From: Pyramidobacter sp. C12-8
GTDB taxonomy: Bacteria; Synergistota; Synergistia; Synergistales; Dethiosulfovibrionaceae
Assembly (NCBI RefSeq): GCF_002007215.1
Contig: NZ_MUHX01000011.1
Span: 1-64,000 of the forward strand
Length of the DNA stretch: 64,000 bases
Direction of reading: 5' to 3'
Below are positions 1-64,000 of this stretch, one piece after another. The position numbers and the translations under genes were made by a program. Under the pieces are notes generated by a model. That model was not told the DNA's origin. It worked only from the letters and a program-made list of their open reading frames with translations, and searched no databases. Every line of letters begins with the position of its first letter. Position 1 is the first letter of the stretch.

Positions 1-98
1 TCTCGTGAGCTTAATGGCAATTTTCTCGAGTGGGTTTTCGTAAGCGATTGCCCTGTGAGCGTCGGAAAAAAGAACGTGATTTTCATTGATGCAATCGG

Positions 99-127
99 TT
101 GCATGAAATCGTTTCGCGGAGTATAAT
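99..127 (+). promoter_or_regulatory. Sigma-70-type promoter of the pyr operon
   Basis: TTGCAT at 99-104 and a perfect TATAAT at 122-127 are separated by 17 bases. Transcription would start near 134, giving a leader of about 60 bases before pyrB. I see no PyrR-type anti-terminator or other strong hairpin in the leader. Bases 1-98 hold nothing I can name. Confidence 0.7.
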
Positions 128-192
128 CCGTTTCGGTAAAACCGCGCCGCAGGGTTGGAAGGAAGAAACGCAGTGCCGGAAGGAGGAGTTTT

Positions 193-1125
193 ATGTCCTG
201 GAACCGCAAGAACCTGCTCGATCTGGACGACTGGACGCCGCAGGATTTCGAGGATTTCGTGAAGCGCGCGCTGGCGCTGAAGCCGCGCCTGACGAGCGCG
301 CCGAAGCGGCCGCTCGATTCGCTGCGGGGTTTCACCGTGGCGAACCTTTTCTTCGAGAATTCCACGCGCACCCGCAACTCGTTCGACGTCGCCGAACGGA
401 TGACCGGCGCCGAGGTCATCGACTGGAGCGCTTCCGGATCGAGCATGTCCAAGGGCGAGAGCCTGCGCGACACGGTCTGGACGCTGTGCGAGATGGGCGT
501 CAACGCGCTGGTGGTGCGCCATTCCGCGACGGGGATGCCCCATTACATCCAGAAGCTCGTGCCGCACGTCCCGGTGTTCAACGCCGGCGACGGCGCGCGC
601 AGCCACCCGACGCAGGGCCTGCTCGACGTCACGGCGGCCGTGGAGCGTCTCGGCAGCCTGAAGGGAAAAACGCTGGCGATCATCGGCGACGTCCGTTACA
701 GCCGCGTGGCGCGCAGCGACGTCAAGGCTTTTCGCGGCATGGGGGCGCGCGTGATCCTCAGCGGGCCGCGCACGCTGATGCCGACGCGGCCCGAAGCGCT
801 GGGCGCGGAGTACGAGTCCGATCCGCGCGCCGCGGCCGCGCAGGCGGACATCCTCGGCCTGCTGCGCGTGCAGCTGGAGCGTCAGGAAGCGGGACTGTTC
901 CCTTCGGCGAAAGAATATCACGCGCTGTACGGAGCCACGGAAGAACTGCTGGCCTGCGCCCGTCCCGGCGCGGTGGTGATGCATCCGGCGCCGATCAACC
1001 GCGGCGTCGAAGTCGCTTCGTCGGTGGCCGACGGCCCGTCGAGCCTGATCCGCGAGCAGGTGCTCTGCGGCGTGCTGGTGCGCATGGCTCTGCTCGACAT
1101 CTGCCTGGGAGGTGGCGCGCGATGA
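193..1125 (+). CDS. pyrB: Aspartate carbamoyltransferase catalytic chain
   Basis: PyrB joins carbamoyl phosphate to aspartate, the first committed step of UMP synthesis in the cytoplasm. The 310-residue length is normal for the catalytic chain. The carbamoyl-phosphate loop ENSTRTRNSF is near residue 54, the SMSKGES loop follows, and MHPAPINRGVE lies in the C-terminal half. The start at 193 has a strong AGGAGG site. No pyrI regulatory chain follows. Instead the stop overlaps (ATGA) the start of an inactive dihydroorotase homologue, the arrangement of Pseudomonas-type ATCases, where the dead DHO chain is needed to build the holoenzyme. First gene of pyrB-pyrC'-carA-carB. Confidence 0.97.
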   Translation: MSWNRKNLLDLDDWTPQDFEDFVKRALALKPRLTSAPKRPLDSLRGFTVANLFFENSTRTRNSFDVAERMTGAEVIDWSASGSSMSKGESLRDTVWTLCEMGVNALVVRHSATGMPHYIQKLVPHVPVFNAGDGARSHPTQGLLDVTAAVERLGSLKGKTLAIIGDVRYSRVARSDVKAFRGMGARVILSGPRTLMPTRPEALGAEYESDPRAAAAQADILGLLRVQLERQEAGLFPSAKEYHALYGATEELLACARPGAVVMHPAPINRGVEVASSVADGPSSLIREQVLCGVLVRMALLDICLGGGAR

Positions 1126-2168
1126 GTTTTCAAGAAGCAGTGGACCCGCGGACGCTGGAACTTTCCGAAAAAGTTATGGAAGCGTGGCGCATTCCCGCCG
1201 CGATCGACCTGTTCTGCCGCGCCGGCGCCAAAAGAGGCGCGGCGCTGGCCGCGGAAGCCCGCCGCGGCGGCTGGGGGCTGACGGCTCTGACGGCCGAAGC
1301 CGGAAGCGACGGCCCGCGCGCGCTGAAGGCCGCCCGCCTGCTGGCGGCGGAAGACGGCGCGGGACTGTGGCCGCTGCCCGCGGCGCTGCGTGCCGACGGC
1401 ACGATGGCCGAGATCGGTCTGATGGCGCGGGACGGCGAAAAATTGTTCTGCGTGCCCGAAGGCTTCGAAGACTGGCGGCGGCTCCGCGCGCTGTTCTGCT
1501 ACGCTTCCGGGCTGGGCTGCCGCCTCGCCGTGAGGCCGTGCCTGAGCGAACTGTGCGCTTCGGGCCAGATCAACGACGGCGACGCGGCCGACCGGCTGGG
1601 CATGAAAGGCGTCCCCGCCGTGGCCGAGGCGGCCGCCGTGGCGGCGGTCCTGACGCTGGCGGGCGAATGGGGCGTGCCCTTGCACGTGCGTGGCGTCAGC
1701 TGCTGCGCTTCGCTGGAAGCGATCCGCGCGGCGCGGAACGGAGGGCAGGACGTGACCTGCGACGTGCCCTTCATGAACCTGATCCATACCGAAGACGAGT
1801 ACGACGCGGCATCCCTCGACGGCGCGCTCAAAGTCTGGCCCGTGCTGCGCGGCGCCGACGACCGCGCCGCCCTGTGGCGGGGGCTCGACGAAGGCCTGGT
1901 CACGGCGGTCGTGAGCAATCACTGCGCGCGCAGCGCCGATCGGCTGAGCCTGCCCTTCGAAGAGATCCCCTTCGGCGGCGAAAAGCTCGGCGGAGTTCTG
2001 CCGGAACTGCTGGACGGCTGGGAAGCGCAGGGACGTCCCTGCGGCGTCGAGGCGCTGCTGGCGGCCCTCGGCGAGGGGCCGGCGAAAGTCCTCGGGCGCT
2101 GCGCCGCCGGGCGCACGCTGCTGGTTCGCGCCGCCTCGGGCTGGCGGGCGTTTTACGAAGACGAATGA
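1122..2168 (+). CDS. Inactive dihydroorotase homologue (PyrC'-like)
   Basis: This 348-residue chain aligns over its length with class I dihydroorotases, but the metal centre is gone. The HxH motif after the first strand reads IDLFCRAG. The HCED region reads RPCL. The conserved H(V/I)xHVS reads HVRGVSC, losing the second His. The catalytic ATDHAPH reads VSNHCAR. No zinc ligand or catalytic Asp is left, and the N-terminal beta-sandwich part is short. It cannot be a working dihydroorotase as read. By analogy with Pseudomonas PyrC' (known biology) I infer a structural partner of PyrB; the tight ATGA overlap with pyrB supports this. The real pyrC must lie elsewhere. The frame is open far upstream, but that part is the shadow of pyrB; the start at 1122 fits the overlap. 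Confidence 0.85.
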   Translation: MSFQEAVDPRTLELSEKVMEAWRIPAAIDLFCRAGAKRGAALAAEARRGGWGLTALTAEAGSDGPRALKAARLLAAEDGAGLWPLPAALRADGTMAEIGLMARDGEKLFCVPEGFEDWRRLRALFCYASGLGCRLAVRPCLSELCASGQINDGDAADRLGMKGVPAVAEAAAVAAVLTLAGEWGVPLHVRGVSCCASLEAIRAARNGGQDVTCDVPFMNLIHTEDEYDAASLDGALKVWPVLRGADDRAALWRGLDEGLVTAVVSNHCARSADRLSLPFEEIPFGGEKLGGVLPELLDGWEAQGRPCGVEALLAALGEGPAKVLGRCAAGRTLLVRAASGWRAFYEDE

Positions 2169-2226
2169 CCGTGGACGAAAAACGGTGCCGCGCGGCGGCG
2201 CGGACGGAGAAAAGAGGAAGAGGCCT

Positions 2227-3307
2227 GTGAGAGAAAAAGCCTATCTGGTGCTGCAAAACGGGCGCGTTTTTGCCGGAGAACGCTTCGGCGCTGCCGGCGA
2301 CGTGACGGCGGAGATCGTTTTCGCCACGGGCATGACCGGCTATCTGGAAACGCTCACCGACCCCAGCTATCACGGGGAGATCGTCGTGCAAACTTTTCCG
2401 CTGATCGGTAACTACGGCGTCATCCGCGAGGATTTCGAAAGCCCGCGCCCGCGACTGAGCGCGTATGTCGTGCGCGAACTGTGCGACGCTCCTTCGAACT
2501 TCCGCAGCGGCGGCACGCTCGACGATTATCTGCAGGAAAGCGGCGTAGCCGGACTTGCCGGTGTCGATACGCGCACACTGACGCGGATCATCCGCGAGCA
2601 CGGCGCGATGAACGCCGCCGTCTGCTCACGTCTGCCCGAGGACCTGCCGGCTTTCGCGGCGGACTTGGCGAAACGGCGGCTGTCGGGTGACGTCTTTGCG
2701 GTGACCTGCGGCAAGCCCTTTATCCTCAACCCCGACGGCACGCGCCACATCGTGCTCTGGGACTTCGGCTGCAAAGGCAGCATTGCCCGCGCGCTGACGG
2801 AGCGCGGCTGCCGCGTCACCGTGGTGCCGGCGGACACGGCGGCGATGAAGATTCTTGCCCTGCATCCCGACGGCGTGCTGTTGTCCAACGGTCCCGGCGA
2901 TCCCGCTTCCTACCGCGGCATCATCGAGAACGTCAACGCCGTGGCCGAGACGGGGCTGCCCATGTTCGGCATCTGCCTTGGTCATCAGCTTCTGGCTCTG
3001 GCCCGCGGGGCGCGCACGGCAAAGCTGAAGTACGGTCACCGCGGCGAAAACCAGCCCGTGCGCGAAACGGCGACGGGGCGCCTGCTGATCACCAGTCAGA
3101 ACCACGGTTACGCGGTGGAGAGCGACAGCGTTCCGGCGGGGAACCGTCTGAGCTACGTCAATGTGAACGACGGCACCTGCGAGGGCATCGACTACGGCGG
3201 CGTCAACGCCTTTTCCGTGCAGTTCCATCCCGAAGCCTGCGCCGGTCCGCAGGACATGGCGTTCCTGTTTGACCGTTTTTTGAAGAATTGCGAGGAGGCC
3301 GTCCGCC

Positions 3308-3321
<14 letters not shown>
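2227..3321 (+). CDS. carA: Carbamoyl-phosphate synthase small (glutaminase) chain
   Basis: CarA hydrolyses glutamine and passes ammonia through a tunnel to CarB. The class I amidotransferase triad is present: Cys250 in FGICLGHQ, with the His/Glu pair in QFHPEA. The N-terminal CPSase small-chain domain (TGMTGYxETLTDPSY) is intact. I choose the GTG at 2227 rather than the upstream ATG at 2185, because GAGGAAGAGG sits just before it and the protein then starts where the family does (364 residues). The end overlaps the carB start by 14 bases, which suggests coupled translation of the two chains. Confidence 0.96.
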
Positions 3322-7402
<4,081 letters not shown>

Positions 7403-7403
7403 G

Positions 7404-7462
7404 CCGCGCATACAACATAGGGGTTTCGGCGTCAAGCCGAAACCCCTATGTTGTATGCGCGG
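7404..7462. terminator. Bidirectional terminator, 27-bp perfect stem
   Basis: Bases 7404-7430 and 7436-7462 are perfect inverted repeats around a 5-base loop. It lies between the convergent carB fusion gene and the flavoprotein gene, starting one base after the carB stop. No long T-run follows on either side, so stem length rather than a classic U-tract would drive termination. Confidence 0.8.
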
Positions 7463-7468
7463 TGAAAT

Positions 7469-8092
7469 TTAACCGATGAAGTGCGTCCAGACGTGTTCCT
7501 CGTAGGTCGGCGCGGGAATGCCGGCTTTCTGTCCGGCCTCGATGGAACGGAGCATCCAGGCCATGTTGACCCCCAGCGTGCGCATGGTCTGAAGTCCTTC
7601 GGCATCCTGGCGCACGTCGTCGGGCGTGAAGCCGTGCACTTGGTTCCAGTACTGCGAGCCGACAACGAACATGTTGCTGATCAAAAAGTACTGATTGAGC
7701 CGTTCGAACGAAGCCGTGGATCCGCCACGCCGGCAGGACACCACGGCCGCCCCCAGCTTGCCGGCCATGCGGTCGCCGCCGGCGTAGAAAAGACGGTCGA
7801 GAAACGAACACATGCGTCCCGTCGCCCCGGAATAGTAGACCGGCGAACCGGCCACGATGGCGCCGTAATCGTCGAGCTGGTCCAGCACTTCGTTGACTTG
7901 ATCGACGAAAACGCAGCGTCCTGTCGTTTCGCAGTGACCGCAGGAGGTGCAGTCCTGCATGGGTTTCGTCCCCAGCCAGAGCAGGTCGCTGGCGACGCCC
8001 GCGCCGCTCAACGCCTTTTGCAGTTCGCCCAGGGCGGTGAAAGTGCAGCCGTCCCGATGCGGGCTGCCGTTGATCAAAAGCGCTTTTTTCAT
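7469..8092 (-). CDS. Iron-sulfur flavoprotein / NADPH-dependent FMN reductase family
   Basis: A 207-residue flavodoxin-fold protein. LINGSPHRDGCTF is the FMN phosphate loop, and AGSPVYYSGATG is the second flavin-binding loop. Near residue 47 there is a compact cysteine cluster, CTSCGHCETTGRC (C-x2-C-x2-C-x5-C), the signature of archaeal and clostridial iron-sulfur flavoproteins that bind a 4Fe-4S cluster. It probably moves electrons between ferredoxin and a small oxidant in the cytoplasm; the real partner is unknown. I use the ATG at 8092 (GGGGGA seven bases upstream) instead of the one at 8107. Single-gene unit. Confidence 0.85.
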   Translation of the reverse strand: MKKALLINGSPHRDGCTFTALGELQKALSGAGVASDLLWLGTKPMQDCTSCGHCETTGRCVFVDQVNEVLDQLDDYGAIVAGSPVYYSGATGRMCSFLDRLFYAGGDRMAGKLGAAVVSCRRGGSTASFERLNQYFLISNMFVVGSQYWNQVHGFTPDDVRQDAEGLQTMRTLGVNMAWMLRSIEAGQKAGIPAPTYEEHVWTHFIG

Positions 8093-8231
8093 GTGAAATC
8101 CCCCCATGGAATAGATTTTTCACCGGGAATTGTACCACGTTCCGCGGCGCCTTTCGCCGTTTTCCCGCGGCCGCGCCGGCGGAAGGGGAAAATAAGCAAA
8201 GTCGTGTACTGGATATTTTAAGAAAATTAGA

Positions 8232-8237
8232 TATAAT
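8232..8237 (+). promoter_or_regulatory. -10 box upstream of rfbA
   Basis: Perfect TATAAT, 34 bases before the rfbA start and inside the only AT-rich patch of this spacer. No good -35 hexamer is visible at the right distance. Confidence 0.5.
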
Positions 8238-8270
8238 GTAGGAGAACATCACTACGAAGGAGGCCCGTTC

Positions 8271-9158
8271 ATGGCCAGAAAAGGAGTAATTCTCGCGGCT
8301 GGACTCGGCACCAGGCTCCATCCCATGACTTTAGCCGTGAATAAACAGCTTATCCCCGTCTATGACAAACCGATGATCTACTACGCGATCTGGGTGCTGA
8401 TCAAGGCCGGCGTGCGCGATATCATGCTGGTCACTTCCGAAGTTGACAAGAGCAGTTTCGAGCGGCTGCTCGGCGACGGCTCCCGCTTCGGCATCCACAT
8501 GCATTACACGGTCCAATACGTGCCCAACGGTCTGGTCGACGCGTTTGTCCAGACGGAGGATTTCATCGCCGGCGATCCCTGCGTGCTGATCCTCGGCGAC
8601 AACATCTTCTACGGTTCCGGGTTCCCCGCCATGCTCAGCAAGGCGTCCGCGCAGACGGAGGGCGCCACCGTTTTCGGCGCCGTCGTCCCCGATCCGGAAC
8701 GTTTCGGCGTCGCTTCTTTCAACGAAGAGGGCAAGGTCCTGACGCTCGAGGAAAAGCCTGCGCATCCCAAATCGAACTGCGCCGTCGTCGGCCTGTACTT
8801 CTTCGACGGCAAGGTCATGCAGTACGCCCATGAGCTGCGCCGGCAGATCCCGGCTGACAGGGAGGTGTCGATCACCGACGTGAATCGCGTTTACATGGAG
8901 CAGGGCAAGCTCGACCTGCAGGTGTTCCCGCAGGGATTCGCGTGGCTCGACTCCGGCACGTACGACAGTCTGCTGGAGGCGTCCAATTACGTGGCGCGCG
9001 TCGAGCGCGAGCAGGGGCACATGATCTGCTGTCCCGAGGAGGCGGCTTACAGCGCCGGATTCCTCGCCCTCGAAAAATTGCGCGAGTACGGCGAGGCGGA
9101 CAAGAACAACAATTACGGCCGCTATTTGGCAAAGCTTTACCATCAGTTCAAGAAGTGA
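8271..9158 (+). CDS. rfbA: Glucose-1-phosphate thymidylyltransferase
   Basis: RfbA/RmlA makes dTDP-glucose from dTTP and glucose-1-phosphate, the entry step to dTDP-rhamnose and related sugars for surface glycans. The nucleotide-binding motif AAGLGTRLHPMT is at residues 8-19, followed by KQLIPVYDKPMIYYAI; ILGDNIFYG carries the catalytic Asp region. The 295-residue length is typical. AAGGAGG precedes the ATG. The usual partners rfbB, rfbC and rfbD are not adjacent and not in the window, so this is a stand-alone copy. Confidence 0.95.
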   Translation: MARKGVILAAGLGTRLHPMTLAVNKQLIPVYDKPMIYYAIWVLIKAGVRDIMLVTSEVDKSSFERLLGDGSRFGIHMHYTVQYVPNGLVDAFVQTEDFIAGDPCVLILGDNIFYGSGFPAMLSKASAQTEGATVFGAVVPDPERFGVASFNEEGKVLTLEEKPAHPKSNCAVVGLYFFDGKVMQYAHELRRQIPADREVSITDVNRVYMEQGKLDLQVFPQGFAWLDSGTYDSLLEASNYVARVEREQGHMICCPEEAAYSAGFLALEKLREYGEADKNNNYGRYLAKLYHQFKK

Positions 9159-9174
9159 TTTCCGCTGGCGAAAG

Positions 9175-9222
9175 CAAAGGCGGGGAGGAATGTTCCACGT
9201 GGAACATTCCTCCCCGCCTTTG
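9175..9222. terminator. 48-bp perfect palindrome (terminator) between convergent genes
   Basis: Bases 9175-9198 and 9199-9222 are perfect reverse complements with no spacer. The palindrome lies between rfbA and the convergent peptidase gene, so it likely ends both transcripts. Its centre is a full parS-type site, listed separately. Confidence 0.7.
9191..9206. promoter_or_regulatory. Putative parS (ParB-binding) site
   Basis: TGTTCCACGTGGAACA matches the 16-bp parS palindrome TGTTNCACGTGNAACA at every fixed position; the CC/GG variant is the one used in Pseudomonas. The same 16-mer recurs at 60863-60878. Chance occurrence twice in 64 kb is very unlikely, but in this copy the palindrome could also be only the middle of a long terminator stem. 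Confidence 0.6.
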
Positions 9223-9278
9223 TCTATGCGTCGCAGCGCCCGGAAAACTATGTTTGTGCTTTCTCTCGGGAATCGGTA

Positions 9279-10385
9279 TCAGTCGGTCATCAGACGCAGG
9301 ACGAGCCTGGCCGTGTCTTCGAGGTTTTTGACGGTGATCGTTTCGTTGACGGTGTGCACGTCCTTCATGCCGGTGCCGAGCACGACGGGCGTGATGCCGG
9401 AAAGCGCCATCACGTTGGCGTCGCTGCCGCCGCCTCCGTCGACGCGGCGGACGGGGCAGCCGATCGCTTCGCAGGCGGCGCGCAGGCGCTTCATCAGCGG
9501 ATGATCGTCGGGGCAGGCGAAGCTGACGTAGGTCGTCTTCAGCTCGCAGTCGAGCGTGGCGCCCAGATCGTCGCAGGCTTTCTGCAGGCAGCCGCGCATG
9601 TGCGCGGCCTGGGCGTTGAGCTTGTCGAGATTGCGGCTGCGGATTTCGGCGACGATCTCCGCTTTGGCGGGGACGATGTTGGTCGCGCCTTCGGACTTGA
9701 ACGTGCCGATGTTGCAGGTCGTCTCCTCGTCGATGCGCAGCAGGTTCATGGCGGCGACGCCGCGGGCGGCCGCCTGGATGGCGCTGACGCCTTTTTCCGG
9801 CGCCAGGCCCGCGTGGGCGCTGCGCCCCGTGACGACGGCGTGCATCTTGATCTGGCCGGGCGCGTTGGGGACGATCGTGCCGACGTCGCCGGCGCCGTCG
9901 AGGACCACGGCTTCCCTGCCCTTGACGCGGCTGAAATCGAAATGCTTGGCGCCCAGCAGGCCCTGTTCTTCGCCGATGGTGACGATGATCTCGAAGTCGT
10001 GGCAGGGCAGTCCTTTTTCACGGACGACGGTCAGCGCCTCGACGATGCCGGCGACGCCCGACTTGTCGTCAGCGGCGAGGATCGTGTCGCCGCCGCTGGA
10101 AATGACGCCGTCTTTGACGACGGGCGCGACGCCTTTTCCGGGCGCGACGGTGTCCATGTGGCACGAGTAGATCAGCGGCTCGCCGGGCAGCGTGCCCTTG
10201 TAAAAGGCGTAAATGTTGTTGCCGGTGGAGCCTGTTTTGGCCCCGGCGCCGTCGGTGCGGACCTCGCAGCCGAGCTCCTCGAGGTCTTTGACGAGGCGTT
10301 TCTCCATGAGCCCCTCGTCGAAGCTCTCGCTGTCGATCCGCGCGTAGGCGCAGAAGTTCTTTACCAGTCGTTCGCTGTCGATCAT
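9279..10385 (-). CDS. PepT-like M20 family peptidase
   Basis: A 368-residue cytoplasmic di-zinc aminopeptidase of the tripeptidase T-like group. Metal and catalytic motifs are all visible: SCHMDTV (His, catalytic Asp), ADDKSGV (bridging Asp), IGEEQG (catalytic Glu pair), VLDGAGD, and VHTVNE near the end. A dimerisation insert with RSAHAGLAPEKG lies in the middle. I start at the ATG at 10385 (GGAGAG site), which overlaps the stop of the upstream NERD-domain gene (ATGA). It probably degrades peptides taken up from the medium. Confidence 0.92.
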   Translation of the reverse strand: MIDSERLVKNFCAYARIDSESFDEGLMEKRLVKDLEELGCEVRTDGAGAKTGSTGNNIYAFYKGTLPGEPLIYSCHMDTVAPGKGVAPVVKDGVISSGGDTILAADDKSGVAGIVEALTVVREKGLPCHDFEIIVTIGEEQGLLGAKHFDFSRVKGREAVVLDGAGDVGTIVPNAPGQIKMHAVVTGRSAHAGLAPEKGVSAIQAAARGVAAMNLLRIDEETTCNIGTFKSEGATNIVPAKAEIVAEIRSRNLDKLNAQAAHMRGCLQKACDDLGATLDCELKTTYVSFACPDDHPLMKRLRAACEAIGCPVRRVDGGGGSDANVMALSGITPVVLGTGMKDVHTVNETITVKNLEDTARLVLRLMTD

Positions 10386-11032
10386 GATTTTCTCTCCTTT
10401 TTCCATTCCGTAAGCGCAAGCGCCCGGATGATTTCGTCCCGAACGGAACGCTCCATGGCGGGGTGCTCCGGCTGAGAATGATACCACTTTTTCAGGTCTC
10501 CGTAAGCGACGGCGCAGGCGCCGCCTTCGAGGCTGAGACGGGGGGAGTCGAAGGGATCGGCGAAGACGGCCAGCGGCTGCACCGCGGCGGCGAGCCCTTT
10601 TTCCGCCAGGCGGACGTTCAGCGCCGCGGCGGCCGCGCCCGCTTGCGCGAGCGGATTGGGGATGGCGCGTTTCTCGTTGTTGTCCTCGACGCGCCACTGC
10701 GGACTTTCGATGCTGCCGAAAACACGGATCCCCCAGCCGATGCAGCGCAGCGCAAAGATCCCGCGCTGCGAAACCAGCAGGGCGTCGGCCGTTCCCGGCG
10801 GCACGGCGGGCGGGGACGCGCTACAAACGGTTCCTTCCTTTTTGCAGAGCCGCCGCAGTTTCCGGACGACGCGCTCCGTCGCGGCGGCGTCGTTGCGGCG
10901 TTTGCCGATGCGTTTCGCCAGAAGGACGAAAACGAGAACGCCGGCCGCCATGAAAAAGAAAAACCGCGCATAATCCGAAACGGAGCGCAGCTTCCAGAGC
11001 TCCAGATTCATGCCGAAAAATTTGAATTCCAT
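10382..11032 (-). CDS. Membrane-anchored NERD-domain protein
   Basis: 216 residues. One N-terminal membrane helix (about residues 22-40, FFFFMAAGVLVFVLLAKRI) is followed by basic residues, then a soluble domain resembling NERD, a nuclease-related fold: ADALLVSQRGIFALRCIGWG, a GSIESPQW turn, and NPLAQAGAAAAAL, then a VQPLAVFAD strand. NERD proteins often sit at membranes and are linked to DNA or RNA processing, but the substrate is unknown. The catalytic-lysine strand (E-x-K) is not clear here, so activity is uncertain. It overlaps the peptidase gene by 4 bases. Confidence 0.65.
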   Translation of the reverse strand: MEFKFFGMNLELWKLRSVSDYARFFFFMAAGVLVFVLLAKRIGKRRNDAAATERVVRKLRRLCKKEGTVCSASPPAVPPGTADALLVSQRGIFALRCIGWGIRVFGSIESPQWRVEDNNEKRAIPNPLAQAGAAAAALNVRLAEKGLAAAVQPLAVFADPFDSPRLSLEGGACAVAYGDLKKWYHSQPEHPAMERSVRDEIIRALALTEWKKERKS

Positions 11033-11115
11033 GAGGCGTCTCTCTCCTGTCGGTAGGATTTTGGAAACGTCTTATTCTAACACATCCGGCTTGATAAAGT
11101 ATGCAAAAAGTCTTA

Positions 11116-11145
11116 TTGTAGTTTTGTATCCACGTATGATATAAT
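11116..11145 (+). promoter_or_regulatory. Promoter of abgT
   Basis: TTGTAG at 11116-11121 and TATAAT at 11140-11145 are 18 bases apart, with the ATG about 105 bases downstream. The -10 region lies in GTATGATATAAT, a 12-mer whose close relatives occur twice upstream of the histidine-kinase gene. Confidence 0.6.
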
Positions 11146-11249
11146 TTCCGAAAGTGAACCCAAGATCGGGTTTACCGGCGCAGGACGCTCGAAAGAGGCT
11201 TGCGCGGCGTTATCTCAAATCACTTTATCTTTTTGAGGGGGTCAGAAAC

Positions 11250-12824
11250 ATGACTGACACTGCAGCAGCGAAGAAATCATGGGTAGACCGCTTTTTGGAC
11301 GGCATCGAGCGCGTGTGCAACAAACTGCCGCCGCCCGCCATCCTGTTCTGTTGGCTCTTCCTGATCGTCGCCGTGATCGGTGCCATTTTCACCGTGACGG
11401 ATTTCTCGATGATCAATCCGGCTATTTCCGATCCCGCCAAGGCGGTCGTGAAATCCCAGAACCTGTTCTCCGCCACTGGACTTCAGTGGCTCCTCGACAA
11501 CATGATCAAGAACTTCACCGGTTTCGCGCCGCTGGGGCTCGTCATCACGATGACGCTCGCCATCGGCATGTGCGAAGAATCCGGGCTGCTTCTGGCCATG
11601 CTCAGCAAGTGCATGAGAAACGTTCCTCCCGCGCTGGTGCCCTTCGTGATCGCGTTCCTCGGCACCGTCGGCAACATCGCTTCCGACACCGCCATGGTCG
11701 TGATCCCGCCGATGGCCGCCATCGTCTACATGGGCGTGGGCAAGCATCCCGTCGTCGGCATGATCAACGGCTACGCCGGCGCTCAGGCCGGTTTCACCGC
11801 CAATCTGATGATCGCCGGCACCGACTCTCTGCTTCAGGGGCTGACCAACCAAGCCATCAAGGGCTTCATCCCCGACAGCACGTTCACGGTCGACGTGACC
11901 TGCAACTGGTTCTTCATGATCGCCTCCACGTTTCTGTGCACCCTCGTGATCGGCGGCGTCTGCACCTGGCTCGTCGAGCCCCGTTTCGGCAAGTACGAGG
12001 GCGGCGCCGACGACGCCAAGATCGAAGAGCTGAGCGACAGCCAGAAAAAGGGACTGCGCCGCGCCGGATGGGTGGCGCTGGCTTACGTTGCGCTGCTGGT
12101 CGCCGGCTTCTTCTTCGGCCCGCTGGCGAAGATCGCCGCCGACGGCTCGCGCATCTTCGTGGGATCGCCGCTGCTCAAGGGCATGATCCCGCTTCTGTTC
12201 TTCTTCTTCGCGCTGCCGGGCATCGTGTACGGTTATTCCGCCGGCACGATCAAGAACAGCGGCGACCTCAACAAAGGCATGGTCAAGCAGGCCGCGGCCA
12301 TGGGCGGCTACGTCGTGTTCTGTTTCTTCGCCGGACAGTTCAACATGCTGTTCAACTGGACCAAGCTGGGCACCATGCTCGCCATCGGCGGCGCCGATTT
12401 CCTCAAGGGCATCGGCTTCACGGGGACGTCCATGTGCGTCGCCTTCATTTTGCTGGCGATGGTCGTCAACCTTTTCGTCGCCTCCGGCTCGGCCAAGTGG
12501 GCCATCTTCGCTCCCATTTTCGTGCCCATGTTCATGCTGCTCGGCTATCACCCCGGCTTTACCCAGCTGCTGTACCGGCTCGGCGACTCTCCCACCAACT
12601 GCTTCACGCCCATGAGTCCCTATATTTGGATGGTCCTGAGCGTCGCGCAGGCCAAATACATGAAGGACATCAAGATCGGCACGCTCGTGGCCAATCTCGT
12701 GCCGATCGCGTTCTTCATGCAGATCGCCTGGATCGTCTTCTTCATCGTTTGGGATTACTTCGGGCTGCCGATCGGCCCCGGCGTCTACGCCACGCTGCCC
12801 GCCGGCGTCCTGCCGCCGATGTAG
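11250..12824 (+). CDS. abgT: AbgT family transporter
   Basis: A 524-residue inner-membrane transporter of the p-aminobenzoyl-glutamate/sulfonamide efflux family. Family landmarks are clear: GFTANLMIAGTDSLLQGL, GMIPLLFFFFALPGIVYG, CFFAGQFNMLFNWTKLG, SAKWAIFAPIFVPMFMLLG and YRLGDSPTNCFTPMSPY. About a dozen hydrophobic helices are visible. The start is the ATG at 11250 after GAGGGGG; the frame extends upstream without an SD site. Members either import p-aminobenzoyl-glutamate or export antifolates, and the sequence alone does not decide which. A CitA/CitB-type two-component system lies downstream. Confidence 0.93.
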   Translation: MTDTAAAKKSWVDRFLDGIERVCNKLPPPAILFCWLFLIVAVIGAIFTVTDFSMINPAISDPAKAVVKSQNLFSATGLQWLLDNMIKNFTGFAPLGLVITMTLAIGMCEESGLLLAMLSKCMRNVPPALVPFVIAFLGTVGNIASDTAMVVIPPMAAIVYMGVGKHPVVGMINGYAGAQAGFTANLMIAGTDSLLQGLTNQAIKGFIPDSTFTVDVTCNWFFMIASTFLCTLVIGGVCTWLVEPRFGKYEGGADDAKIEELSDSQKKGLRRAGWVALAYVALLVAGFFFGPLAKIAADGSRIFVGSPLLKGMIPLLFFFFALPGIVYGYSAGTIKNSGDLNKGMVKQAAAMGGYVVFCFFAGQFNMLFNWTKLGTMLAIGGADFLKGIGFTGTSMCVAFILLAMVVNLFVASGSAKWAIFAPIFVPMFMLLGYHPGFTQLLYRLGDSPTNCFTPMSPYIWMVLSVAQAKYMKDIKIGTLVANLVPIAFFMQIAWIVFFIVWDYFGLPIGPGVYATLPAGVLPPM

Positions 12825-12871
12825 AGATTCCCGTCGTCCCATCGACGACGATTCATGATTCCGGCCTGGAA

Positions 12872-12909
12872 ACGCGGCGCTGCCTTTTTCGGCGGCGCCG
12901 CGTTTTTTG
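12872..12909 (+). terminator. Intrinsic terminator of abgT
   Basis: 12872-12884 pairs with 12891-12903 (one mismatch) around a TTTTTC loop, followed directly by TTTTTT. Confidence 0.85.
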
Positions 12910-13306
12910 CGGCCCTCACGAACTTGCGGCGTTACGAGGCGAATCTTTGGAGGCGCTTCGAATCACCGCGTTGCCAGTGAAGTTTCTTTGATTGAAAATG
13001 CGCATTATTCAGGTTTTATCATTTTAGTTATTGCGTTTCCTCAGGAGGGTATGATATTATACATACTAAGTAAATGAGAACTCCGGGACAAAAGGACGCC
13101 GGAGGGTGAATTTTTTGCTCCGCCGTCGGGTGTTGCGCGATTTTCTGCGGATATGGAACGTTATCGTCATGATTGATAGTTATTGTTCTTTTGGGATGGA
13201 ACTAAAATCTCCAAAAAGTGCCAAAGTATGATAAAATAACTTTCATGTGAACAGGCGCTTCCGGCGGGCCGTCGGCGCACTTCTTACGAAGAGTTGGGAG
13301 ACGAAC
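12910..13306 (+). other. Upstream region of the two-component genes
   Basis: About 400 bases with no credible gene. It holds two copies of a GTATGATA-type 12-mer (13049-13060 and 13226-13237) like the one at the abgT -10 box, and an imperfect palindrome GTATGATATTATACATAC at 13049-13066. TATGAT at 13227-13232 is a possible -10 for the kinase gene. I see no terminator-like RNA structure. Confidence 0.4.
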
Positions 13307-14923
13307 ATGAAAACAGGCAAGAATGCCCGCGTCATGCTTTTGTCGCAGAAGCTCATGCTGGGCAGCGTTATTCTTGTGTTTTTGACGATCGGCTTTACGA
13401 TCGTGATGGTCCTGCGCCTCAATCTGAAGCTTCAAAGCCACCGGATCGAGACGACGCTGCACGACCTGGGCGAAATGGTCGCCGCCAATCCGCTGGTCAT
13501 TCAGGCTTTCAAGGAAGACCAGAGCAGCGAGGAATTGATCCTTTATCTGGACAATCTTATCAAGGGGCTGCGCGACGTCGACGTGATCACGCTGGCGGAC
13601 ATGCGTTTGCGGCGTCTGTACCACGTGAACCGTTCCCGGATCGGCGAGAATTTCGTCGGCGGCGACGAGGAACGGGTGCTGAGGGGAGAACGTTACTTTT
13701 CCCGAGCCGTCGGTTCGCTGGGCGACCAAAAACGCTATTTCGTGCCGGTCCTCGACGCGGAGACGCAGAAAGAGATCGGTTTCATCGTGGTCGCTTCGCT
13801 GATGACCAACATCGCCTCGCAGCGCTGGGAAATTTACGAAGCGCACTTCGGCGCGCTGCTGTCGATCTTGGCGATCGGCCTGCTGGCGGCATGGCTGACG
13901 GCCCGCGGCATCAAAAAATCGCTGCTGGGGTACGAACCGGAACAGCTGTCGAAGTTCTTCCTCGAGCGCGACGAAGTTCTGAATTCGCTGGAGGAGGGGA
14001 TCGTGGCCGTCAATGCGGCCGGCTATATTACGCTGGTCAACAAGGCGGCGGGGACGATGCTCCACATTGCCCCGGGAGACCTGCGCGTCCGCCTCCTCGA
14101 CGACATTTACCCGCAGATCCGCATCGGCGAAACGCTGGCGTCGGGGGAGCCGCTGTACAACAACGGCATCATCCTGGGCGACGTCAACATTCTCTGTAAC
14201 CGCATCCCGATCAGGGAGAACGGAACGCTTCTCGGGGCGGTGGCCATCCTGCGCAACCGCACCGAACTGACCCGTATGGCGGAAGAGCTGACCGGCGTCA
14301 ACCACATGATCGACGCGCTGCGCAGCAACAGCCATGAGTTCATGAACAAGATGCAGGTGATCCTCGGCCTGCTGCGCATCGGCGAGCCGGAGGAAGCCGA
14401 GCGTTACATCACCGGGATCGCCCGGGAACAGTCGGATGTGATCGCGGCGGTCCTGCAGAAGATCCAAAACAAGAACTTGGGGGCTCTGCTCCTTGGCAAA
14501 ATGTCTCACTGCCGGGAGCTGGATATAGAGTTCAATCTGGTTGGTTCCAGCTCGGTCCCGGCAGTCAGCCGGTTTCTGGCTGGCAACGCCTTTGTGACGC
14601 TGGTCGGCAACCTTGTCGAGAACGCTATCGAAGCGGTGAACGCCAAGGCCAAGGGCGAAGGCGATCGTGAGGTGTCTCTGTTGGTTCACGAGGACGAGCG
14701 GAGCCTGATGGTCACGGTTGACGACACGGGAGAGGGCATGACGCCGGAAGAGATCGAACACGTAAGGCAAGGCGGTTATAGTTCCAAAGGTCGGCATCGC
14801 GGTACGGGAATGAGGCTGATTCGTTCCGTGCTCGAGTCGAGCGGCGGAGAAATGCAGATCGATTCAGAAAAAGGAGTGGGCACATCCATCACGGTGTGTT
14901 TCACCAGGGAGGGAAAACTGTGA
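13307..14923 (+). CDS. CitA/DcuS-type sensor histidine kinase
   Basis: 538 residues from the ATG at 13307 (GGGAGA site). Domain order: membrane helix about 15-38, a periplasmic PDC-type sensor domain about 40-180, a second helix about 181-198, a PAS domain about 220-325, then the phospho-acceptor box SNSHEFMNKMQVILGLL with His343, and an HATPase domain (NLVENAIEAV, DDTGEGM, GTGMRLIRS). This is the organisation of sensors for citrate, C4-dicarboxylates and similar small acids. The ligand cannot be read from sequence. It overlaps its response regulator by 4 bases. Confidence 0.93.
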   Translation: MKTGKNARVMLLSQKLMLGSVILVFLTIGFTIVMVLRLNLKLQSHRIETTLHDLGEMVAANPLVIQAFKEDQSSEELILYLDNLIKGLRDVDVITLADMRLRRLYHVNRSRIGENFVGGDEERVLRGERYFSRAVGSLGDQKRYFVPVLDAETQKEIGFIVVASLMTNIASQRWEIYEAHFGALLSILAIGLLAAWLTARGIKKSLLGYEPEQLSKFFLERDEVLNSLEEGIVAVNAAGYITLVNKAAGTMLHIAPGDLRVRLLDDIYPQIRIGETLASGEPLYNNGIILGDVNILCNRIPIRENGTLLGAVAILRNRTELTRMAEELTGVNHMIDALRSNSHEFMNKMQVILGLLRIGEPEEAERYITGIAREQSDVIAAVLQKIQNKNLGALLLGKMSHCRELDIEFNLVGSSSVPAVSRFLAGNAFVTLVGNLVENAIEAVNAKAKGEGDREVSLLVHEDERSLMVTVDDTGEGMTPEEIEHVRQGGYSSKGRHRGTGMRLIRSVLESSGGEMQIDSEKGVGTSITVCFTREGKL

Positions 14924-15666
14924 TTAAGACGATTATTGTTGAAGACGACCCGATGGTTGCGCAGATCAACCGGCGCTATCTTGACACAGCCAACGACATT
15001 CAGGTGGCTGCGGTCTTTGATAACGGCAAGGATGCGCTGGCGTATATCGAGGATGAAGAACCCGATTTGATCATCCTCGACGTGTACATGCCGGTGATGA
15101 ACGGTCTGGAGCTGCTTCGCGAGATCCGCAAGGCCGACATCCAGTCCGACGTGATCATGGTCACGGCGGCCAACGACGTGAAAAACGTCGAGGAAGCCCT
15201 GCGTCTCGGCATCGTGGACTATCTTGTCAAGCCCTTCGAGTACGAGCGCTTCATGGAAGCCATCGAAAAGTACCGCAAGAAGGCGCACGTGCTGAAAGAC
15301 GCTTCGACGCTGAACCAGGACGCCATCGACGCGCTTGTCAGCGTGGGCGCTCCCCAGCCCCAGGCCCCCGCGCGCGATCTGAAGAAAGGGCTTCAGCAGC
15401 GCACGCTGGACATGATCCGTTCGCATCTCGACAAGATGAAGGGCGAGACCTGCACCTGCGACACCCTGGCCGGCGTGGTCGGCCTGTCGAAGGTGACGGT
15501 GCGCCGCTATCTGAACTACCTCGCCGAAATCGGCGAGATCGACAGCTCCGTCGATTACGAGACGGGCGGACGCCCCTGCATCAAGTACTTCATCCGTCCC
15601 GACAGCGTCGAAAAGAAGGACGAGACGACGGAAGAAAGCAGTTCGAACGAAGAAGAGAAGAAATAG
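14920..15666 (+). CDS. CitB/DcuR-type response regulator
   Basis: 248 residues from a GTG at 14920, which overlaps the kinase stop and has AGGGAGGG upstream. The receiver domain has the acidic pair EDD at residues 8-10, phospho-acceptor Asp54 in LIILDVYMPVMNG, Thr in MVTAA, and Lys in LVKPF. The C-terminal half has a helix-turn-helix (TLAGVVGLSKVTVRRYLNYL) and GGRPCIKYFI, typical of CitB/DpiA regulators. The tail is unusually acidic (about 20 residues rich in E, D, K and S). Likely targets are its own operon and perhaps abgT upstream. Confidence 0.93.
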   Translation: MIKTIIVEDDPMVAQINRRYLDTANDIQVAAVFDNGKDALAYIEDEEPDLIILDVYMPVMNGLELLREIRKADIQSDVIMVTAANDVKNVEEALRLGIVDYLVKPFEYERFMEAIEKYRKKAHVLKDASTLNQDAIDALVSVGAPQPQAPARDLKKGLQQRTLDMIRSHLDKMKGETCTCDTLAGVVGLSKVTVRRYLNYLAEIGEIDSSVDYETGGRPCIKYFIRPDSVEKKDETTEESSSNEEEKK

Positions 15667-15699
15667 CGTTTTTCCGTTTTTTCCTCCTACGTGATGGGA

Positions 15700-15740
15700 C
15701 CTTCTGCGGCTTTTGCCATGCAGGGCCGCAGAAGGGGATT
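15700..15740 (+). terminator. Intrinsic terminator after the two-component operon
   Basis: 15700-15710 (CCTTCTGCGGC) pairs with 15725-15735 across a 14-base loop and is followed by a short T-rich stretch. Confidence 0.65.
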
Positions 15741-15769
15741 TTGTGTGGGTTCGGTTTGTTTTTAAAGAA

Positions 15770-15878
15770 GAGACGTGGCAGACTCCGCGGGGAACGTTGT
15801 TGAAAGAACCTCGCGAGAGTCTCTGTTGTGTTGGAAAAGACTGCATTTGAAGACGGCTGAAAAGAGGCCGTCATTTTT
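15770..15878 (+). ncRNA. Candidate small structured RNA
   Basis: In a 426-base gap without genes, 15780-15792 pairs with 15809-15822 as a 13-bp stem with one bulge and a 16-base loop. A second hairpin, GACGGC/GCCGTC at 15852-15857 and 15867-15872, is followed by ATTTTT and looks like an intrinsic terminator. It cannot serve the response-regulator gene, which already has its own terminator at 15700. A short transcript of about 100-130 bases is therefore plausible. I recognise no known RNA family and see no strong promoter. Confidence 0.3.
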
Positions 15879-15931
15879 GTGCTCACCGTCGCCGGCTGGC
15901 GCACGAACAGACGAAAATGACCGCACAGTTA

Positions 15932-15965
15932 GGCCCCGGCAGCGCACGTTCGCGCTGCCGGGGCC
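15932..15965. terminator. Strong 14-bp hairpin downstream of the B3/B4 gene
   Basis: 15932-15945 pairs perfectly with 15952-15965 (GGCCCCGGCAGCGC arm) around a 6-base loop. There is no T-run. It lies 127 bases beyond the stop of the minus-strand B3/B4 gene and may end that transcript. The rest of 15966-16092 holds nothing I can name. Confidence 0.5.
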
Positions 15966-16092
15966 CATGTATGTGCGGCGCCTGCGTACGGGATCGCCGC
16001 GCTGAAACGCCGAAACTTCAGCAGCGGTTTCGGCAACGATGCAAGGATGAAGACGGCACCCGCCGGCGGGATTGGGCAGACAGCGGGAGCGG

Positions 16093-16797
16093 CTACAGCT
16101 CCGTCTCGCGGTGGGAAGCGTCGAGAAAATCGCTCTTCACGTCGCGGCAGCCGAAGATGTGAGCGCAGCAATCGGTCAGTTCGCGGCGGGCGGCGAAGAT
16201 CGCCTCTTTGTTCGCGGAGGCGAAGCCGTCGATGGGAAAGAAAATGTCCTGGGACTGCGGACCGATCTTGCCCAGCTCGCTTTGCCGCCAGATCCAGCGG
16301 CGCGTGCGAATCTTCCGGCCGACCGCGTAGACAGGTTCACCGGCGGGCACCGGTTCGGCCTCGGCTTCGCCGAAGGGGACGAAGCTGTCGCCCTCGCGCG
16401 TGAAGCGCACTTCGATGTCGCCGTCCATCCGGCCGATATCGTGAGCTCCCATGGGCAGCGCGTATTTGAGCGAGAGCGCGTTGCCGAGGTCGACGACGGG
16501 ATTGATGTGCGGCAGTCCTTTGCCCTTGCCGACGCGGGTGAACATGGCCTCGATAGAACTCATGAATTTGTTGGGATTGAGCTCCAGCGCCCGAAAGGCC
16601 TGCCGATAAGGCAGAATGGCCGGTTCGTCCTTGATTTTTCGCCCTTCATAGCGAGCCGCGGCCGCCGCGGCCGCCTCCGCGAGCATCGCGTCGATCTGCG
16701 GGTAAACCGCCGCGTTGTCGATGTTTCTGGCGATCACGACGCCAAAGCAGACGTCGGGAAGTTTCTCGAAAAATTGGGGCGCGACGATGAATTTCAT
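16093..16797 (-). CDS. B3/B4 tRNA-binding domain protein (COG3382-like)
   Basis: 234 residues resembling the B3/B4 domain of the phenylalanyl-tRNA synthetase beta chain, here as a stand-alone protein. Visible features are an N-terminal region with FGVVIARNID, the conserved LPYRQAFRALELNPNKF segment, VGKGKGLPHINPVVDLGNALSLK, MGAHDIGRMDGDI, and a C-terminal FFPIDGF region. In PheT this fold edits mischarged tRNA; the solo family has no firm function. Translation starts at 16797 with AGGAAGG just upstream. Monocistronic. Confidence 0.85.
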   Translation of the reverse strand: MKFIVAPQFFEKLPDVCFGVVIARNIDNAAVYPQIDAMLAEAAAAAAARYEGRKIKDEPAILPYRQAFRALELNPNKFMSSIEAMFTRVGKGKGLPHINPVVDLGNALSLKYALPMGAHDIGRMDGDIEVRFTREGDSFVPFGEAEAEPVPAGEPVYAVGRKIRTRRWIWRQSELGKIGPQSQDIFFPIDGFASANKEAIFAARRELTDCCAHIFGCRDVKSDFLDASHRETEL

Positions 16798-17134
16798 GTG
16801 AGCCTTCCTCCTTCGTGTCGCTTTTCAGCCGATTATACGGACTTTGCCGGAGGAACTCAAGTTTCCGCCTCGTGAGACCGGCTGCGGAAACGCCTTCCGC
16901 ACATGAATTTGTTTTCGCCGTTCATCAAAAGAGGAGCGGCGGACTCGGTTTGGGCGGAACGGAGTACGGAATTCTTCAGGTGTCGGGCTGTTGTTTTTGA
17001 CAGTTGTTTTCTTAAAGTTTTTCTGCTAGACTGAAAAACATAAATAAACGGCGTGATCGTGAGATTGGAAGCATTGCGGGCATCCCGGCAGGGCCGTGCT
17101 CCGGAAATCTTGAGAATAAAAGGAGGCAGAAGAA
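16798..17134 (+). other. Intergenic region between divergent genes
   Basis: 337 bases between the minus-strand B3/B4 gene and the plus-strand secreted-protein gene. A possible plus-strand promoter is TTGTTT (17004-17009), 17 bases, then TAGACT (17027-17032), with an extended TG before the -10. TTGACA also occurs at 16997-17002 but at the wrong distance. No gene or stable RNA fold stands out. Confidence 0.35.
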
Positions 17135-17779
17135 ATGAAGTTTTATGGCAAATGCGCAGCCGCAGCCGCGGCGGTGCTGATGTTCAGCGCAGCGGCCTGG
17201 GCCTTTCCCAACGAGCCGGCGGGATTCAACGGCATTGCCTGGGGTTCGCGTTGGGAAGGCATGAGCGATCAGTTCCGCGAGGCGCCCCAGGCGCCTTCGG
17301 GCGGGAAGTATTATTACGAGAGGATTTTCGGCGGCAGCGAATGGCTGGGTTATCCGCTGAATACGCTCTATTACGCTTTCCGCGACGACGGCCGCTTTTG
17401 GGGAGTGGAGGGGCAGGTCGACGACCGCAGCTCTTCCTATGCGGATGTTCTTCACTACGCCGTTCGCCGTTACGGACGCCCTCAGTACGGGACGACGAAC
17501 AACGGGTACCAGAAAGCGAGCTGGTATGGACGCGACGTCACTATCGTGCTGGCAAAGACTTATCGCGGGTGGCGCTTTACGATCGGTTGGCGCGGTCCCC
17601 GCGTCGCGCCGCCGCCTCCACCGCCGCCTCCACCGCCGCATCATGGCCGGCGCCCCGGTTACGGTTCACCGCCGCCGCCACCACCACCTCCTCCTCCCCC
17701 CCCGCGGCGTCCCGGACACCGACCTCCCCCTCCTCCGCGTCCCGGACACCGGCCGCCTCCGCCGCCGTATCACATCTGA
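17135..17779 (+). CDS. Secreted protein with poly-proline C-terminal tail
   Basis: 214 residues. Residues 1-23 form a clear signal peptide ending AWAFP. Residues 24 to about 148 make a compact domain rich in Tyr, Trp and Gly (FNGIAWGSRWEGM, YYYERIFGG, YGRPQYGTT, GWRFTIGWRG) with no family I can name; the opening GF.GI.WG is reminiscent of small secreted bacterial domains. The last 65 residues are almost all proline with His, Arg and Gly, including runs of 10 and 12 prolines, then repeats of RRPGHR/PRPGHRPPPPP. Such tails span or bind cell-wall layers. An AAAGGAGG site precedes the ATG, and a terminator follows. Confidence 0.85.
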   Translation: MKFYGKCAAAAAAVLMFSAAAWAFPNEPAGFNGIAWGSRWEGMSDQFREAPQAPSGGKYYYERIFGGSEWLGYPLNTLYYAFRDDGRFWGVEGQVDDRSSSYADVLHYAVRRYGRPQYGTTNNGYQKASWYGRDVTIVLAKTYRGWRFTIGWRGPRVAPPPPPPPPPPHHGRRPGYGSPPPPPPPPPPPPRRPGHRPPPPPRPGHRPPPPPYHI

Positions 17780-17803
17780 GCCGCTGTCAGTTCGAAGAAC
17801 TTG

Positions 17804-17841
17804 TGCCGCCGTTGTTTCGCTTCGGCGGCATTGTTATTTTT
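17804..17841 (+). terminator. Intrinsic terminator
   Basis: TGCCGCCG at 17804-17811 pairs with 17823-17830 and is followed by TTGTTATTTTT. Confidence 0.75.
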
Positions 17842-17876
17842 GGGGGGATGACGACGCATAAAACGCCGTTGTGCGT

Positions 17877-17882
17877 TATAAT
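17877..17882 (+). promoter_or_regulatory. -10 box of the nitroreductase gene
   Basis: TATAAT 34 bases before the ATG; no convincing -35 element. Confidence 0.45.
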
Positions 17883-17915
17883 AAAATCGCTATGGAAACG
17901 AAAGGAGGAGTCATC

Positions 17916-18440
17916 ATGAACGAAGTCATGAAAGCGATCCTGGAACGCCGCAGCTGTAAGAAGTATAAGCCCGATCTCGTGCCGCAGGAACTGATCGATC
18001 AGGTTATCGAGGCGGGGACTTATGCCGCTTCGGGCATGGGCAAGCAGTCGCCCGTCATCGTTGCCGTCACCAACAGGGAACTGCGCGATAAACTGTCGCG
18101 GGTGAACGCCGAGATCCGCGGCAACCCGGGCGCCGACATGTTTTACGGTGCGCCGGTCGTGTTGATCGTGTTGGCCGACACGTCCGTCCCCACCTATGTC
18201 TATGACGGCTCGCTGGTGATCGGCAATATGCTGCTTGCCGCCCATGCGCTCGGATTGGGCAGCTGCTGGATCCATCGCGCCAAAGAGACTTTCGAACGCG
18301 ACGAGTTCAGGGAACTCCTGAAAAAACTTGGCCTCGAGGGCCGCTATGAGGGCATCGGCAACTGTGTGCTCGGCTATCCCGCCGAAGAGCCCAAAGCGGC
18401 GGCATCGCGCAAAGCGGGCTACGTCCGTTACGTGAAATAA
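17916..18440 (+). CDS. Nitroreductase-family flavoprotein
   Basis: 174 residues, short single-domain nitroreductase fold. ERRSCKKYKPDLVP is the N-terminal FMN-binding arm. AGTYAASGMGKQSP contacts the flavin phosphate, and GSCWIHRAKETF and CVLGYPAEEPK are the conserved C-terminal elements. The physiological substrate (quinones, nitro compounds or others) cannot be told. The start at 17916 follows AAAGGAGG. Single-gene unit with a terminator behind it. Confidence 0.92.
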   Translation: MNEVMKAILERRSCKKYKPDLVPQELIDQVIEAGTYAASGMGKQSPVIVAVTNRELRDKLSRVNAEIRGNPGADMFYGAPVVLIVLADTSVPTYVYDGSLVIGNMLLAAHALGLGSCWIHRAKETFERDEFRELLKKLGLEGRYEGIGNCVLGYPAEEPKAAASRKAGYVRYVK

Positions 18441-18454
18441 AGGGATCTCCGAGA

Positions 18455-18494
18455 AAAAAAGCGCTTTTCCCGAGGGCGGGGAGAGCGCTTTTTT
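18455..18494 (+). terminator. Intrinsic terminator after the nitroreductase gene
   Basis: AAAAAAGCGCT (18455-18465) pairs with AGCGCTTTTTT (18484-18494), giving a stem that runs into a T-tract. Confidence 0.85.
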
Positions 18495-18573
18495 GCGTTG
18501 AGGCATTGGGAACGCCGCGATGATATAATGGGATGGATTTTAAACTTTATCGCCGGTGAAGGCATGCCCCGTA

Positions 18574-18661
18574 AGTCCGGAGGACCGGGGATCGGCGCCA
18601 TCTGCGGCGCGCCGATCCCCGCGCGAGCGAGGCGCGCGGCCGAGGTGTCCGCCTGACGGAC
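18574..18661 (+). other. GC-rich run of hairpins in the cupin leader
   Basis: Four hairpins follow each other: GTCC/GGAC near 18575, a perfect 12-bp stem 18587-18598 with 18609-18620, a GCGC-rich stem near 18621-18637, and GTCCG/CGGAC at 18647-18651 and 18657-18661. They precede the cupin start by 40 bases. This could be a structured mRNA leader or an unknown RNA; I match it to no riboswitch. Confidence 0.3.
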
Positions 18662-18698
18662 GCGGACGGGAGCGGCGGGGGGGCAGGGGAGGACTACG

Positions 18699-19037
18699 AT
18701 GGAGATAAAACGCGGGCGTCTTTTCGCGCTTTCGCGGCGCTGCGCGCCGGGCGGCAACGAACTCCTCGACGAACTGGCGGCCGGCCAGGGCTGCCGCGTC
18801 GAGCGCATCGTTTCCATGGGGCAGATCACGCCCGCGGGGCAGTGGTACGATCAGGACGGCGACGAATGGGTGGCGCTGCTGCAGGGAAAGGCGCGCCTGC
18901 TCTGGGCGGACGGCGGCGAAAGCGCGCTCTCGTCCGGCGACTGGCTGCTGATCCCCGCCCATGTCCGCCACCGCGTCGTCTATACCAGCGCCGAACCGCC
19001 CTGCGTGTGGATCGCAGTCCATTTTGAAAGCGCGTAG
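18699..19037 (+). CDS. Small cupin-domain protein
   Basis: 112 residues forming one cupin barrel. The first motif is replaced by GQWYDQDGDEWVALLQGKARL (a DxDEW turn where many cupins have HxH-E), and the second is SGDWLLIPAHVRHRVVYT with two His. This arrangement occurs in small cupins called phosphoribosylaminoimidazole carboxylase-like or DUF-type, whose roles are mostly unknown. The start is the ATG at 18699 after GGGGAGGA. A long GC-rich leader precedes it. Confidence 0.85.
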   Translation: MEIKRGRLFALSRRCAPGGNELLDELAAGQGCRVERIVSMGQITPAGQWYDQDGDEWVALLQGKARLLWADGGESALSSGDWLLIPAHVRHRVVYTSAEPPCVWIAVHFESA

Positions 19038-19039
19038 CG

Positions 19040-19095
19040 AAAAAGCGCCGGAACTTTTCCCCTCTCGAAAGGTGGACAAGTTCCGGCGCTTTTTT
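19040..19095. terminator. Bidirectional terminator
   Basis: 19040-19056 and 19078-19094 are perfect inverted repeats (AAAAAGCGCCGGAACTT arm) with A-tract and T-tract ends. They serve both the cupin gene and the convergent kdnA. Confidence 0.88.
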
Positions 19096-19113
19096 ATGCG
19101 GACGCAGCGCCGT

Positions 19114-20292
19114 TTACAGCACGGCTTCAGCTCCGGCTCGCAAAGCGGCGACCATCTTCTCGACCGTGCCGTCGTCGGTCAGCAGATTGGGACAGTAGAA
19201 TACGGCTCGGGCAAGCACCGATTCAGTCTGTCCCATGGATTCGGGGGCATAAGATGGAGCGACGTTACCGCCGATAGTGCTTCCGCTTAAATCATTCAGG
19301 GCTTTCCAATGCTTGGCGTAATGCCATGAGTTGTCGCCGATCAGGGCGGCCGGCATGCCCTGATCTCCGGTCACGGCTTGGAATTTGCGCGCGGCTTCGG
19401 CGCTGGGAAGCAGGAAAACGATGTGCGTGGCGATATCGCCTTCGGGGTTGGGGACGACGCGGCGCTTCAGTCCCGTGTCCTTTACTCCTTCCAGCACTTT
19501 GCGCTTGGTCTCTCGCAGCAGGTTGAGAGCGAAGTCCATCTTTTTCAGCGCCACAAGCCCCAGCGCGCCTTCAATCTCGCTCATGCGGAAATTGAGCCCG
19601 AGTCCGCATTTGTCCTCGGCTCCGCGCTCGATATCGAGACGGTGCACGTGACCGTGATCGTGGTAATATTCCGCAGCCTTATAGAGATCGTCGTCGTCCG
19701 TGACGAGCGCGCCGCCTTCGCCGACGGTGACGTACTTGTTGGGGTCGAAGCTGTAGGTTCCCCACAGGCCGAAGGTCCCCAGCGCTTTGCCGTGATAGGT
19801 GCCGCCGGTCACTTCGCAGCTGTCTTCGACGACGGGAACGCCGTATTTCTTTCCAAGCGCCAGGATCGGATCCATGTCGGCAGCGGCGCCAAACATGTGC
19901 ACCGGCATGATCGCCCTGGTACGGGGCGAAATCTTACTTTCCACCGATGCCGGGGCCATGCCCAGCGTCTCGTCGATATCGGCCAGCACGGGGACGGCTC
20001 CGCAGGCGACGATGGCTTCCACGGTGGCGATAAAAGTGAAAGCCGACGTGATGACCTCGTCGCCGGGCCTTATGCCCATGGCTTTGAGCCCGACGAAAAG
20101 CGCCGAGGTCCCGTTGCTGACCGCCTGCGCATGTTTGGCGCCCAGTCGTTTGGCCAGCGCCGTTTCGAATTCGCTGACGCGGTAAACGCCGCCGCGGGCG
20201 GCATGGGAAGAATAACGGTGGAGCATTTTACGGCGGATCACGTCGACGACGGCATCCGCTTCCATCTGATCGAAAATTTCCGTACCGGGCAT
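19114..20292 (-). CDS. kdnA: PLP-dependent 8-amino-3,8-dideoxy-Kdo synthase
   Basis: 392 residues, DegT/DnrJ/EryC1-type sugar aminotransferase. The Schiff-base Lys186 is in SFDPNKYVTVGEGG; Asp157 in VVEDSCE binds the pyridine nitrogen; the substrate pocket has HRYSSH near residue 25. The assignment as KdnA rests on context: it follows genes for a KdnB-type dehydrogenase and KdsB, the same three genes used by Shewanella to turn Kdo into 8-amino-8-deoxy-Kdo and activate it. KdnA would transfer an amino group from glutamate to the 8-oxo sugar. The start is the ATG at 20292 with a GGAGGA site. Confidence 0.85.
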   Translation of the reverse strand: MPGTEIFDQMEADAVVDVIRRKMLHRYSSHAARGGVYRVSEFETALAKRLGAKHAQAVSNGTSALFVGLKAMGIRPGDEVITSAFTFIATVEAIVACGAVPVLADIDETLGMAPASVESKISPRTRAIMPVHMFGAAADMDPILALGKKYGVPVVEDSCEVTGGTYHGKALGTFGLWGTYSFDPNKYVTVGEGGALVTDDDDLYKAAEYYHDHGHVHRLDIERGAEDKCGLGLNFRMSEIEGALGLVALKKMDFALNLLRETKRKVLEGVKDTGLKRRVVPNPEGDIATHIVFLLPSAEAARKFQAVTGDQGMPAALIGDNSWHYAKHWKALNDLSGSTIGGNVAPSYAPESMGQTESVLARAVFYCPNLLTDDGTVEKMVAALRAGAEAVL

Positions 20293-20362
20293 GCGGTTTC
20301 CTCCTTCGAAAATGAAAACGATATGAAAAGACGCGGGGAGTCCTTTTGTCCGCCGACCCCGT

Positions 20363-21484
20363 TCAGCCGGCGATGATCCTGCGGTAGATCGACTCGACGT
20401 ATTCCGGCGTGGCCTTTTTCTTCCAGCACTCGAGTCCAAAGCAGCTCTGCCACAGCTTTTCCATCCCCAACGCGGTCTTCGTCATTTGGGGAACGTCCGC
20501 TTCGCCGAGACCGTAATCCCTGGCCTTGGGCAGCGAACGATGATTGGCCGCGAAAAAATCCAGCGTGTCGTCGTAGCCGTCGGGGTAAAGATCTTCCAAC
20601 GCCAGCATGGACAGGGTGACCGCCACGCTGTGGGGCAGGAACGGAGCCGAGTTGCTCAATCCGTAGGAAAGAGCGTGAGGAACGCCCACCCGCCCGCCGA
20701 CGCTGCTCGTACCTCCCAGTACGGAAGCCATGGCGGATTTGACCGCTCTCGCCGGGTCATATTCGGCAAGATCGCAGCCGAGGACCTCGCGGGAGAGGTG
20801 AAGCCCGTCGAGAGCGTCGAGGATCGCCTGCGGCTGGCTGGTCTTGCTCTTGGAAATCTCGTAATGATGGAAGTAACAGTCCATCATGGTGTAAAAACGG
20901 TTGAACGACGGAGCGCCGGCCGAAAGCCCCGGATCGATGATCGCGAGTCTCGCTTCCACGAGCGCGTTGTTGATGCCGAGCTTTTTCTCCGGCCCGCGCA
21001 TCACGGCGATGGGCGTGATCTCGGCCCCCGTCCCGTTCAGCGCGGGAACGGCCCACACGTCGACGCCGCGTTCCATTTTCAGGCCGTAGCCCTGATAATC
21101 CTGGGCGCGAAGAGGATTGGCGACGCAGATTCCCGCCGCTTTCGCCAGATCCATCGTGGAACCGCCGCCGACGCCGACGATCACGTCGCAGCCGCCGCGA
21201 TCGGCGCGCAGGATGTCGACGAGCGCGTCGACGTCGCCGGTGCGAACTTCCGAATAAGAGGCGTTGAAGACGAATTTTCTATCCTGTTCAAAAATCATGG
21301 CGAAGGCTGGCTGGACCTCGAGAGCTTCATCGACGACGAAAAAAGCCTTTTTGCGCCGTTCTCGAAGCAGCTCGAAAAGACGCGCGAGACCTTCGTCGGA
21401 GAGGATGACCTCGGTGGGGACGTCGACCCGCCACCAGCGCTCAAGCCGGGGAAAATCGCGAAGACTTTCAGGCGCTTTTATCAT
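20363..21484 (-). CDS. kdnB: Kdo 8-oxidase, iron-type alcohol dehydrogenase family
   Basis: 373 residues of the iron-containing alcohol dehydrogenase fold. GVGGGSTMDLAKAAG is the dinucleotide loop, LNGTGAEITP follows, and metal-binding His residues lie in MMDCYFHHYE, VGVPHALSYGLS and PHSVAV. In the kdn pathway KdnB oxidises the C8 hydroxyl of Kdo so that KdnA can aminate it. I start at the ATG at 21484 (AGGAAGGG site), not the in-frame one at 21547. It lies 28 bases after kdsB and 70 before kdnA, all on one strand. Confidence 0.83.
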   Translation of the reverse strand: MIKAPESLRDFPRLERWWRVDVPTEVILSDEGLARLFELLRERRKKAFFVVDEALEVQPAFAMIFEQDRKFVFNASYSEVRTGDVDALVDILRADRGGCDVIVGVGGGSTMDLAKAAGICVANPLRAQDYQGYGLKMERGVDVWAVPALNGTGAEITPIAVMRGPEKKLGINNALVEARLAIIDPGLSAGAPSFNRFYTMMDCYFHHYEISKSKTSQPQAILDALDGLHLSREVLGCDLAEYDPARAVKSAMASVLGGTSSVGGRVGVPHALSYGLSNSAPFLPHSVAVTLSMLALEDLYPDGYDDTLDFFAANHRSLPKARDYGLGEADVPQMTKTALGMEKLWQSCFGLECWKKKATPEYVESIYRRIIAG

Positions 21485-21512
21485 TTTGTCCCTTCCTGAT
21501 GCGATATGGCCG

Positions 21513-22274
21513 CTAAAATCGTCGCGGGCGCAAGGCCGCTTTTTCACCGTGAAGCGCCAGATATTCCTCGATGCGTTTCAAGTCGTCGGGAACGTCGATC
21601 TCAATCGTGTCGCGTTCGATCGGCAGACAACGGATCTTGAAGCCTCGTTCCAGAACGCGCAGCATTTCCAAACTTTCGGCTCGTTCCAGCGGCGTCTGCT
21701 GCCCGCAGGCGAAGTCGAGCAAAAAAGAACGCTTCCAGCCGTAAGGGCCGATATGCTTGTACCAGACGCCCTCTGCGTCTTTGCGAGGATACGGGATCGG
21801 CGAGCGGCTGAAGTAAAGCGCTCTGCCGCGTTGGTCGAAGACCGCCTTGACGACGTTGGGATTGACGACTTCTTCGCGGCGTTCGATGCGCTTGACCAGC
21901 AGCGCCAGCTGAACGTCGTCCTCTTCGAGAGCGCCGACAAGCGGCTCGATCATCGACGCGTCCACAAGCGGATCGTCGCCCTGCACGTTGATCACGTACT
22001 GCGAAGGGATACGCTCCGACACGTAGGCTACGCGGTCGCCGCCGCTGGGAAGATCGCTCGGAGTCATCATGGCTTCGCCGCCGTCCTCTGCTACTGCGAG
22101 GGCGATGCGTTCGTCGTCGGTCGCCACGATAACGCGGTCGATCAGAGGACAGCCGCGCACGCCGCGAAGCACCCTTAATATCAGCGGGACTCCGGCGACG
22201 GGAAGCAGCGGTTTGCCGGGCAGGCGCGTGCTCCCGTAGCGTGCGGGGATGACGGCAAGAGTTCGAAGAACCAT
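21513..22274 (-). CDS. kdsB: CMP-Kdo (or CMP-Kdo8N) synthetase
   Basis: 253 residues. KdsB activates Kdo with CTP for transfer to lipid A. Family motifs are PARYGSTRLPGKPL (CTP site) at residues 10-23, DDERIALAV, GGDRVAY, VNVQGDDPLVD with metal-binding Asp, and HIGPYGWKRSFL. In organisms with kdnAB the KdsB prefers the 8-amino sugar, so here CMP-Kdo8N is the likely product (inference from context). First gene of the kdsB-kdnB-kdnA operon; AGGGGGA precedes the ATG. Confidence 0.93.
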   Translation of the reverse strand: MVLRTLAVIPARYGSTRLPGKPLLPVAGVPLILRVLRGVRGCPLIDRVIVATDDERIALAVAEDGGEAMMTPSDLPSGGDRVAYVSERIPSQYVINVQGDDPLVDASMIEPLVGALEEDDVQLALLVKRIERREEVVNPNVVKAVFDQRGRALYFSRSPIPYPRKDAEGVWYKHIGPYGWKRSFLLDFACGQQTPLERAESLEMLRVLERGFKIRCLPIERDTIEIDVPDDLKRIEEYLALHGEKAALRPRRF

Positions 22275-22434
22275 GGAAAAAATCCCCCTTTGATTTTCGC
22301 TTACAAAAAAGTATCACCGACAAAACGTAAAAAGTGGCATGTAATTAAAATATCGTGTTATAAAATTCCGCAGTCTTCTTGATCTTTTTCGCTTGACTGG
22401 ACAACGAAAGCTCTCCAAATTCTGCGCGGGAGAG

Positions 22435-22516
22435 CCGCAAAGCGGGCTGCGCGGTTCGCTTTGTGAAGTTCCTCCGCAGCGCCTTTGAGTTCGATCTTCC
22501 AATAAAGAACCAGTAT
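22435..22516. repeat. Degenerate partial copy of the 150-bp repeat element
   Basis: The stretch GCGCGGTTCGCTTTGTGAAG, then CCGCAGCGCC and the ending AATAAAGAACCAGTATT, follows the right half of the copy at 42746-42895, with scattered changes. The left half is not clearly recognisable. The rest of the 536-base gap between kdsB and hisS holds the hisS promoter and a parS-like palindrome. Confidence 0.55.
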
Positions 22517-22583
22517 TGGCGCGGAAAATCGTTTGACCTCCGGTGTTGAAAGTTGCTCTTGACGCCGAAAGCTTGTTCGCGAA

Positions 22584-22599
22584 CGTTCCCCGTGGAACG
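22584..22599. promoter_or_regulatory. Degenerate parS-like palindrome
   Basis: CGTTCCCCGTGGAACG differs from the parS consensus at one central base (A to C) and at both outer bases. It may be a weak or decayed ParB site. Confidence 0.3.
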
Positions 22600-22697
22600 T
22601 TCCCTGTGAAAAACGTTGCAGAGCCTTTTCATGACGGATATCATTTTTCGTATGTCATTTTGCCGCCGGGCGGGTTTCCGTAAAAAGAGCCTCTTCC

Positions 22698-22721
22698 CAG
22701 ATCCGCGATCTGCGGTATAAT
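22698..22721 (+). promoter_or_regulatory. hisS promoter with a spacer palindrome
   Basis: TATAAT at 22716-22721 is 90 bases before hisS. A perfect 6+3+6 palindrome, CAGATCCGCGATCTG at 22698-22712, fills the space where polymerase contacts the spacer and so could be an operator. The -35 region (TCTTCC) is weak. Confidence 0.5.
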
Positions 22722-22810
22722 ATTTGCTTTATAGAAGCAGTGCTTTCTCATGCGGCGGTTCGCGAAAGCCGTATCGTTAAAATTTTTCGACACGCAGGAG
22801 GTACGGATCG

Positions 22811-24082
22811 ATGTCTGAATCTATCAAGGGACCGCGCGGAGTCCGCGACATTCTTCCCGACGAGTCTTGGAAATGGGCCTATGTGCTCGGCCGCGCCGCG
22901 GAAACGGCGGGCAGGTTCAATTACAGCGAGGTCCGGCTTCCGATCTTCGAGCATACCGAGCTTTTCAGTCGCGGCGTGGGCGACACGACCGACATCGTGG
23001 AGAAGGAAATGTACACCTTCACCGACAAGGGCGACCGCAGCATCACGCTGCGTCCGGAGATGACGGCCGGCATGATGCGCAGCTACGTGGAGCACTCGCT
23101 CGGCGTGCCCGGCGGCAACCCCGCCAAGCTGTGGGGCGCGGGGCCGATGTTCCGTTACGAGCGCCCTCAGAAGGGGCGCTACCGCCAGTTCTGGCAGCTC
23201 GACTACGAGGAGATCGGCTCCGAGAGCCCGCTCGTCGACGCGGAGGTGATCATGACTGCCATCGAGCTGTTCCGCACTCTGGGGATGCGGAACCTCGAGG
23301 TGGTGATCAATTCCGTGGGCTGCCCCAAGTGCCGTCCCGTCTACCGCGAGAAGCTGATCGGCTATCTGCAGGGGCGGTGCGACGAACTCTGCGACACCTG
23401 CAAAAGCCGTCTGCAGCGCAACCCGCTGCGCGTGCTCGACTGCAAAGAAGACCGCGAGATCGTCGCCGGCGCGCCCGACATTTTCGACAGTCTCTGCGAC
23501 GAATGCGCCGAACACTTCAAGACCGTCACCGCGGCGCTGACCCGGCTGGGCGTCAAATACACGCTCGACAAAACGCTGGTGCGCGGCCTCGACTATTACA
23601 CCAAGACCGCTTTCGAGGTCAAGTCCGGCGACCTCGGCGCGCAGAGCGCCGTGTGCGGCGGCGGGCGCTACGACAACCTGGCGGAGGCGATCGGCGGGCC
23701 GCACGTGCCGGGCGTGGGCTTCGCGGCCGGACTCGACCGCGTCATCCTCGTCATGGGCGAGCAAGGCTGCTCGTTCGGCGCGCAGCCGGCGCTCGACGCC
23801 TACGTGGTCTGCCCCGACGATTCGGCGCGGCTGAACGCCGTGGAGCTGCTCTACGCGCTGCGCCGCGCCGGGCTGAGGGCCGACATGGACTACGCCGGCC
23901 GCGGCATGAAGGGGCAGATGAAAACGGCGGTCGCCAGCGGCGCCAAAGCTGCCTGCATCCTCGGCGGCGACGAGATCGCGAGCGGCGTGGCCGCGGTGCG
24001 CGACTTGAGCGCGGCGGCGCAGGAAGAAGTGCCTCTCGCCGACGTGCCCGCCCGCGTGGCGTCTCTGGCCGGCACACGGTAA
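22811..24082 (+). CDS. hisS: Histidyl-tRNA synthetase
   Basis: 423 residues, class II synthetase. GPRGVRDILP at the start, motif 2 FRYERPQKGRYRQFWQ with the ATP-binding Arg, the histidine-A motif LVRGLDYYTKTAFEV, and motif 3 VGFAAGLDRVILVM are all present, then the C-terminal anticodon domain. Two CxxC-like pairs (CPKC, CDTC) lie in the insertion domain. AGGAGG precedes the ATG. Terminator-like hairpin and aspS follow, a common hisS-aspS pairing in bacteria. Confidence 0.97.
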   Translation: MSESIKGPRGVRDILPDESWKWAYVLGRAAETAGRFNYSEVRLPIFEHTELFSRGVGDTTDIVEKEMYTFTDKGDRSITLRPEMTAGMMRSYVEHSLGVPGGNPAKLWGAGPMFRYERPQKGRYRQFWQLDYEEIGSESPLVDAEVIMTAIELFRTLGMRNLEVVINSVGCPKCRPVYREKLIGYLQGRCDELCDTCKSRLQRNPLRVLDCKEDREIVAGAPDIFDSLCDECAEHFKTVTAALTRLGVKYTLDKTLVRGLDYYTKTAFEVKSGDLGAQSAVCGGGRYDNLAEAIGGPHVPGVGFAAGLDRVILVMGEQGCSFGAQPALDAYVVCPDDSARLNAVELLYALRRAGLRADMDYAGRGMKGQMKTAVASGAKAACILGGDEIASGVAAVRDLSAAAQEEVPLADVPARVASLAGTR

Positions 24083-24088
24083 AAAACG

Positions 24089-24129
24089 CGAAGCGCCGTT
24101 CCAACGCGGCGCTTCGTTGGACTTTTTTG
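24089..24129 (+). terminator. Hairpin with T-run between hisS and aspS
   Basis: CGAAGCGCCG (24089-24098) pairs with 24107-24116; TTTTTT comes six bases later. It is likely a partial terminator, with aspS starting 26 bases after the T-run. Confidence 0.6.
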
Positions 24130-24154
24130 AACAGACAAGGGAGTTTGGAGAAAA

Positions 24155-25963
24155 ATGCGCAAGGGAATTTTCGATTCAAGCTGGAAGCGAACCGTCAAAT
24201 GCGGGCTGGTCGGCGAAGAGCTGGTCGGCAAGGAGATCGTGCTCAACGGCTGGGTCCGCAACCGCCGCGACCATGGCGGCGTGATTTTCATCGAGCTGTG
24301 GGACAAGTCGGGCAGCGTGCAGGTGGTCTTCACGCCGGAGGTGGACGTGCAGATGCACGCCGACGCCGGCGATCTGCGCAGCGAATACGTGATCGCCGTG
24401 AAAGGCAGAATGCGCGTGCGCCCCGACGGCATGATCAATCCCCACATGACGACCGGACGCTGGGAGATGGTGGCGAGCGACTTCCTGCTGCTGTCGGCGG
24501 CCGCGCCGATCCCTTTCGAGATCGGCGACGAGACGGAAAACGTCGACGAAAACCTGCGTCTCACCTACCGTTATCTCGACCTGCGCCGCGAGCGCATGCA
24601 GGACAACCTGCGCACGCGCCACGAGGTGGCTCAGTACACGCGCGCCTATCTGAACGGCCGCGATTTCACCGAGGTGGAAACGCCGATCCTGATGAAGTCT
24701 ACGCCCGAAGGCGCGCGCGACTACCTCGTGCCCAGCCGCGTCGCGCCCGGCTCGTTCTACGCGCTGCCCCAGTCGCCGCAGCTGTTCAAGCAGATCCTGA
24801 TGATCTCCGGCATGGACCGTTACTATCAGATCGCCAAATGCTTCCGCGACGAGGACCTGCGCGCCGACCGCCAGCCCGAGTTCACACAGGTCGATCTGGA
24901 GATGAGCTTCGTCACCGAAGAAGACGTGTACGATCTGCTCGAGGGCTACGTCGTCGGCCTGTGGAAGAAGATCCTCGGCGTCGAAATCGCGGCGCCCTTC
25001 CGCCGCCTCGGCTACGGCGAGGCGATGCGCCGCTTCGGCAGCGACAAGCCCGACCTGCGCATCCCCTTCGAAATTCACGACGTCACCGCCGCTTTCGAAA
25101 GCACGAGCTTCGCTCCCTTCCAGAATCTGATCGCCAACGGCGGCGTGATCCGCACGATCTCCGTGCCCGGCGGCGCCGCATGGTCGCGCAAGCAGTGCGA
25201 GGACGTCGCTGCCGCCGGCAATAAGCTGGGCGCGCCCGACGTGGCGTTTTTCCAGATCAAGGAAGGAACGCTCAAGGGGCCGCTGGCCAAATACCTCGAC
25301 GACGAACACAAGGCGCAGTTCCTCGAACTGGCGCAGGCGCAGGACGGCGACGCGATTTTCCTGATCGCCAACGTCGACGCCATGCTGGTCGCCACGGTGC
25401 TGGGGCAGCTTCGCCTCGACGTCGCCAGGGCGCACGGCCTGGTGCGAGAGGGCTGGGAGTTCCTCTGGGTCACCAACTTCCCGCTGCTGGAGTGGAGCCC
25501 CGATGAAAACCGCTGGGTGGCCACGCATCACCCGTTCACCCAGCCCAACCCCGAGGACCTGCCCTATCTCGAAAGCGATCCCGCGCGCTGCGGCTCGCGC
25601 ACCTACGATCTCGTGCTCAACGGCATCGAGGTGGGCGGCGGCTCGATCCGCATCCACGACGAAGAAGTGCAGGAAAAGGTCTTCAAGTGTCTGGCCTTCA
25701 CGCCCGAGGAGGCGCGAAGCCGTTTCGGCTTCTTCCTCGACGCGCTCAAGTACGGCACGCCGCCCCACGGCGGGCTGGCCATCGGTTTCGACCGCCTCTG
25801 CATGCTGCTGTGCGGCTGCAAGGGCATTCGCGAGGTGATGGCCTTCCCCAAGACGGCCAAGGCCCAGGACCTGATGGCCGGCGCGCCTTCGCCGGTCGAA
25901 TCGCTTCAGCTCGACGAGCTGGGCATCTCCGTGCGCGCGTTCGCCGCCGCAGCGAAAAAGTGA
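24155..25963 (+). CDS. aspS: Aspartyl-tRNA synthetase (bacterial type)
   Basis: 602 residues, the full bacterial form. The N-terminal OB-fold anticodon domain is at about 15-110 (NGWVRNRRDHGGVIFIEL). Class II motif 1, motif 2 (KCFRDEDLRADRQPEFTQVD) and motif 3 (GLAIGFDRLCMLL) surround the large GAD insertion (about 300-415). SPQLFKQ and the flexible loop are intact. The sequence does not show whether it also charges tRNA-Asn. A terminator follows, so it is probably the last gene of the hisS-aspS unit. Confidence 0.97.
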   Translation: MRKGIFDSSWKRTVKCGLVGEELVGKEIVLNGWVRNRRDHGGVIFIELWDKSGSVQVVFTPEVDVQMHADAGDLRSEYVIAVKGRMRVRPDGMINPHMTTGRWEMVASDFLLLSAAAPIPFEIGDETENVDENLRLTYRYLDLRRERMQDNLRTRHEVAQYTRAYLNGRDFTEVETPILMKSTPEGARDYLVPSRVAPGSFYALPQSPQLFKQILMISGMDRYYQIAKCFRDEDLRADRQPEFTQVDLEMSFVTEEDVYDLLEGYVVGLWKKILGVEIAAPFRRLGYGEAMRRFGSDKPDLRIPFEIHDVTAAFESTSFAPFQNLIANGGVIRTISVPGGAAWSRKQCEDVAAAGNKLGAPDVAFFQIKEGTLKGPLAKYLDDEHKAQFLELAQAQDGDAIFLIANVDAMLVATVLGQLRLDVARAHGLVREGWEFLWVTNFPLLEWSPDENRWVATHHPFTQPNPEDLPYLESDPARCGSRTYDLVLNGIEVGGGSIRIHDEEVQEKVFKCLAFTPEEARSRFGFFLDALKYGTPPHGGLAIGFDRLCMLLCGCKGIREVMAFPKTAKAQDLMAGAPSPVESLQLDELGISVRAFAAAAKK

Positions 25964-25981
25964 TTTTCGCGAAAAACGTGA

Positions 25982-26020
25982 AACGCCGCGTCCCCCGTGA
26001 AAAGGACGCGGCGTTTTTTG
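25982..26020 (+). terminator. Intrinsic terminator of aspS
   Basis: AACGCCGCGTCC (25982-25993) pairs perfectly with 26004-26015, then TTTTT. Confidence 0.88.
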
Positions 26021-26107
26021 TGCGGCGGCGCGCGGTGTGTTAGAATCGTCTTGTTGCGAAGCGTCGGCGGATCCGGCGCGTAAAGATCGTCGAAAGGAGG
26101 TGAATGG

Positions 26108-28108
26108 ATGAACGAAAAAAACATGCCCAAGGAATTCTGGCAGCGCGCCGACAGCCTGCAGAAGCGCACCGGCTATCAGTTCCGCGATCCCGAGCTGCTG
26201 CGCCTGGCCTTCACGCAGCGCTCCGGCGCCGGCGGCCAGAGCCCGAGCATGAACAACGAACGCCTCGAATTCCTTGGCGACGCCGCCTTGGGGCTGCTGG
26301 TCGGCGAGGCACTCTACCAGGAATATCCCGAGGCCGACGAAGGCTTTATGACCATCGAGCGCTCCAAATTGGTCTGCGGCCGCAATCTCAGCGCCTGGGG
26401 CTACGAAGCCGGCTTCGACCGGATGCTGCGCGTGTGCGAGGGCGTGGAAGTTTCCGACGCCATGGTGGAAGACTCGGTCGAAGCCGTGGCCGGCGCCTTT
26501 TTTCTCGACGGCGGGCTGGACGCCGTGCGCGCGCTGCTGCAGAGCTTTGCCGACTACCCCGACCAGGGCGCGGGCTTCGATTCGCGCCGCCACCTCGAGC
26601 GCGACTGCTCGTACGAAAAGCTCGGCGCGCCGCGCTACAGCACGATGCGCCGCCGCGCCAACGGCAAGATCATCTTCGAGAGCACCGTCTCCCTCGACAA
26701 AGAGCCCTCGGGCACGGGCCTCGGCGCCGACCGCACCGAGGCGGAGCGCAACGCCGCGCGCGACGCCATGTGCCGCCTCAGTCACGCTTCCGCCGAGGAA
26801 CAGAAAAAGCGCGCCGTCGTGCTGCGCGCCCGCTACCGCCGCGTCCTGCCCCGCCATGGGCAGCCACCCCGCGGCCGCAGTGCGGCCGGCGCGAGCGAGG
26901 CCGAAAACGCCGCCGCGGAAAAGCCCGTCCTCGTCCGCGACGGCGTGGAATACCGCATCGTCGCCAAAGACGGTCCCGAGCACAAGCCGGTGTTCACCGC
27001 CGCGGCGTTTCGAAACGGCATCCGCGTCGCCGAAGCCGGCGGCCCGTCGAAGAAGGACGCGCTGAAAGCCCTGGTCCGCGAGGTGGGCAAAGCCGCCGTC
27101 CGGCAGACGAAGCGCGGCGCCGACGCTTTCAGGGACCTGGAGCTTGCCGGCCTGAAAAACAGCCCCGAGCTGAAAGGCCGTCTGCAGACCTGCTGCGAGC
27201 GCCTCGGCATCGGCCAGCCCCATTACGTCGATCTGCCCTCGCCGGGCGGCAAAAGCCCGCTGTTCTTCGTGGAACTGCAGCTGAGCGGCGAACCGATCGT
27301 CAGCGGCAGCGGCCAGAGCAAGCGCGCCGCCGGCCAGGCCGCCGCCTGGAAAATGCTGCAGCTGCTCGCCGCCGACGCCCTCGGGGAAAGCGGGCGGCTG
27401 AACGCCGACCTGCCTCAGCTGCAGGCCCGTCTGGAGAGCGCCTTTCGCGCCGTCTGCGAGCGCGGCGGCGAGAAAGATCTGCGCGTCGAGATCGCCTCCG
27501 TTGCCGGGCAGGACGAAATGCGCCGCGCCCGCGTCTTTTTCGGCGACCGGTTCTGCACCGAAGTGCCCGGCCTCGGCGAAAATCAGGCCCGCCTGCTGGC
27601 CCTGTTCAGGGCCGTCACGCAGACCCGGCGCTGGAAGGACGTGCTGCGCGAGCTGAAGCTGAGCGCGCCTGCCGGCATGTCGCCGCAGAACGTCCGTCCC
27701 GACCTGCTGCTGGAAGAGCGTCTGAAAAGCTCGCGCCGCGGCCCCGCCGAGATCCTGTCGCTGCGCGCCGGCGGCAGCGAAGACCTGCGCCTGTACCGCA
27801 CCGGCCTGTTCGTCAAGGGCGATCTGGCCGCCTGCATGACCGCTCCCGGCAAGAAAATCGCCGAGCAGGCGCTGGCGTTGCTGCTGCTTGACCGCGCCGC
27901 GCGCGAAAGCGCGCTCGTGCCGCCGCTCAAAAAAGAAGCCCCCGCCGCCCGTACCGCGCCGAGCGCCCCGCACGAGCGCCGCAAGCCGCGCCGCCGCGCG
28001 CCGGTCGCCCCTCTGCCTTTGCCCGAAGCGCCCCAGCCGAAAGTCACGCTCAAACAGCGCTTCGGCAGCTGGCTGCGCCGCATGGGCGACCTGTACACGC
28101 AATCGTGA
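26108..28108 (+). CDS. rnc: Giant RNase III with several dsRNA-binding modules
   Basis: 666 residues, against about 220-250 for normal bacterial RNase III. Residues 10-150 are a complete catalytic domain: signature NERLEFLGDAAL with Glu54 and Asp58, and EDSVEAVAGAFFLDGG with Asp122 and Glu125. A first dsRNA-binding domain (dsRBD), weakly conserved, covers about 162-224. A second dsRBD-like unit is at about 279-327 (VEYRIVAKDGPEHKPVF, GGPSKKDALKAL). A third, the best, is at about 353-421 (ELKGRLQTCCERLGIGQPHY, SGSGQSKRAAGQAAAWKML). A fourth possible unit lies at about 435-510. The tail after 600 is basic and Pro/Ala-rich. It should cut dsRNA; the extra modules suggest long or unusual substrates (inference). 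AGGAGG precedes the ATG. Confidence 0.88.
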   Translation: MNEKNMPKEFWQRADSLQKRTGYQFRDPELLRLAFTQRSGAGGQSPSMNNERLEFLGDAALGLLVGEALYQEYPEADEGFMTIERSKLVCGRNLSAWGYEAGFDRMLRVCEGVEVSDAMVEDSVEAVAGAFFLDGGLDAVRALLQSFADYPDQGAGFDSRRHLERDCSYEKLGAPRYSTMRRRANGKIIFESTVSLDKEPSGTGLGADRTEAERNAARDAMCRLSHASAEEQKKRAVVLRARYRRVLPRHGQPPRGRSAAGASEAENAAAEKPVLVRDGVEYRIVAKDGPEHKPVFTAAAFRNGIRVAEAGGPSKKDALKALVREVGKAAVRQTKRGADAFRDLELAGLKNSPELKGRLQTCCERLGIGQPHYVDLPSPGGKSPLFFVELQLSGEPIVSGSGQSKRAAGQAAAWKMLQLLAADALGESGRLNADLPQLQARLESAFRAVCERGGEKDLRVEIASVAGQDEMRRARVFFGDRFCTEVPGLGENQARLLALFRAVTQTRRWKDVLRELKLSAPAGMSPQNVRPDLLLEERLKSSRRGPAEILSLRAGGSEDLRLYRTGLFVKGDLAACMTAPGKKIAEQALALLLLDRAARESALVPPLKKEAPAARTAPSAPHERRKPRRRAPVAPLPLPEAPQPKVTLKQRFGSWLRRMGDLYTQS

Positions 28109-28156
28109 CCGACGCCGCTTGGAGCGTTCGTGGCGGCCCCGAGGCAGTCTCCGTCC

Positions 28157-28211
28157 AAAGAAAGGCCGGCCCGCGATGAAATTTCACTTCATCGCGGGCC
28201 GGCCTTTCTTT
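28157..28211. terminator. Bidirectional terminator, 24-bp perfect stem
   Basis: 28157-28180 and 28188-28211 are perfect inverted repeats with a 7-base loop, between the convergent RNase III and TMEM43-like genes. Both ends carry an A/T-rich tract. Confidence 0.88.
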
Positions 28212-28237
28212 TGTTTCACGGGATGCGGCGGAGCGGC

Positions 28238-28999
28238 TCAGCCGCGGCGGAACGTGGCGACGCCCGCGGCGAGGAGCAGCGCGGCGATGACTGCGCCGGT
28301 CGCAAGCCCCATGACGCCGGATTCTTCGCTGTCTTTCAGCACTTCCTCACGGCTGAGGATGCCTTCCAGAACGCACGGCGCCTGATCGGGCGCGGGATGG
28401 AGCGCGCCGTCCTTCTGAACGGCTTTCACCGTGACCTGGCGACCGCCGAGGTCGGAGATGCGGTAGGAGAAGCGCAGCGCGCCGCGCACGTTGCCCTTGG
28501 TGTGCGACAGATAGCGCTCGTTGCCGAGGAGCTTGCCGTACGTTACCAGTCCGGCGCGCGCGAGTTCCCCGCCGTCGAACTCCCGGCAGAACGCCGGCGT
28601 CGGCAGGGTCCTGAGCAGTTCCGGCGCCAGGACGAAGGCGCCGAGCTTGGCTTCGCCGACGAGCGTGCGGCTGCCCAGCGCTCCGGAATAGATTTTCTTG
28701 CACTCGTATTTGTTTTTGCCGTCCGTACCGACTCTTTCGTAACGTTCGGTCAGGCGCTCGGTCTTGGGCGAGCGCAGCGTGACGTTCAGCTCTTCGTCCA
28801 CCGCCGGCGCGGTCATCTCCAGAACGCCGCCGCACACGACCAGGCGGCCTTCGTTTTCCGGCAGGACGGCCGGCTCGCCGAGGAACGCGGCGGCGGCCAG
28901 CTGTTCCTGCGCTTTCGGCATGTCGTTATGCATCTTCCAGACGAGAGCGCCCGTTCCGATTCCCAGCAGGACCAAAACGGCGCCGATGATTTTCTTCAT
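28238..28999 (-). CDS. TMEM43-like membrane protein
   Basis: 253 residues. An N-terminal membrane helix (residues 4-21) and a C-terminal one (about 228-249) flank a large soluble domain. The segment NEGRLVVCGGVLEMTAPAVDEEL and the following TERYERV match the pattern of the TMEM43 family, whose bacterial members have no known role. The soluble part would lie outside the membrane. I start at the ATG at 28999 (GGAGGA site) rather than in-frame codons further upstream. Single-gene unit. Confidence 0.65.
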   Translation of the reverse strand: MKKIIGAVLVLLGIGTGALVWKMHNDMPKAQEQLAAAAFLGEPAVLPENEGRLVVCGGVLEMTAPAVDEELNVTLRSPKTERLTERYERVGTDGKNKYECKKIYSGALGSRTLVGEAKLGAFVLAPELLRTLPTPAFCREFDGGELARAGLVTYGKLLGNERYLSHTKGNVRGALRFSYRISDLGGRQVTVKAVQKDGALHPAPDQAPCVLEGILSREEVLKDSEESGVMGLATGAVIAALLLAAGVATFRRG

Positions 29000-29262
29000 G
29001 AAGCTTCCTCCTTCGTCGATGTTGTGATGGGGCCGGCGTTTCGAAAAAACGATTGTAGTGTAGCAGAAACATACCGGCCGGTCATCGCCCAAAGGGGTGA
29101 AGCGGCGCCGGCCGCGGGCGGATGGGCAAGCTCGTTTTTCGCGCGGCGCTGCGAAGGCGCCGCCGTTTTTATGGTATTATGAACGAAGATCGGCTATAAT
29201 TTTCGAACGATCGTGTGATTGCGGGCTGAGTGTTGCGGTCCGAACAGAGGAGGAATTTCATC

Positions 29263-31080
29263 ATGCACGTGTTCGCTTTTTTGCTGGCGGCCGCCGGAGC
29301 GGCGCTGTCCCTGTGTTACAGCGGCTGTCTCGCCATGATCATGGAAAGCGGTTTTGAGCTTGGCTGGCTGAAGGACTTCGCTTCGCTCGATCCCAAGTCG
29401 ATGTGCGTCGTCGCTTCTTCCGCTCTGGCGGTGCTGGGGGCGTTGCTGGTCCTGTTCAGGAAAAAGCTTGCGGCGCTGCTGCTGTTCGCGGCGGCGGGGA
29501 TCTCTTTGTACTGCGAGTTCAGGCTGAAAATCGTCTATCCCTACGTTCGCGCTTCGGCGGTGCTGTTCGCGGCGGCCGCACTGATGGGCATGAAGGTCCG
29601 CGGCGCGGAGGACGAATACGGAGACGAGGAATATGTCGGCAAGGAGCCGGAAATGGCCGATCCCGCTCCGGCGACGGCGTTTGACCGCGAAGTGAAAGAT
29701 GAGCTCGCCGCGGCGGAGGATGGAATGCCGGCCCCGAAGGCGGGCTGTTCGCGCCTCTGGGGGTTCCTGCTGGCGTTGGCGGCGGCAGGTTATACGCTCT
29801 GGCAGAGCGGCATGTGGCCGGTCGTGCAGGCGCACTTCGTCGATCTCGAATGGTATAAGAATCTTCCCTCGCTCGACGCCAAATTGTTAAGCGCGCTTGC
29901 CGCGGCGGCTCTGGCCTTGTTGGGCGGCCTGCTGGCGCTGGCGAAGCGTGCCGGCGCTACGCTGTTTTTGACCGTTGCGGCCGTGGTCTGCGCGGTGGCC
30001 CAGCTTCACTGGGACGTCTGGTTCCCCGCGTCCTGGGGGGCTTTTGTCCTCTGCCTTGTCGCCGGCGCGGTTTCCTGGCCCGGTGCGGCGGTGGACGCGG
30101 CCCGGGCGGGACGCCGTTACACGTCGGCCTATGTTTTCGCCTTTATTTTCGCGCTGGCGGCTGCGGCTATTTCGCTTTATCAGAGCGGGGCGTGCCGCGT
30201 TCTTGGCGAAAAGTTCGGCGGCGGTTTCTGCCTGGCCGCGCTGGGCGATCTGGACGAGAAGACGCTGTGCGCCGCGGTGACGGCGGCGCTTGGCCTTGCG
30301 GGCGGCCTGCTGGCGCTCTGCGGCCTGCGCTTTTCCACCTGGCTGCTGCTGGCGGCGATGTTCGTCTCGCTGGGGGGCGAACTGATCTGGCCTGAGTATT
30401 ACGCGTTCTCATGGATCGCGCTGCTGCTGTACGCGCTCTCCGCGCTGCTGAGCAGCGCGCTGGTGAGGGCCGGTGAGGAAACGCCCGTGAAGAAACTGCC
30501 GCTCTCCGTCGCCGTGATCGCCATGATGGCGGCGGCCGGAGCCGGCGGCGCCGCCGTGTGGTATTACGACAAGGGCGTGATGGCGGAGAGGTTCCGCGAC
30601 GCCCGTGCCAACGATCCCGCCTATCAGCAGATCGCCGAAGAGGTGAAAGCGAAGGACGCGAGGATCGCCGAAACGGACGGCAAGGTGCGGGAGCAGATGG
30701 GGCTCGTGGCCGAGCGCGAGCAGAAGATCGGCGAGCTGACGGCGGTCAGTGCCGCCAAGGACGAAGAGATCAGGAAACTGACCGCTCAAAGCGCCGCGCG
30801 CGACGAACGGATCGCGGCGCTGAACGCCCGGCTTGAGCGGGCCAAGACGGAGCTGGCCGCGGCGCAAGCCGAGTCGAGACGGAAGTTCGTCTACCTGCGC
30901 GGCAGCAACAACGTGCGCGACGTGCCGAACGCCGACAAAGGGTCCAAAGTCATCGGCCGCCTCAGCAACGAAACGGCTGAAGTCGTCGGCTCGCAGGGCG
31001 GCTGGTATCAGGTGAAAGGCTCCTTCGGCGCCGGCTGGGTCTTCGGCAAAAACGCCGTGATGCTGGATCTGGGCAGATAA
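29263..31080 (+). CDS. Polytopic membrane protein with coiled coil and SH3 domain
   Basis: 605 residues, unknown family. Three repeats of about 120-130 residues each begin with a helix of type FAFxxALAAAxxSLYQSG, then a short loop, SLDxKxLxA, and two or three further helices (starting near residues 2, 165 and 290). After a last helix near 415 comes a charged coiled coil (about 440-545, KAKDARIAETDGKVREQMGL). The C-terminus is a bacterial SH3 domain (YLRGSNNVRDVPN, GGWYQVKGSFGAGWVFG). SH3 domains of this type often bind peptidoglycan. GGAGGA precedes the ATG at 29263; a terminator follows. Confidence 0.8.
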   Translation: MHVFAFLLAAAGAALSLCYSGCLAMIMESGFELGWLKDFASLDPKSMCVVASSALAVLGALLVLFRKKLAALLLFAAAGISLYCEFRLKIVYPYVRASAVLFAAAALMGMKVRGAEDEYGDEEYVGKEPEMADPAPATAFDREVKDELAAAEDGMPAPKAGCSRLWGFLLALAAAGYTLWQSGMWPVVQAHFVDLEWYKNLPSLDAKLLSALAAAALALLGGLLALAKRAGATLFLTVAAVVCAVAQLHWDVWFPASWGAFVLCLVAGAVSWPGAAVDAARAGRRYTSAYVFAFIFALAAAAISLYQSGACRVLGEKFGGGFCLAALGDLDEKTLCAAVTAALGLAGGLLALCGLRFSTWLLLAAMFVSLGGELIWPEYYAFSWIALLLYALSALLSSALVRAGEETPVKKLPLSVAVIAMMAAAGAGGAAVWYYDKGVMAERFRDARANDPAYQQIAEEVKAKDARIAETDGKVREQMGLVAEREQKIGELTAVSAAKDEEIRKLTAQSAARDERIAALNARLERAKTELAAAQAESRRKFVYLRGSNNVRDVPNADKGSKVIGRLSNETAEVVGSQGGWYQVKGSFGAGWVFGKNAVMLDLGR

Positions 31081-31104
31081 AACTTCAAAGCGGAGAACAA
31101 CGGC

Positions 31105-31150
31105 GAAGAAGCCGCCTCGATCGAGATTTTGAGGCGGCTTCTTTCTTTTG
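31105..31150 (+). terminator. Intrinsic terminator
   Basis: GAAGAAGCCGCCTC (31105-31118) pairs with 31131-31144 and is followed by TCTTTT. Confidence 0.8.
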
Positions 31151-31248
31151 GGACCCCCGGCGGGGAGCGGGGGCGCTTTCCCATCGGCGGGCGGCGGTGC
31201 TACAATATGAAGCGGCAAACAGAAACAGAGTGAAGGCGGTCGATAGAA

Positions 31249-32322
31249 GTGAAGAAACTGATAACGGCGATGTGGCTGATCTGGCTCTGCGTCCCGGCCT
31301 GGGCGCGGCCGGAGGAGATCTTCCGGCTCGAGATCCCCGCGGCGGCGGGCGGCATGGCGCGTGCCGTCCGCCCCAACGGACAGACGAAAGATCTCGGCAA
31401 AGTGCTGCGCGTGCCCACGGCCACGCGATATCCCGGCTACACGGCCAGCGCCTGGGCCGAACCCGGCACCGTGGCGGCCACGGCGGTGAACGCGATCCAC
31501 CTGACGGTTTCCGTGGAGAACGAAAAGGGGCGCATCGTCAGCCTTGTGCCGGCGGAGACGATCGCTCCCGCGGCGGGCGCGTCGGCGGCGTTCGTGATCG
31601 ACTGTCCGGCCGGTGCGGGGCTGTTCGGCGGCTGGGCGCCGGTGGTGGGCGACCGGGCGCGCGTGCGCCGCGCCGACGGCACGCTGCGCGAGCTGACGGC
31701 GGCTCAGCTGCCCGAACCCGGCGAGACGCTGGTGGTGTCGGTGACGGAAGACCTCGACGGACCCTACATGTTCGACTTCGAAAACCGCGCCGGCGGCGAG
31801 GTGCGGGCGTACTGGCGCGGCGGCGGCAAGGCGATCGCCTCCGTGGAGCGCCCCTTCCGCGGCGTGGGACGCTTCGGCGGCAGCAAGTTCCAGCGCCGCA
31901 GCGCCCTGCGCGCCAACCACTGCGGCGTGATCTGCGTGAGCACGAGCGACGTCGGCGACATCGGCGGCTTCCAGATCATTCCCTGGGAGCATTCGTTCTC
32001 GCCGGAGATGAAATCGGCGTGGGAAAAGACGCAGTGGATGATCGTCCGTTCTCTCGACGGCGAAAAGATGACGGCGCGCGCGCCGCTTTTCAAGGGCGTT
32101 TTCACGCCGGGAGCGCAGGCGCTGGAGAAACTGTGGGATTTCTGGTCCACGTACGGCCGCCGCTCGCTGGTGATGTGCCGCGTCGACGGCGGCGAATGGC
32201 GGCGTTTTAACGCCGCAGCCGGCAAGGACGACCACGCCTTCGACCATATCACGCATCTGCGCATTTACGCGCCCTTCACCAGGGAACCGGGCAGGAAGAC
32301 GCATCTGGGCGACTTCCGCTGA
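31249..32322 (+). CDS. Secreted protein of unknown family
   Basis: 357 residues from a GTG start. Residues 1-19 are a signal peptide (MKKLITAMWLIWLCVPAWA). I see no lipobox and no other membrane helix, so a periplasmic location is likely. The middle is rich in beta-type sequence (TVSVENEKGRIVSLVPAE; MFDFENRAGGEVRAYWRGG), and the C-terminal half has aromatic clusters (WEKTQWMIV, LWDFWSTYGRRSL). I do not recognise a domain or catalytic motif. It lies between two terminators and forms its own unit. Confidence 0.8.
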   Translation: MKKLITAMWLIWLCVPAWARPEEIFRLEIPAAAGGMARAVRPNGQTKDLGKVLRVPTATRYPGYTASAWAEPGTVAATAVNAIHLTVSVENEKGRIVSLVPAETIAPAAGASAAFVIDCPAGAGLFGGWAPVVGDRARVRRADGTLRELTAAQLPEPGETLVVSVTEDLDGPYMFDFENRAGGEVRAYWRGGGKAIASVERPFRGVGRFGGSKFQRRSALRANHCGVICVSTSDVGDIGGFQIIPWEHSFSPEMKSAWEKTQWMIVRSLDGEKMTARAPLFKGVFTPGAQALEKLWDFWSTYGRRSLVMCRVDGGEWRRFNAAAGKDDHAFDHITHLRIYAPFTREPGRKTHLGDFR

Positions 32323-32345
32323 ACGTTGCGGAAAAAACGTAAAAC

Positions 32346-32386
32346 AAAAAGGAGTTCACGAAAATTTTTCGGTGAACTCCTTTTTT
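32346..32386. terminator. Bidirectional terminator
   Basis: AAAAAGGAGTTCAC (32346-32359) pairs with 32372-32385 around a 12-base loop, with A-tract and T-tract flanks. Its end touches the stop codon of the convergent gene. Confidence 0.88.
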
Positions 32387-33362
32387 AATCGGGCAGAAAC
32401 GGCTTGAGCTTGGCCGCGAGCCGGCGCCACAGCGGCGCGCAAAGGCGCGCGAGGCGGCTCCGCTCGTGGAACAGCCCCCAGCCGGCCAGCAGGGCCGAAA
32501 CGGCGAGCAGCGGATGATCCGCGCAGAACTGCAGCAGCCCCGCGGCCGGGGCGACGTAAACGAAGCGGAAAAACCGCTCGCCCGTCAGGCGCGCCACCAG
32601 CGGCGCGAGGAACAGGCGCATCACGGCGTAATAACAGCACAGCGACAGCGGCGCCAGCACGGCGATCAAGCGGATGAAGCGGCGGTTCTCGTCCAGCGCC
32701 TGCTGCGAGATGGCCCGCGCGTAACATTCCGTGCCGCTGCCCATGAAGCGGTAAGCCCAGCGCTGCCACCGGCCGAGCCCCTGCACGCTCCGGTCGATCC
32801 GGGCGCAGGCTTCCCGGTAGACGCGCGCGAAGATCTGCACCTCGATGAAACGCACCAGGTTGAAGCCGAATTCGCCGTAGATCTCCCTGACCTTTTTGAG
32901 CGGAAAGTCCCAGCGGGTGAAGTAGTAGTAAAGATTCTGCATGGCGATGCCGAGCGAGAGGGCGCGCACCACGAATCCCAGCGAGGCGACGCTGATCACG
33001 TGCAGACGCGCCAGCGCGTAGCCCGTCAGGAAGACGACGAGCGTCGTGAAGGACTTGAAGAGGCTGACGATCACCAGTTCGAGAAAGCGCCGCCGCACCT
33101 GCTCGGCCACGCGCTGCTCCCGCGCCCGCCGCATCACCGTGTCGTCGATGTAATCGGGGATCGCGTGCGTGATCCGGTCGAACCAGCCGTCGTAGCGGCG
33201 GACGGGCAGCGGCGCGGCGGGCGCGGCGGGAAAATATTTCTCCACCAGAAAGACGCTGAGCCGATGCGACAGGCGCTGGCGCAGCAGAATAAAGCCCAAC
33301 GCGCTCAGAAGCAGCGAATGGGCGACGACGAAAGAGATCAGTGAGGAAAGGAAATTCAGCAC
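32385..33362 (-). CDS. Membrane protein of unknown family
   Basis: 325 residues. Hydrophobic segments lie at about 6-27, 100-122, 125-143, 228-250 and 275-300. A charged stretch of about 60 residues follows the first helix (RRYDGWFDRITHAIPDYIDD, then many Arg/Glu), and another basic stretch ends the protein. No signature residues suggest transport or catalysis. It is alone on its strand between two terminators, with a weak SD (GGTGCGC) before the ATG. Function unknown. Confidence 0.72.
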   Translation of the reverse strand: MLNFLSSLISFVVAHSLLLSALGFILLRQRLSHRLSVFLVEKYFPAAPAAPLPVRRYDGWFDRITHAIPDYIDDTVMRRAREQRVAEQVRRRFLELVIVSLFKSFTTLVVFLTGYALARLHVISVASLGFVVRALSLGIAMQNLYYYFTRWDFPLKKVREIYGEFGFNLVRFIEVQIFARVYREACARIDRSVQGLGRWQRWAYRFMGSGTECYARAISQQALDENRRFIRLIAVLAPLSLCCYYAVMRLFLAPLVARLTGERFFRFVYVAPAAGLLQFCADHPLLAVSALLAGWGLFHERSRLARLCAPLWRRLAAKLKPFLPD

Positions 33363-33492
33363 AGCGCACCTCGGAAGACAAAAAGTCGGCTTGCCGCCGC
33401 GGCAGTTTGTTCCATTTTACACTGAGCTTTCGGAAATTGCGATTTTTCCCCGAGGAACGGAGGATCCCGGCGCAAGCTCTGCGGCACAAAGG

Positions 33493-33530
33493 AAGAGCGC
33501 CCGCGAACAGGTTCGCGGGCGCTCTTTCTG
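33493..33530 (-). terminator. Intrinsic terminator
   Basis: AAGAGCGCCCGCGAAC (33493-33508) pairs with 33511-33526. On the minus strand a TCTTCCTTT tract follows, so it ends the small secreted-protein gene at 33574. Confidence 0.75.
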
Positions 33531-33573
33531 TATGAAGCGAAAGCGTGCCGCGCGGAACATGCAGCGGCGGCCG

Positions 33574-34041
33574 TCAATGATAACGAATCGAGCTGAGGAT
33601 ACGTTCCGTTTCGGGCGTGTCGCCGTCCTTGACGATCTGCGTGACGAACCACGCGCCGTTTTCGATCGCGAAGCGGAAACGGCTTTTCGTCTCGGTTTGA
33701 CTGCGCGAGTCTTTCCCCGCGACGGTGAACGAGCAGGAACCGTCCGCCGCGGCGGAGACGGCGCTGGTTTGGGCGCCGCCTTCGCGAAGCTGCTCGGCAA
33801 GGTATCCGGCGACCGTCTGCGGATCGAGGTCGGCCTTTTCCCGAGCGCTGGCCACTGCCTGAGCCGTCAGCGTGATCACGGTCTTTTTGTTGGCGGCGGT
33901 CAGCGTTACGCTGTCGTCGGCGCGGACTGCGGCGTCCCATGTTTCGGGAAAGACGACGGTCAGCGCTTTGGTGCGGATCTCCGTAGCGAAGGCCGAACGG
34001 GCGCACAGCATGACGATGAACAGCGCCATCAGTTTTTTCAT
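33574..34041 (-). CDS. Small secreted protein, DcrB/PsbP-like fold possible
   Basis: 155 residues from the ATG at 34041 (GGGAGGGG site). A signal peptide covers residues 1-19 (ALFIVMLCARSAFA). The mature part starts TKALTVVFPETWDAAV and continues with short strands (SVTLTAANKKTVITLTAQAV; CSFTVAGKDS) and a final ILSSIRYH. This layout resembles PsbP/DcrB-type proteins (N-terminal FPxxW, final ILxSI), which bind small ligands or partner proteins at membranes. That match is by eye only. It is 56 bases downstream of the lysine decarboxylase gene and may be co-transcribed. Confidence 0.7.
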   Translation of the reverse strand: MKKLMALFIVMLCARSAFATEIRTKALTVVFPETWDAAVRADDSVTLTAANKKTVITLTAQAVASAREKADLDPQTVAGYLAEQLREGGAQTSAVSAAADGSCSFTVAGKDSRSQTETKSRFRFAIENGAWFVTQIVKDGDTPETERILSSIRYH

Positions 34042-34097
34042 GAAAACCCCTCCCGGGCACATCAATTTTGTCTTTGCGCCTGCGGTGCGCCGCGCGC

Positions 34098-36239
34098 TCA
34101 TTCTTCGTCGAGCACCTTGACGTAATAGCCGTCCTTGCGGCGGTAAGCGCCGTGAATCTCGGTGTCGAAGCCGGGGAACAGTTCGCCCGTCTCGCAGAGC
34201 ATGTTCAGGTAATCCAGCACGGCGGCGCTCTTCTCGGTGACTTTCTCGCCGGGCATGACCAGCGGCACGCCGGGCGGGTAGGGCAGGATCATGTCGGCGC
34301 TGACTTGGCCGAGCAGTTCCGCCAGCGGCACCTCGTGCGTTTCGCCGCGCAGGTTTTTCTGAAAGGCCTGGTACGGCGTGTATTCCATCTCCGGCAGATC
34401 GTCGTAGGCGTGGTACATCAGCTTGGGCAGGTCGCGTTTGCGCATCACGCGGTGCAGGCCGCGCGTGAGCTGCTGCAGCGACATGTTCATGTAAAACACG
34501 GGATCGAGCTTGAACAGGTCGGGCATGGCCTCGCGGATGGGAACGTCGTTGTCGTAGTCGCGCTTGAAATCCTGAAGCGCTCGCAGCAGCGCCTTGGTGC
34601 GCAGCTCGTCGACGCCGAGCGCGAACAGGAACAGCATGTGGTACGGCCCCGTCTTCTCGGTGACGACGCCGTGATTGTTGAGGTAGCGCGACACCACAGC
34701 GGCGGGGATGCCCTCTTCCATGAGCTGTCCCGTGGGATCCATGCCGGGCGTGAGCACGGAGACGCGGATCGGGTCGAGGTAGTTGAAGTCCTCGTCGGCG
34801 CCGAGGAAACCGTGCCAGCGTTCGCCGCGGGAGATGGGCCAGCATTTGGTCTCGGAAATGTCGTCGGGCTGCCAGCACTTGAAGAACCACGTGCTGCATT
34901 CGTCGTGCAGGCGCGCCAGCTCGCGGCGGAAAGTCATGGCGCGGTCGATGGAGTTCTGCAGCAGCCGCCGTCCCTGGTTGCCCGTCATCATCGCCGCGCC
35001 CGTCTCGGCGCTGGCGACGATGGGATAGTTGGCCGAGGTGGTGGTGTGCATCATGTAAACCTCGTCGAGCACGGATGCGTCGTACTCGCCCTTGACGTGG
35101 ACGTAACTCGCCTGCGCGAAGGAGGCCAGCATCTTGTGCGCCGACTGCGTTTCAAAAATGGTCTTGCCGGCCGTCGCTTCGCCGCACATGCCGAACTTGT
35201 TCTCGTAGATTTGGTTGAACGGCGCGTAGGGCGACCAGGCGCTGTCGAAATGAATTTTTTTCACCGGCAGGTTGGCCTTGATCCAGCTGCAGTCGTAGAG
35301 CAGCCCGTCGTAAGTGCTGTCGCTGATGACCGCGTAGGTGGGCCAGGTGGCGTCGTCGCGCTGGGAAAGTTTGTAATGGATGGCCTCGGACGTGAACTCG
35401 TCGGCGGGGATGCCGCCGATCATGCCGTAGGCGTTACGCGTCGGCAGCAAATAAATGGGCACCACGTCGCACATCATCAGCAGGTGCGTCATCGACTTGT
35501 GGCAGTTGCGGTCGATCAGCACCGTGTCGCCCTGCGACACGCAGTACATGCCGACGATCTTGTTGGCCGTGGACGTACCGTTGGTGACGATGTAGCTGCG
35601 GTCGGCGTTGAAGGCGCGGGCGATCAGCTCTTCGGCGTCTTTGTGCACGCCGGTGTGTTCCAGCAGCGAGCCCATGTCGGGCACCGACACCGACGTGTCG
35701 GCGCGGAAGGCGTTGGCTCCGTAGAATTTGTAGTAAGCCCAGCCCATGGCGTGATGGCGGAACGCCGAGCCGAGCAGGTGCCCCGTGGTACAGAAGGTGT
35801 TCTTCTTCGCGTCGGCGAACTTGAACAGCGCGCGCGTGAACGGCGGCAGCAGCAGCTCGAAATAGCGGCGCACGGCGCGGTCGATTTTCGCCGCGGTTCT
35901 CTCGGCGTTGCGGCAGGGCAGCGGCACGAAGGCCAGCGTCAGTTTGTCCTTGTCCGGCGGCTGCAGTTCCTTGGCGGCCCCCGGGCTGGTCAGAGCGAAA
36001 AAGGGCAGGCGCTCGTTCAGTTCCCCCATAGAAGCGTACAGTTCGCCGCCCATCGTGTCCCAGTCGATGATCGCGCCGGCGGCTTCGGGGCGCTGCTCCA
36101 GCATGTCGACAAGGCTTCCCTCCAATTCCGGACGCTGCAGGCGGTAGCCTTTATTTTCCAGTTCTTCGAAAAGCTCGGCGGTTTCGGGGCTGTCGAAAAT
36201 CGAATCCGAAGCGCGGTCGAGCAGCAAGAGGACGTTCAT
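34098..36239 (-). CDS. Lysine decarboxylase (LdcC/CadA type)
   Basis: 713 residues, fold III PLP decarboxylase with N-terminal wing domain, like E. coli LdcC and CadA. The PLP lysine is in QSAHKMLASFAQASYVHVKG. YMMHTTTSANYPIVASAETG, LDPIRVSVLTPGM, GIPAAVVSRYL and the ending PGFDTEIHGAYRRKDGYYVK follow the lysine enzymes closely, more so than arginine or ornithine decarboxylases, so I favour lysine to cadaverine. The reaction consumes a proton and protects against acid. No cadB antiporter lies next to it. GGGGGG before the ATG is the SD. Confidence 0.88.
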   Translation of the reverse strand: MNVLLLLDRASDSIFDSPETAELFEELENKGYRLQRPELEGSLVDMLEQRPEAAGAIIDWDTMGGELYASMGELNERLPFFALTSPGAAKELQPPDKDKLTLAFVPLPCRNAERTAAKIDRAVRRYFELLLPPFTRALFKFADAKKNTFCTTGHLLGSAFRHHAMGWAYYKFYGANAFRADTSVSVPDMGSLLEHTGVHKDAEELIARAFNADRSYIVTNGTSTANKIVGMYCVSQGDTVLIDRNCHKSMTHLLMMCDVVPIYLLPTRNAYGMIGGIPADEFTSEAIHYKLSQRDDATWPTYAVISDSTYDGLLYDCSWIKANLPVKKIHFDSAWSPYAPFNQIYENKFGMCGEATAGKTIFETQSAHKMLASFAQASYVHVKGEYDASVLDEVYMMHTTTSANYPIVASAETGAAMMTGNQGRRLLQNSIDRAMTFRRELARLHDECSTWFFKCWQPDDISETKCWPISRGERWHGFLGADEDFNYLDPIRVSVLTPGMDPTGQLMEEGIPAAVVSRYLNNHGVVTEKTGPYHMLFLFALGVDELRTKALLRALQDFKRDYDNDVPIREAMPDLFKLDPVFYMNMSLQQLTRGLHRVMRKRDLPKLMYHAYDDLPEMEYTPYQAFQKNLRGETHEVPLAELLGQVSADMILPYPPGVPLVMPGEKVTEKSAAVLDYLNMLCETGELFPGFDTEIHGAYRRKDGYYVKVLDEE

Positions 36240-36366
36240 CTCGCCCCCCCTTTCTGGGAAGATCGGTGATCGTTACGTGGTACTTTATAAGCGCTTTCGC
36301 CTCAAAGCGCAAGGGCGGAAATCGGAAAAATCCGGCGGCGCGAAAATTTCATGCGGCGCGAAGAAT

Positions 36367-36400
36367 CGCCCCTCTTCCGCTTTCTCTGGAAGAAGGGGCG
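36367..36400. terminator. Hairpin downstream of the ADP-ribosylglycohydrolase gene
   Basis: CGCCCCTCTTCC (36367-36378) pairs with 36388-36400 with one bulged A. It lies after the stop of the minus-strand gene; the following tract on that strand is short in T. Confidence 0.6.
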
Positions 36401-36426
36401 AAAATTCAGCAATAGGTTTATTTGTC

Positions 36427-37269
36427 TCATCTCTCCAGGGGCGGACGAAAAAAGCCTTTTGCCCCAATTTGTTGCAACGGCGCGCCGCCCATGAAGCGTC
36501 CTTCGAAAGCCAGCAGCACGGCTTTCATCTTTTCGTCCATGGCCGCCAGCGCCACCGCGCGCATCGCCTCCGGCACGCCGAAGCGGACCTGCGCCAGCGC
36601 GCCGGCCATGTCGGCCTGCGTGTCGGTGTCGCCGTTGAGAAGCAGCGCTTTGGCGACGGCGTCCTCGTAGGACGAGCTTTCGAGGAAGCAGCGCACGGCC
36701 TGGGGCACGCTGCCCTGGCAGGCGGCGCTGAACGCATAGCCCTGCGCCATGATCTGCGCTACTGGCGTGCTCAGGTCGCAGCCGAACGTCGCCTCGAGAT
36801 AATTTTTCAGCTCGTCGTTGGACGCTCCCTGACGCAGCGTGAAAACGGCGGCGGCGATGATCTGCGCGCCCTTGACGCCTTCGGGATGCCCGTGCGTGTA
36901 AAGGGCGCTGGCGCGCGCCAGTTCAAGGGCCTCGTCGCGCGTGCGCGCCGCCCAGCCGACGGGGGAAACGCGCATGGCCGAGCCGTTGCCGAAGCTGTCG
37001 TTTCGGGCCAGCTCGCCGTTTTCGAGCCAGAGGCGGAAGCCGCGTCCATAGCCGCGGTTCGGATAAGCGCGGCCCCATTCCATGTAGCCGCGGGCGAAGC
37101 GTTCCGCGCTGCGGTCGCCGCCGAGCAGCGTTTCCGCAGTGGCGAAAGTGAGGATCGAGTCGTCGGTGAAACGGCAGCCGCCGTTGAGCAGCGGCCGCGA
37201 ACCGTCGTAACGGGAACAACGGCTCTCGTACTGAGCGCCGCAGAAATCGCCGAGAATCGCGCCGAGCAT
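36427..37269 (-). CDS. ADP-ribosylglycohydrolase family protein
   Basis: 280 residues, all-helical DraG/ARH fold. The magnesium-binding motifs are complete: GAILGDFCGAQYE at the start, RFTDDSILTFATA, GNGSAMRVSPVGW, HGHPEGVKGAQ, and NGDTDTQADMAGAL near the end. These enzymes remove ADP-ribose from proteins or nucleic acids, or hydrolyse ADP-ribosyl compounds. No nitrogenase or ADP-ribosyltransferase gene is near, so the substrate is open. An AGGAGGAATG overlap gives a clear start. Confidence 0.92.
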   Translation of the reverse strand: MLGAILGDFCGAQYESRCSRYDGSRPLLNGGCRFTDDSILTFATAETLLGGDRSAERFARGYMEWGRAYPNRGYGRGFRLWLENGELARNDSFGNGSAMRVSPVGWAARTRDEALELARASALYTHGHPEGVKGAQIIAAAVFTLRQGASNDELKNYLEATFGCDLSTPVAQIMAQGYAFSAACQGSVPQAVRCFLESSSYEDAVAKALLLNGDTDTQADMAGALAQVRFGVPEAMRAVALAAMDEKMKAVLLAFEGRFMGGAPLQQIGAKGFFRPPLER

Positions 37270-37384
37270 TTTTTCATTCCTCCTGTTTTGAGAGTGAAAC
37301 CTCTGCGTCCTCCGCTGTGTTATGATTATTGTACCGCAGGATCGCCGTTTCGCGAAAGACGGCGCTCCATGAGGAGGCTGATCG

Positions 37385-38593
37385 ATGAGAATCCTTCACA
37401 CGTCGGACTGGCATCTGGGACGCAAGCTCTGCGGCCAGGAGCGGGCCGACGAATTCCGCCAGTTTCTCGACTGGCTGACGGATACGCTGATTTGCGAACG
37501 TGTCGACGCGCTCGTCGTGGCGGGGGACGTTTTTGATTCCTACACGCCGCCCTTGTGGGCGCAGAGCCTTTATTACCGTTTTCTCACGGGACTGTCGCGC
37601 ACGCCCTGCCGCAGCGCGGTGATCGTGGCCGGCAATCACGATTCGGCGGCGCTGCTCGACTCGCCCCGGGAGCTGCTGGACCGTCTCGACGTCCACGTCG
37701 TGGGCGCGCCGGCGGCGGAGCCCGGCGCGGAGCTTTTCGAGCTGCCGGACGCGCAAGGGAAAACGGGCGCGCTGTGCTGCGCCGTGCCGTTTCTGCGCTC
37801 GCGCGACCTCTGCGGCGCGCTTGTCGGCGAAGACGCCGACGCGATCGCGCGCGCCGAACTGGACGGCTTCGCGAAGCATTACGCCGCCGTGTGCGCGCTG
37901 GCCGAAACGCGGCGCGCGGGGCGCGATATCCCCGTCGTCGCCCTGGGGCACTGCTTTGCCGCCGGCGGAACCGTGCGCGCCGACGACGGCGTGCGCGACC
38001 TGGCGGTCGGTTCGCTGGGCGCGGTGCCGCTGTCGGCCTTTCCCGAAAACGTCGATTATCTGGCGCTGGGGCACCTGCACGCGCCGCAGATCTGCGGCGG
38101 GCTCGAGAGCCGCCGTTATTGCGGCGCGCCGCTGTGCATGGGCTTCGGCGAGGCGGGGCAGAAAAAGCAGGTCTGCGTCGTCGATTTCGACGGGCGCGCC
38201 GTTTCGGTGCGCGCGATCGACGTGCCCGTGTGGCAGGAGATCCGCCGCCTGAAAGGCTCCTTCGACGAGATCGCCGCCGCTTTGAGCGAACTCGAACGGT
38301 CCGGCCGCTCCGTCTGGGTCGAAGCGGACTGCGCCGACGAGGGCGCTCAGGGACTGAACGACCGTATCCGCGAGCTGAGCGGCGGCGCGGTGAAGATCCT
38401 GCGCGTCAAAGTGGCGGGCGCGGGGCCGGCGGACGCTTTTTCCGGCGCGGGCGACCTGAACGAGGACTGGTCGCCGCGCGAAGTCTTCAGGCTCTATCTG
38501 AACGAGCACCAGATTGAGGGCGCGGAAGCGGAGGCGCTGACGGGCGCGTATCTCGAGGCGCTCGAAGCCGTGCGGACGGAGGCGGCGCGATGA
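37385..38593 (+). CDS. sbcD: Exonuclease subunit SbcD
   Basis: 402 residues, Mre11-type calcineurin-like phosphoesterase. Metal motifs: HTSDWHLG, VVAGDVFD, VVAGNHDS, VALGHCF and LALGHLHAPQ. The C-terminal part fits the capping domain that contacts SbcC. With SbcC it cuts hairpins, protein-blocked DNA ends and cruciforms. AGGAGG precedes the ATG; the stop overlaps sbcC (ATGA). Confidence 0.96.
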   Translation: MRILHTSDWHLGRKLCGQERADEFRQFLDWLTDTLICERVDALVVAGDVFDSYTPPLWAQSLYYRFLTGLSRTPCRSAVIVAGNHDSAALLDSPRELLDRLDVHVVGAPAAEPGAELFELPDAQGKTGALCCAVPFLRSRDLCGALVGEDADAIARAELDGFAKHYAAVCALAETRRAGRDIPVVALGHCFAAGGTVRADDGVRDLAVGSLGAVPLSAFPENVDYLALGHLHAPQICGGLESRRYCGAPLCMGFGEAGQKKQVCVVDFDGRAVSVRAIDVPVWQEIRRLKGSFDEIAAALSELERSGRSVWVEADCADEGAQGLNDRIRELSGGAVKILRVKVAGAGPADAFSGAGDLNEDWSPREVFRLYLNEHQIEGAEAEALTGAYLEALEAVRTEAAR

Positions 38594-41274
38594 GACTATG
38601 CCGCCTTCATTTCAAGAACCTCAACTCTCTCGCCGGAGAGTGGAACGTCGATTTCGAGTCGCCGGAATTCCGCGGCGGCCTGTTCGCCATCACCGGCCCC
38701 ACCGGCGCGGGCAAGAGCACGCTGCTCGACGCCGTGTGCCTGGCGCTTTACGGCCGCACGCCGCGCCTGGAGCGCGTCAACACCTCCGGCAACGAGATCA
38801 TGACCCGCGGCGAGCGCGAGTGTTTCGCCGAAGCGGTCTTCGAGATCGGCGGCGAGCGCTACAGCGCCTTCTGGTCGCAGAAAAAATCCTCCCGCAAGGG
38901 CGCGGCCCGGGAGTGGCAGGCGCCGAAGTGCCGTTTCTCGCGGCTCGGCGGCGGCGAAGAAGTGCTGGCCGACAGCGTCAGCTCCATGGCCAAAAAGGTG
39001 GAGGAAGTCTGCCGTCTCGATTTCGAGCGCTTCACGCGCACCGTCATGCTGCCGCAGGGCGGCTTCGCGGCCTTCCTGCAGGCCGACGGCGCCGACCGCG
39101 CCAAACTGCTCGAAGAGCTGACGGGCGCGGAAATCTACCGGCGGATCTCGCGCGAAGTCTACGACCGAACCAAGCGCGAGAGATTCGAGCTGGAGCAGAT
39201 CCGTTCCTCGCAGGCCGAACACGCCCCGCTGGCCGAGGAAGTCCGCGCCGCGGCGCAGCGGCGCGCCGCCGTCAGCGAGACGCGCGAGAAGGAACTGCGC
39301 GCGCGGGAAAAAACGCTTCGGCAGGCGCTGGACTGGTATGACCGCCGCGACGCCCTCTTGGCGCGCCGGGCGGAATACGAACAGGCGCGTTGCGAACTGA
39401 ACGGGGAGCAGACGGCTTTTGCGCCGCAGGCCGAAGATCTGGCGCGGGCCGAGCGAGCCGCGCAGGCAGGCGACCTTTATGCCGCTTTGACGCGCGGCCG
39501 CTCGCGCCTCGACGCCGCCGCGGGCGATCTGGAACGCCTCGAAAAAGACGCCGCCGCCGGCGCGCAGCGGCGCGAAGACGCGGAACGCCGGCGCGTCAGC
39601 GCCGCGGAGGATCTGGCGCTTTTGAAGAAAGAACACGGCGAGCAGGCCGAACTGTGGACCAAAGTCCACGACCTCGACCGCGAGATCGAAAGTCACGCCC
39701 TGCGCTGCCACGAACAGGAGACCCGCATCGCCGAGCTGGAAAGTTCCTTCGCCGCCGGCGACGCGCAGGACATCGCCGTGCTGGCCGAGCTGAATCAGTT
39801 CAAGTTCGAAGCCGAGGCGATGAACAAAAGCCTCGCCGGGGCGCGCGAAGAAAAGGAACAGGCGATGGCGGCCATGTACCGCGCCGACCTCAGCATGCTC
39901 AGTTCCCGCCTCGAAGAGGGCAAGCCCTGTCCGCTTTGCGGCGCCGTCCATCATCCCGCGCCCTATCAGCGCAGCGTGCTTCAGGAAGAAGAGTTGAAGC
40001 TTCATCAGAACGCCGAAAAAGCGGCGCGGAAAGTGACCGATCTGGAACGCAAGCTCGCCTCCATGCAGGAAAAGATCGCCGCCCGGCAGATGGAGCACAA
40101 GCGTCTTTCCACGATGGGGCAGACGGCGCAGCGTTCGCTCCTGGACGCGCGCGAAACGCTGGCCCGCGGACAGGAAAATCTGGAAGCGCGCCAGCGGGCG
40201 CGGCGCGAGCTGTTCGGCGAACGCCGTCCCGAGGCGGAAGCCGCGAAGCTGAAAGAAAAACTTGCCGCCGCCGAGAGCTCGTTGGCCGAGGCGGACGCGC
40301 TCCGCCATCAGAGCGCCCTCGACGCCGCCCGTACCGAGACCGAACTGGCAGGCGTGCGCGAAGATCTGGCGGCGCTGAGCGGCGAGCTCGCCGCAGCTCA
40401 GGCGCAGTTTGCCGAGAGATTGAAGCGCCTCGGCTTTGCGGAAGAATCCGCGTGGCGGGCCGCCGCGCTTTCCGAAGAAGTTGTCGCGGCTCTGCGCGCT
40501 CGTCTCGAAGAATTGCAGCGGCGCGAAGAAGCGCTGCGCTCGCAGGCGCTGCTGCTCGACGAGGAAGAGCGCGCGCTCGGTCCCGTGCCCGAGCTCGCCG
40601 CCGCCGACCTTACGGCCGCGCTCGAGGCGTGCGGAAACGAGCTGACCGAGCTGCTCAAGAACCGCGGCGCCGACGAGCAGATGCTGCGCCACGACGACGA
40701 ATGTCGCCGCCGTCTGGGCGAGCTGCGGGAAGCCGAAGCGCGCCGGCGGAAAGTCTACGAACTCTGGAGCGACCTCAACGACCGGATCGGCTCCGCCTCC
40801 GGCGACCAGTTCAGCCGCTACGTGCAGGGCCTCACCTTCCGCCGCCTCGTGCGGGCCGCCAACCTGCAGCTCGAACAGCTTTCCGAGCGTTACCGCCTCA
40901 AGGTGGCGGCCGACGACGCCCTGCGCCTCGACGTCGTCGACCTCTGGCAGGGCGGCGAAGTGCGCACCTCGCGCAACCTCTCCGGCGGCGAGAGCTTCAT
41001 CGTCAGCCTGGCGCTGGCTCTGGCCCTGTCGCACGGCATGAGGGAAGTGAAAGTGGACTCGCTGTTCCTCGACGAGGGCTTCGGCACGCTCGACGAAGAA
41101 ACGCTGGAGACCGTGCTCGACTGCCTGAACCGCCTGCGCGAGAGGGGCAAGCTCGTCGGCGTCATCTCCCACGTGAAGACGCTGCGCGAACGCATCGACG
41201 CGCATCTCACGCTCACGCCCGGCCCCGGCGGCCACAGCCTGCTGAGCGGTCCCGGCTGCTCGCGGCTGGGCTGA
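38590..41274 (+). CDS. sbcC: Exonuclease subunit SbcC (Rad50-like ATPase)
   Basis: 894 residues, somewhat shorter than the usual 1000 or so. Walker A (GPTGAGKSTLLDAVCLALYG) is near residue 35. Long Ala/Glu/Arg-rich coiled coils run from about 190 to 750, interrupted by the zinc hook CPLCG near residue 447. The ABC signature LSGGESFIVSLALALALS and Walker B DSLFLDEGFGTLDEE close the ATPase head. The SbcCD complex processes palindromic DNA, which may matter in a genome with many long perfect palindromes. The next promoter starts 4 bases after its stop. Confidence 0.95.
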   Translation: MRLCRLHFKNLNSLAGEWNVDFESPEFRGGLFAITGPTGAGKSTLLDAVCLALYGRTPRLERVNTSGNEIMTRGERECFAEAVFEIGGERYSAFWSQKKSSRKGAAREWQAPKCRFSRLGGGEEVLADSVSSMAKKVEEVCRLDFERFTRTVMLPQGGFAAFLQADGADRAKLLEELTGAEIYRRISREVYDRTKRERFELEQIRSSQAEHAPLAEEVRAAAQRRAAVSETREKELRAREKTLRQALDWYDRRDALLARRAEYEQARCELNGEQTAFAPQAEDLARAERAAQAGDLYAALTRGRSRLDAAAGDLERLEKDAAAGAQRREDAERRRVSAAEDLALLKKEHGEQAELWTKVHDLDREIESHALRCHEQETRIAELESSFAAGDAQDIAVLAELNQFKFEAEAMNKSLAGAREEKEQAMAAMYRADLSMLSSRLEEGKPCPLCGAVHHPAPYQRSVLQEEELKLHQNAEKAARKVTDLERKLASMQEKIAARQMEHKRLSTMGQTAQRSLLDARETLARGQENLEARQRARRELFGERRPEAEAAKLKEKLAAAESSLAEADALRHQSALDAARTETELAGVREDLAALSGELAAAQAQFAERLKRLGFAEESAWRAAALSEEVVAALRARLEELQRREEALRSQALLLDEEERALGPVPELAAADLTAALEACGNELTELLKNRGADEQMLRHDDECRRRLGELREAEARRRKVYELWSDLNDRIGSASGDQFSRYVQGLTFRRLVRAANLQLEQLSERYRLKVAADDALRLDVVDLWQGGEVRTSRNLSGGESFIVSLALALALSHGMREVKVDSLFLDEGFGTLDEETLETVLDCLNRLRERGKLVGVISHVKTLRERIDAHLTLTPGPGGHSLLSGPGCSRLG

Positions 41275-41277
41275 CTC

Positions 41278-41306
41278 TTGACCGGCGGCGGCCGGAGGAG
41301 TATGAT
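41278..41306 (+). promoter_or_regulatory. Promoter of the FMN riboswitch-ribBA unit
   Basis: TTGACC (41278-41283), 17 bases, TATGAT (41301-41306). It starts four bases after the sbcC stop codon and places the RNA start just before the riboswitch. Confidence 0.7.
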
Positions 41307-41327
41307 TCTTTTCGCACCATCACAATC

Positions 41328-41440
41328 GAACTTCAGGGCAGGGTGAAAGTCCCTACCGGCGGTAAAGCCCGCGAGCCGCAAGGCATGATTCGGTGAGATT
41401 CCGAAGCCGACAGTACAGTCTGGATGGAAGAAGCGAGTTC
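41328..41440 (+). promoter_or_regulatory. FMN riboswitch (RFN element)
   Basis: The conserved core is easy to read: CTTCAGGGCAGGGTGAAAG at 41331, then CCCTACCGGCGGTAAAGCCC, GCGAGCC, the GATTCGGTGAGATTCCGAAGCC arm, GACAGTACAGTCTGGATG, and the closing GAAG. It binds FMN and here controls ribBA, probably through the terminator that follows at 41461. Confidence 0.97.
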
Positions 41441-41460
41441 CGCCGTTGTCCCGGGATCCC

Positions 41461-41499
41461 GGCTCTGAAATGCCCCGCGCGTTTCAGAGCCTTTTTTTT
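41461..41499 (+). terminator. Riboswitch expression-platform terminator
   Basis: GGCTCTGAAA (41461-41470) pairs with TTTCAGAGCC (41482-41491), then eight Ts. It lies between the aptamer and ribBA, so FMN binding should cause early termination. Confidence 0.92.
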
Positions 41500-41546
41500 C
41501 GTAGCCAAACGACGGCCCTGATGATTTCCAGAGGGAGGAATCCGAC

Positions 41547-42746
41547 GTGATCCAGTACAACACCGTTGAAGAAGCCGCCGCCGAACTGCGCGCCGGCAAG
41601 ATCGTCCTCGTCGCCGACGACGAGAATCGCGAGAACGAAGGCGACATGATCTGCGCCGCCCAGTTCGCCGGCACCGAAAACGTCAACTTCATGGCCCGCT
41701 TCGCGCGCGGCCTGATCTGCATGCCCATGAGCGCGGCCTACGTGAAACGCCTCGGCCTGCCGCAGATGGTCGAGAGCAACACCGACAACCACTACACGGC
41801 CTTTACCGTCTCCATCGACCATATTTCCACCGCCACGGGCATCTCCGCCGTCGAACGCGGCGTCACTGCCCGCGCCTGCGTGGGCGACGACGCCAAGCCG
41901 GAAGACTTCCGCCGCCCCGGCCACATGTTCCCGCTGCTGGCCCGGCCGAACGGCGTGCTCGAACGCAACGGACACACCGAAGCCACGGTGGACCTGCTGC
42001 GCCTCGCCGGGCTGAAAGAGTGCGGCCTCTGCTGCGAAGTGATGCGCGACGACGGCGGGATGATGCGCGCTCCCGAGCTGGCGGAGAAGGCGAAAGAGTG
42101 GGGCCTGAAATTCATCACCATCCGCGCCATCCAGGAATACCGCAAGCGTCATGAAACGTTCGTCGAGCGCGTGGCGACGACGAAGATGCCCACCAAGTAC
42201 GGCTTCTTCACGGCCTACGGCTATCGCAACCGCCTCAACGGCGAGCATCACGTCGCGCTCGTCATGGGCGACGTGGGCGACGGGCGCGACGTGCTCTGCC
42301 GCGTCCACTCCGAATGCCTGACCGGCGACACGTTCGGCTCGCTGCGCTGCGACTGCGGCCAGCAGTTCGCCGCCGCCATGACGCAGATCGCCGCGGAAGG
42401 GCGCGGCGTCATGCTTTACCTGCGCCAGGAAGGACGCGGCATCGGCCTGCTCAACAAGCTGCGCGCCTACGCGCTGCAGGACCGCGGCCTGGACACCGTC
42501 GAAGCCAACCTGGCTCTCGGCTTCGAAGAAGACCAGCGCGAGTACTACATCGGCGCGCAGATCCTGCGCGACCTCGGCGTGCGCACGCTGCGCCTGCTCA
42601 CCAACAATCCGAAGAAGATCGAAGGGCTGGCGGATTTCGGCCTGGAGATCGCCGCGCGCGTCCCCATCCAGATGCCCGCCACCGCCAACGACCTGTTCTA
42701 CCTTCAGACGAAAGAGCACAAGATGGGCCATCTCGTCACCTATTAA
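41547..42746 (+). CDS. ribBA: Bifunctional DHBP synthase / GTP cyclohydrolase II
   Basis: 399 residues from a GTG start (GAGGGAGGA site). The N-terminal half is RibB ([18 protein letters not shown] metal site; [26 protein letters not shown]), making dihydroxybutanone phosphate from ribulose-5-phosphate. The C-terminal half is RibA: zinc cysteines in [20 protein letters not shown], then [11 protein letters not shown] and [10 protein letters not shown], opening GTP. Both feed riboflavin synthesis. Other rib genes are not in the window. The TAA stop overlaps by one base the end of a 150-bp repeat element. Confidence 0.97.
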
Positions 42747-42895
42747 TACTAATTCTTGATAGAAAGTATTAGCATAGTTTTCGGGGGCTGCGGGGGAGTT
42801 CAGTCGCTCAGAACTGCCTCGACTGCCGCGCGGCTCGCTTTGTGAATCTCCCCTGCAGCGCTCTTACGTTCGGCTTTTTAATTAAGAAATAGTAT
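42746..42895. repeat. 150-bp MITE-like repeat element, full copy
   Basis: The ends are inverted repeats: ATACTAATTCTTGATAGAAA at the left, and TTAATTAAGAAATAGTAT at the right. The inside is GC-rich and self-complementary. It is the reverse complement, with scattered changes, of the copy at 55422-55571, and has the same length. It has no ORF of its own and no clear target duplication. Confidence 0.82.
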
Positions 42896-42954
42896 GGCTC
42901 GCCGTCTCTGCGCGGAAAATGGCGAATGGCTGCAAGCGGCGCGGAGCTCCGCGG

Positions 42955-43014
42955 GCGCACAACGAAAAATGCGTGATGATCGGGCCCGATCATCACGCAT
43001 TTTTCGTTGTGCGC
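42955..43014. terminator. 60-bp perfect palindrome between convergent genes
   Basis: 42955-42984 is the exact reverse complement of 42985-43014 with no spacer. The arms include AAAAATGCG/CGCATTTTT, so a U-tract arises in either direction. It lies between ribBA (plus) and the RCK gene (minus). Confidence 0.82.
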
Positions 43015-43028
43015 CTTCGGGGAGCGCT

Positions 43029-43766
43029 TCAGCGCTCTCCGTTGTTTTGTCCCGGTTTCTCGCAGCTGATGTAAATGACTTTCATCGGCAGCTCCGCTTT
43101 CGTCCCCGCGGCGGGGTTGATCTCGTGACGCCAGACTTGGCGCGAATCGTTGTCGTCGCGGCGCATGACGCCGAGCGGCAGGTCGCCCTGCGCGCGGACG
43201 GCCGCGAAGATTTCGCCGATGCTCCTGCCCTGCCATTTGGGATCGAGATCCATCGTGTTCAGGCTGGAACGGTCGTCGGAATGGCTGAAGAGGTCGTTGG
43301 CGAAGTCGGAGATGCCCCGCTGCGAAGCGCAGAGCGCGATGTAATTGGCGATCAGACGATTGCAGTAGACCACGTTGTCCACGTTGGCGTTGTGGGCATG
43401 GCGTTCGTTTTCGGGATTGATGATTTCCAGCACGGAGTAGATCTCCGGATGCAGCGATTCGACGGCCAGCGCCGTGAGGATCGAGCGGGCGTCGACGGTG
43501 TCGGCCGGCAGAGAGCCGACGTTCTCGGCGAGGATGATGGCGGCCGTGGCGGTCTCGACGCCGGCCCTCTTGAGCGTTTCGTCGTCGGAGATGTCGCCTT
43601 CGACGACCGGCACGGCGCTGTTTTTCAGCTCTTCGGGACGCCTGCGGGCGACGACGACAACGGGTTGCCCGGAGGCTTCGAGTTCCCTGAGCACCTTGAG
43701 CGCGTGGGAGTTCCAGCCGCAGATGAGCGTGTGTCCTTGGGGGATGTTGACGAAGATTTCGGTCAT
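43029..43766 (-). CDS. Stand-alone RCK (TrkA-N-like) gating protein
   Basis: 245 residues. It resembles the cytoplasmic part of the channel encoded just upstream: HTLICGWNSHALKVLRELEA, VPVVEGDISDDETLKRAGV, ILTALAVESLHPEIYSVLEI, and NERHAHNANVDNVVYCNRL all have close counterparts there. It has no membrane segment. The nucleotide loop is GWNSHA rather than the usual GxGxxG, so NAD binding is doubtful. Sixteen bases separate it from the channel gene and GGAGG precedes the ATG. It probably joins the channel gating ring (inference). Confidence 0.85.
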   Translation of the reverse strand: MTEIFVNIPQGHTLICGWNSHALKVLRELEASGQPVVVVARRRPEELKNSAVPVVEGDISDDETLKRAGVETATAAIILAENVGSLPADTVDARSILTALAVESLHPEIYSVLEIINPENERHAHNANVDNVVYCNRLIANYIALCASQRGISDFANDLFSHSDDRSSLNTMDLDPKWQGRSIGEIFAAVRAQGDLPLGVMRRDDNDSRQVWRHEINPAAGTKAELPMKVIYISCEKPGQNNGER

Positions 43767-43782
43767 GGGTGAAGGCCTCCCT

Positions 43783-44844
43783 TTACTTCCCGCTGTTTTT
43801 CGAGATGAACACGACGCGCATGGGCAGCCTGACGGGCCTGGACGCCGGCGGGTTGATCTCGTGGCGCCAGCGTTCCGCTCCGGAAGAGGCGTCGGGCGTC
43901 ATGACGCCCAGCGGCAGTTCGCCGTCGGCCTGCATGGCCGCGAACAGCTCGCCGGTGGTCCGATTCTCCCACTGCGGTTCGATGTCGGCAGCGCGAAGGG
44001 CCGAGCCGCTGTCGGAATAAGTGAGGATGTCGCCGATGAACGAGCTGATGCCCTGCTGTGAGGCGCAGGCGGCGACGATGTCGGCCAGCGTGCTTTCGCA
44101 GTAGACGATGTCGTCCACGTGGGCGCGGCGGGCGTGGCGCTCGTTGGCGGGATCGAGCAGCTCGACGACCGTGTAGATCTCGGGGCGCAGCGACTCGACC
44201 GCGAGGGCGGTGAGCACGGTGTGCGCGTCGAGGTCGTCGTTCGTCAGTCGGGGCTGCGGTTCGGCGAAGACGATCGCCGACTCGGCTTTTTCGATGCCGG
44301 CCTGGATCAGGCGCGCCTCGTTGGTCGGTTCGCCGGCGACGAAAAATACGTCGTAATGCGACAGTTCCGCCGGCTTGGCGCGAGTCAGCACGGCGACCTG
44401 CCGTCCCGAGGCGGCAAGTTCCTTCAGCACGAGCTCGGCGCGGCCGTTCCAGCCGCAGAAGATCGTGTGCCCCTCGTATCTGCACGCGTTCAGTCCGAGC
44501 ATGTTCTTGAGATTGTACTTCATCACGCGCGTGAGCACTTCCGACAGCACGACGCCGAGCACGGAAATGCCGACGATGGAGAGCGCGAAGACGATCACGC
44601 GCCCGACCATCGTGTGAGGGTTGTTGGCGAACTCGCCCTGGCCGATCAGCGTGAACAGGATCGTCCACAGGGCTTCGAAGACGCTGCCCTCGCCGCCGCG
44701 TTCCAGCTTCCAGTACAGATAGGCCGAGCCGGAAACCAGCGTCAGGAATCCGAGCAGGATCCAGAAAAAATACTTGTGCAGCTTGCCGGCCATGTTGGCG
44801 CCGCGCTTCAGCCCTTTGACCTTTTGGGAATAATTCGAAGCCAC
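43783..44844 (-). CDS. Two-helix ion channel with RCK domain and unusual filter
   Basis: 353 residues from a GTG start (GGAGGTGA site). Membrane helix 1 is about 24-45, the pore loop about 56-72, helix 2 about 80-105, then an RCK domain (FCGWNGRAELVLKELAASG) like MthK or Castor-type channels. The filter reads TLIGQGE (residues 65-71), where potassium channels have T-T-V-G-Y-G-D. The inner Thr is Leu and the Tyr is Gln, so selectivity may not be the standard one. The ion carried cannot be fixed from sequence. Operon with the RCK protein downstream. Confidence 0.87.
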   Translation of the reverse strand: MASNYSQKVKGLKRGANMAGKLHKYFFWILLGFLTLVSGSAYLYWKLERGGEGSVFEALWTILFTLIGQGEFANNPHTMVGRVIVFALSIVGISVLGVVLSEVLTRVMKYNLKNMLGLNACRYEGHTIFCGWNGRAELVLKELAASGRQVAVLTRAKPAELSHYDVFFVAGEPTNEARLIQAGIEKAESAIVFAEPQPRLTNDDLDAHTVLTALAVESLRPEIYTVVELLDPANERHARRAHVDDIVYCESTLADIVAACASQQGISSFIGDILTYSDSGSALRAADIEPQWENRTTGELFAAMQADGELPLGVMTPDASSGAERWRHEINPPASRPVRLPMRVVFISKNSGK

Positions 44845-44999
44845 GATGTCACCTCCGCAGGAGTATGCAATCTGACGTCCCCCCTTCGGAACGCGCTCGG
44901 GGGACCAAAAATAAGTATAACAAAGAAACGGGAAAAATGCTTGCGGGCTTTTCTGCCCGCGGCGCGCGGAGAAACGGTTCCGCGCGCCGCGGCATAAAA

Positions 45000-45023
45000 A
45001 ACAGGCCCCGACGGCGGGGCCTG
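45000..45023 (-). terminator. Intrinsic terminator of the LEA-like gene
   Basis: CAGGCCCCG (45002-45010) pairs with 45015-45023. On the minus strand the stem is followed by TTTTTTATG. A further GC-rich inverted repeat lies at about 44956-44992. Confidence 0.85.
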
Positions 45024-45036
45024 CGAGCGGCGGTTC

Positions 45037-46428
45037 TCAGTTTTGTTTCTCGTCGTCCTTCTGGCGGAACATGTCGGGAGCGATGGTCTCTTCGGCGGTA
45101 TAGTCGTTGACGTCGTCCGCCGGGGAGACGGGCTGCCGAGGCTGCGGGGGAACGGCGGGAATTTGCGGCGCGGGCGGATCCTCGGGCGTTTCCTCTTCGG
45201 GAACGCGCAGAGCGTCGAAGCGGCTTTTTGCCTTCGCGGCCAAATCCTTGGCGCCGAGCGTCACTTTGTCCTTCCAGCCGCGAAGTTTTTCGCCCAGCGG
45301 CGCGCTCTTGCCGGGCTGTTTTTCCTCGCCGGCGTTCCCTTCGTCGCGGCCGGGGCGTTCGGCGTGGTCGCGGTGCAGCGTGCTCTTGGCGTTTGCGGCG
45401 ATTTTCCTGGCCTTCTCGGAAAGCTCGCCGCGCATGCTTTTGAATCGGCTGGCCGCTTTTTCGGAGAGGGCTTTCAGTTTCTCTCCGGCGCTGAGCGTCC
45501 CCTCGGCTTCGCGGGCGGCGCGGCGCTCTTCGCGTTTGGCGTCGGCCTTTTCCTTGAGGGCCCCCAGACGCTCGCCGGCGTTCCGGGCGGCTTCCTTCAA
45601 TCCCGTCGCGGCGCCCGAGGCGGCTTTGCCGAGGCGCTCGCCGGCGTTTTTGCCCTTCCGCGAAAGTTCCTGCATGGCGCTGGACGCGCTCTGGCCGAGT
45701 TTGTCTTTCGCGTTCTCGAAGGCTCCCGAGTCTTTGAGGTCTTTCAGCTTCTCTCCGGCGCCGCGACCGACCGAGACGAGCCCTTTGCCGGCCGCCCGGG
45801 CGACTTTGCCGGCGGCGCTGAGCGACGTGCCGAGGGCGATGCCGACGGCGTGGAAGATTCTGTTCGCCTTGGGAAACCTGTTTTCGACGGCACGGCGAAG
45901 GGCACGCGCCCCCTCGGCGACGCCGTAGAACGCCGTGCCGAACCCTTCGGCGGCCGCTCCGGCGGCGATGCGTCCCATCTCGCGGTTCTTCTCGCTGGCA
46001 AGGCGCAGCGCGCCGCTCTTCAGGATTTCTTTCGTCTTGTTCGCCGCCGCGGGGAGCTTTTGCGGAGCGACGCTCTGTTCATCGCGGCTCGTTTCTTCGC
46101 ACGGCGTCTCTTCCTCTTCGAAGTCGACGACGAGCTTCTCTTTTTTGCCGGCGTGGGCCCGGGCGCTGCGCTCGGCTGCGTCGGGCAAGGCGCTTTTGAT
46201 CAGGTGCCCGATCGCGGCGAACGTCTGCGCGGCCGAACGTTTGCCCAGCTGGTCTACGGGAACGGGGCGCCCCTCGGCGACGGGAGCGTTCTTGTGGAAC
46301 TTCTCGGCGACGTGGTGAAGGCCGTTTTTGATGGCGTTCATTTCCTCGTCGAAATCGTTGGGCGCGAGTTTCCTCAGCCCATGGGGCTGCGGTTTTTCTT
46401 TTTTGAGATCCTCACGGTCGGCTGACAT
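45037..46428 (-). CDS. LEA-like Ala/Lys/Glu-rich helical protein
   Basis: 463 residues from the ATG at 46428; the ATG at 46434 is only three bases from the AGGAGG site and is less likely. There is no signal peptide, but one small-residue apolar stretch near 185-205 (IFHAVGIALGTSLSAAGKVA). Residues about 200-410 carry irregular repeats of type AGERLGKAAxGAATGLKEAA, AGERLGALKEKADAKREERR and GEKLKALSEKAASRFKSM, with an 11-residue feel as in LEA proteins. The C-terminus is acidic and proline-rich (PEEETPEDPPAPQIPAVPP). Role unknown; stress protection or envelope spacing are possibilities. Confidence 0.7.
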   Translation of the reverse strand: MSADREDLKKEKPQPHGLRKLAPNDFDEEMNAIKNGLHHVAEKFHKNAPVAEGRPVPVDQLGKRSAAQTFAAIGHLIKSALPDAAERSARAHAGKKEKLVVDFEEEETPCEETSRDEQSVAPQKLPAAANKTKEILKSGALRLASEKNREMGRIAAGAAAEGFGTAFYGVAEGARALRRAVENRFPKANRIFHAVGIALGTSLSAAGKVARAAGKGLVSVGRGAGEKLKDLKDSGAFENAKDKLGQSASSAMQELSRKGKNAGERLGKAASGAATGLKEAARNAGERLGALKEKADAKREERRAAREAEGTLSAGEKLKALSEKAASRFKSMRGELSEKARKIAANAKSTLHRDHAERPGRDEGNAGEEKQPGKSAPLGEKLRGWKDKVTLGAKDLAAKAKSRFDALRVPEEETPEDPPAPQIPAVPPQPRQPVSPADDVNDYTAEETIAPDMFRQKDDEKQN

Positions 46429-46652
46429 CTGCATGTACCTCCTGCTTTTTCGCTGGAAAACGGCCGGCGCGAGCCGGACTGTCTGTCTTCATGCGGTGGT
46501 TTTGGCGCTGTATGTACGCACAACTGCCTCAACCATATATTTAAACTTGAAAACGGAGAAAAATCAACTGGCAAAGCTCATGAAATCATATTTTTTTGCA
46601 GGATCTTTGTGGTAAGATGATTTTATCTTTCTGTCGGAACGGGGTGTTTTTC

Positions 46653-47834
46653 ATGAAAAAAGCTCTTCTGCGGTGCAAAACCTGCGGCGCCGAGTACGGC
46701 GCGGAGCGGGCGCCATTTCGCTGCGCCTGCGGCGAACCGCTCGATCTGGCGTGGGACGGGGCCGGCATCGACACGAACGAAAGATGTCAATCGCGTCGCT
46801 ACGCGGCGTTCTATCCGTTTGCGGCGGACGAGTGGCGCTCGCTGGGCGAGGGCGGCACGCCGCTCGTAAAGCTCGAGGCGCTGGCCCAGGAGCTCGGCCT
46901 GGCCGAGCTGGCGGTCAAAAACGAGAGCGCCAACCCCACCTGGTCGTTCAAGGACCGCGGCACGGCGGCCTGTGTCGCCCACGCGCGGGCGCTCAGCTAT
47001 GCGAAAGTCGGCACGGTCTCTTCGGGCAACATGGCGGCCTCGGTGGCGGCGTACGCCGCGGCGGCGGGCATGGAGGCCTTCATTATCGTCAAAGGCAACG
47101 TCGCCGACGAGAAGCTGGCGCCGATCGCCATCTACGGCCCGCGTCTGCTGCGCGTCGCCGGCCCGTACGACGCGCTGTACCGCGAAAGCCTGCGCCTCGG
47201 CGCCGAGCGCGGCATCTACTTCATGAACTCCGACGTGCCGTTTCGCGTCGCCGGATCGCGCACGATCGCCTACGAGATCGCCGAAGAGCGCGGCTTCCGC
47301 GTCCCCGACTGGGTGATCGTGCCGGTGAGCGCGGGCGGAAACCTGCGCGGCATTATCAACGGCTTCGAGGATCTGCGGCGCGCGGGGCTGACCGACCGCC
47401 TGCCGCGGTTCATCTGCGCGCAGACGGCCCGCGTCGCGCCCGTCGCCGCGGCCTTCGCCGCCGGCGCGGCGCGGATCAGCCGATTCCCCGACAACGAGAC
47501 GATCGCCCACGCCATCGACAATCCGTTTCCGCCCAGCGGCAACCGCGTGCTGGCGGAGCTGCGCCGTCTCGGCGGCGCGGCGATGACGGCGGACGAAGGC
47601 GAGATCGTCCGCGCCCAGGCCGACCTGGCCCGTTGCGGCCTGTTTGGCCAGCCGGCGTCCTGCGTGCCGCTGGCGGTCCTGCGCCGGGCCCGCGCGGCCG
47701 GCATCGTGGCGGAGGGCGAGAGCGCCGTGCTGGTGATGACGGGCAGCGGGCTGAAGTATACGGCGGCTTTTGCGGCGCACCGCCTCGAATGGCGCGACTG
47801 CGACCTTGCGGCGCTGCCGGAGTATCTGCGATAG
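46653..47834 (+). CDS. thrC: Threonine synthase
   Basis: 393 residues, fold type II PLP enzyme. An N-terminal zinc-ribbon (CKTCGAEYG, CACGEPL) precedes GGTPLVKLEAL. The PLP lysine is in NPTWSFKDRG, the Asn/Ser phosphate-related loop in SSGNMAAS, and the glycine-rich phosphate loop in VSAGGNLRGI. It converts O-phosphohomoserine to threonine and phosphate. I start at the ATG at 46653; the frame extends upstream without an SD. hom and thrB are not adjacent. The 220-base spacer before it holds no clear -35/-10 pair. Confidence 0.9.
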   Translation: MKKALLRCKTCGAEYGAERAPFRCACGEPLDLAWDGAGIDTNERCQSRRYAAFYPFAADEWRSLGEGGTPLVKLEALAQELGLAELAVKNESANPTWSFKDRGTAACVAHARALSYAKVGTVSSGNMAASVAAYAAAAGMEAFIIVKGNVADEKLAPIAIYGPRLLRVAGPYDALYRESLRLGAERGIYFMNSDVPFRVAGSRTIAYEIAEERGFRVPDWVIVPVSAGGNLRGIINGFEDLRRAGLTDRLPRFICAQTARVAPVAAAFAAGAARISRFPDNETIAHAIDNPFPPSGNRVLAELRRLGGAAMTADEGEIVRAQADLARCGLFGQPASCVPLAVLRRARAAGIVAEGESAVLVMTGSGLKYTAAFAAHRLEWRDCDLAALPEYLR

Positions 47835-47894
47835 TCGCGCGGCCAAAGCGCCGCCTCCGGCCGAACCGAAAGGAAGGGCATGGGAAGCGGCGCT

Positions 47895-47923
47895 TTGTCT
47901 CCCGGCTCGCCGGGGAGTATAAT
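47895..47923 (+). promoter_or_regulatory. Promoter of the gtr operon
   Basis: TTGTCT (47895-47900), 17 bases, TATAAT (47918-47923). The spacer contains a short GC hairpin (CTCCCGG/CCGGGGAG) that may come from the end of the thrC transcript. Confidence 0.6.
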
Positions 47924-47973
47924 ATCCCGACCCGTTCGAGAAGGGTATTTCAAGAAAAGCGAGGACTTTTGCC

Positions 47974-49512
47974 ATGGAACAGTCGAAGAATCCCTGCCGT
48001 CTGATCCTCCTCAGCACGCTGCTCTGGGGGCTTTTCGCGCACGGCATGATGCTGCTCAATAAATTTTCGTTCCACGACGACGCCAAGCTGGGCTTCGGCC
48101 TCGGCGCCACGGTGACGTCGGGACGGTGGATGCTCGAGGTGCTGAAGCGCGTCACCGAGTTCGTTTTCGGCGGCAGCCTCTACAGCCTGCCGCTTTTCAA
48201 CGGCCTGCTGACGCTGATTCTGGTCGGGCTGGCGGCCTGCATGACGGCGAGAATCTTCCGGCTGCGGCGCGTTTACAGCTGCGTGCTGCTGGCGGGCGTG
48301 ATGGTGGCCTTTCCGGTCGTGACGGCGATGATGGGGTACATGTACACGGTGCCCTATTACATGATCGGTCTCGACCTGGCTGTGGCCGGCGCCTGGCTGA
48401 TCTGCGACGGCGACCGGCGGCACTGGTACCGGCTGCCGGCGGGCTGCGTGCTGGCGGCCTGCGCGGTGGGCGTGTATCAGTCCTGCATCCCCATCGTGCT
48501 CAGCGTGATGCTGCTGCACATGATGATGAGTCTGCATGACGACGCCTCGGCGCGGCGCTTCGATTTCTTTTACAAGGGGCTTTCTCTGGTGCTGGCCTGC
48601 GCGCTGTTCATGGCGCTGTACCTGGCGGTGAACTGGTTCAGCCTGAAGGCCGCGGGCGCGCAGCTTTCCGATTACGAGAGCATCAACACGTTCGGCTTCG
48701 GCGGCTGGAGCGAATATCTCGACCGCGCGGCGCGGGCTTACCGCGAGTTCTTCCTGCCGCCGCCGATGAAGATGCGCGACATGTATCCCACGGCGTCGCT
48801 GCGCTGGCTCTATCAGGCCGTGCTGTGGTTCGGCGTTCTGCTCGGGCTGGACCGGGCCGCTCAGCTGTTCCGGCGCAAACCGCGCCGCGGCCTCGAATTC
48901 CTGCTGACGCTGGCGCTGCTGCCGCTGGCGGTCAATTTCATCCACGTCATGGTGGACGTGAAGATGATCCACTCGCTCATGGTCTACTCCAAAGTCTTCG
49001 TCTTCGTGGGCTTCATCTGCCTGCTGGAGAACGCTGCGCTGGACCGCCTCCATTATCCGCGCTGGATCTACCGCGGCGGCATGTTGCTGATGTTCTGCGT
49101 GACGGTGCTGTACTGCCATTTCTCCAACATCTGTTATTTCAAGGCCAACTTTTTGCAGAATCAGGCGATCAGCTACTTCACGCGGCTGGCGGCGCGCATC
49201 GAGAGCGTGCCCGGCTATTCGCCCTACCTGCCCGTGGCTTTTCTGAACGAAGACGCCAAACAGGATTTCAACGCGCCCGTGATCCCGGAATTCGAACGCA
49301 TCCGTCTGATTCCCTACCTGTTCAACGAGAAGTCGCCGCTGATCAACAACTACGCGTGGAAAAACTTCATGCGCATGTGGTGCGATTATTCGCCGATCGT
49401 CATCGAGAACGTGGAATCCTTCGAAAAGCTGCCCGAAGTGATGGCCATGCCGCGCTATCCTCTCGAAGGCTCGATCAGGGTCGTGGACGAGGCTGTCGTC
49501 GTCAAATTTTAA
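47974..49512 (+). CDS. GtrII-type membrane glycosyltransferase
   Basis: 512 residues with about ten membrane helices. FHDDAKLGFGLGATVTSGRW in the first outer loop carries the acidic pair and the SGRW motif of the GtrII/GT-C glucosyltransferase family. Long outer-face segments follow (about 235-265 and 395-510). In O-antigen modification such proteins take glucose from undecaprenyl-phosphate and attach it to the glycan outside the membrane. The type-specific member varies between strains, so the sugar acceptor is unknown. First of three genes, followed by gtrB and gtrA. Confidence 0.82.
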   Translation: MEQSKNPCRLILLSTLLWGLFAHGMMLLNKFSFHDDAKLGFGLGATVTSGRWMLEVLKRVTEFVFGGSLYSLPLFNGLLTLILVGLAACMTARIFRLRRVYSCVLLAGVMVAFPVVTAMMGYMYTVPYYMIGLDLAVAGAWLICDGDRRHWYRLPAGCVLAACAVGVYQSCIPIVLSVMLLHMMMSLHDDASARRFDFFYKGLSLVLACALFMALYLAVNWFSLKAAGAQLSDYESINTFGFGGWSEYLDRAARAYREFFLPPPMKMRDMYPTASLRWLYQAVLWFGVLLGLDRAAQLFRRKPRRGLEFLLTLALLPLAVNFIHVMVDVKMIHSLMVYSKVFVFVGFICLLENAALDRLHYPRWIYRGGMLLMFCVTVLYCHFSNICYFKANFLQNQAISYFTRLAARIESVPGYSPYLPVAFLNEDAKQDFNAPVIPEFERIRLIPYLFNEKSPLINNYAWKNFMRMWCDYSPIVIENVESFEKLPEVMAMPRYPLEGSIRVVDEAVVVKF

Positions 49513-49544
49513 CGGCGGCGGCCGGTGCGAAAGGAGCGATAGGC

Positions 49545-50537
49545 ATGACCGAGAAGAGACGGGGAAAACGGCCGCTGTTTTCCGTGGCGGTGCCGTTTTA
49601 CAACGAGCAGGAGAACCTGCGGGCGTTGTACGGGCGCCTCTGCCGCGTCGTCGGCGACGTGGAAAACTGCGACTTCGAGCTGCTTTTCGTGGACGACGGC
49701 AGCACCGACGCCTCGCTGGACGTCGTGCGCGCCCTGGCGGCGCAGGACGCCCGCGTGCGTTACCTGAGCTTTTCGCGCAACTTCGGCAAGGAGATCGCCC
49801 TGTCGGCAGCCATCGATCATGCGCGCGGCGACGGCGTCATCTTCATGGACGCCGACCTGCAGCATCCGCCGGAGCTGATCCCGAAGCTGATCGAGGGCTG
49901 GTTCGAAGGCTACGACGACGTGTACGCCCAGCGCCGCACGCGCGGCGGCGAGTCGGCCTTCAAAAAGCTGACGGCGAAACTGTACTATCACGTGCTGGCG
50001 CGCTCGACGCGCATCCCCATCCAGATGGACGCCGGCGATTTCCGCCTGCTCAGCGCCCGGGCGCTGGCGGTGCTGCGGCGAATGCCCGAACATCAGCGCA
50101 ACATGAAAAGCCTGTACAGCTGGATCGGCTTCAAAAAGAAAGCCGTGCCCGTCGACCAGGAACCGCGCCTGCACGGCGCGAGCAAGTTCGGTTTCTTCCG
50201 CCTGCTCAACCTGGCCCTGGACGGCATCACCTCGTTCACGACGGCGCCGCTGCGTCTGGCCACGATCCTCGGCGCGCTCAGCGCCGCCGTGGCGCTGCTT
50301 TCGTTCTGCTGGTTCCTGATCCGCACGGCGGTGTGGGGCAATCCCGTGCCCGGCTACCCCTCGCTGTTCTGCGGCATCCTCTTTTTCGGCGGCGTGCAGC
50401 TGCTGGGACTGGGCGTCATCGGCGAGTATCTCGGCCGCGTCTTCATGGAGACCAAAGGGCGCCCGCTCTACGTCGTGGCCGAAAGCAACGTGACTGACGA
50501 AACGTCCCCGGAACGCAGGGAGGCGCGGCATGACTGA
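49545..50537 (+). CDS. gtrB: Undecaprenyl-phosphate glucosyltransferase (GtrB family)
   Basis: 330 residues. An N-terminal GT2 domain (FSVAVPFYNEQENLRALY, LFVDDGSTDASLDVV, IFMDADLQHPPEL, LHGASKFGFFRL) is followed by two C-terminal membrane helices (about 233-255 and 268-292) and a final GEYLGRVFMETKGRPLY. It loads glucose from UDP-glucose onto the lipid carrier on the inner face. AAGGAG precedes the ATG at 49545. It overlaps gtrA by 8 bases. Confidence 0.92.
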   Translation: MTEKRRGKRPLFSVAVPFYNEQENLRALYGRLCRVVGDVENCDFELLFVDDGSTDASLDVVRALAAQDARVRYLSFSRNFGKEIALSAAIDHARGDGVIFMDADLQHPPELIPKLIEGWFEGYDDVYAQRRTRGGESAFKKLTAKLYYHVLARSTRIPIQMDAGDFRLLSARALAVLRRMPEHQRNMKSLYSWIGFKKKAVPVDQEPRLHGASKFGFFRLLNLALDGITSFTTAPLRLATILGALSAAVALLSFCWFLIRTAVWGNPVPGYPSLFCGILFFGGVQLLGLGVIGEYLGRVFMETKGRPLYVVAESNVTDETSPERREARHD

Positions 50538-50940
50538 GACGGAACGGGAACGATTCCGGGAAGTCGCCGGCTACCTGTTCTTCGGCGTGCTGACGACGAT
50601 AGTCAACTACGTCAGCTACTACGCGCTGACGCGCTGGCTGGGAATGGGCGTGACGGCGGCGACGGCCTGGGCCTGGGGGCTGGCGGTGCTGTTCGCGTTC
50701 GTGACCAACAAGCTCTGGGTTTTTCGCAGCCGCACGCGCGGCCTGGCGGCGCTGGGGCGCGAGCTGTCGGCCTTCGTGGCGGCGCGCCTGTTTTCCGGCC
50801 TGCTCGACGTGGGCATGATGTGGCTGTTCGCCGAGAAGCTGGGCTGGCCGGACATGTGGGTGAAAATCGGCGACAACGTGTTCGTCACGGCGCTCAACTA
50901 CGTTTTCAGCAAGCGCTGGATTTTCCGCGAGCGGGCGTGA
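50530..50940 (+). CDS. gtrA: GtrA-family flippase
   Basis: 136 residues with four membrane helices, typical of GtrA. FREVAGYLFFGVLTTIVNYV opens the first helix, ALTRWLGMG lies in the loop, and FVTNKLWVFRS plus LNYVFSKRWIFRE are the family repeats. It is thought to move undecaprenyl-phosphate-glucose to the outer face. The whole gtr cassette (type gene, gtrB, gtrA) runs in the reverse order to that of Shigella phages and shows no phage genes around it. Confidence 0.92.
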   Translation: MTETERERFREVAGYLFFGVLTTIVNYVSYYALTRWLGMGVTAATAWAWGLAVLFAFVTNKLWVFRSRTRGLAALGRELSAFVAARLFSGLLDVGMMWLFAEKLGWPDMWVKIGDNVFVTALNYVFSKRWIFRERA

Positions 50941-50950
50941 CGGGAAGCCG

Positions 50951-51075
50951 ATACTGTTTCTTGACAAAAAGCATGAACAGAGCTTGCTGGGCGCTGCGAG
51001 GGAGTCCAGCCGCTCAGGACGATCTCGGCCGCCGTTCGGTCTGCGCAGCTCGCTTTTGCGGAGGGCGGCAGCTGA
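50951..51075. repeat. Partial copy of the 150-bp repeat element
   Basis: It starts ATACTGTTTCTTGACAAAAA and follows the copy at 42746-42895 in the same orientation (GCGCTGCGAGGGAGTCCAG, CGCTCAG, CAGCTCGCTTTTGCGGAG). The right terminal repeat is missing, so the copy is truncated. It begins 11 bases after the gtrA stop. Confidence 0.72.
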
Positions 51076-51096
51076 TAAAGATCGGTGATTTCGTCA

Positions 51097-51124
51097 CTGA
51101 CGCGGTCGTTTTTGCGAGTATAAT
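51097..51124 (+). promoter_or_regulatory. Promoter of ftsH
   Basis: TATAAT at 51119-51124, with CTGACG at 51097-51102 as a poor -35 at 16 bases. It directly follows the truncated repeat element. Confidence 0.5.
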
Positions 51125-51163
51125 GAAAGACAATCGACATTCTCACATAAAGGGGGAAACGCT

Positions 51164-52987
51164 GTGGACGAAATCAAAAATCCCAGAAAGCCGCTGCTCT
51201 ATTATTACGCGATCGCCATGCTCGTGCTGATGCTGTTCAACCTGCTGGCCAAGCCGTGGCTGATGCGCGCGCAGATCGACGAGGTGGACTACGGCGCGTT
51301 CATCAAAATGACCGAAGAGAAAAAGATCGGCCGGGTCAACATCGAGGAGAACCAGATCCTCTTCACCGACGCCGAGGGCAAAAAAGTCTACCGCACGGGG
51401 CTGATGGACGATCCCGGGCGCACGGAACGCCTCTATCAGTCGGGGGCGAAGTTCTCGAGCGAGATCGTCGAACAGGCGTCGCCGATCGTCAGCATGCTGC
51501 TGTCGTGGGTGGTGCCGCTGCTGCTCTTCTGGGGGCTGGGCCAGTACATGCAGAAGAAGCTCATGAACCGCATGGGCGGCGACTCGATGATGTTCGGCAT
51601 GGGCAAGAGCAAGGCCCGCGTCTACGTGAAGTCCACCGAGGGCATCAAGTTCGCCGACGTGGCCGGCGAGGACGAGGCCAAGGAAAACCTGGCGGAGATC
51701 GTCGAGTACCTGCACAATCCCGGGCGCTACCGCGACATCGGCGCGAAGATGCCCAAGGGCATCCTGCTCGTCGGGCCGCCCGGCACCGGCAAGACCATGC
51801 TGGCCAAGGCCGTGGCCGGCGAATCGAACGTGCCGTTCTTCTCGATGTCCGGCTCCGAATTCGTGGAGATGTTCGTGGGCATGGGGGCCTCGAAGGTGCG
51901 CGACCTGTTCAAGCAGGCCAAGGAAAAAGCGCCCTGTATCGTCTTCATCGACGAGATCGACGCCATCGGCACGAAGCGCAGCGGCAACGTGATGGGCAAC
52001 GACGAGCGCGAGCAGACGCTCAACCAGCTGCTCACGGAGATGGACGGCTTCGAGGACAACACCGGCGTGATCATCCTCGCCGCCACGAACCGCCCCGAAT
52101 CGCTCGACCCGGCGCTGACGCGCCCCGGCCGCTTCGACCGCCGCGTGCCCGTGGAGCTCCCCGACCTGAAGGGGCGCGAGGACATCCTCAAGGTGCACGC
52201 CAAAAAGATCAAGCTCGACCCGGGCGTCGATTTCAACAAGGTGGCGCGCATGGCCTCCGGCGCTTCCGGCGCCGAGCTGGCCAACATCGTCAACGAGGCG
52301 GCGCTGCGCGCCGTGCGCGACAATCGCGGACAGGCCACGCAGGCGGACCTCGAAGAGAGCATCGAAGTGGTGATCGCCGGCTATCAGAAAAAGAACGCCA
52401 TCCTCACCGACAAGGAAAAGATGATCGTCGCCTACCACGAGATCGGCCACGCCCTGGTCGCCGCCATGCAGAGCCACTCCGCGCCCGTGCAGAAGATCAC
52501 GATCATCCCGCGCACGTCGGGGGCCCTCGGCTACACCATGCAGGTGGAGGAAGGCAACCATTACCTGATGAGCAAGGAAGAGCTGGAAAACAAGATCGCC
52601 ACGCTCACCGGCGGCCGCGCCGCCGAAGAAGTCGTCTTCGGCTCCGTGACCACGGGCGCGTCAAACGACATCGAGCAGGCCACCAGGCTGGCCCGCGCCA
52701 TGATCACGCGCTACGGCATGAGCGACGATTTCGGCATGGTGGCGCTGGAAACGGTGACCAACCAGTATCTGGGCGGCGACGCCTCGCTGGCCTGCGCGCC
52801 GGAGACGCAGTCGCTGATCGACAGGAAGGTCGTGGCGCTCGTCAGGGAGCAGCACGAAAAAGCTCGCGCGATCCTGGCGGACAACCGCCGCACGCTCGAC
52901 GATCTGGCCAAGGCGCTTTACGAGCGCGAGACCATCACCGGCGAAGAGTTCATGGAGATCCTTCACGCCGCGCCCGCGCAGTCCTAA
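51164..52987 (+). CDS. ftsH: ATP-dependent zinc metalloprotease FtsH
   Basis: 607 residues from a GTG start. Two membrane helices (about 10-28 and 105-124) flank the short periplasmic domain. The AAA domain has Walker [14 protein letters not shown], the pore loop [11 protein letters not shown], Walker [12 protein letters not shown] and the [23 protein letters not shown]. The protease site reads HEIGH (HExxH), with the third zinc ligand Asp in ASNDIEQAT. It degrades membrane and regulatory proteins, including LPS enzymes in other bacteria. Monocistronic, with a strong terminator behind it. Confidence 0.97.
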
Positions 52988-53000
52988 CTGAAGAAAACGT

Positions 53001-53051
53001 GCGCAAAAAAATTCCCGGAAGGCTGTCAGCCTTCCGGGAATTTTTTTGCGC
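53001..53051 (+). terminator. Intrinsic terminator of ftsH, 24-bp perfect stem
   Basis: 53001-53024 and 53028-53051 are perfect inverted repeats with a 3-base loop; the arms include seven As and seven Ts. Confidence 0.9.
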
Positions 53052-53203
53052 GCATCGCGCGGGAAAAATTTTTCGAGCGGCGTATTCCGTCCGGCAAAAA
53101 ACCGGCAAATTTTTTTGAATCAAGGCTGACTTTGACCTTTCATGACCTGTCTTAAGTCTATCAAAAGGAGTCGTATCAATCATCCATATCAATCTAAAAT
53201 GAA

Positions 53204-53245
53204 TTAGCACTCGACACTTGACAGTGCTAACAAGAGTGCTATAAT
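53204..53245 (+). promoter_or_regulatory. CIRCE operator overlapping a consensus promoter
   Basis: TTAGCACTC (53204-53212), nine bases, CAGTGCTAA (53222-53230): the HrcA-binding CIRCE element with one mismatch in the right arm. It overlaps a perfect -35 TTGACA (53218-53223); the perfect -10 TATAAT (53240-53245) is 16 bases on. HrcA bound here would block transcription of the following heat-shock gene. Confidence 0.92.
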
Positions 53246-53268
53246 ACACTCAGAACGAAGGAGGAACG

Positions 53269-53355
53269 ATGAAGCGAAAGACCTCCGGACGTTCCCGCAT
53301 CGTTAATATAGAAGGCGGACCCCGCAGGGGCCGCCCGATCTCAAGGAGGAAATAA
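53269..53355 (+). CDS. 28-residue basic leader peptide
   Basis: A short frame with an excellent SD (GAAGGAGGAACG) directly behind the CIRCE promoter. The product is MKRKTSGRSRIVNIEGGPRR followed by GRPISRRK, with 9 Arg and 3 Lys. Its last codons contain the AAGGAGG that serves hsp20, and its stop is 2 bases before the hsp20 start. It may couple translation to hsp20 or be a real small protein; it could also be chance. Confidence 0.45.
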   Translation: MKRKTSGRSRIVNIEGGPRRGRPISRRK

Positions 53356-53357
53356 AG

Positions 53358-53798
53358 ATGATGGTACCGAGCATTTGGAACGACAATCTGTTTGACGAAC
53401 TGGAAAACGTGTTCAGCGACGGTTTCTTCCGCCGCAGCCCGCTGTACGGACGCCGGGAGCGGAACATGATGAAGACCGACGTGCGCGAGACGGAGAACAA
53501 TTATGAAGTTGACGTCGACCTGCCTGGCTTCAAAAAGGAAAACGTCAACGTCCAGCTGCAGAACGGCTATCTGACGATCAGCGCCGTCAGGCAGCACTCC
53601 AAGGAAGAGAAGGACGCCAAGGGCGCCTTCATCCGTCAGGAACGCTACGAGGGCAGCTGCTCGCGCAGCTTCTACGTGGGTGACAGCATCAAGAAGGAAG
53701 ACATCAGCGCCAAGCTGGAAGACGGCATCCTGCGCCTGACCTTCCCGAAGAAGAGCGAAAAGGAACTCGAACAGAGCAAACTGATCGAAATCGAATAG
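53358..53798 (+). CDS. Hsp20/alpha-crystallin small heat-shock protein
   Basis: 146 residues. A short N-terminal arm (PSIWNDNLFDELENVF) precedes the alpha-crystallin domain (about 38-135): KTDVRETENNYEVDVDLPGF, KKENVNVQLQNGYLTISA, and the ending EDGILRLTFPKK. It holds unfolding proteins during stress as an ATP-independent oligomer. The C-terminal I-x-I appears as LIEIE. Expression is under the CIRCE/HrcA promoter 115-155 bases upstream. Confidence 0.95.
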   Translation: MMVPSIWNDNLFDELENVFSDGFFRRSPLYGRRERNMMKTDVRETENNYEVDVDLPGFKKENVNVQLQNGYLTISAVRQHSKEEKDAKGAFIRQERYEGSCSRSFYVGDSIKKEDISAKLEDGILRLTFPKKSEKELEQSKLIEIE

Positions 53799-53808
53799 GT
53801 TGTCTGCA

Positions 53809-53850
53809 GGCAGGCCGCCGGGATTCACTCCCGGCGGCCTGCCGTGTTTT
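53809..53850 (+). terminator. Intrinsic terminator of hsp20
   Basis: GGCAGGCCGCCGGGA (53809-53823) pairs perfectly with 53829-53843, then GTGTTTTTT. Confidence 0.9.
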
Positions 53851-53942
53851 TTGGAAAGGGGCGCTCTCGAAGCGGCTTTTTCGGCGGGCGTCTCATCGGT
53901 GGATTGTTTATGCATGTCGTGCAACCGGTTTTACATTTTCTG

Positions 53943-53951
53943 TGCTATAAT
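53943..53951 (+). promoter_or_regulatory. Extended -10 promoter of the NCS2 permease gene
   Basis: TGCTATAAT gives the extended -10 pattern with a consensus hexamer 36 bases before the start. There is no clear -35, as expected for an extended -10 promoter. Confidence 0.55.
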
Positions 53952-53986
53952 TCCGGCAGGAACAAAATTCACCCGGAGGTGTTTGT

Positions 53987-55354
53987 GTGATGGCTCGGAA
54001 AGAACTGGTATATGGAGTGGACGACGTTCCGTCTCTGCCGATTTTGCTGCTGGCGGGCGCGCAGCACGTGCTCACGTTGTTCGGCGCGACGACGCTGGTG
54101 CCGCTGATCTTCGGTCCGGCGATGGGGATGACGCCGGCGCAGATCGGGTTTTTCATTTCCTGCGTATATTTTGCCATGGGGGTGTGCACGCTGATCCAGA
54201 CCAGCCCGTTCGGCTCCGGGCTGCCGATCGTGCAGGGCTCGAGCTTCAGCTTTATCCCGCCGATCATGACGATCGTCGGCATCTATTCGGCGCAGGGCAC
54301 GAGCGTGATCTTGCAGTACATCGGCGGAGCGCTGATTTCCGGCGGCGTGTGCCTGGTGCTGCTGGGGCAGTTCGGTCTGATCGGCAGGATCCGCCGCTTC
54401 GTCGGCCCGATCACGGTAGGGACGACGATCATGGCGATCGGCTTCTCGCTGGCGGGCACGGCGATCAGCGGCAACGCCGCCGGGTACTGGCCGGCTTCGC
54501 TGACGGTCGTGGCGCTGATTTTCCTGTTCGGGCTGAAAGTCAAGGGGCGTTACGTCAACATCTTCTCGGTCCTTCTGAGCGTGGTCATCGTCTGGGGAGC
54601 GTGCTTCGCGCTGAGCCGCGCCGGCGTGTTCCACCCGGGGCATCCCGTCTATATCAGTCTCGACAACGTGAACGCGGCCAAATGGTTTCAGTTCACGGGT
54701 TTCATGCCCTGGGGCATGCCGAAGTTCAGCCTGGTGGCGTTCGGCGCGATCTTGGCGGGCTTCTTCTCCGTCATCCTCGAGAGCATCGGCGACTATTTCA
54801 ACGTCTGCAACGCGGCGGGACTGCCCGACCCGACGGAGCAGCAGATCAGCCGGGGCATCCGCGCCGAGGGGCTGGGCTGCATCTTCGGCGGCCTGACGGG
54901 CGCGGTGGCCTGCACGAGCTACACCGAGAACATCGGCCTGATCGGCCTGACGGGCGTGGCTTCGCGTTGGGTGGTGCGCGTCGGCGCGATCCTGCTGATC
55001 GGCATGAGCATGGTCGGCAAGTTCGGCGCGCTCGTGGCCACGCTGCCTGCGCCGATCATCGGCGGCTGCTACATCGCGCTGTTCGGCACCATCGGCGCGC
55101 TGGGCATCCAGGCGCTGACCCGCGCCGACATGCAGAAGCAGCGCAACGTGATGATCGTCGGCTTTTCCTTCCTGATGGCGCTGGGGCTGCCGGGCTGGGT
55201 GGAGGCGCAGAAGGAGCTGTTCTTCGGCTGGGGCATTCCCGGCCAGATCCTCTGGGCGATCGGCAAGACGTCGATGGCGGTGGCGGGCGTTTCGGCCTGT
55301 CTGCTGGACAATCTGATCCCCGGCACGCGCGAGGAGCGTGGCTTCAGGGACTGA
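53987..55354 (+). CDS. NCS2-family nucleobase permease (UraA/XanQ type)
   Basis: 455 residues with about 14 membrane segments. LLLAGAQHVLTLFGATTLVP is the classic TM1 with the Gln-His pair. LPIVQGSSFSFIPP is in TM3. TM8 has ILESIGDY with the substrate-binding Glu, and TM10 has SYTENIGLIGLTGV. The substrate (uracil, xanthine or urate) is not decided by these motifs; the absence of a PurR or xanthine riboswitch leaves it open. GTG at 53987 or ATG at 53990 could be the start, with CGGAGG upstream of both. Confidence 0.93.
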   Translation: MMARKELVYGVDDVPSLPILLLAGAQHVLTLFGATTLVPLIFGPAMGMTPAQIGFFISCVYFAMGVCTLIQTSPFGSGLPIVQGSSFSFIPPIMTIVGIYSAQGTSVILQYIGGALISGGVCLVLLGQFGLIGRIRRFVGPITVGTTIMAIGFSLAGTAISGNAAGYWPASLTVVALIFLFGLKVKGRYVNIFSVLLSVVIVWGACFALSRAGVFHPGHPVYISLDNVNAAKWFQFTGFMPWGMPKFSLVAFGAILAGFFSVILESIGDYFNVCNAAGLPDPTEQQISRGIRAEGLGCIFGGLTGAVACTSYTENIGLIGLTGVASRWVVRVGAILLIGMSMVGKFGALVATLPAPIIGGCYIALFGTIGALGIQALTRADMQKQRNVMIVGFSFLMALGLPGWVEAQKELFFGWGIPGQILWAIGKTSMAVAGVSACLLDNLIPGTREERGFRD

Positions 55355-55360
55355 ATTCCG

Positions 55361-55413
55361 AAAACACATGGGGAGAACGCCGCGGTTCACGGGCGTTCTC
55401 CCCATGTGTTTTT
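55361..55413 (+). terminator. Intrinsic terminator, 21-bp stem
   Basis: AAAACACATGGGGAGAACGC plus C (55361-55381) pairs with 55392-55412, ending in TTTTT. It closes the permease transcript. Confidence 0.9.
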
Positions 55414-55421
55414 GTCGTTTT

Positions 55422-55571
55422 ATACTATTTCTCAATTAAAATGCCGAACGCAGAGGCGCTGCGAGGGAGATTCACAAAGCGAGCTGTACAGCAGTCGAGG
55501 GAGTTCTGAGCGATTGAACTCCCTTGCAGCGCCCAGAAAACTATGTGGGTGCTTTTATCAAGAAATAGTAT
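55422..55571. repeat. 150-bp MITE-like repeat element, full copy
   Basis: Left end ATACTATTTCTCAATTAAAA, right end TTTTATCAAGAAATAGTAT, inverted repeats of each other. An inner palindrome AGGGAGTT/AACTCCCT lies at 55498-55505 and 55517-55524. GGCGCTGC, then AGGGA, near 55455 can also pair with TCCCTTGCAGCGCC at 55520-55533. The copy is opposite in orientation to those at 42746 and 50951. Its last base is also the last base of the exonuclease stop codon. Confidence 0.82.
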
Positions 55572-56161
55572 TATCTGGCCAGCAATCGCGCGGACGAGGC
55601 GTATTCGCGGGCGAACGCGGCGAAATCCATGTCGAGCCCGCGGATCTTGCGCAGGATGCGCGCGAAGAGCTGGACGCAGTAGCGGCAGTCGGCCAGCGCG
55701 CGGTGGTGGCCGCCGGCGTCGAAGTCGAAGAAGCGGCTCAGGTTTTCGAGGCTGTAGCTGTTCAGTCCGGGAAAGGCCTGGCGGCTCAACTTGAGCGTGT
55801 CGAAGACGGCGGGGCTGTCCCATTGGAGCCGCTGCCGCCGCACGACGGGGTTGAGAAAGCTCATGTCGAACGGCGCGTTGTGCAGCACCAGCGGCGACGG
55901 CCCCACGAAGCTTACGAGCGCGGCGACGGCGTCGGCCGCGCGGGGCTGGCCGCGGACCATGGCGTCGTCGATGCCGTGGATGGCGGAGACGCCGCGCGGG
56001 ATGGGGCGTCCGGGATCGACCAGCGTTTGAAAATGCCGCTGCGAGCCGTCGGGAAAGATTTTCAGCGCGGCGATCTCGACGATGCCGCACAAGGCGGGGC
56101 TCAGCCCGGTGGTTTCGATGTCGAGGGCGGTAAAACCCGTTTCGGCGATGGAGAGAGGCAT
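55571..56161 (-). CDS. DnaQ-like 3'-5' exonuclease
   Basis: 196 residues, one DEDDh exonuclease domain. Exo I is FTALDIETTGL (Asp, Glu), Exo II is LVLHNAPFDMSFL (Asp), and Exo III is HRALADC (His and Asp), so all catalytic residues are present. HGIDDAMV lies between. It resembles the epsilon subunit of DNA polymerase III but lacks the clamp-binding tail, so a repair or RNA-trimming role is as likely as proofreading. Its stop codon TAA abuts a repeat element. AAAGGAGG precedes the ATG. Confidence 0.9.
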   Translation of the reverse strand: MPLSIAETGFTALDIETTGLSPALCGIVEIAALKIFPDGSQRHFQTLVDPGRPIPRGVSAIHGIDDAMVRGQPRAADAVAALVSFVGPSPLVLHNAPFDMSFLNPVVRRQRLQWDSPAVFDTLKLSRQAFPGLNSYSLENLSRFFDFDAGGHHRALADCRYCVQLFARILRKIRGLDMDFAAFAREYASSARLLAR

Positions 56162-56269
56162 GGCGCGCCTCCTTTCTGTTCGTTGCTTGGGCGGCCCGAG
56201 AAGAGCCGTCCGACGTGAAAAAGTCTAGTGCAAAAGCGCGCGCTCTGTCAAGGGGCTGCGGCGCGGTTT

Positions 56270-56325
56270 AAAAAAGCGAAGGCCACCGGGGGGAAAATCC
56301 GTTCCTCCGGGGCCTTCGCTTTTTT
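56270..56325. terminator. Terminator of the redox operon
   Basis: AAAAAAGCGAAGGCC (56270-56284) pairs perfectly with 56311-56325, with A-tract and T-tract ends. It follows the stop of the 4Fe-4S membrane protein gene. Confidence 0.88.
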
Positions 56326-56346
56326 GAGGATTTGTGCCGCCGGTTT

Positions 56347-57243
56347 TCAGGGACGTTCCGGCGACGGTTTGCGCCGCGCTCTCGGGCTTTGTTCGAGCGG
56401 CGGCGTCAGCGCGGCGGTAGGGCAGACGTCTACGCACCGGCCGCAGCGGATGCATTCGTCCCCGTTGGTGCCCTGCGGCAGCTTCAGCGTCATCGGGCAG
56501 GACGCGGCGCAGCGCCCGCAGGCGACGCATTTTTTTTCGTCGAAACCGTAACGGAGCAGGGCGATGCGGTTGAAGAAGCCGTAAAAGGCCCCCAGGGGGC
56601 ACAGATATTTGCAGAACGGGCGGAACGACTTCACCGACAGGACGAGCAGCGCGGTCAGCAGCGCGCTCTTCCACGTGAACAGCCATCCGGCCGCGCCGCG
56701 CAGACTTTCGTTCAGGCTCAGCAGCGTCCAGCCGCCCATCAGCGTCCCCGAAGGACAAATGTACTTGCAGAACCACGGGGAGCTGACGCCGGTCAGATCG
56801 TCGCGCGCGAACAGCGGCAGGATGACGACGAACAGCGCCAGCACGGCGTATTTCAGCCGCCTCAGGGTGCGGTCGCCGGGCAGGTTGAGCCGCTTGCGCC
56901 CGAGCGGGATCCTGTACAGCAGGTCCTGGACCAGCCCGAACGGACAGAGCCAGCCGCAGACGAAGCGCCCCAGCAGCGCCCCGAACGCGAACAGAAAACC
57001 CGCGACGTACAGCGGCAGCCGCGGCTCGAATCCCGTCAGCATGGCCTGGAAGGAGCCGACCGGGCAGGCCCCCAGCGCTCCCGGGCAGGAATAGCAGTTC
57101 AGGCCGGGGACGCAGACGTTTTTCAGCGGTCCCGTGTAGATCTTGCCTCTCAGAAAGCCGGCCAGATAGCCGTTGGTCGTGGCCGTCCACAACAGCTGTA
57201 CGGTCTGCCGCAGCCGGCCGCTCTTTTTCCGGCCGCTAGCCAA
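56347..57243 (-). CDS. 4Fe-4S membrane protein (NapH/CcoG-like)
   Basis: 298 residues, likely from a TTG at 57243 that overlaps the stop of the CXXC microprotein by 8 bases. There are four or five membrane helices. Cysteine motifs CGWLCPFG, CKYICPSG and CKYLCPLG occur at membrane edges, as in NapH/MauN/NosR-type electron-transfer proteins. Near the end are two ferredoxin-like 4Fe-4S motifs (CVACGRCAASCP and CIRCGRCVDVCP). It probably passes electrons across the membrane to the redox partners encoded upstream (inference). Confidence 0.85.
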   Translation of the reverse strand: MASGRKKSGRLRQTVQLLWTATTNGYLAGFLRGKIYTGPLKNVCVPGLNCYSCPGALGACPVGSFQAMLTGFEPRLPLYVAGFLFAFGALLGRFVCGWLCPFGLVQDLLYRIPLGRKRLNLPGDRTLRRLKYAVLALFVVILPLFARDDLTGVSSPWFCKYICPSGTLMGGWTLLSLNESLRGAAGWLFTWKSALLTALLVLSVKSFRPFCKYLCPLGAFYGFFNRIALLRYGFDEKKCVACGRCAASCPMTLKLPQGTNGDECIRCGRCVDVCPTAALTPPLEQSPRARRKPSPERP

Positions 57244-57373
57244 TGCCCACGCACTCCAGACAGATCTTGACGGCTTTCTGGAACACGGCGAAGTTCTCGC
57301 CGCGCCACAGCCCGGCGGCGATCAGGGCGACGCCGGCGAGCAGGCACGTCCAGCCCGCGCCGTATCTTTTCAT
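57236..57373 (-). CDS. 45-residue CXXC membrane microprotein (CD1871A-like)
   Basis: A small frame: MKRYGAGWTCLLAGVALIAA is one membrane helix, then a loop GLWRGE, then an amphipathic part ending KICLECVGIG with a CxxC. It matches, from memory, the clostridial CD1871A-type family, found beside thioredoxin-like and 4Fe-4S membrane proteins as here. Its start overlaps the thioredoxin-like stop (TAATG), and its stop overlaps the next gene. The CxxC may pass electrons or bind a metal. Confidence 0.75.
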   Translation of the reverse strand: MKRYGAGWTCLLAGVALIAAGLWRGENFAVFQKAVKICLECVGIG

Positions 57374-57888
57374 TATTTGGCCTTCGCCAGCATTTCGCGG
57401 ATGATTTCCCGCCACTGCGCGGCGCTCCGCGCGCCCGTCGCCTCGCCGACGATCTCGCCGCGTCCGTTCACGAAGAACGTCTGCGGGATGGCGCTGAAGT
57501 CGCCGAGATACCGCGCCAGACCGTCGTCGAGCAGCAGGTGGAGGTAATCGGCGCCGGTGCGCTCCACCAGCGTCTTCGCCTTGGCGATCTGTTTCTCGCT
57601 GCGGCGGCCGGCCGGATCGAACCAGTCGTAGAGCAGTCCGACGATTTGCACGCCTTCGGGGGCCATTTCCTTCGCCAGCCGGCCGAGATCGGGCATCTCG
57701 TGCAGGCAGGGCGGACAGAACGTGCCCCAGACGTTGAACATCGTCAGCGGCGCCTGCCGGAAGAGCGCCTCGTCGTGCGCCGCGCCTTCCAGATCCTCGG
57801 CCTTGAACGCGCCGATCTTTTTCGCCGCGAAAGCGGACGAAGCCATCATCGCCAGAACCGTTGCGACAAGCAAAAACTTTTTCATCAT
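57373..57888 (-). CDS. TlpA/thioredoxin-like exported protein
   Basis: 171 residues. A signal peptide is at residues 1-22 (LVATVLAMMASSAFAA). The TlpA-like fold has the active site WGTFCPPCLHEMP (CxxC near residues 58-61) and the cis-proline loop IPQTFFVNGRGEIVG. It likely reduces or oxidises disulfides outside the cytoplasmic membrane, fed by the membrane 4Fe-4S protein of the same operon (inference). Its start overlaps the DUF2400 stop by 4 bases. Confidence 0.9.
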   Translation of the reverse strand: MMKKFLLVATVLAMMASSAFAAKKIGAFKAEDLEGAAHDEALFRQAPLTMFNVWGTFCPPCLHEMPDLGRLAKEMAPEGVQIVGLLYDWFDPAGRRSEKQIAKAKTLVERTGADYLHLLLDDGLARYLGDFSAIPQTFFVNGRGEIVGEATGARSAAQWREIIREMLAKAK

Positions 57889-58706
57889 TCCGTTTCAATC
57901 CTTCCTGTTGTAGAGCGCGCCCGGCATTCCGCCAGCAACGCTTCCTGTTCCATGTCGGCACGGATGCCGAACCTCGTCAGGACAAAATCGTAGCGCACCG
58001 GGTCGCGCGGCGACAGACGCGCGAAAGCCCTCGTGACTTCCTGCGCCGTTTTCAGATCGGCCGCCCTGCGCTTCGTGAAGCGCAGCGAGCGGCACACCGC
58101 GTACATGTGCGTGTCAAGCGGCACGATCAGCTCGGCGGGGTCGAGCCCGTCCCAGCCGCCGGGGTCCACTTCGTCGCGGCGGACGAGCCAGCGCAGCATC
58201 AGAAAATGCCGCTTGCAGGCGCTGCCGCGCTGCGGACGGCACAGCAGGCTGTTCGGACGGCCGTTTTCCAGCGCCGCGATCAGGAAATCGAGCGCGCCCG
58301 CAAGCGAACCGCATTCCCGCCGGGCCGCGAGCATACAGCCGCCGAGACTGCCCCAGCGGGAAACGACGCGCCTGACGCCGCCCAGCAGCGCCGCGACGTC
58401 GGCCCCGTCGGTGAAGCGGTGCCGGAACGCCGCGAAGACTCCGCGCCAGTGTTCTTCGCCGTACCGTTCCACGGCCGTCCGCGGCGAGGCCCCGATCGCG
58501 CCGAGCACGACGCCGACGCTTTTGAGGATCGTCGCCACGCGCCCGTAGGCCAGCGACGAGGCGACGAGCGCGGCGATCTCGCGGTCTTCGGGCGCTTCGT
58601 AGCGGTAGAGGAACTGCAGCGGGTCGGGCGAGACGAGTTCACGCCGGTTGCAGCGTTCGTACAATTCCTCAAGATAGAGCCCAAGCGACTTTTGCCGCGG
58701 CGTCAT
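57885..58706 (-). CDS. TIGR02757/DUF2400 family protein
   Basis: 273 residues, mostly helical. Family features are YLEELYERCNRRELVSPDPL, ASSLAYGRVATILKSVG, the long central KRHFLMLRWLVRRDEVDPGG and IVPLDTHMYAVCRSLRFTKR. This region looks like a helix-hairpin DNA-glycosylase-like fold with a conserved LDTH, but the function is unknown. It is the first gene of the operon with the thioredoxin-like, CXXC and 4Fe-4S genes; the link between them is not understood. Confidence 0.88.
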   Translation of the reverse strand: MTPRQKSLGLYLEELYERCNRRELVSPDPLQFLYRYEAPEDREIAALVASSLAYGRVATILKSVGVVLGAIGASPRTAVERYGEEHWRGVFAAFRHRFTDGADVAALLGGVRRVVSRWGSLGGCMLAARRECGSLAGALDFLIAALENGRPNSLLCRPQRGSACKRHFLMLRWLVRRDEVDPGGWDGLDPAELIVPLDTHMYAVCRSLRFTKRRAADLKTAQEVTRAFARLSPRDPVRYDFVLTRFGIRADMEQEALLAECRARSTTGRIETE

Positions 58707-58733
58707 GACGTCGTCACCTCGAATTCCCGAGCT

Positions 58734-58739
58734 ATTATA
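58734..58739 (-). promoter_or_regulatory. -10 box of the DUF2400-redox operon
   Basis: On the minus strand GATATAATAGC contains TATAAT, 28 bases before the DUF2400 start. The -35 is weak. Confidence 0.45.
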
Positions 58740-58841
58740 TCATAATTCGCCGGCCGAAAAACGTGCGGCGTCGTCGCTGTTCTGAGTATATGGGAAACGC
58801 GGTTCCCATTCCGTGACAAAGTTACGGAAGAAAATCCGCCG

Positions 58842-59168
58842 TCAGTCGAACAGATAGCGGCCGCACTTGAGGCAGTGCTTCTTGCGGTCGCCGAAGCCGC
58901 AGTTCTCGCACAGCACGGCGGGGGCGCCGCGGCCGAACGTGTAGGCGCCGCATTTGACGCAGTACCGCCAGCGGTCGCCGAAGCCGCAGTTCTCGCACAG
59001 CCGCGCCGGGACGCCCTTGTCGAACGTGTAGGCCCCGCATTTGACGCAGTACCTGCGCCGGTCGCCGAAAGCGCAGTTGGAGCAGAGCTGGGCGATATAG
59101 CTGCGGGCCTGAGCGGCGGACGCCGCCAGCGCGAGCAGAAGGAGACACGTCACGATTTTTTTGCGCAT
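58842..59168 (-). CDS. Secreted cysteine-repeat protein, three zinc-ribbon-like units
   Basis: 108 residues from the ATG at 59168 (AAGGAAGG site). Residues 1-21 are a signal peptide ending in AQA. The rest is three near-identical units of 29 residues: C-x2-C-(A/G)FGDR, three basic or aromatic residues, C-x-K-C-G, then YxF and a Gly/Pro linker. Each has four cysteines as two knuckles (CENC and CVKC), fit for one zinc or an iron-sulfur site. The DNA repeats as well, so recent duplication is likely. I know no exported protein of this design. It precedes no obvious partner. Confidence 0.82.
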   Translation of the reverse strand: MRKKIVTCLLLLALAASAAQARSYIAQLCSNCAFGDRRRYCVKCGAYTFDKGVPARLCENCGFGDRWRYCVKCGAYTFGRGAPAVLCENCGFGDRKKHCLKCGRYLFD

Positions 59169-59188
59169 GATCCGATCCTTCCTTTCCC

Positions 59189-60820
59189 TTACAGTCCGAG
59201 GACGCCGCCGACTTCGGCGCGGCGGGCGGCGAGCTTGGCGCGCGCGCTCGTCTCGTCCGCGTCTTTGATGGAATAGTAGATTTTGATCTTCGGCTCGGTG
59301 CCGGAAGGGCGCACGGCGAACCACGAGCCGTCGGCGCAGAGGAACTTCATCACGTTTTCGCGCGGCAGGCCGTCCAGCCCCTGCGCGTAGTCAAGCGTCT
59401 GCGAAACGCCTTCGAAGCGCGCGCCGCCGCGCAGGCGTGCCATCATCGCGGCGATGCGCTCGGCGCCGTCCTTCCCCTTGAGCGTGTGCGACTCCTGGGC
59501 GTCGAGGTAATAGCCGAAGCGCGCGTACAGCCCGTCCAGCTCGTCGATCAGCGTGCGTCCCTGCGACTTGGCCGCGGCCGCCATTTCGCAGATCAGCATG
59601 GCCGCGACGACGGCGTCCTTGTCCTGCGCGTGCGTGCCGGCCAGGTAGCCGTAGCTTTCCTCGTAGCCGAACAGGAACTCGCGCTCGCCGCTGCGCGCGA
59701 ACTCGGTGATCTTTTCGCCGATGTACTTGAAGCCCGTCAGCGTGCGCAGCACGGTCACGCCGCGGCTCTGCGCCACGCGGGCCCCCAGTTCGCCGGTGAC
59801 GATCGTGGTGATCATCGTCGATTTGGGCGTGAGGGCGCGGTGCGAGAGCACGAAGTCGGCCAGCAGCGCGCCGATCTGGTTGCCCGAAAGCAGCCGGAAT
59901 TCGCCGCCCGCGGCGACGGCGCAGCCGATGCGGTCGCTGTCCGGATCGGTGCCGATTACGACGTCGGCGCCGACGCGGCGGGCCAGCTCGATGCCCAGCG
60001 AAAGCGTGCTGCGCTCCTCGGGATTGGGCGCCGTGACGGTGGGAAAATCGCCGTCGGGCAGCTCCTGTTCGGCGACGACCTGCACGTCGGCGAAGCCGCA
60101 GCGCTTCAGGATGGCGCGCACCGGCAGGTTGCCCGAGCCGTGCAGCGGCGTGTAGACCACTTTCAGCGCGCCCGCGTCCCGCTGCGGCACCGACTGGCAC
60201 TGGACGGCGTCGAGAAAGGCCTCGACGGTCTCCTGACCGATCCAGGCGATCAGCTTTTCGTCGCCGGGAGGGATCTGCGCCAGGTCGGCGGCCTCCACGT
60301 ATCTCGTCAGTTTGGCGGCGGGGGCGGGGCAGAGCTGGCAGCCGTGCTCGTCGTAAACTTTGTAGCCGTTGTATTCTTTGGGGTTGTGGCTGGCGGTGAT
60401 GACCACGCCGGCCGCGGCCTTGTGGTGCTTGACGGCGAACGACAGCGCGGGCACCGGTTCGAGCTGCCGGAAAATCTTCACCGGCACGCCGCAGGCGGAA
60501 AGCACGCGCGCCGTTTCCAGCGCGAATTCGGACGAGCGATTGCGCGAATCGTAGGCGACGACGACGCCGCGCTGCCAGTCCGCGATTTCCGCCTTGAGAT
60601 AGCGCGCCAGCCCCAGCGTGGCCTTGCCGACGGTGTAGCGGTTGAGGCGGTTCGTGCCCGCGCCCATGACGCCGCGCATGCCGGCGGTGCCGAATTCGAG
60701 GTCGCGGTAGAAACGGTCTTCGATCTCCTTCTCGTCGCTCAGCGCCGCCAGTTCGCGCCGCGACGCCTCGTCGAGCCATGAAGCGCCAAGCCATTGTTCG
60801 TATCGTTCGCGATAAGTCAT
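59189..60820 (-). CDS. Phosphohexomutase (PGM/PMM type)
   Basis: 543 residues, alpha-D-phosphohexomutase family, long form. The phosphoserine loop is GVVITASHNPKEYNGYK, the metal loop GTDPDSDRIG, the sugar loop FGYEESYGYL, and the phosphate site RPSGTEPKIKIYY. It interconverts glucose-1- and glucose-6-phosphate or the mannose phosphates and would feed RfbA and GtrB with sugar nucleotides. GGAGG precedes the ATG. A parS-type site lies in its upstream region. Confidence 0.94.
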   Translation of the reverse strand: MTYRERYEQWLGASWLDEASRRELAALSDEKEIEDRFYRDLEFGTAGMRGVMGAGTNRLNRYTVGKATLGLARYLKAEIADWQRGVVVAYDSRNRSSEFALETARVLSACGVPVKIFRQLEPVPALSFAVKHHKAAAGVVITASHNPKEYNGYKVYDEHGCQLCPAPAAKLTRYVEAADLAQIPPGDEKLIAWIGQETVEAFLDAVQCQSVPQRDAGALKVVYTPLHGSGNLPVRAILKRCGFADVQVVAEQELPDGDFPTVTAPNPEERSTLSLGIELARRVGADVVIGTDPDSDRIGCAVAAGGEFRLLSGNQIGALLADFVLSHRALTPKSTMITTIVTGELGARVAQSRGVTVLRTLTGFKYIGEKITEFARSGEREFLFGYEESYGYLAGTHAQDKDAVVAAMLICEMAAAAKSQGRTLIDELDGLYARFGYYLDAQESHTLKGKDGAERIAAMMARLRGGARFEGVSQTLDYAQGLDGLPRENVMKFLCADGSWFAVRPSGTEPKIKIYYSIKDADETSARAKLAARRAEVGGVLGL

Positions 60821-60862
60821 GGTCAGTCCTCCGTCGGTTTAAAATTTTGCAGCGGCGGCAGA

Positions 60863-60878
60863 TGTTCCACGTGGAACA
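60863..60878. promoter_or_regulatory. Putative parS (ParB-binding) site
   Basis: TGTTCCACGTGGAACA, identical to the site at 9191-9206, extended to a 28-bp palindrome 60857-60884. It lies between the terminator of the amidohydrolase gene and the phosphohexomutase start, where no terminator is needed, so a ParB role is more plausible here than at 9191. Confidence 0.68.
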
Positions 60879-60987
60879 TCTGCCTTCGCCGCGCCCAAAA
60901 GAGATTCGTGATTCCCACTTGATTTTAATTGAACGACGTCGGCCCTGCAAGATGAGGAAAACCGCAAATTTGAAACGATGCGGTACA

Positions 60988-61020
60988 AAACAGCCCGCGC
61001 GAATTTATTCGCGCGGGCTG
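60988..61020 (-). terminator. Intrinsic terminator of the amidohydrolase gene
   Basis: CAGCCCGCGCGAA (60991-61003) pairs perfectly with 61008-61020; on the minus strand TTTTGT follows. Confidence 0.85.
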
Positions 61021-61035
61021 GAAATTCACGCTGAT

Positions 61036-62208
61036 TCAGCGGCACACGTCCAGAGCCAGTCCGGTCAGCGCGGCGACGCCGCAGACGAAGGCGCTTTCGT
61101 CTGCTTTGAAGCAGGAGGAATGGAGCGGCGCGTTGTCCTTGTCCTTGAAGCCGACGCCGAGGCGGAACATGACGCCGGGAACTCGTTCGGTGAAGAAGGC
61201 GAAATCCTCGCCGCCCATGGAGCAGTTCTCGAAGGCGACGATGCGGTCTTTGCCGACGACGCGCTCGGCCACGGAGACGAGCCGGTCGAACATGCCGTCG
61301 TCGTTGACCAGCACCGGCGTGCCTTCGCGGATCTCCACCCCAGCGCAGGCGCGCAGCGCTTCGGCCGTCAATCTGGCGACGCGCGGGATGGCTTCGAACA
61401 GGTGTTCCCGCACCCGGGAGCGGACCGTGCGGATCGTGCCCGTCATCTTCACGTCGGGGGCGATGATGTTGCTCCTGACGCCGCCGTGGATCGTGCCGAT
61501 CGTGACCACCGCCGAGTCCTGCGGCGCCACCTCGCGGCTGACCAGCTGCTGCAGGGCCGTGATCACCTGGGCGCCGACGGCGATCGGGTCGATGCACAGC
61601 TCCGGATAGGCGCCGTGTCCCTGCCGGCCGATGACGTCCAGCGAGAAACTGTCGGACGAGGCGTTGAACGCGCCGCGGCGCACGCCCAGCGTTCCGGCGG
61701 GAATGCCGGGAAAAACGTGCAACGCCGCGATGCAGGCGGGCGGATCCTTTTCGTCCAGCTCCCCCGCGGCGATCATCTCCCTGGCGCCCCGGCCGGTCTC
61801 TTCGGCGGGCTGGAAGAAAAATTTCACCGCGCCGTGAATCTGTCCGCGCACGTCGCACAGCGCCTTGGCCGCGCCCAGCAGCACCGCCGTGTGAACGTCG
61901 TGGCCGCAGGCGTGCATCACGTTTTCGTTCCGCGATTTGAATTCCACGTCGGCCAGCTCCGGCACGGGCAAAGCGTCCATGTCGGCGCGCAGGGCGAAGA
62001 CCGGGCCGGGCCGAGCGCCCCTGACCAGCGCCACGACCCCCGTTTTGCCGGCGCGGCGCACCTCGTCCGCGCCCATTTCGCGCAGCGTCCTCTCTACGAA
62101 CGCCGACGTTTCCACTTCCTGACCGCTCAGCTCCGGATGGGCGTGAAGATGGTGACGCCACGCCGTCACGTCGCCGACGACCGACGAAGCCAGTTTTAGA
62201 AGATCCAT
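61036..62208 (-). CDS. M20 family amidohydrolase (AbgB/HipO-like)
   Basis: 390 residues. HHLHAHPELSGQE is the family opener. Metal ligands are in MHACGHDVHTA, FFFQPAEETGRGA (catalytic Glu pair) and MGGEDFAFF; GRQGHGAYPE lies in the dimerisation domain. These enzymes cut N-acyl or N-aminoacyl groups, such as hippurate, indole-acetyl-amino acids or p-aminobenzoyl-glutamate. It follows a YfcC-type transporter, so uptake and cleavage of one compound is likely. AGGGAGG precedes the ATG. Confidence 0.93.
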   Translation of the reverse strand: MDLLKLASSVVGDVTAWRHHLHAHPELSGQEVETSAFVERTLREMGADEVRRAGKTGVVALVRGARPGPVFALRADMDALPVPELADVEFKSRNENVMHACGHDVHTAVLLGAAKALCDVRGQIHGAVKFFFQPAEETGRGAREMIAAGELDEKDPPACIAALHVFPGIPAGTLGVRRGAFNASSDSFSLDVIGRQGHGAYPELCIDPIAVGAQVITALQQLVSREVAPQDSAVVTIGTIHGGVRSNIIAPDVKMTGTIRTVRSRVREHLFEAIPRVARLTAEALRACAGVEIREGTPVLVNDDGMFDRLVSVAERVVGKDRIVAFENCSMGGEDFAFFTERVPGVMFRLGVGFKDKDNAPLHSSCFKADESAFVCGVAALTGLALDVCR

Positions 62209-62246
62209 TGTTTATGCCTCCCTGTCGTGCAGCATGTCATGGAAAA

Positions 62247-62280
62247 GCGGAAAAACATCTCTGCCGGGACGTTTTTCCGC
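62247..62280 (-). terminator. Hairpin between the transporter and amidohydrolase genes
   Basis: GCGGAAAAAC (62247-62256) pairs with 62271-62280, and TTTTCC follows on the minus strand. It would let only part of the transcript continue into the amidohydrolase gene. Confidence 0.6.
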
Positions 62281-62299
62281 TTCCATTGCTTGATTGTGT

Positions 62300-63685
62300 T
62301 CACCAGCCGAAGATCTGCATCAGCGTGACCGTGGCGCAGCCCATGAGAATCTGGAGAAGCAGCATGGGCAGGAACCAGCGCACGTATTTGCCGTAGGCGA
62401 TCCCCGCCAGGCCGAGGACGCCCATGAGCACGCCCGAGGTGGGGATGAAGCAGTTCGTGAAACCGTCGCCGAACTGGAACGCCTGCACGGCCACCTGGCG
62501 GCTGATGTTGCTCAGATCGGCCACGGGCACCATGATCGGCATGACGGTGACCGCCTGGCCGGAGCCGGAAGGGATAAAGAAGTTGATGATCACGTTGGCC
62601 AGGAACATCAGGTTGGCCCCCACGACGGCGCTGACTTTGCCGATGGGCATGGACAGGTAGTAGACGATGGTGTGGATGATCTTGCCGTCCGTCATGACCA
62701 CCGAGATGGCGCGGGCGAAAACGATCACGAAGGCCGCGTAGGTCAGACCGGACATGCCCTTGGTAAAGGCTTTGAACGTCTGGTTCAGACCCAGCCCGCC
62801 GACGAAGCCGGAGGTCAGCCCCATGATCAGGAAAACGGTGGAGTAGTGGGAGATGCCCCACTTCCAGTTCAGCGAGCCGTAGATGATGAAGCCGAAACTG
62901 AGCGCCACGATCAGCGCGCAGACCGACTGCCGCCAGGTCATCTTCGCGTTCGCCGCGAGAGCGCCGAGGTCTTCCGCTTGCGCCGGCGCGTTCGGATCGT
63001 AGACAAGGCTCTTCGTGGGATCCTTCCCGATGCGCCTGATGTAGATCAGCACGAAGGCGATCGTCAGCGTGATGTTGAGGATGTGAAGCACCACGCGGAT
63101 GTTGAACCCCGAGGTGATGGGCAGGCCGGCGATCTCGTTGGCGATGCCGACCGTGAACATATTGGCCCAGCCCACGTTGAAGCCGGCATAGGAGCCCAGA
63201 TACATCATGGCGAAGCCGACCACGGCGTCGTAGCCGAGGCTCTTGGCCAGCAGCACGCCGACGGGGATCAGGGCGATGACGGGATTGGCGAAAACCCCCA
63301 CGGCGCCGCCGATCGACATGACGATCATGATGACGACCACGGCCCAGATCTCCTTGCCCTTCAGCATGCCGACGATGCGTCCCATGCCGGCGCGGATCGT
63401 GCCGGTCTGTTCGATCACTTCGACGGCGCCGCCGATGAAGAACACCATCGACATCATCACGGCCGACTGGATCATGCCCTTGGTGACGGCGTTGAAGATG
63501 TCCCACAGCCCCTGGGGATTGCTCGCCACCTGATGATAGGAATCGGCGATGACTCGCTTGGTCTGCGGATCGACGTCGTACACGCCGGCGGGGATGATCC
63601 ACGTCAGCGCCGCCATCACGGCCGTGAGGACAAACATGAGCGCGAACGTGTGAGGAAGCTTGAGCGCTTTGTTCTGGACTGCCAT
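62300..63685 (-). CDS. YfcC-family transporter
   Basis: 461 residues from the ATG at 63685 (AGGAGGG site), with about 12 membrane helices. ALTWIIPAGVYDVD, the SxxMMSMVFFIGGAVEVIEQTG stretch, SIGGAVGVFANPVIALIPVG, and INFFIPSGSGQAVTVMPIMVP and FTNCFIPTSGVLMGVLGLAGI with two helix-breaking loops are typical of the C4-dicarboxylate/basic amino acid YfcC group. Relatives carry arginine, ornithine, peptides or dicarboxylates. The next gene is an M20 amidohydrolase. Confidence 0.9.
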   Translation of the reverse strand: MAVQNKALKLPHTFALMFVLTAVMAALTWIIPAGVYDVDPQTKRVIADSYHQVASNPQGLWDIFNAVTKGMIQSAVMMSMVFFIGGAVEVIEQTGTIRAGMGRIVGMLKGKEIWAVVVIMIVMSIGGAVGVFANPVIALIPVGVLLAKSLGYDAVVGFAMMYLGSYAGFNVGWANMFTVGIANEIAGLPITSGFNIRVVLHILNITLTIAFVLIYIRRIGKDPTKSLVYDPNAPAQAEDLGALAANAKMTWRQSVCALIVALSFGFIIYGSLNWKWGISHYSTVFLIMGLTSGFVGGLGLNQTFKAFTKGMSGLTYAAFVIVFARAISVVMTDGKIIHTIVYYLSMPIGKVSAVVGANLMFLANVIINFFIPSGSGQAVTVMPIMVPVADLSNISRQVAVQAFQFGDGFTNCFIPTSGVLMGVLGLAGIAYGKYVRWFLPMLLLQILMGCATVTLMQIFGW

Positions 63686-64000
63686 TGTGATCCCTCCTGA
63701 GAATGATATAAGACCAAAGGGTTTGTTTCGGTAAATTACCATAACCGCCTGAGTTGGGCAAGTACAAGAAGAATAAATAAGTTTAATTTTCTGAAAAAAC
63801 GGCGAAGACCATCTCCCGTCGACGGTGAAATCGGGAACGCGCCATCTCCGGCGGCTGTCCAGTAAGCGACAGTCTATGAAAAAAATGCGGGCTGCGGAAG
63901 AGACCTCGACCGTTCGTTTTTTTCGAAGCCCGTCGCGTCATGGCCGCTGGATCTGTCCCTATATTATTGAGAATTTTTTTCTGGAATATGCCTTGTAAAT
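63686..64000. other. Upstream region of the YfcC gene
   Basis: 315 bases with no credible gene. The first 20 bases hold the SD and leader. AT-rich stretches near 63770-63795 and 63960-63990 could hold minus-strand promoter elements, but I see no clear hexamer pair. No repeat or RNA fold stands out. Confidence 0.3.

Follow-up and report, generated by a model that had tools for sequence, protein, structure and literature searches.

A second, long RNase III in Pyramidobacter with up to five dsRBD-like modules behind a conserved catalytic domain

The window, a stretch of 64,000 nucleotides from Pyramidobacter sp. C12-8, encodes a genus-specific second RNase III of 666 amino acids (gene here termed rncL), in which a single complete catalytic domain is followed by three certain dsRNA-binding domains (dsRBDs, d1 to d3) and by two further modules that are probably of the same kind, d5 by its sequence and d4 by its fold alone. 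The first-pass annotation had described an RNase III of this length with three or four such modules; the structural part of that reading is supported and was understated, in that the multi-dsRBD character stands while the count was too cautious, the full-length model showing five units. The features of the locus and of the protein are as follows.

25981-26016, + strand: 16-pair terminator-like stem after aspS, with a T run following on the + strand
26036-26047, + strand: extended -10-like element, TGn-TAGAAT, before rncL (upstream-region alignment)
26094-26104, + strand: strong Shine-Dalgarno sequence AAAGGAGGTGA, its core AAGGAGGTGA conserved in five species
26108-28108, + strand: rncL
26141-26563, + strand: catalytic RNase III domain, residues 12-152 (Pfam PF14622/PF00636, alignment)
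26576-26785, + strand: dsRBD 1, residues 157-226, at the canonical RNase III dsRBD position (hhalign, dsrm, fold, alignment)
26786-26920, + strand: predicted disordered basic linker, residues 226-271
26930-27133, + strand: dsRBD 2, residues 275-342 (dsrm, hhalign, model, alignment)
27164-27373, + strand: dsRBD 3, residues 353-422, complete (dsrm, hhalign, model, alignment)
27398-27625, + strand: probable dsRBD-like module 4, residues 431-506 (fold, in two models)
27689-27907, + strand: probable dsRBD-like module 5, residues 528-600 (hhalign, full-length model)
28049-28105, + strand: conserved amphipathic C-terminal helix, residues 648-666, LKQRFxxWxxRxxxxYTxS (invariant columns, model helix)

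The open reading frame starts with the ATG at 26108 and its stop ends at 28108, exactly as annotated, and the catalytic domain is complete, being recognized by Pfam at residues 27-145 (3e-17 and 2e-15) and by NCBIfam TIGR02191 with 177.5 bits (cut-off 166.25). The Pfam scan of the product returns one RNase III domain, three dsrm stretches, and no unrelated domain. rncL is under purifying selection (dN/dS 0.20 versus G117) and lies after aspS in every Pyramidobacter species with a readable junction; a sister genus, probably Dethiosulfovibrio, has different genes after aspS and no RNase III there. The possibility that rncL is a read-through or a high-GC open-frame artefact is ruled out by this synteny, by the purifying selection, and by start signals that are conserved across species. 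Upstream, the TG and the TAGAAT of the -10-like element are kept in five species, while an automatic consensus promoter scan, in which this element was not scored, returned no promoter. Because the terminator-like stem of aspS is followed by a conserved promoter-like element and a Shine-Dalgarno sequence, rncL is probably its own transcription unit. No Rfam elements were found near the gene.

Several other features surround rncL. Antisense to aspS and rncL runs an open frame of 1308 amino acids (24176-28102, - strand), whose codon-position GC of 0.87/0.46/0.69 marks it as a high-GC artefact that annotation pipelines could nevertheless call. A very strong bidirectional terminator-like stem of 20 pairs (28161-28207) separates rncL from a convergent gene for a 284-aa membrane-type protein of no clear family (28238-29092, - strand), beyond which lies a gene (29230-31080, + strand) whose 616-aa product contains hydrophobic repeats and a coiled stretch and matches bacterial SH3 weakly. 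A homologue of the latter also follows rncL in G119 and G120 (L038 4237-6144 and L041 10197-12146), while in L038 no copy of the membrane-type gene is seen in the interval that separates rncL from this SH3-like gene.

The suggestion that this enzyme is additional to an RNase III of normal size is borne out, as a normal rnc, coding for 231 amino acids, lies behind fabF in the C12-8 genome, and all six Pyramidobacter genomes contain exactly two RNase III domains, one in the normal rnc and one in the long form. The long form is present as a full-length gene or, in G116, as two pieces at contig ends, the assembly (L006/L042 and L043) breaking inside rncL so that residues from about 252 to 620 are missing. 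The survey of RNase III length across Synergistota that had been proposed placed the long form only in Pyramidobacter, with none in the other 182 of 188 genomes, and a contig scan with the full rncL protein, which reaches close relatives only, likewise gave matches only in this genus. No Mini-III was found in the six genomes. In the phylogeny, the long forms are monophyletic (100/100); the branch leading to them is long (2.36), and its placement beside the Pyramidobacter rnc is weak (52/79). A phage or plasmid origin was considered and rejected, since phage and plasmid matches extend no further than about residue 226 and there are none for the tail; a scan of viral contigs gave no matches. Elsewhere in the family, the single rnc of a sister genus (g3; L047, G115) has a divergent dsRBD with a dsrm E of 3.6e-6, compared with 1e-14 to 1e-19 in the remaining family.

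The catalytic domain carries E51, E54, D58, E78, D122, and E125, which are invariant in 21 of 21 aligned RNase III sequences, a set in which 16 canonical enzymes from Synergistota stand together with five long orthologues, of which one is partial. The conserved acids of the E. coli enzyme are E38, E41, D45, E65, D114, and E117 (PMC8708148), the correspondence being drawn by motif. Among the large parts of the protein, the strongest constraint falls on the catalytic domain (dN/dS 0.08-0.17), and between the two Pyramidobacter subclades its identity is 73-76%, against 66-69% for the housekeeping rnc. It is thus better conserved between species than the domain of the housekeeping enzyme, and the two measures together indicate that catalysis in rncL is being kept.

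The part of the protein that follows is basic, as the first-pass annotation had noted, with a net charge of +32 and a pI of 9.6. In an AlphaFold2 model of the full length, built on the 21-sequence alignment, it forms five alpha-beta-beta-beta-alpha units (d1 159-224, d2 275-342, d3 355-420, d4 435-505, and d5 531-598), the relative placement of the domains being unreliable (pTM 0.47). Long stretches with pLDDT below 50 are confined to residues 226-271 and 609-642, so that the C-terminal 400 residues are neither disordered nor one unrelated domain. The first helix of d2 is weak or absent in the model. Three modules pass as dsrm on their own in Pfam, with 18.1 bits for d1, 27.5 for d2, and 37.4 for d3 (residues 356-420), the third thus being the best match, as had been claimed. 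Profile comparison to the canonical Synergistota dsRBDs (hhalign) gave 59.0 for d3, 53.0 for d1, 41.7 for d2, 25.9 for d5, and 11.5 for d4, with a maximum in a column-shuffle control of 21.1 overall and 16.6 for d5 (100 shuffles). The d5 match spans 68 columns end to end and was reached by 0 of 100 shuffles; its alpha-beta-beta-beta-alpha fold, seen in the full-length model, is not confident in a separate model of residues 426-605 built on four sequences. For d4 there is no sequence signal above chance against these canonical domains, and its dsRBD fold appears again in the separate model with a pLDDT of about 90. Foldseek searches with the d4-d5 model point in the same direction, because many of the best matches are dsRBDs (TARBP2, PKR, Staufen, ADAR, Xlrbpa), each of them weak, with unrelated proteins mixed in and no E below 0.001.

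The modules differ in whether they retain the motifs by which dsRBDs contact RNA. In the alignment, d1 has lost both the GPxH loop and the KK motif, which are absent in every species seen, so this canonical dsRBD probably no longer recognizes RNA in the usual way. In the C12-8 protein, d2 has GPEHKPVF and SKKDAL, d3 has SKRAA, and d5 has GKK, the KK at its helix 2 being invariant in all orthologues aligned; d4 is free of dsRNA-contact motifs in every species seen. The array also varies between species: in G119 and G120 d2 is missing and the lysine motif of d3 is lost, leaving a contact motif in d5 only. Since d1 and d4 are motif-free and two species have lost d2 and the d3 lysines, the pattern favours a mixed role, in which some modules would bind duplexes and others would make protein-protein contacts, over a simple increase of dsRNA binding with the number of dsRBDs. 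At the very end of the protein, the amphipathic helix (648-664 in the model; hydrophobic moment 0.55-0.57, net charge +2/+3) is conserved, while the linker before it is not.

RNase III enzymes of class I cleave dsRNA as homodimers and leave 2-nt 3' overhangs. By analogy with such single-domain enzymes, and from the residues that it retains, the rncL product is best explained, with moderate confidence, as a catalytically active homodimer that is held by its array on extended RNA duplexes and on partners. In the proposed model, duplex binding would pass from d1 to the downstream modules with a KK/KR motif (d2, d3, and d5 in C12-8), and the dimer, carrying up to ten dsRBD folds, would cut dsRNA while remaining attached where duplexes are extended or clustered, as they are in sense-antisense pairs or in long hairpins. 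The motif-free d1 and d4 and the terminal helix would most likely serve self-association, partner binding, or membrane attachment. Because every one of the six genomes has kept its normal rnc, housekeeping jobs on rRNA could stay with that enzyme, leaving rncL free to specialize. The earlier suggestion of a role on long dsRNA or antisense pairs, or as an RNA-bound scaffold, is reasonable, yet it is complicated by the motif losses among the orthologues: in G119 and G120, tethering to a long duplex could not rest on d2 or d3, because the former is absent and the latter motif-free.

The leading rival holds that the rncL product is primarily an RNA-degradation platform, whose motif-free dsRBD folds and amphipathic helix would assemble and localize a decay complex, with cleavage as one activity. 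In other systems, the tail of RNase E acts as such a scaffold for RNA decay. The RNase E/G open frame of Pyramidobacter, at about 509-645 codons, is in line with the scaffold-less enzymes of Synergistetes, which have 495-547 amino acids (PMC3071783), and the absence of RNA-contact motifs from d1 and d4 (in some species also from d3), the disordered linkers of the model, and the conserved cationic helix would all suit a platform. However, Pyramidobacter also has RNase Y, an enzyme that is usually membrane-bound, no linear motif or partner was found for the rncL product, and the helix could instead serve dimer packing; a scaffold as the primary function is regarded as doubtful.

A further reading would make rncL an Argonaute-free bacterial counterpart of the budding-yeast Dicer plan, i.e. 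a dedicated long-dsRNA processor that evolved once in Pyramidobacter, next to the housekeeping RNase III, and in which up to five dsRBDs load dimers cooperatively on sense-antisense duplexes; this is considered unlikely. The Dcr1 enzymes of K. polysporus and N. castellii, like rncL, have a single RNase III domain and at least two dsRBDs in each chain (PMC7528652), and the rncL model gives a fold match to the Dcr1 structure 3rv0. In contrast to rncL, Dcr1 is eukaryotic, has an N-terminal domain and two dsRBDs, and feeds Argonaute. No Piwi domain is present in the six Pyramidobacter genomes, on which ground a role in RNA interference was rejected; tracrRNA processing for Cas9 was rejected as well, Cas9 not being found in the genus.

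It is less probable still that the long enzyme has a single specific precursor to mature, either rRNA or an abundant structured RNA, comparable to the processing of 23S rRNA by Mini-III in Firmicutes. Firmicutes and cyanobacteria are known to divide tasks between two RNase III-type enzymes (PMC10989914), Pyramidobacter lacks Mini-III, and a slowly evolving catalytic domain would fit a fixed substrate. Against this, the 23S rRNA of Pyramidobacter, located by its sarcin-ricin-loop pattern, has no intervening sequence when compared with sister genera, which removes such sequences as a substrate; the sister genera mature their rRNA without the long enzyme, and a short processing stem needs no large dsRBD array.

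A defensive function, in which the array would bind and destroy long dsRNA that stems from phages or arises by convergent transcription, is very unlikely. The preference of dsRBD arrays for long dsRNA, known in general from eukaryotic dsRBD proteins, and the lineage-restricted occurrence of rncL would speak for it, but neither the rncL product nor its four nearest neighbours have a PADLOC match, the tail has no phage or plasmid relatives, Argonaute and Cas9 are not found in the genus, and the gene evolves slowly at a stable chromosomal site behind aspS wherever this is readable, with a distribution that is not patchy. That the protein is a catalytically dead dsRNA-binding regulator, using the RNase III fold only for dimerization, is hardly credible, for although the a5-a6 loop and the THxS motif are altered (AFTQRS/AFVQRS in the alignment), all acidic metal ligands are invariant and no other large part of the protein is as constrained as the catalytic domain.

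With class I RNase III (rnc of E. coli, Aquifex, and Thermotoga), the rncL product shares the catalytic acids, the single RNase III domain, and a dsRBD directly behind it, although in rncL this dsRBD lacks GPxH and KK. It differs in length and module number, with 666 residues and up to five folds rather than about 220-250 residues and one dsRBD (PMC8708148), the degenerate d1 and the terminal helix being features of rncL. Mini-III has an RNase III domain without any dsRBD, and the Dicer and Drosha classes (III and IV) have two RNase III domains together with helicase/PAZ or RS regions, in contrast to the single domain here. A single RNase III domain combined with two dsRBDs has been called unusual in Arabidopsis RTL2 and Mucor R3B2 (PMC4395119); these act in eukaryotic RNA silencing, and R3B2 is without the canonical catalytic residues, whereas rncL retains all of the acids. 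Cyanobacteria and Firmicutes have additional RNase III paralogues and Mini-III, which resemble rncL as second RNase III-family genes beside a canonical one (PMC10989914), but they are described with one RNase III domain and one dsRBD or none. Fold matches to the rncL modules include TRBP, Loqs, R2D2, Staufen, and ADAR, which have no RNase III domain. In these proteins the dsRBDs stand in tandem, some binding RNA and others protein.

In the open-access literature that was searched, no paper on RNase III with Pyramidobacter and no description of a multi-dsRBD RNase III plan in bacteria was found, absence there being no proof. Bacterial RNase III is described with one catalytic domain and at most one dsRBD, there being none in Mini-III (PMC10989914; PMC8708148). 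A conserved array enzyme beside a retained rnc would demonstrate a bacterial capacity for building multi-module dsRNA processors, and rncL would offer a natural system for asking how an RNase III is affected by additional dsRBDs, a question that is testable, as cultured Pyramidobacter strains exist.
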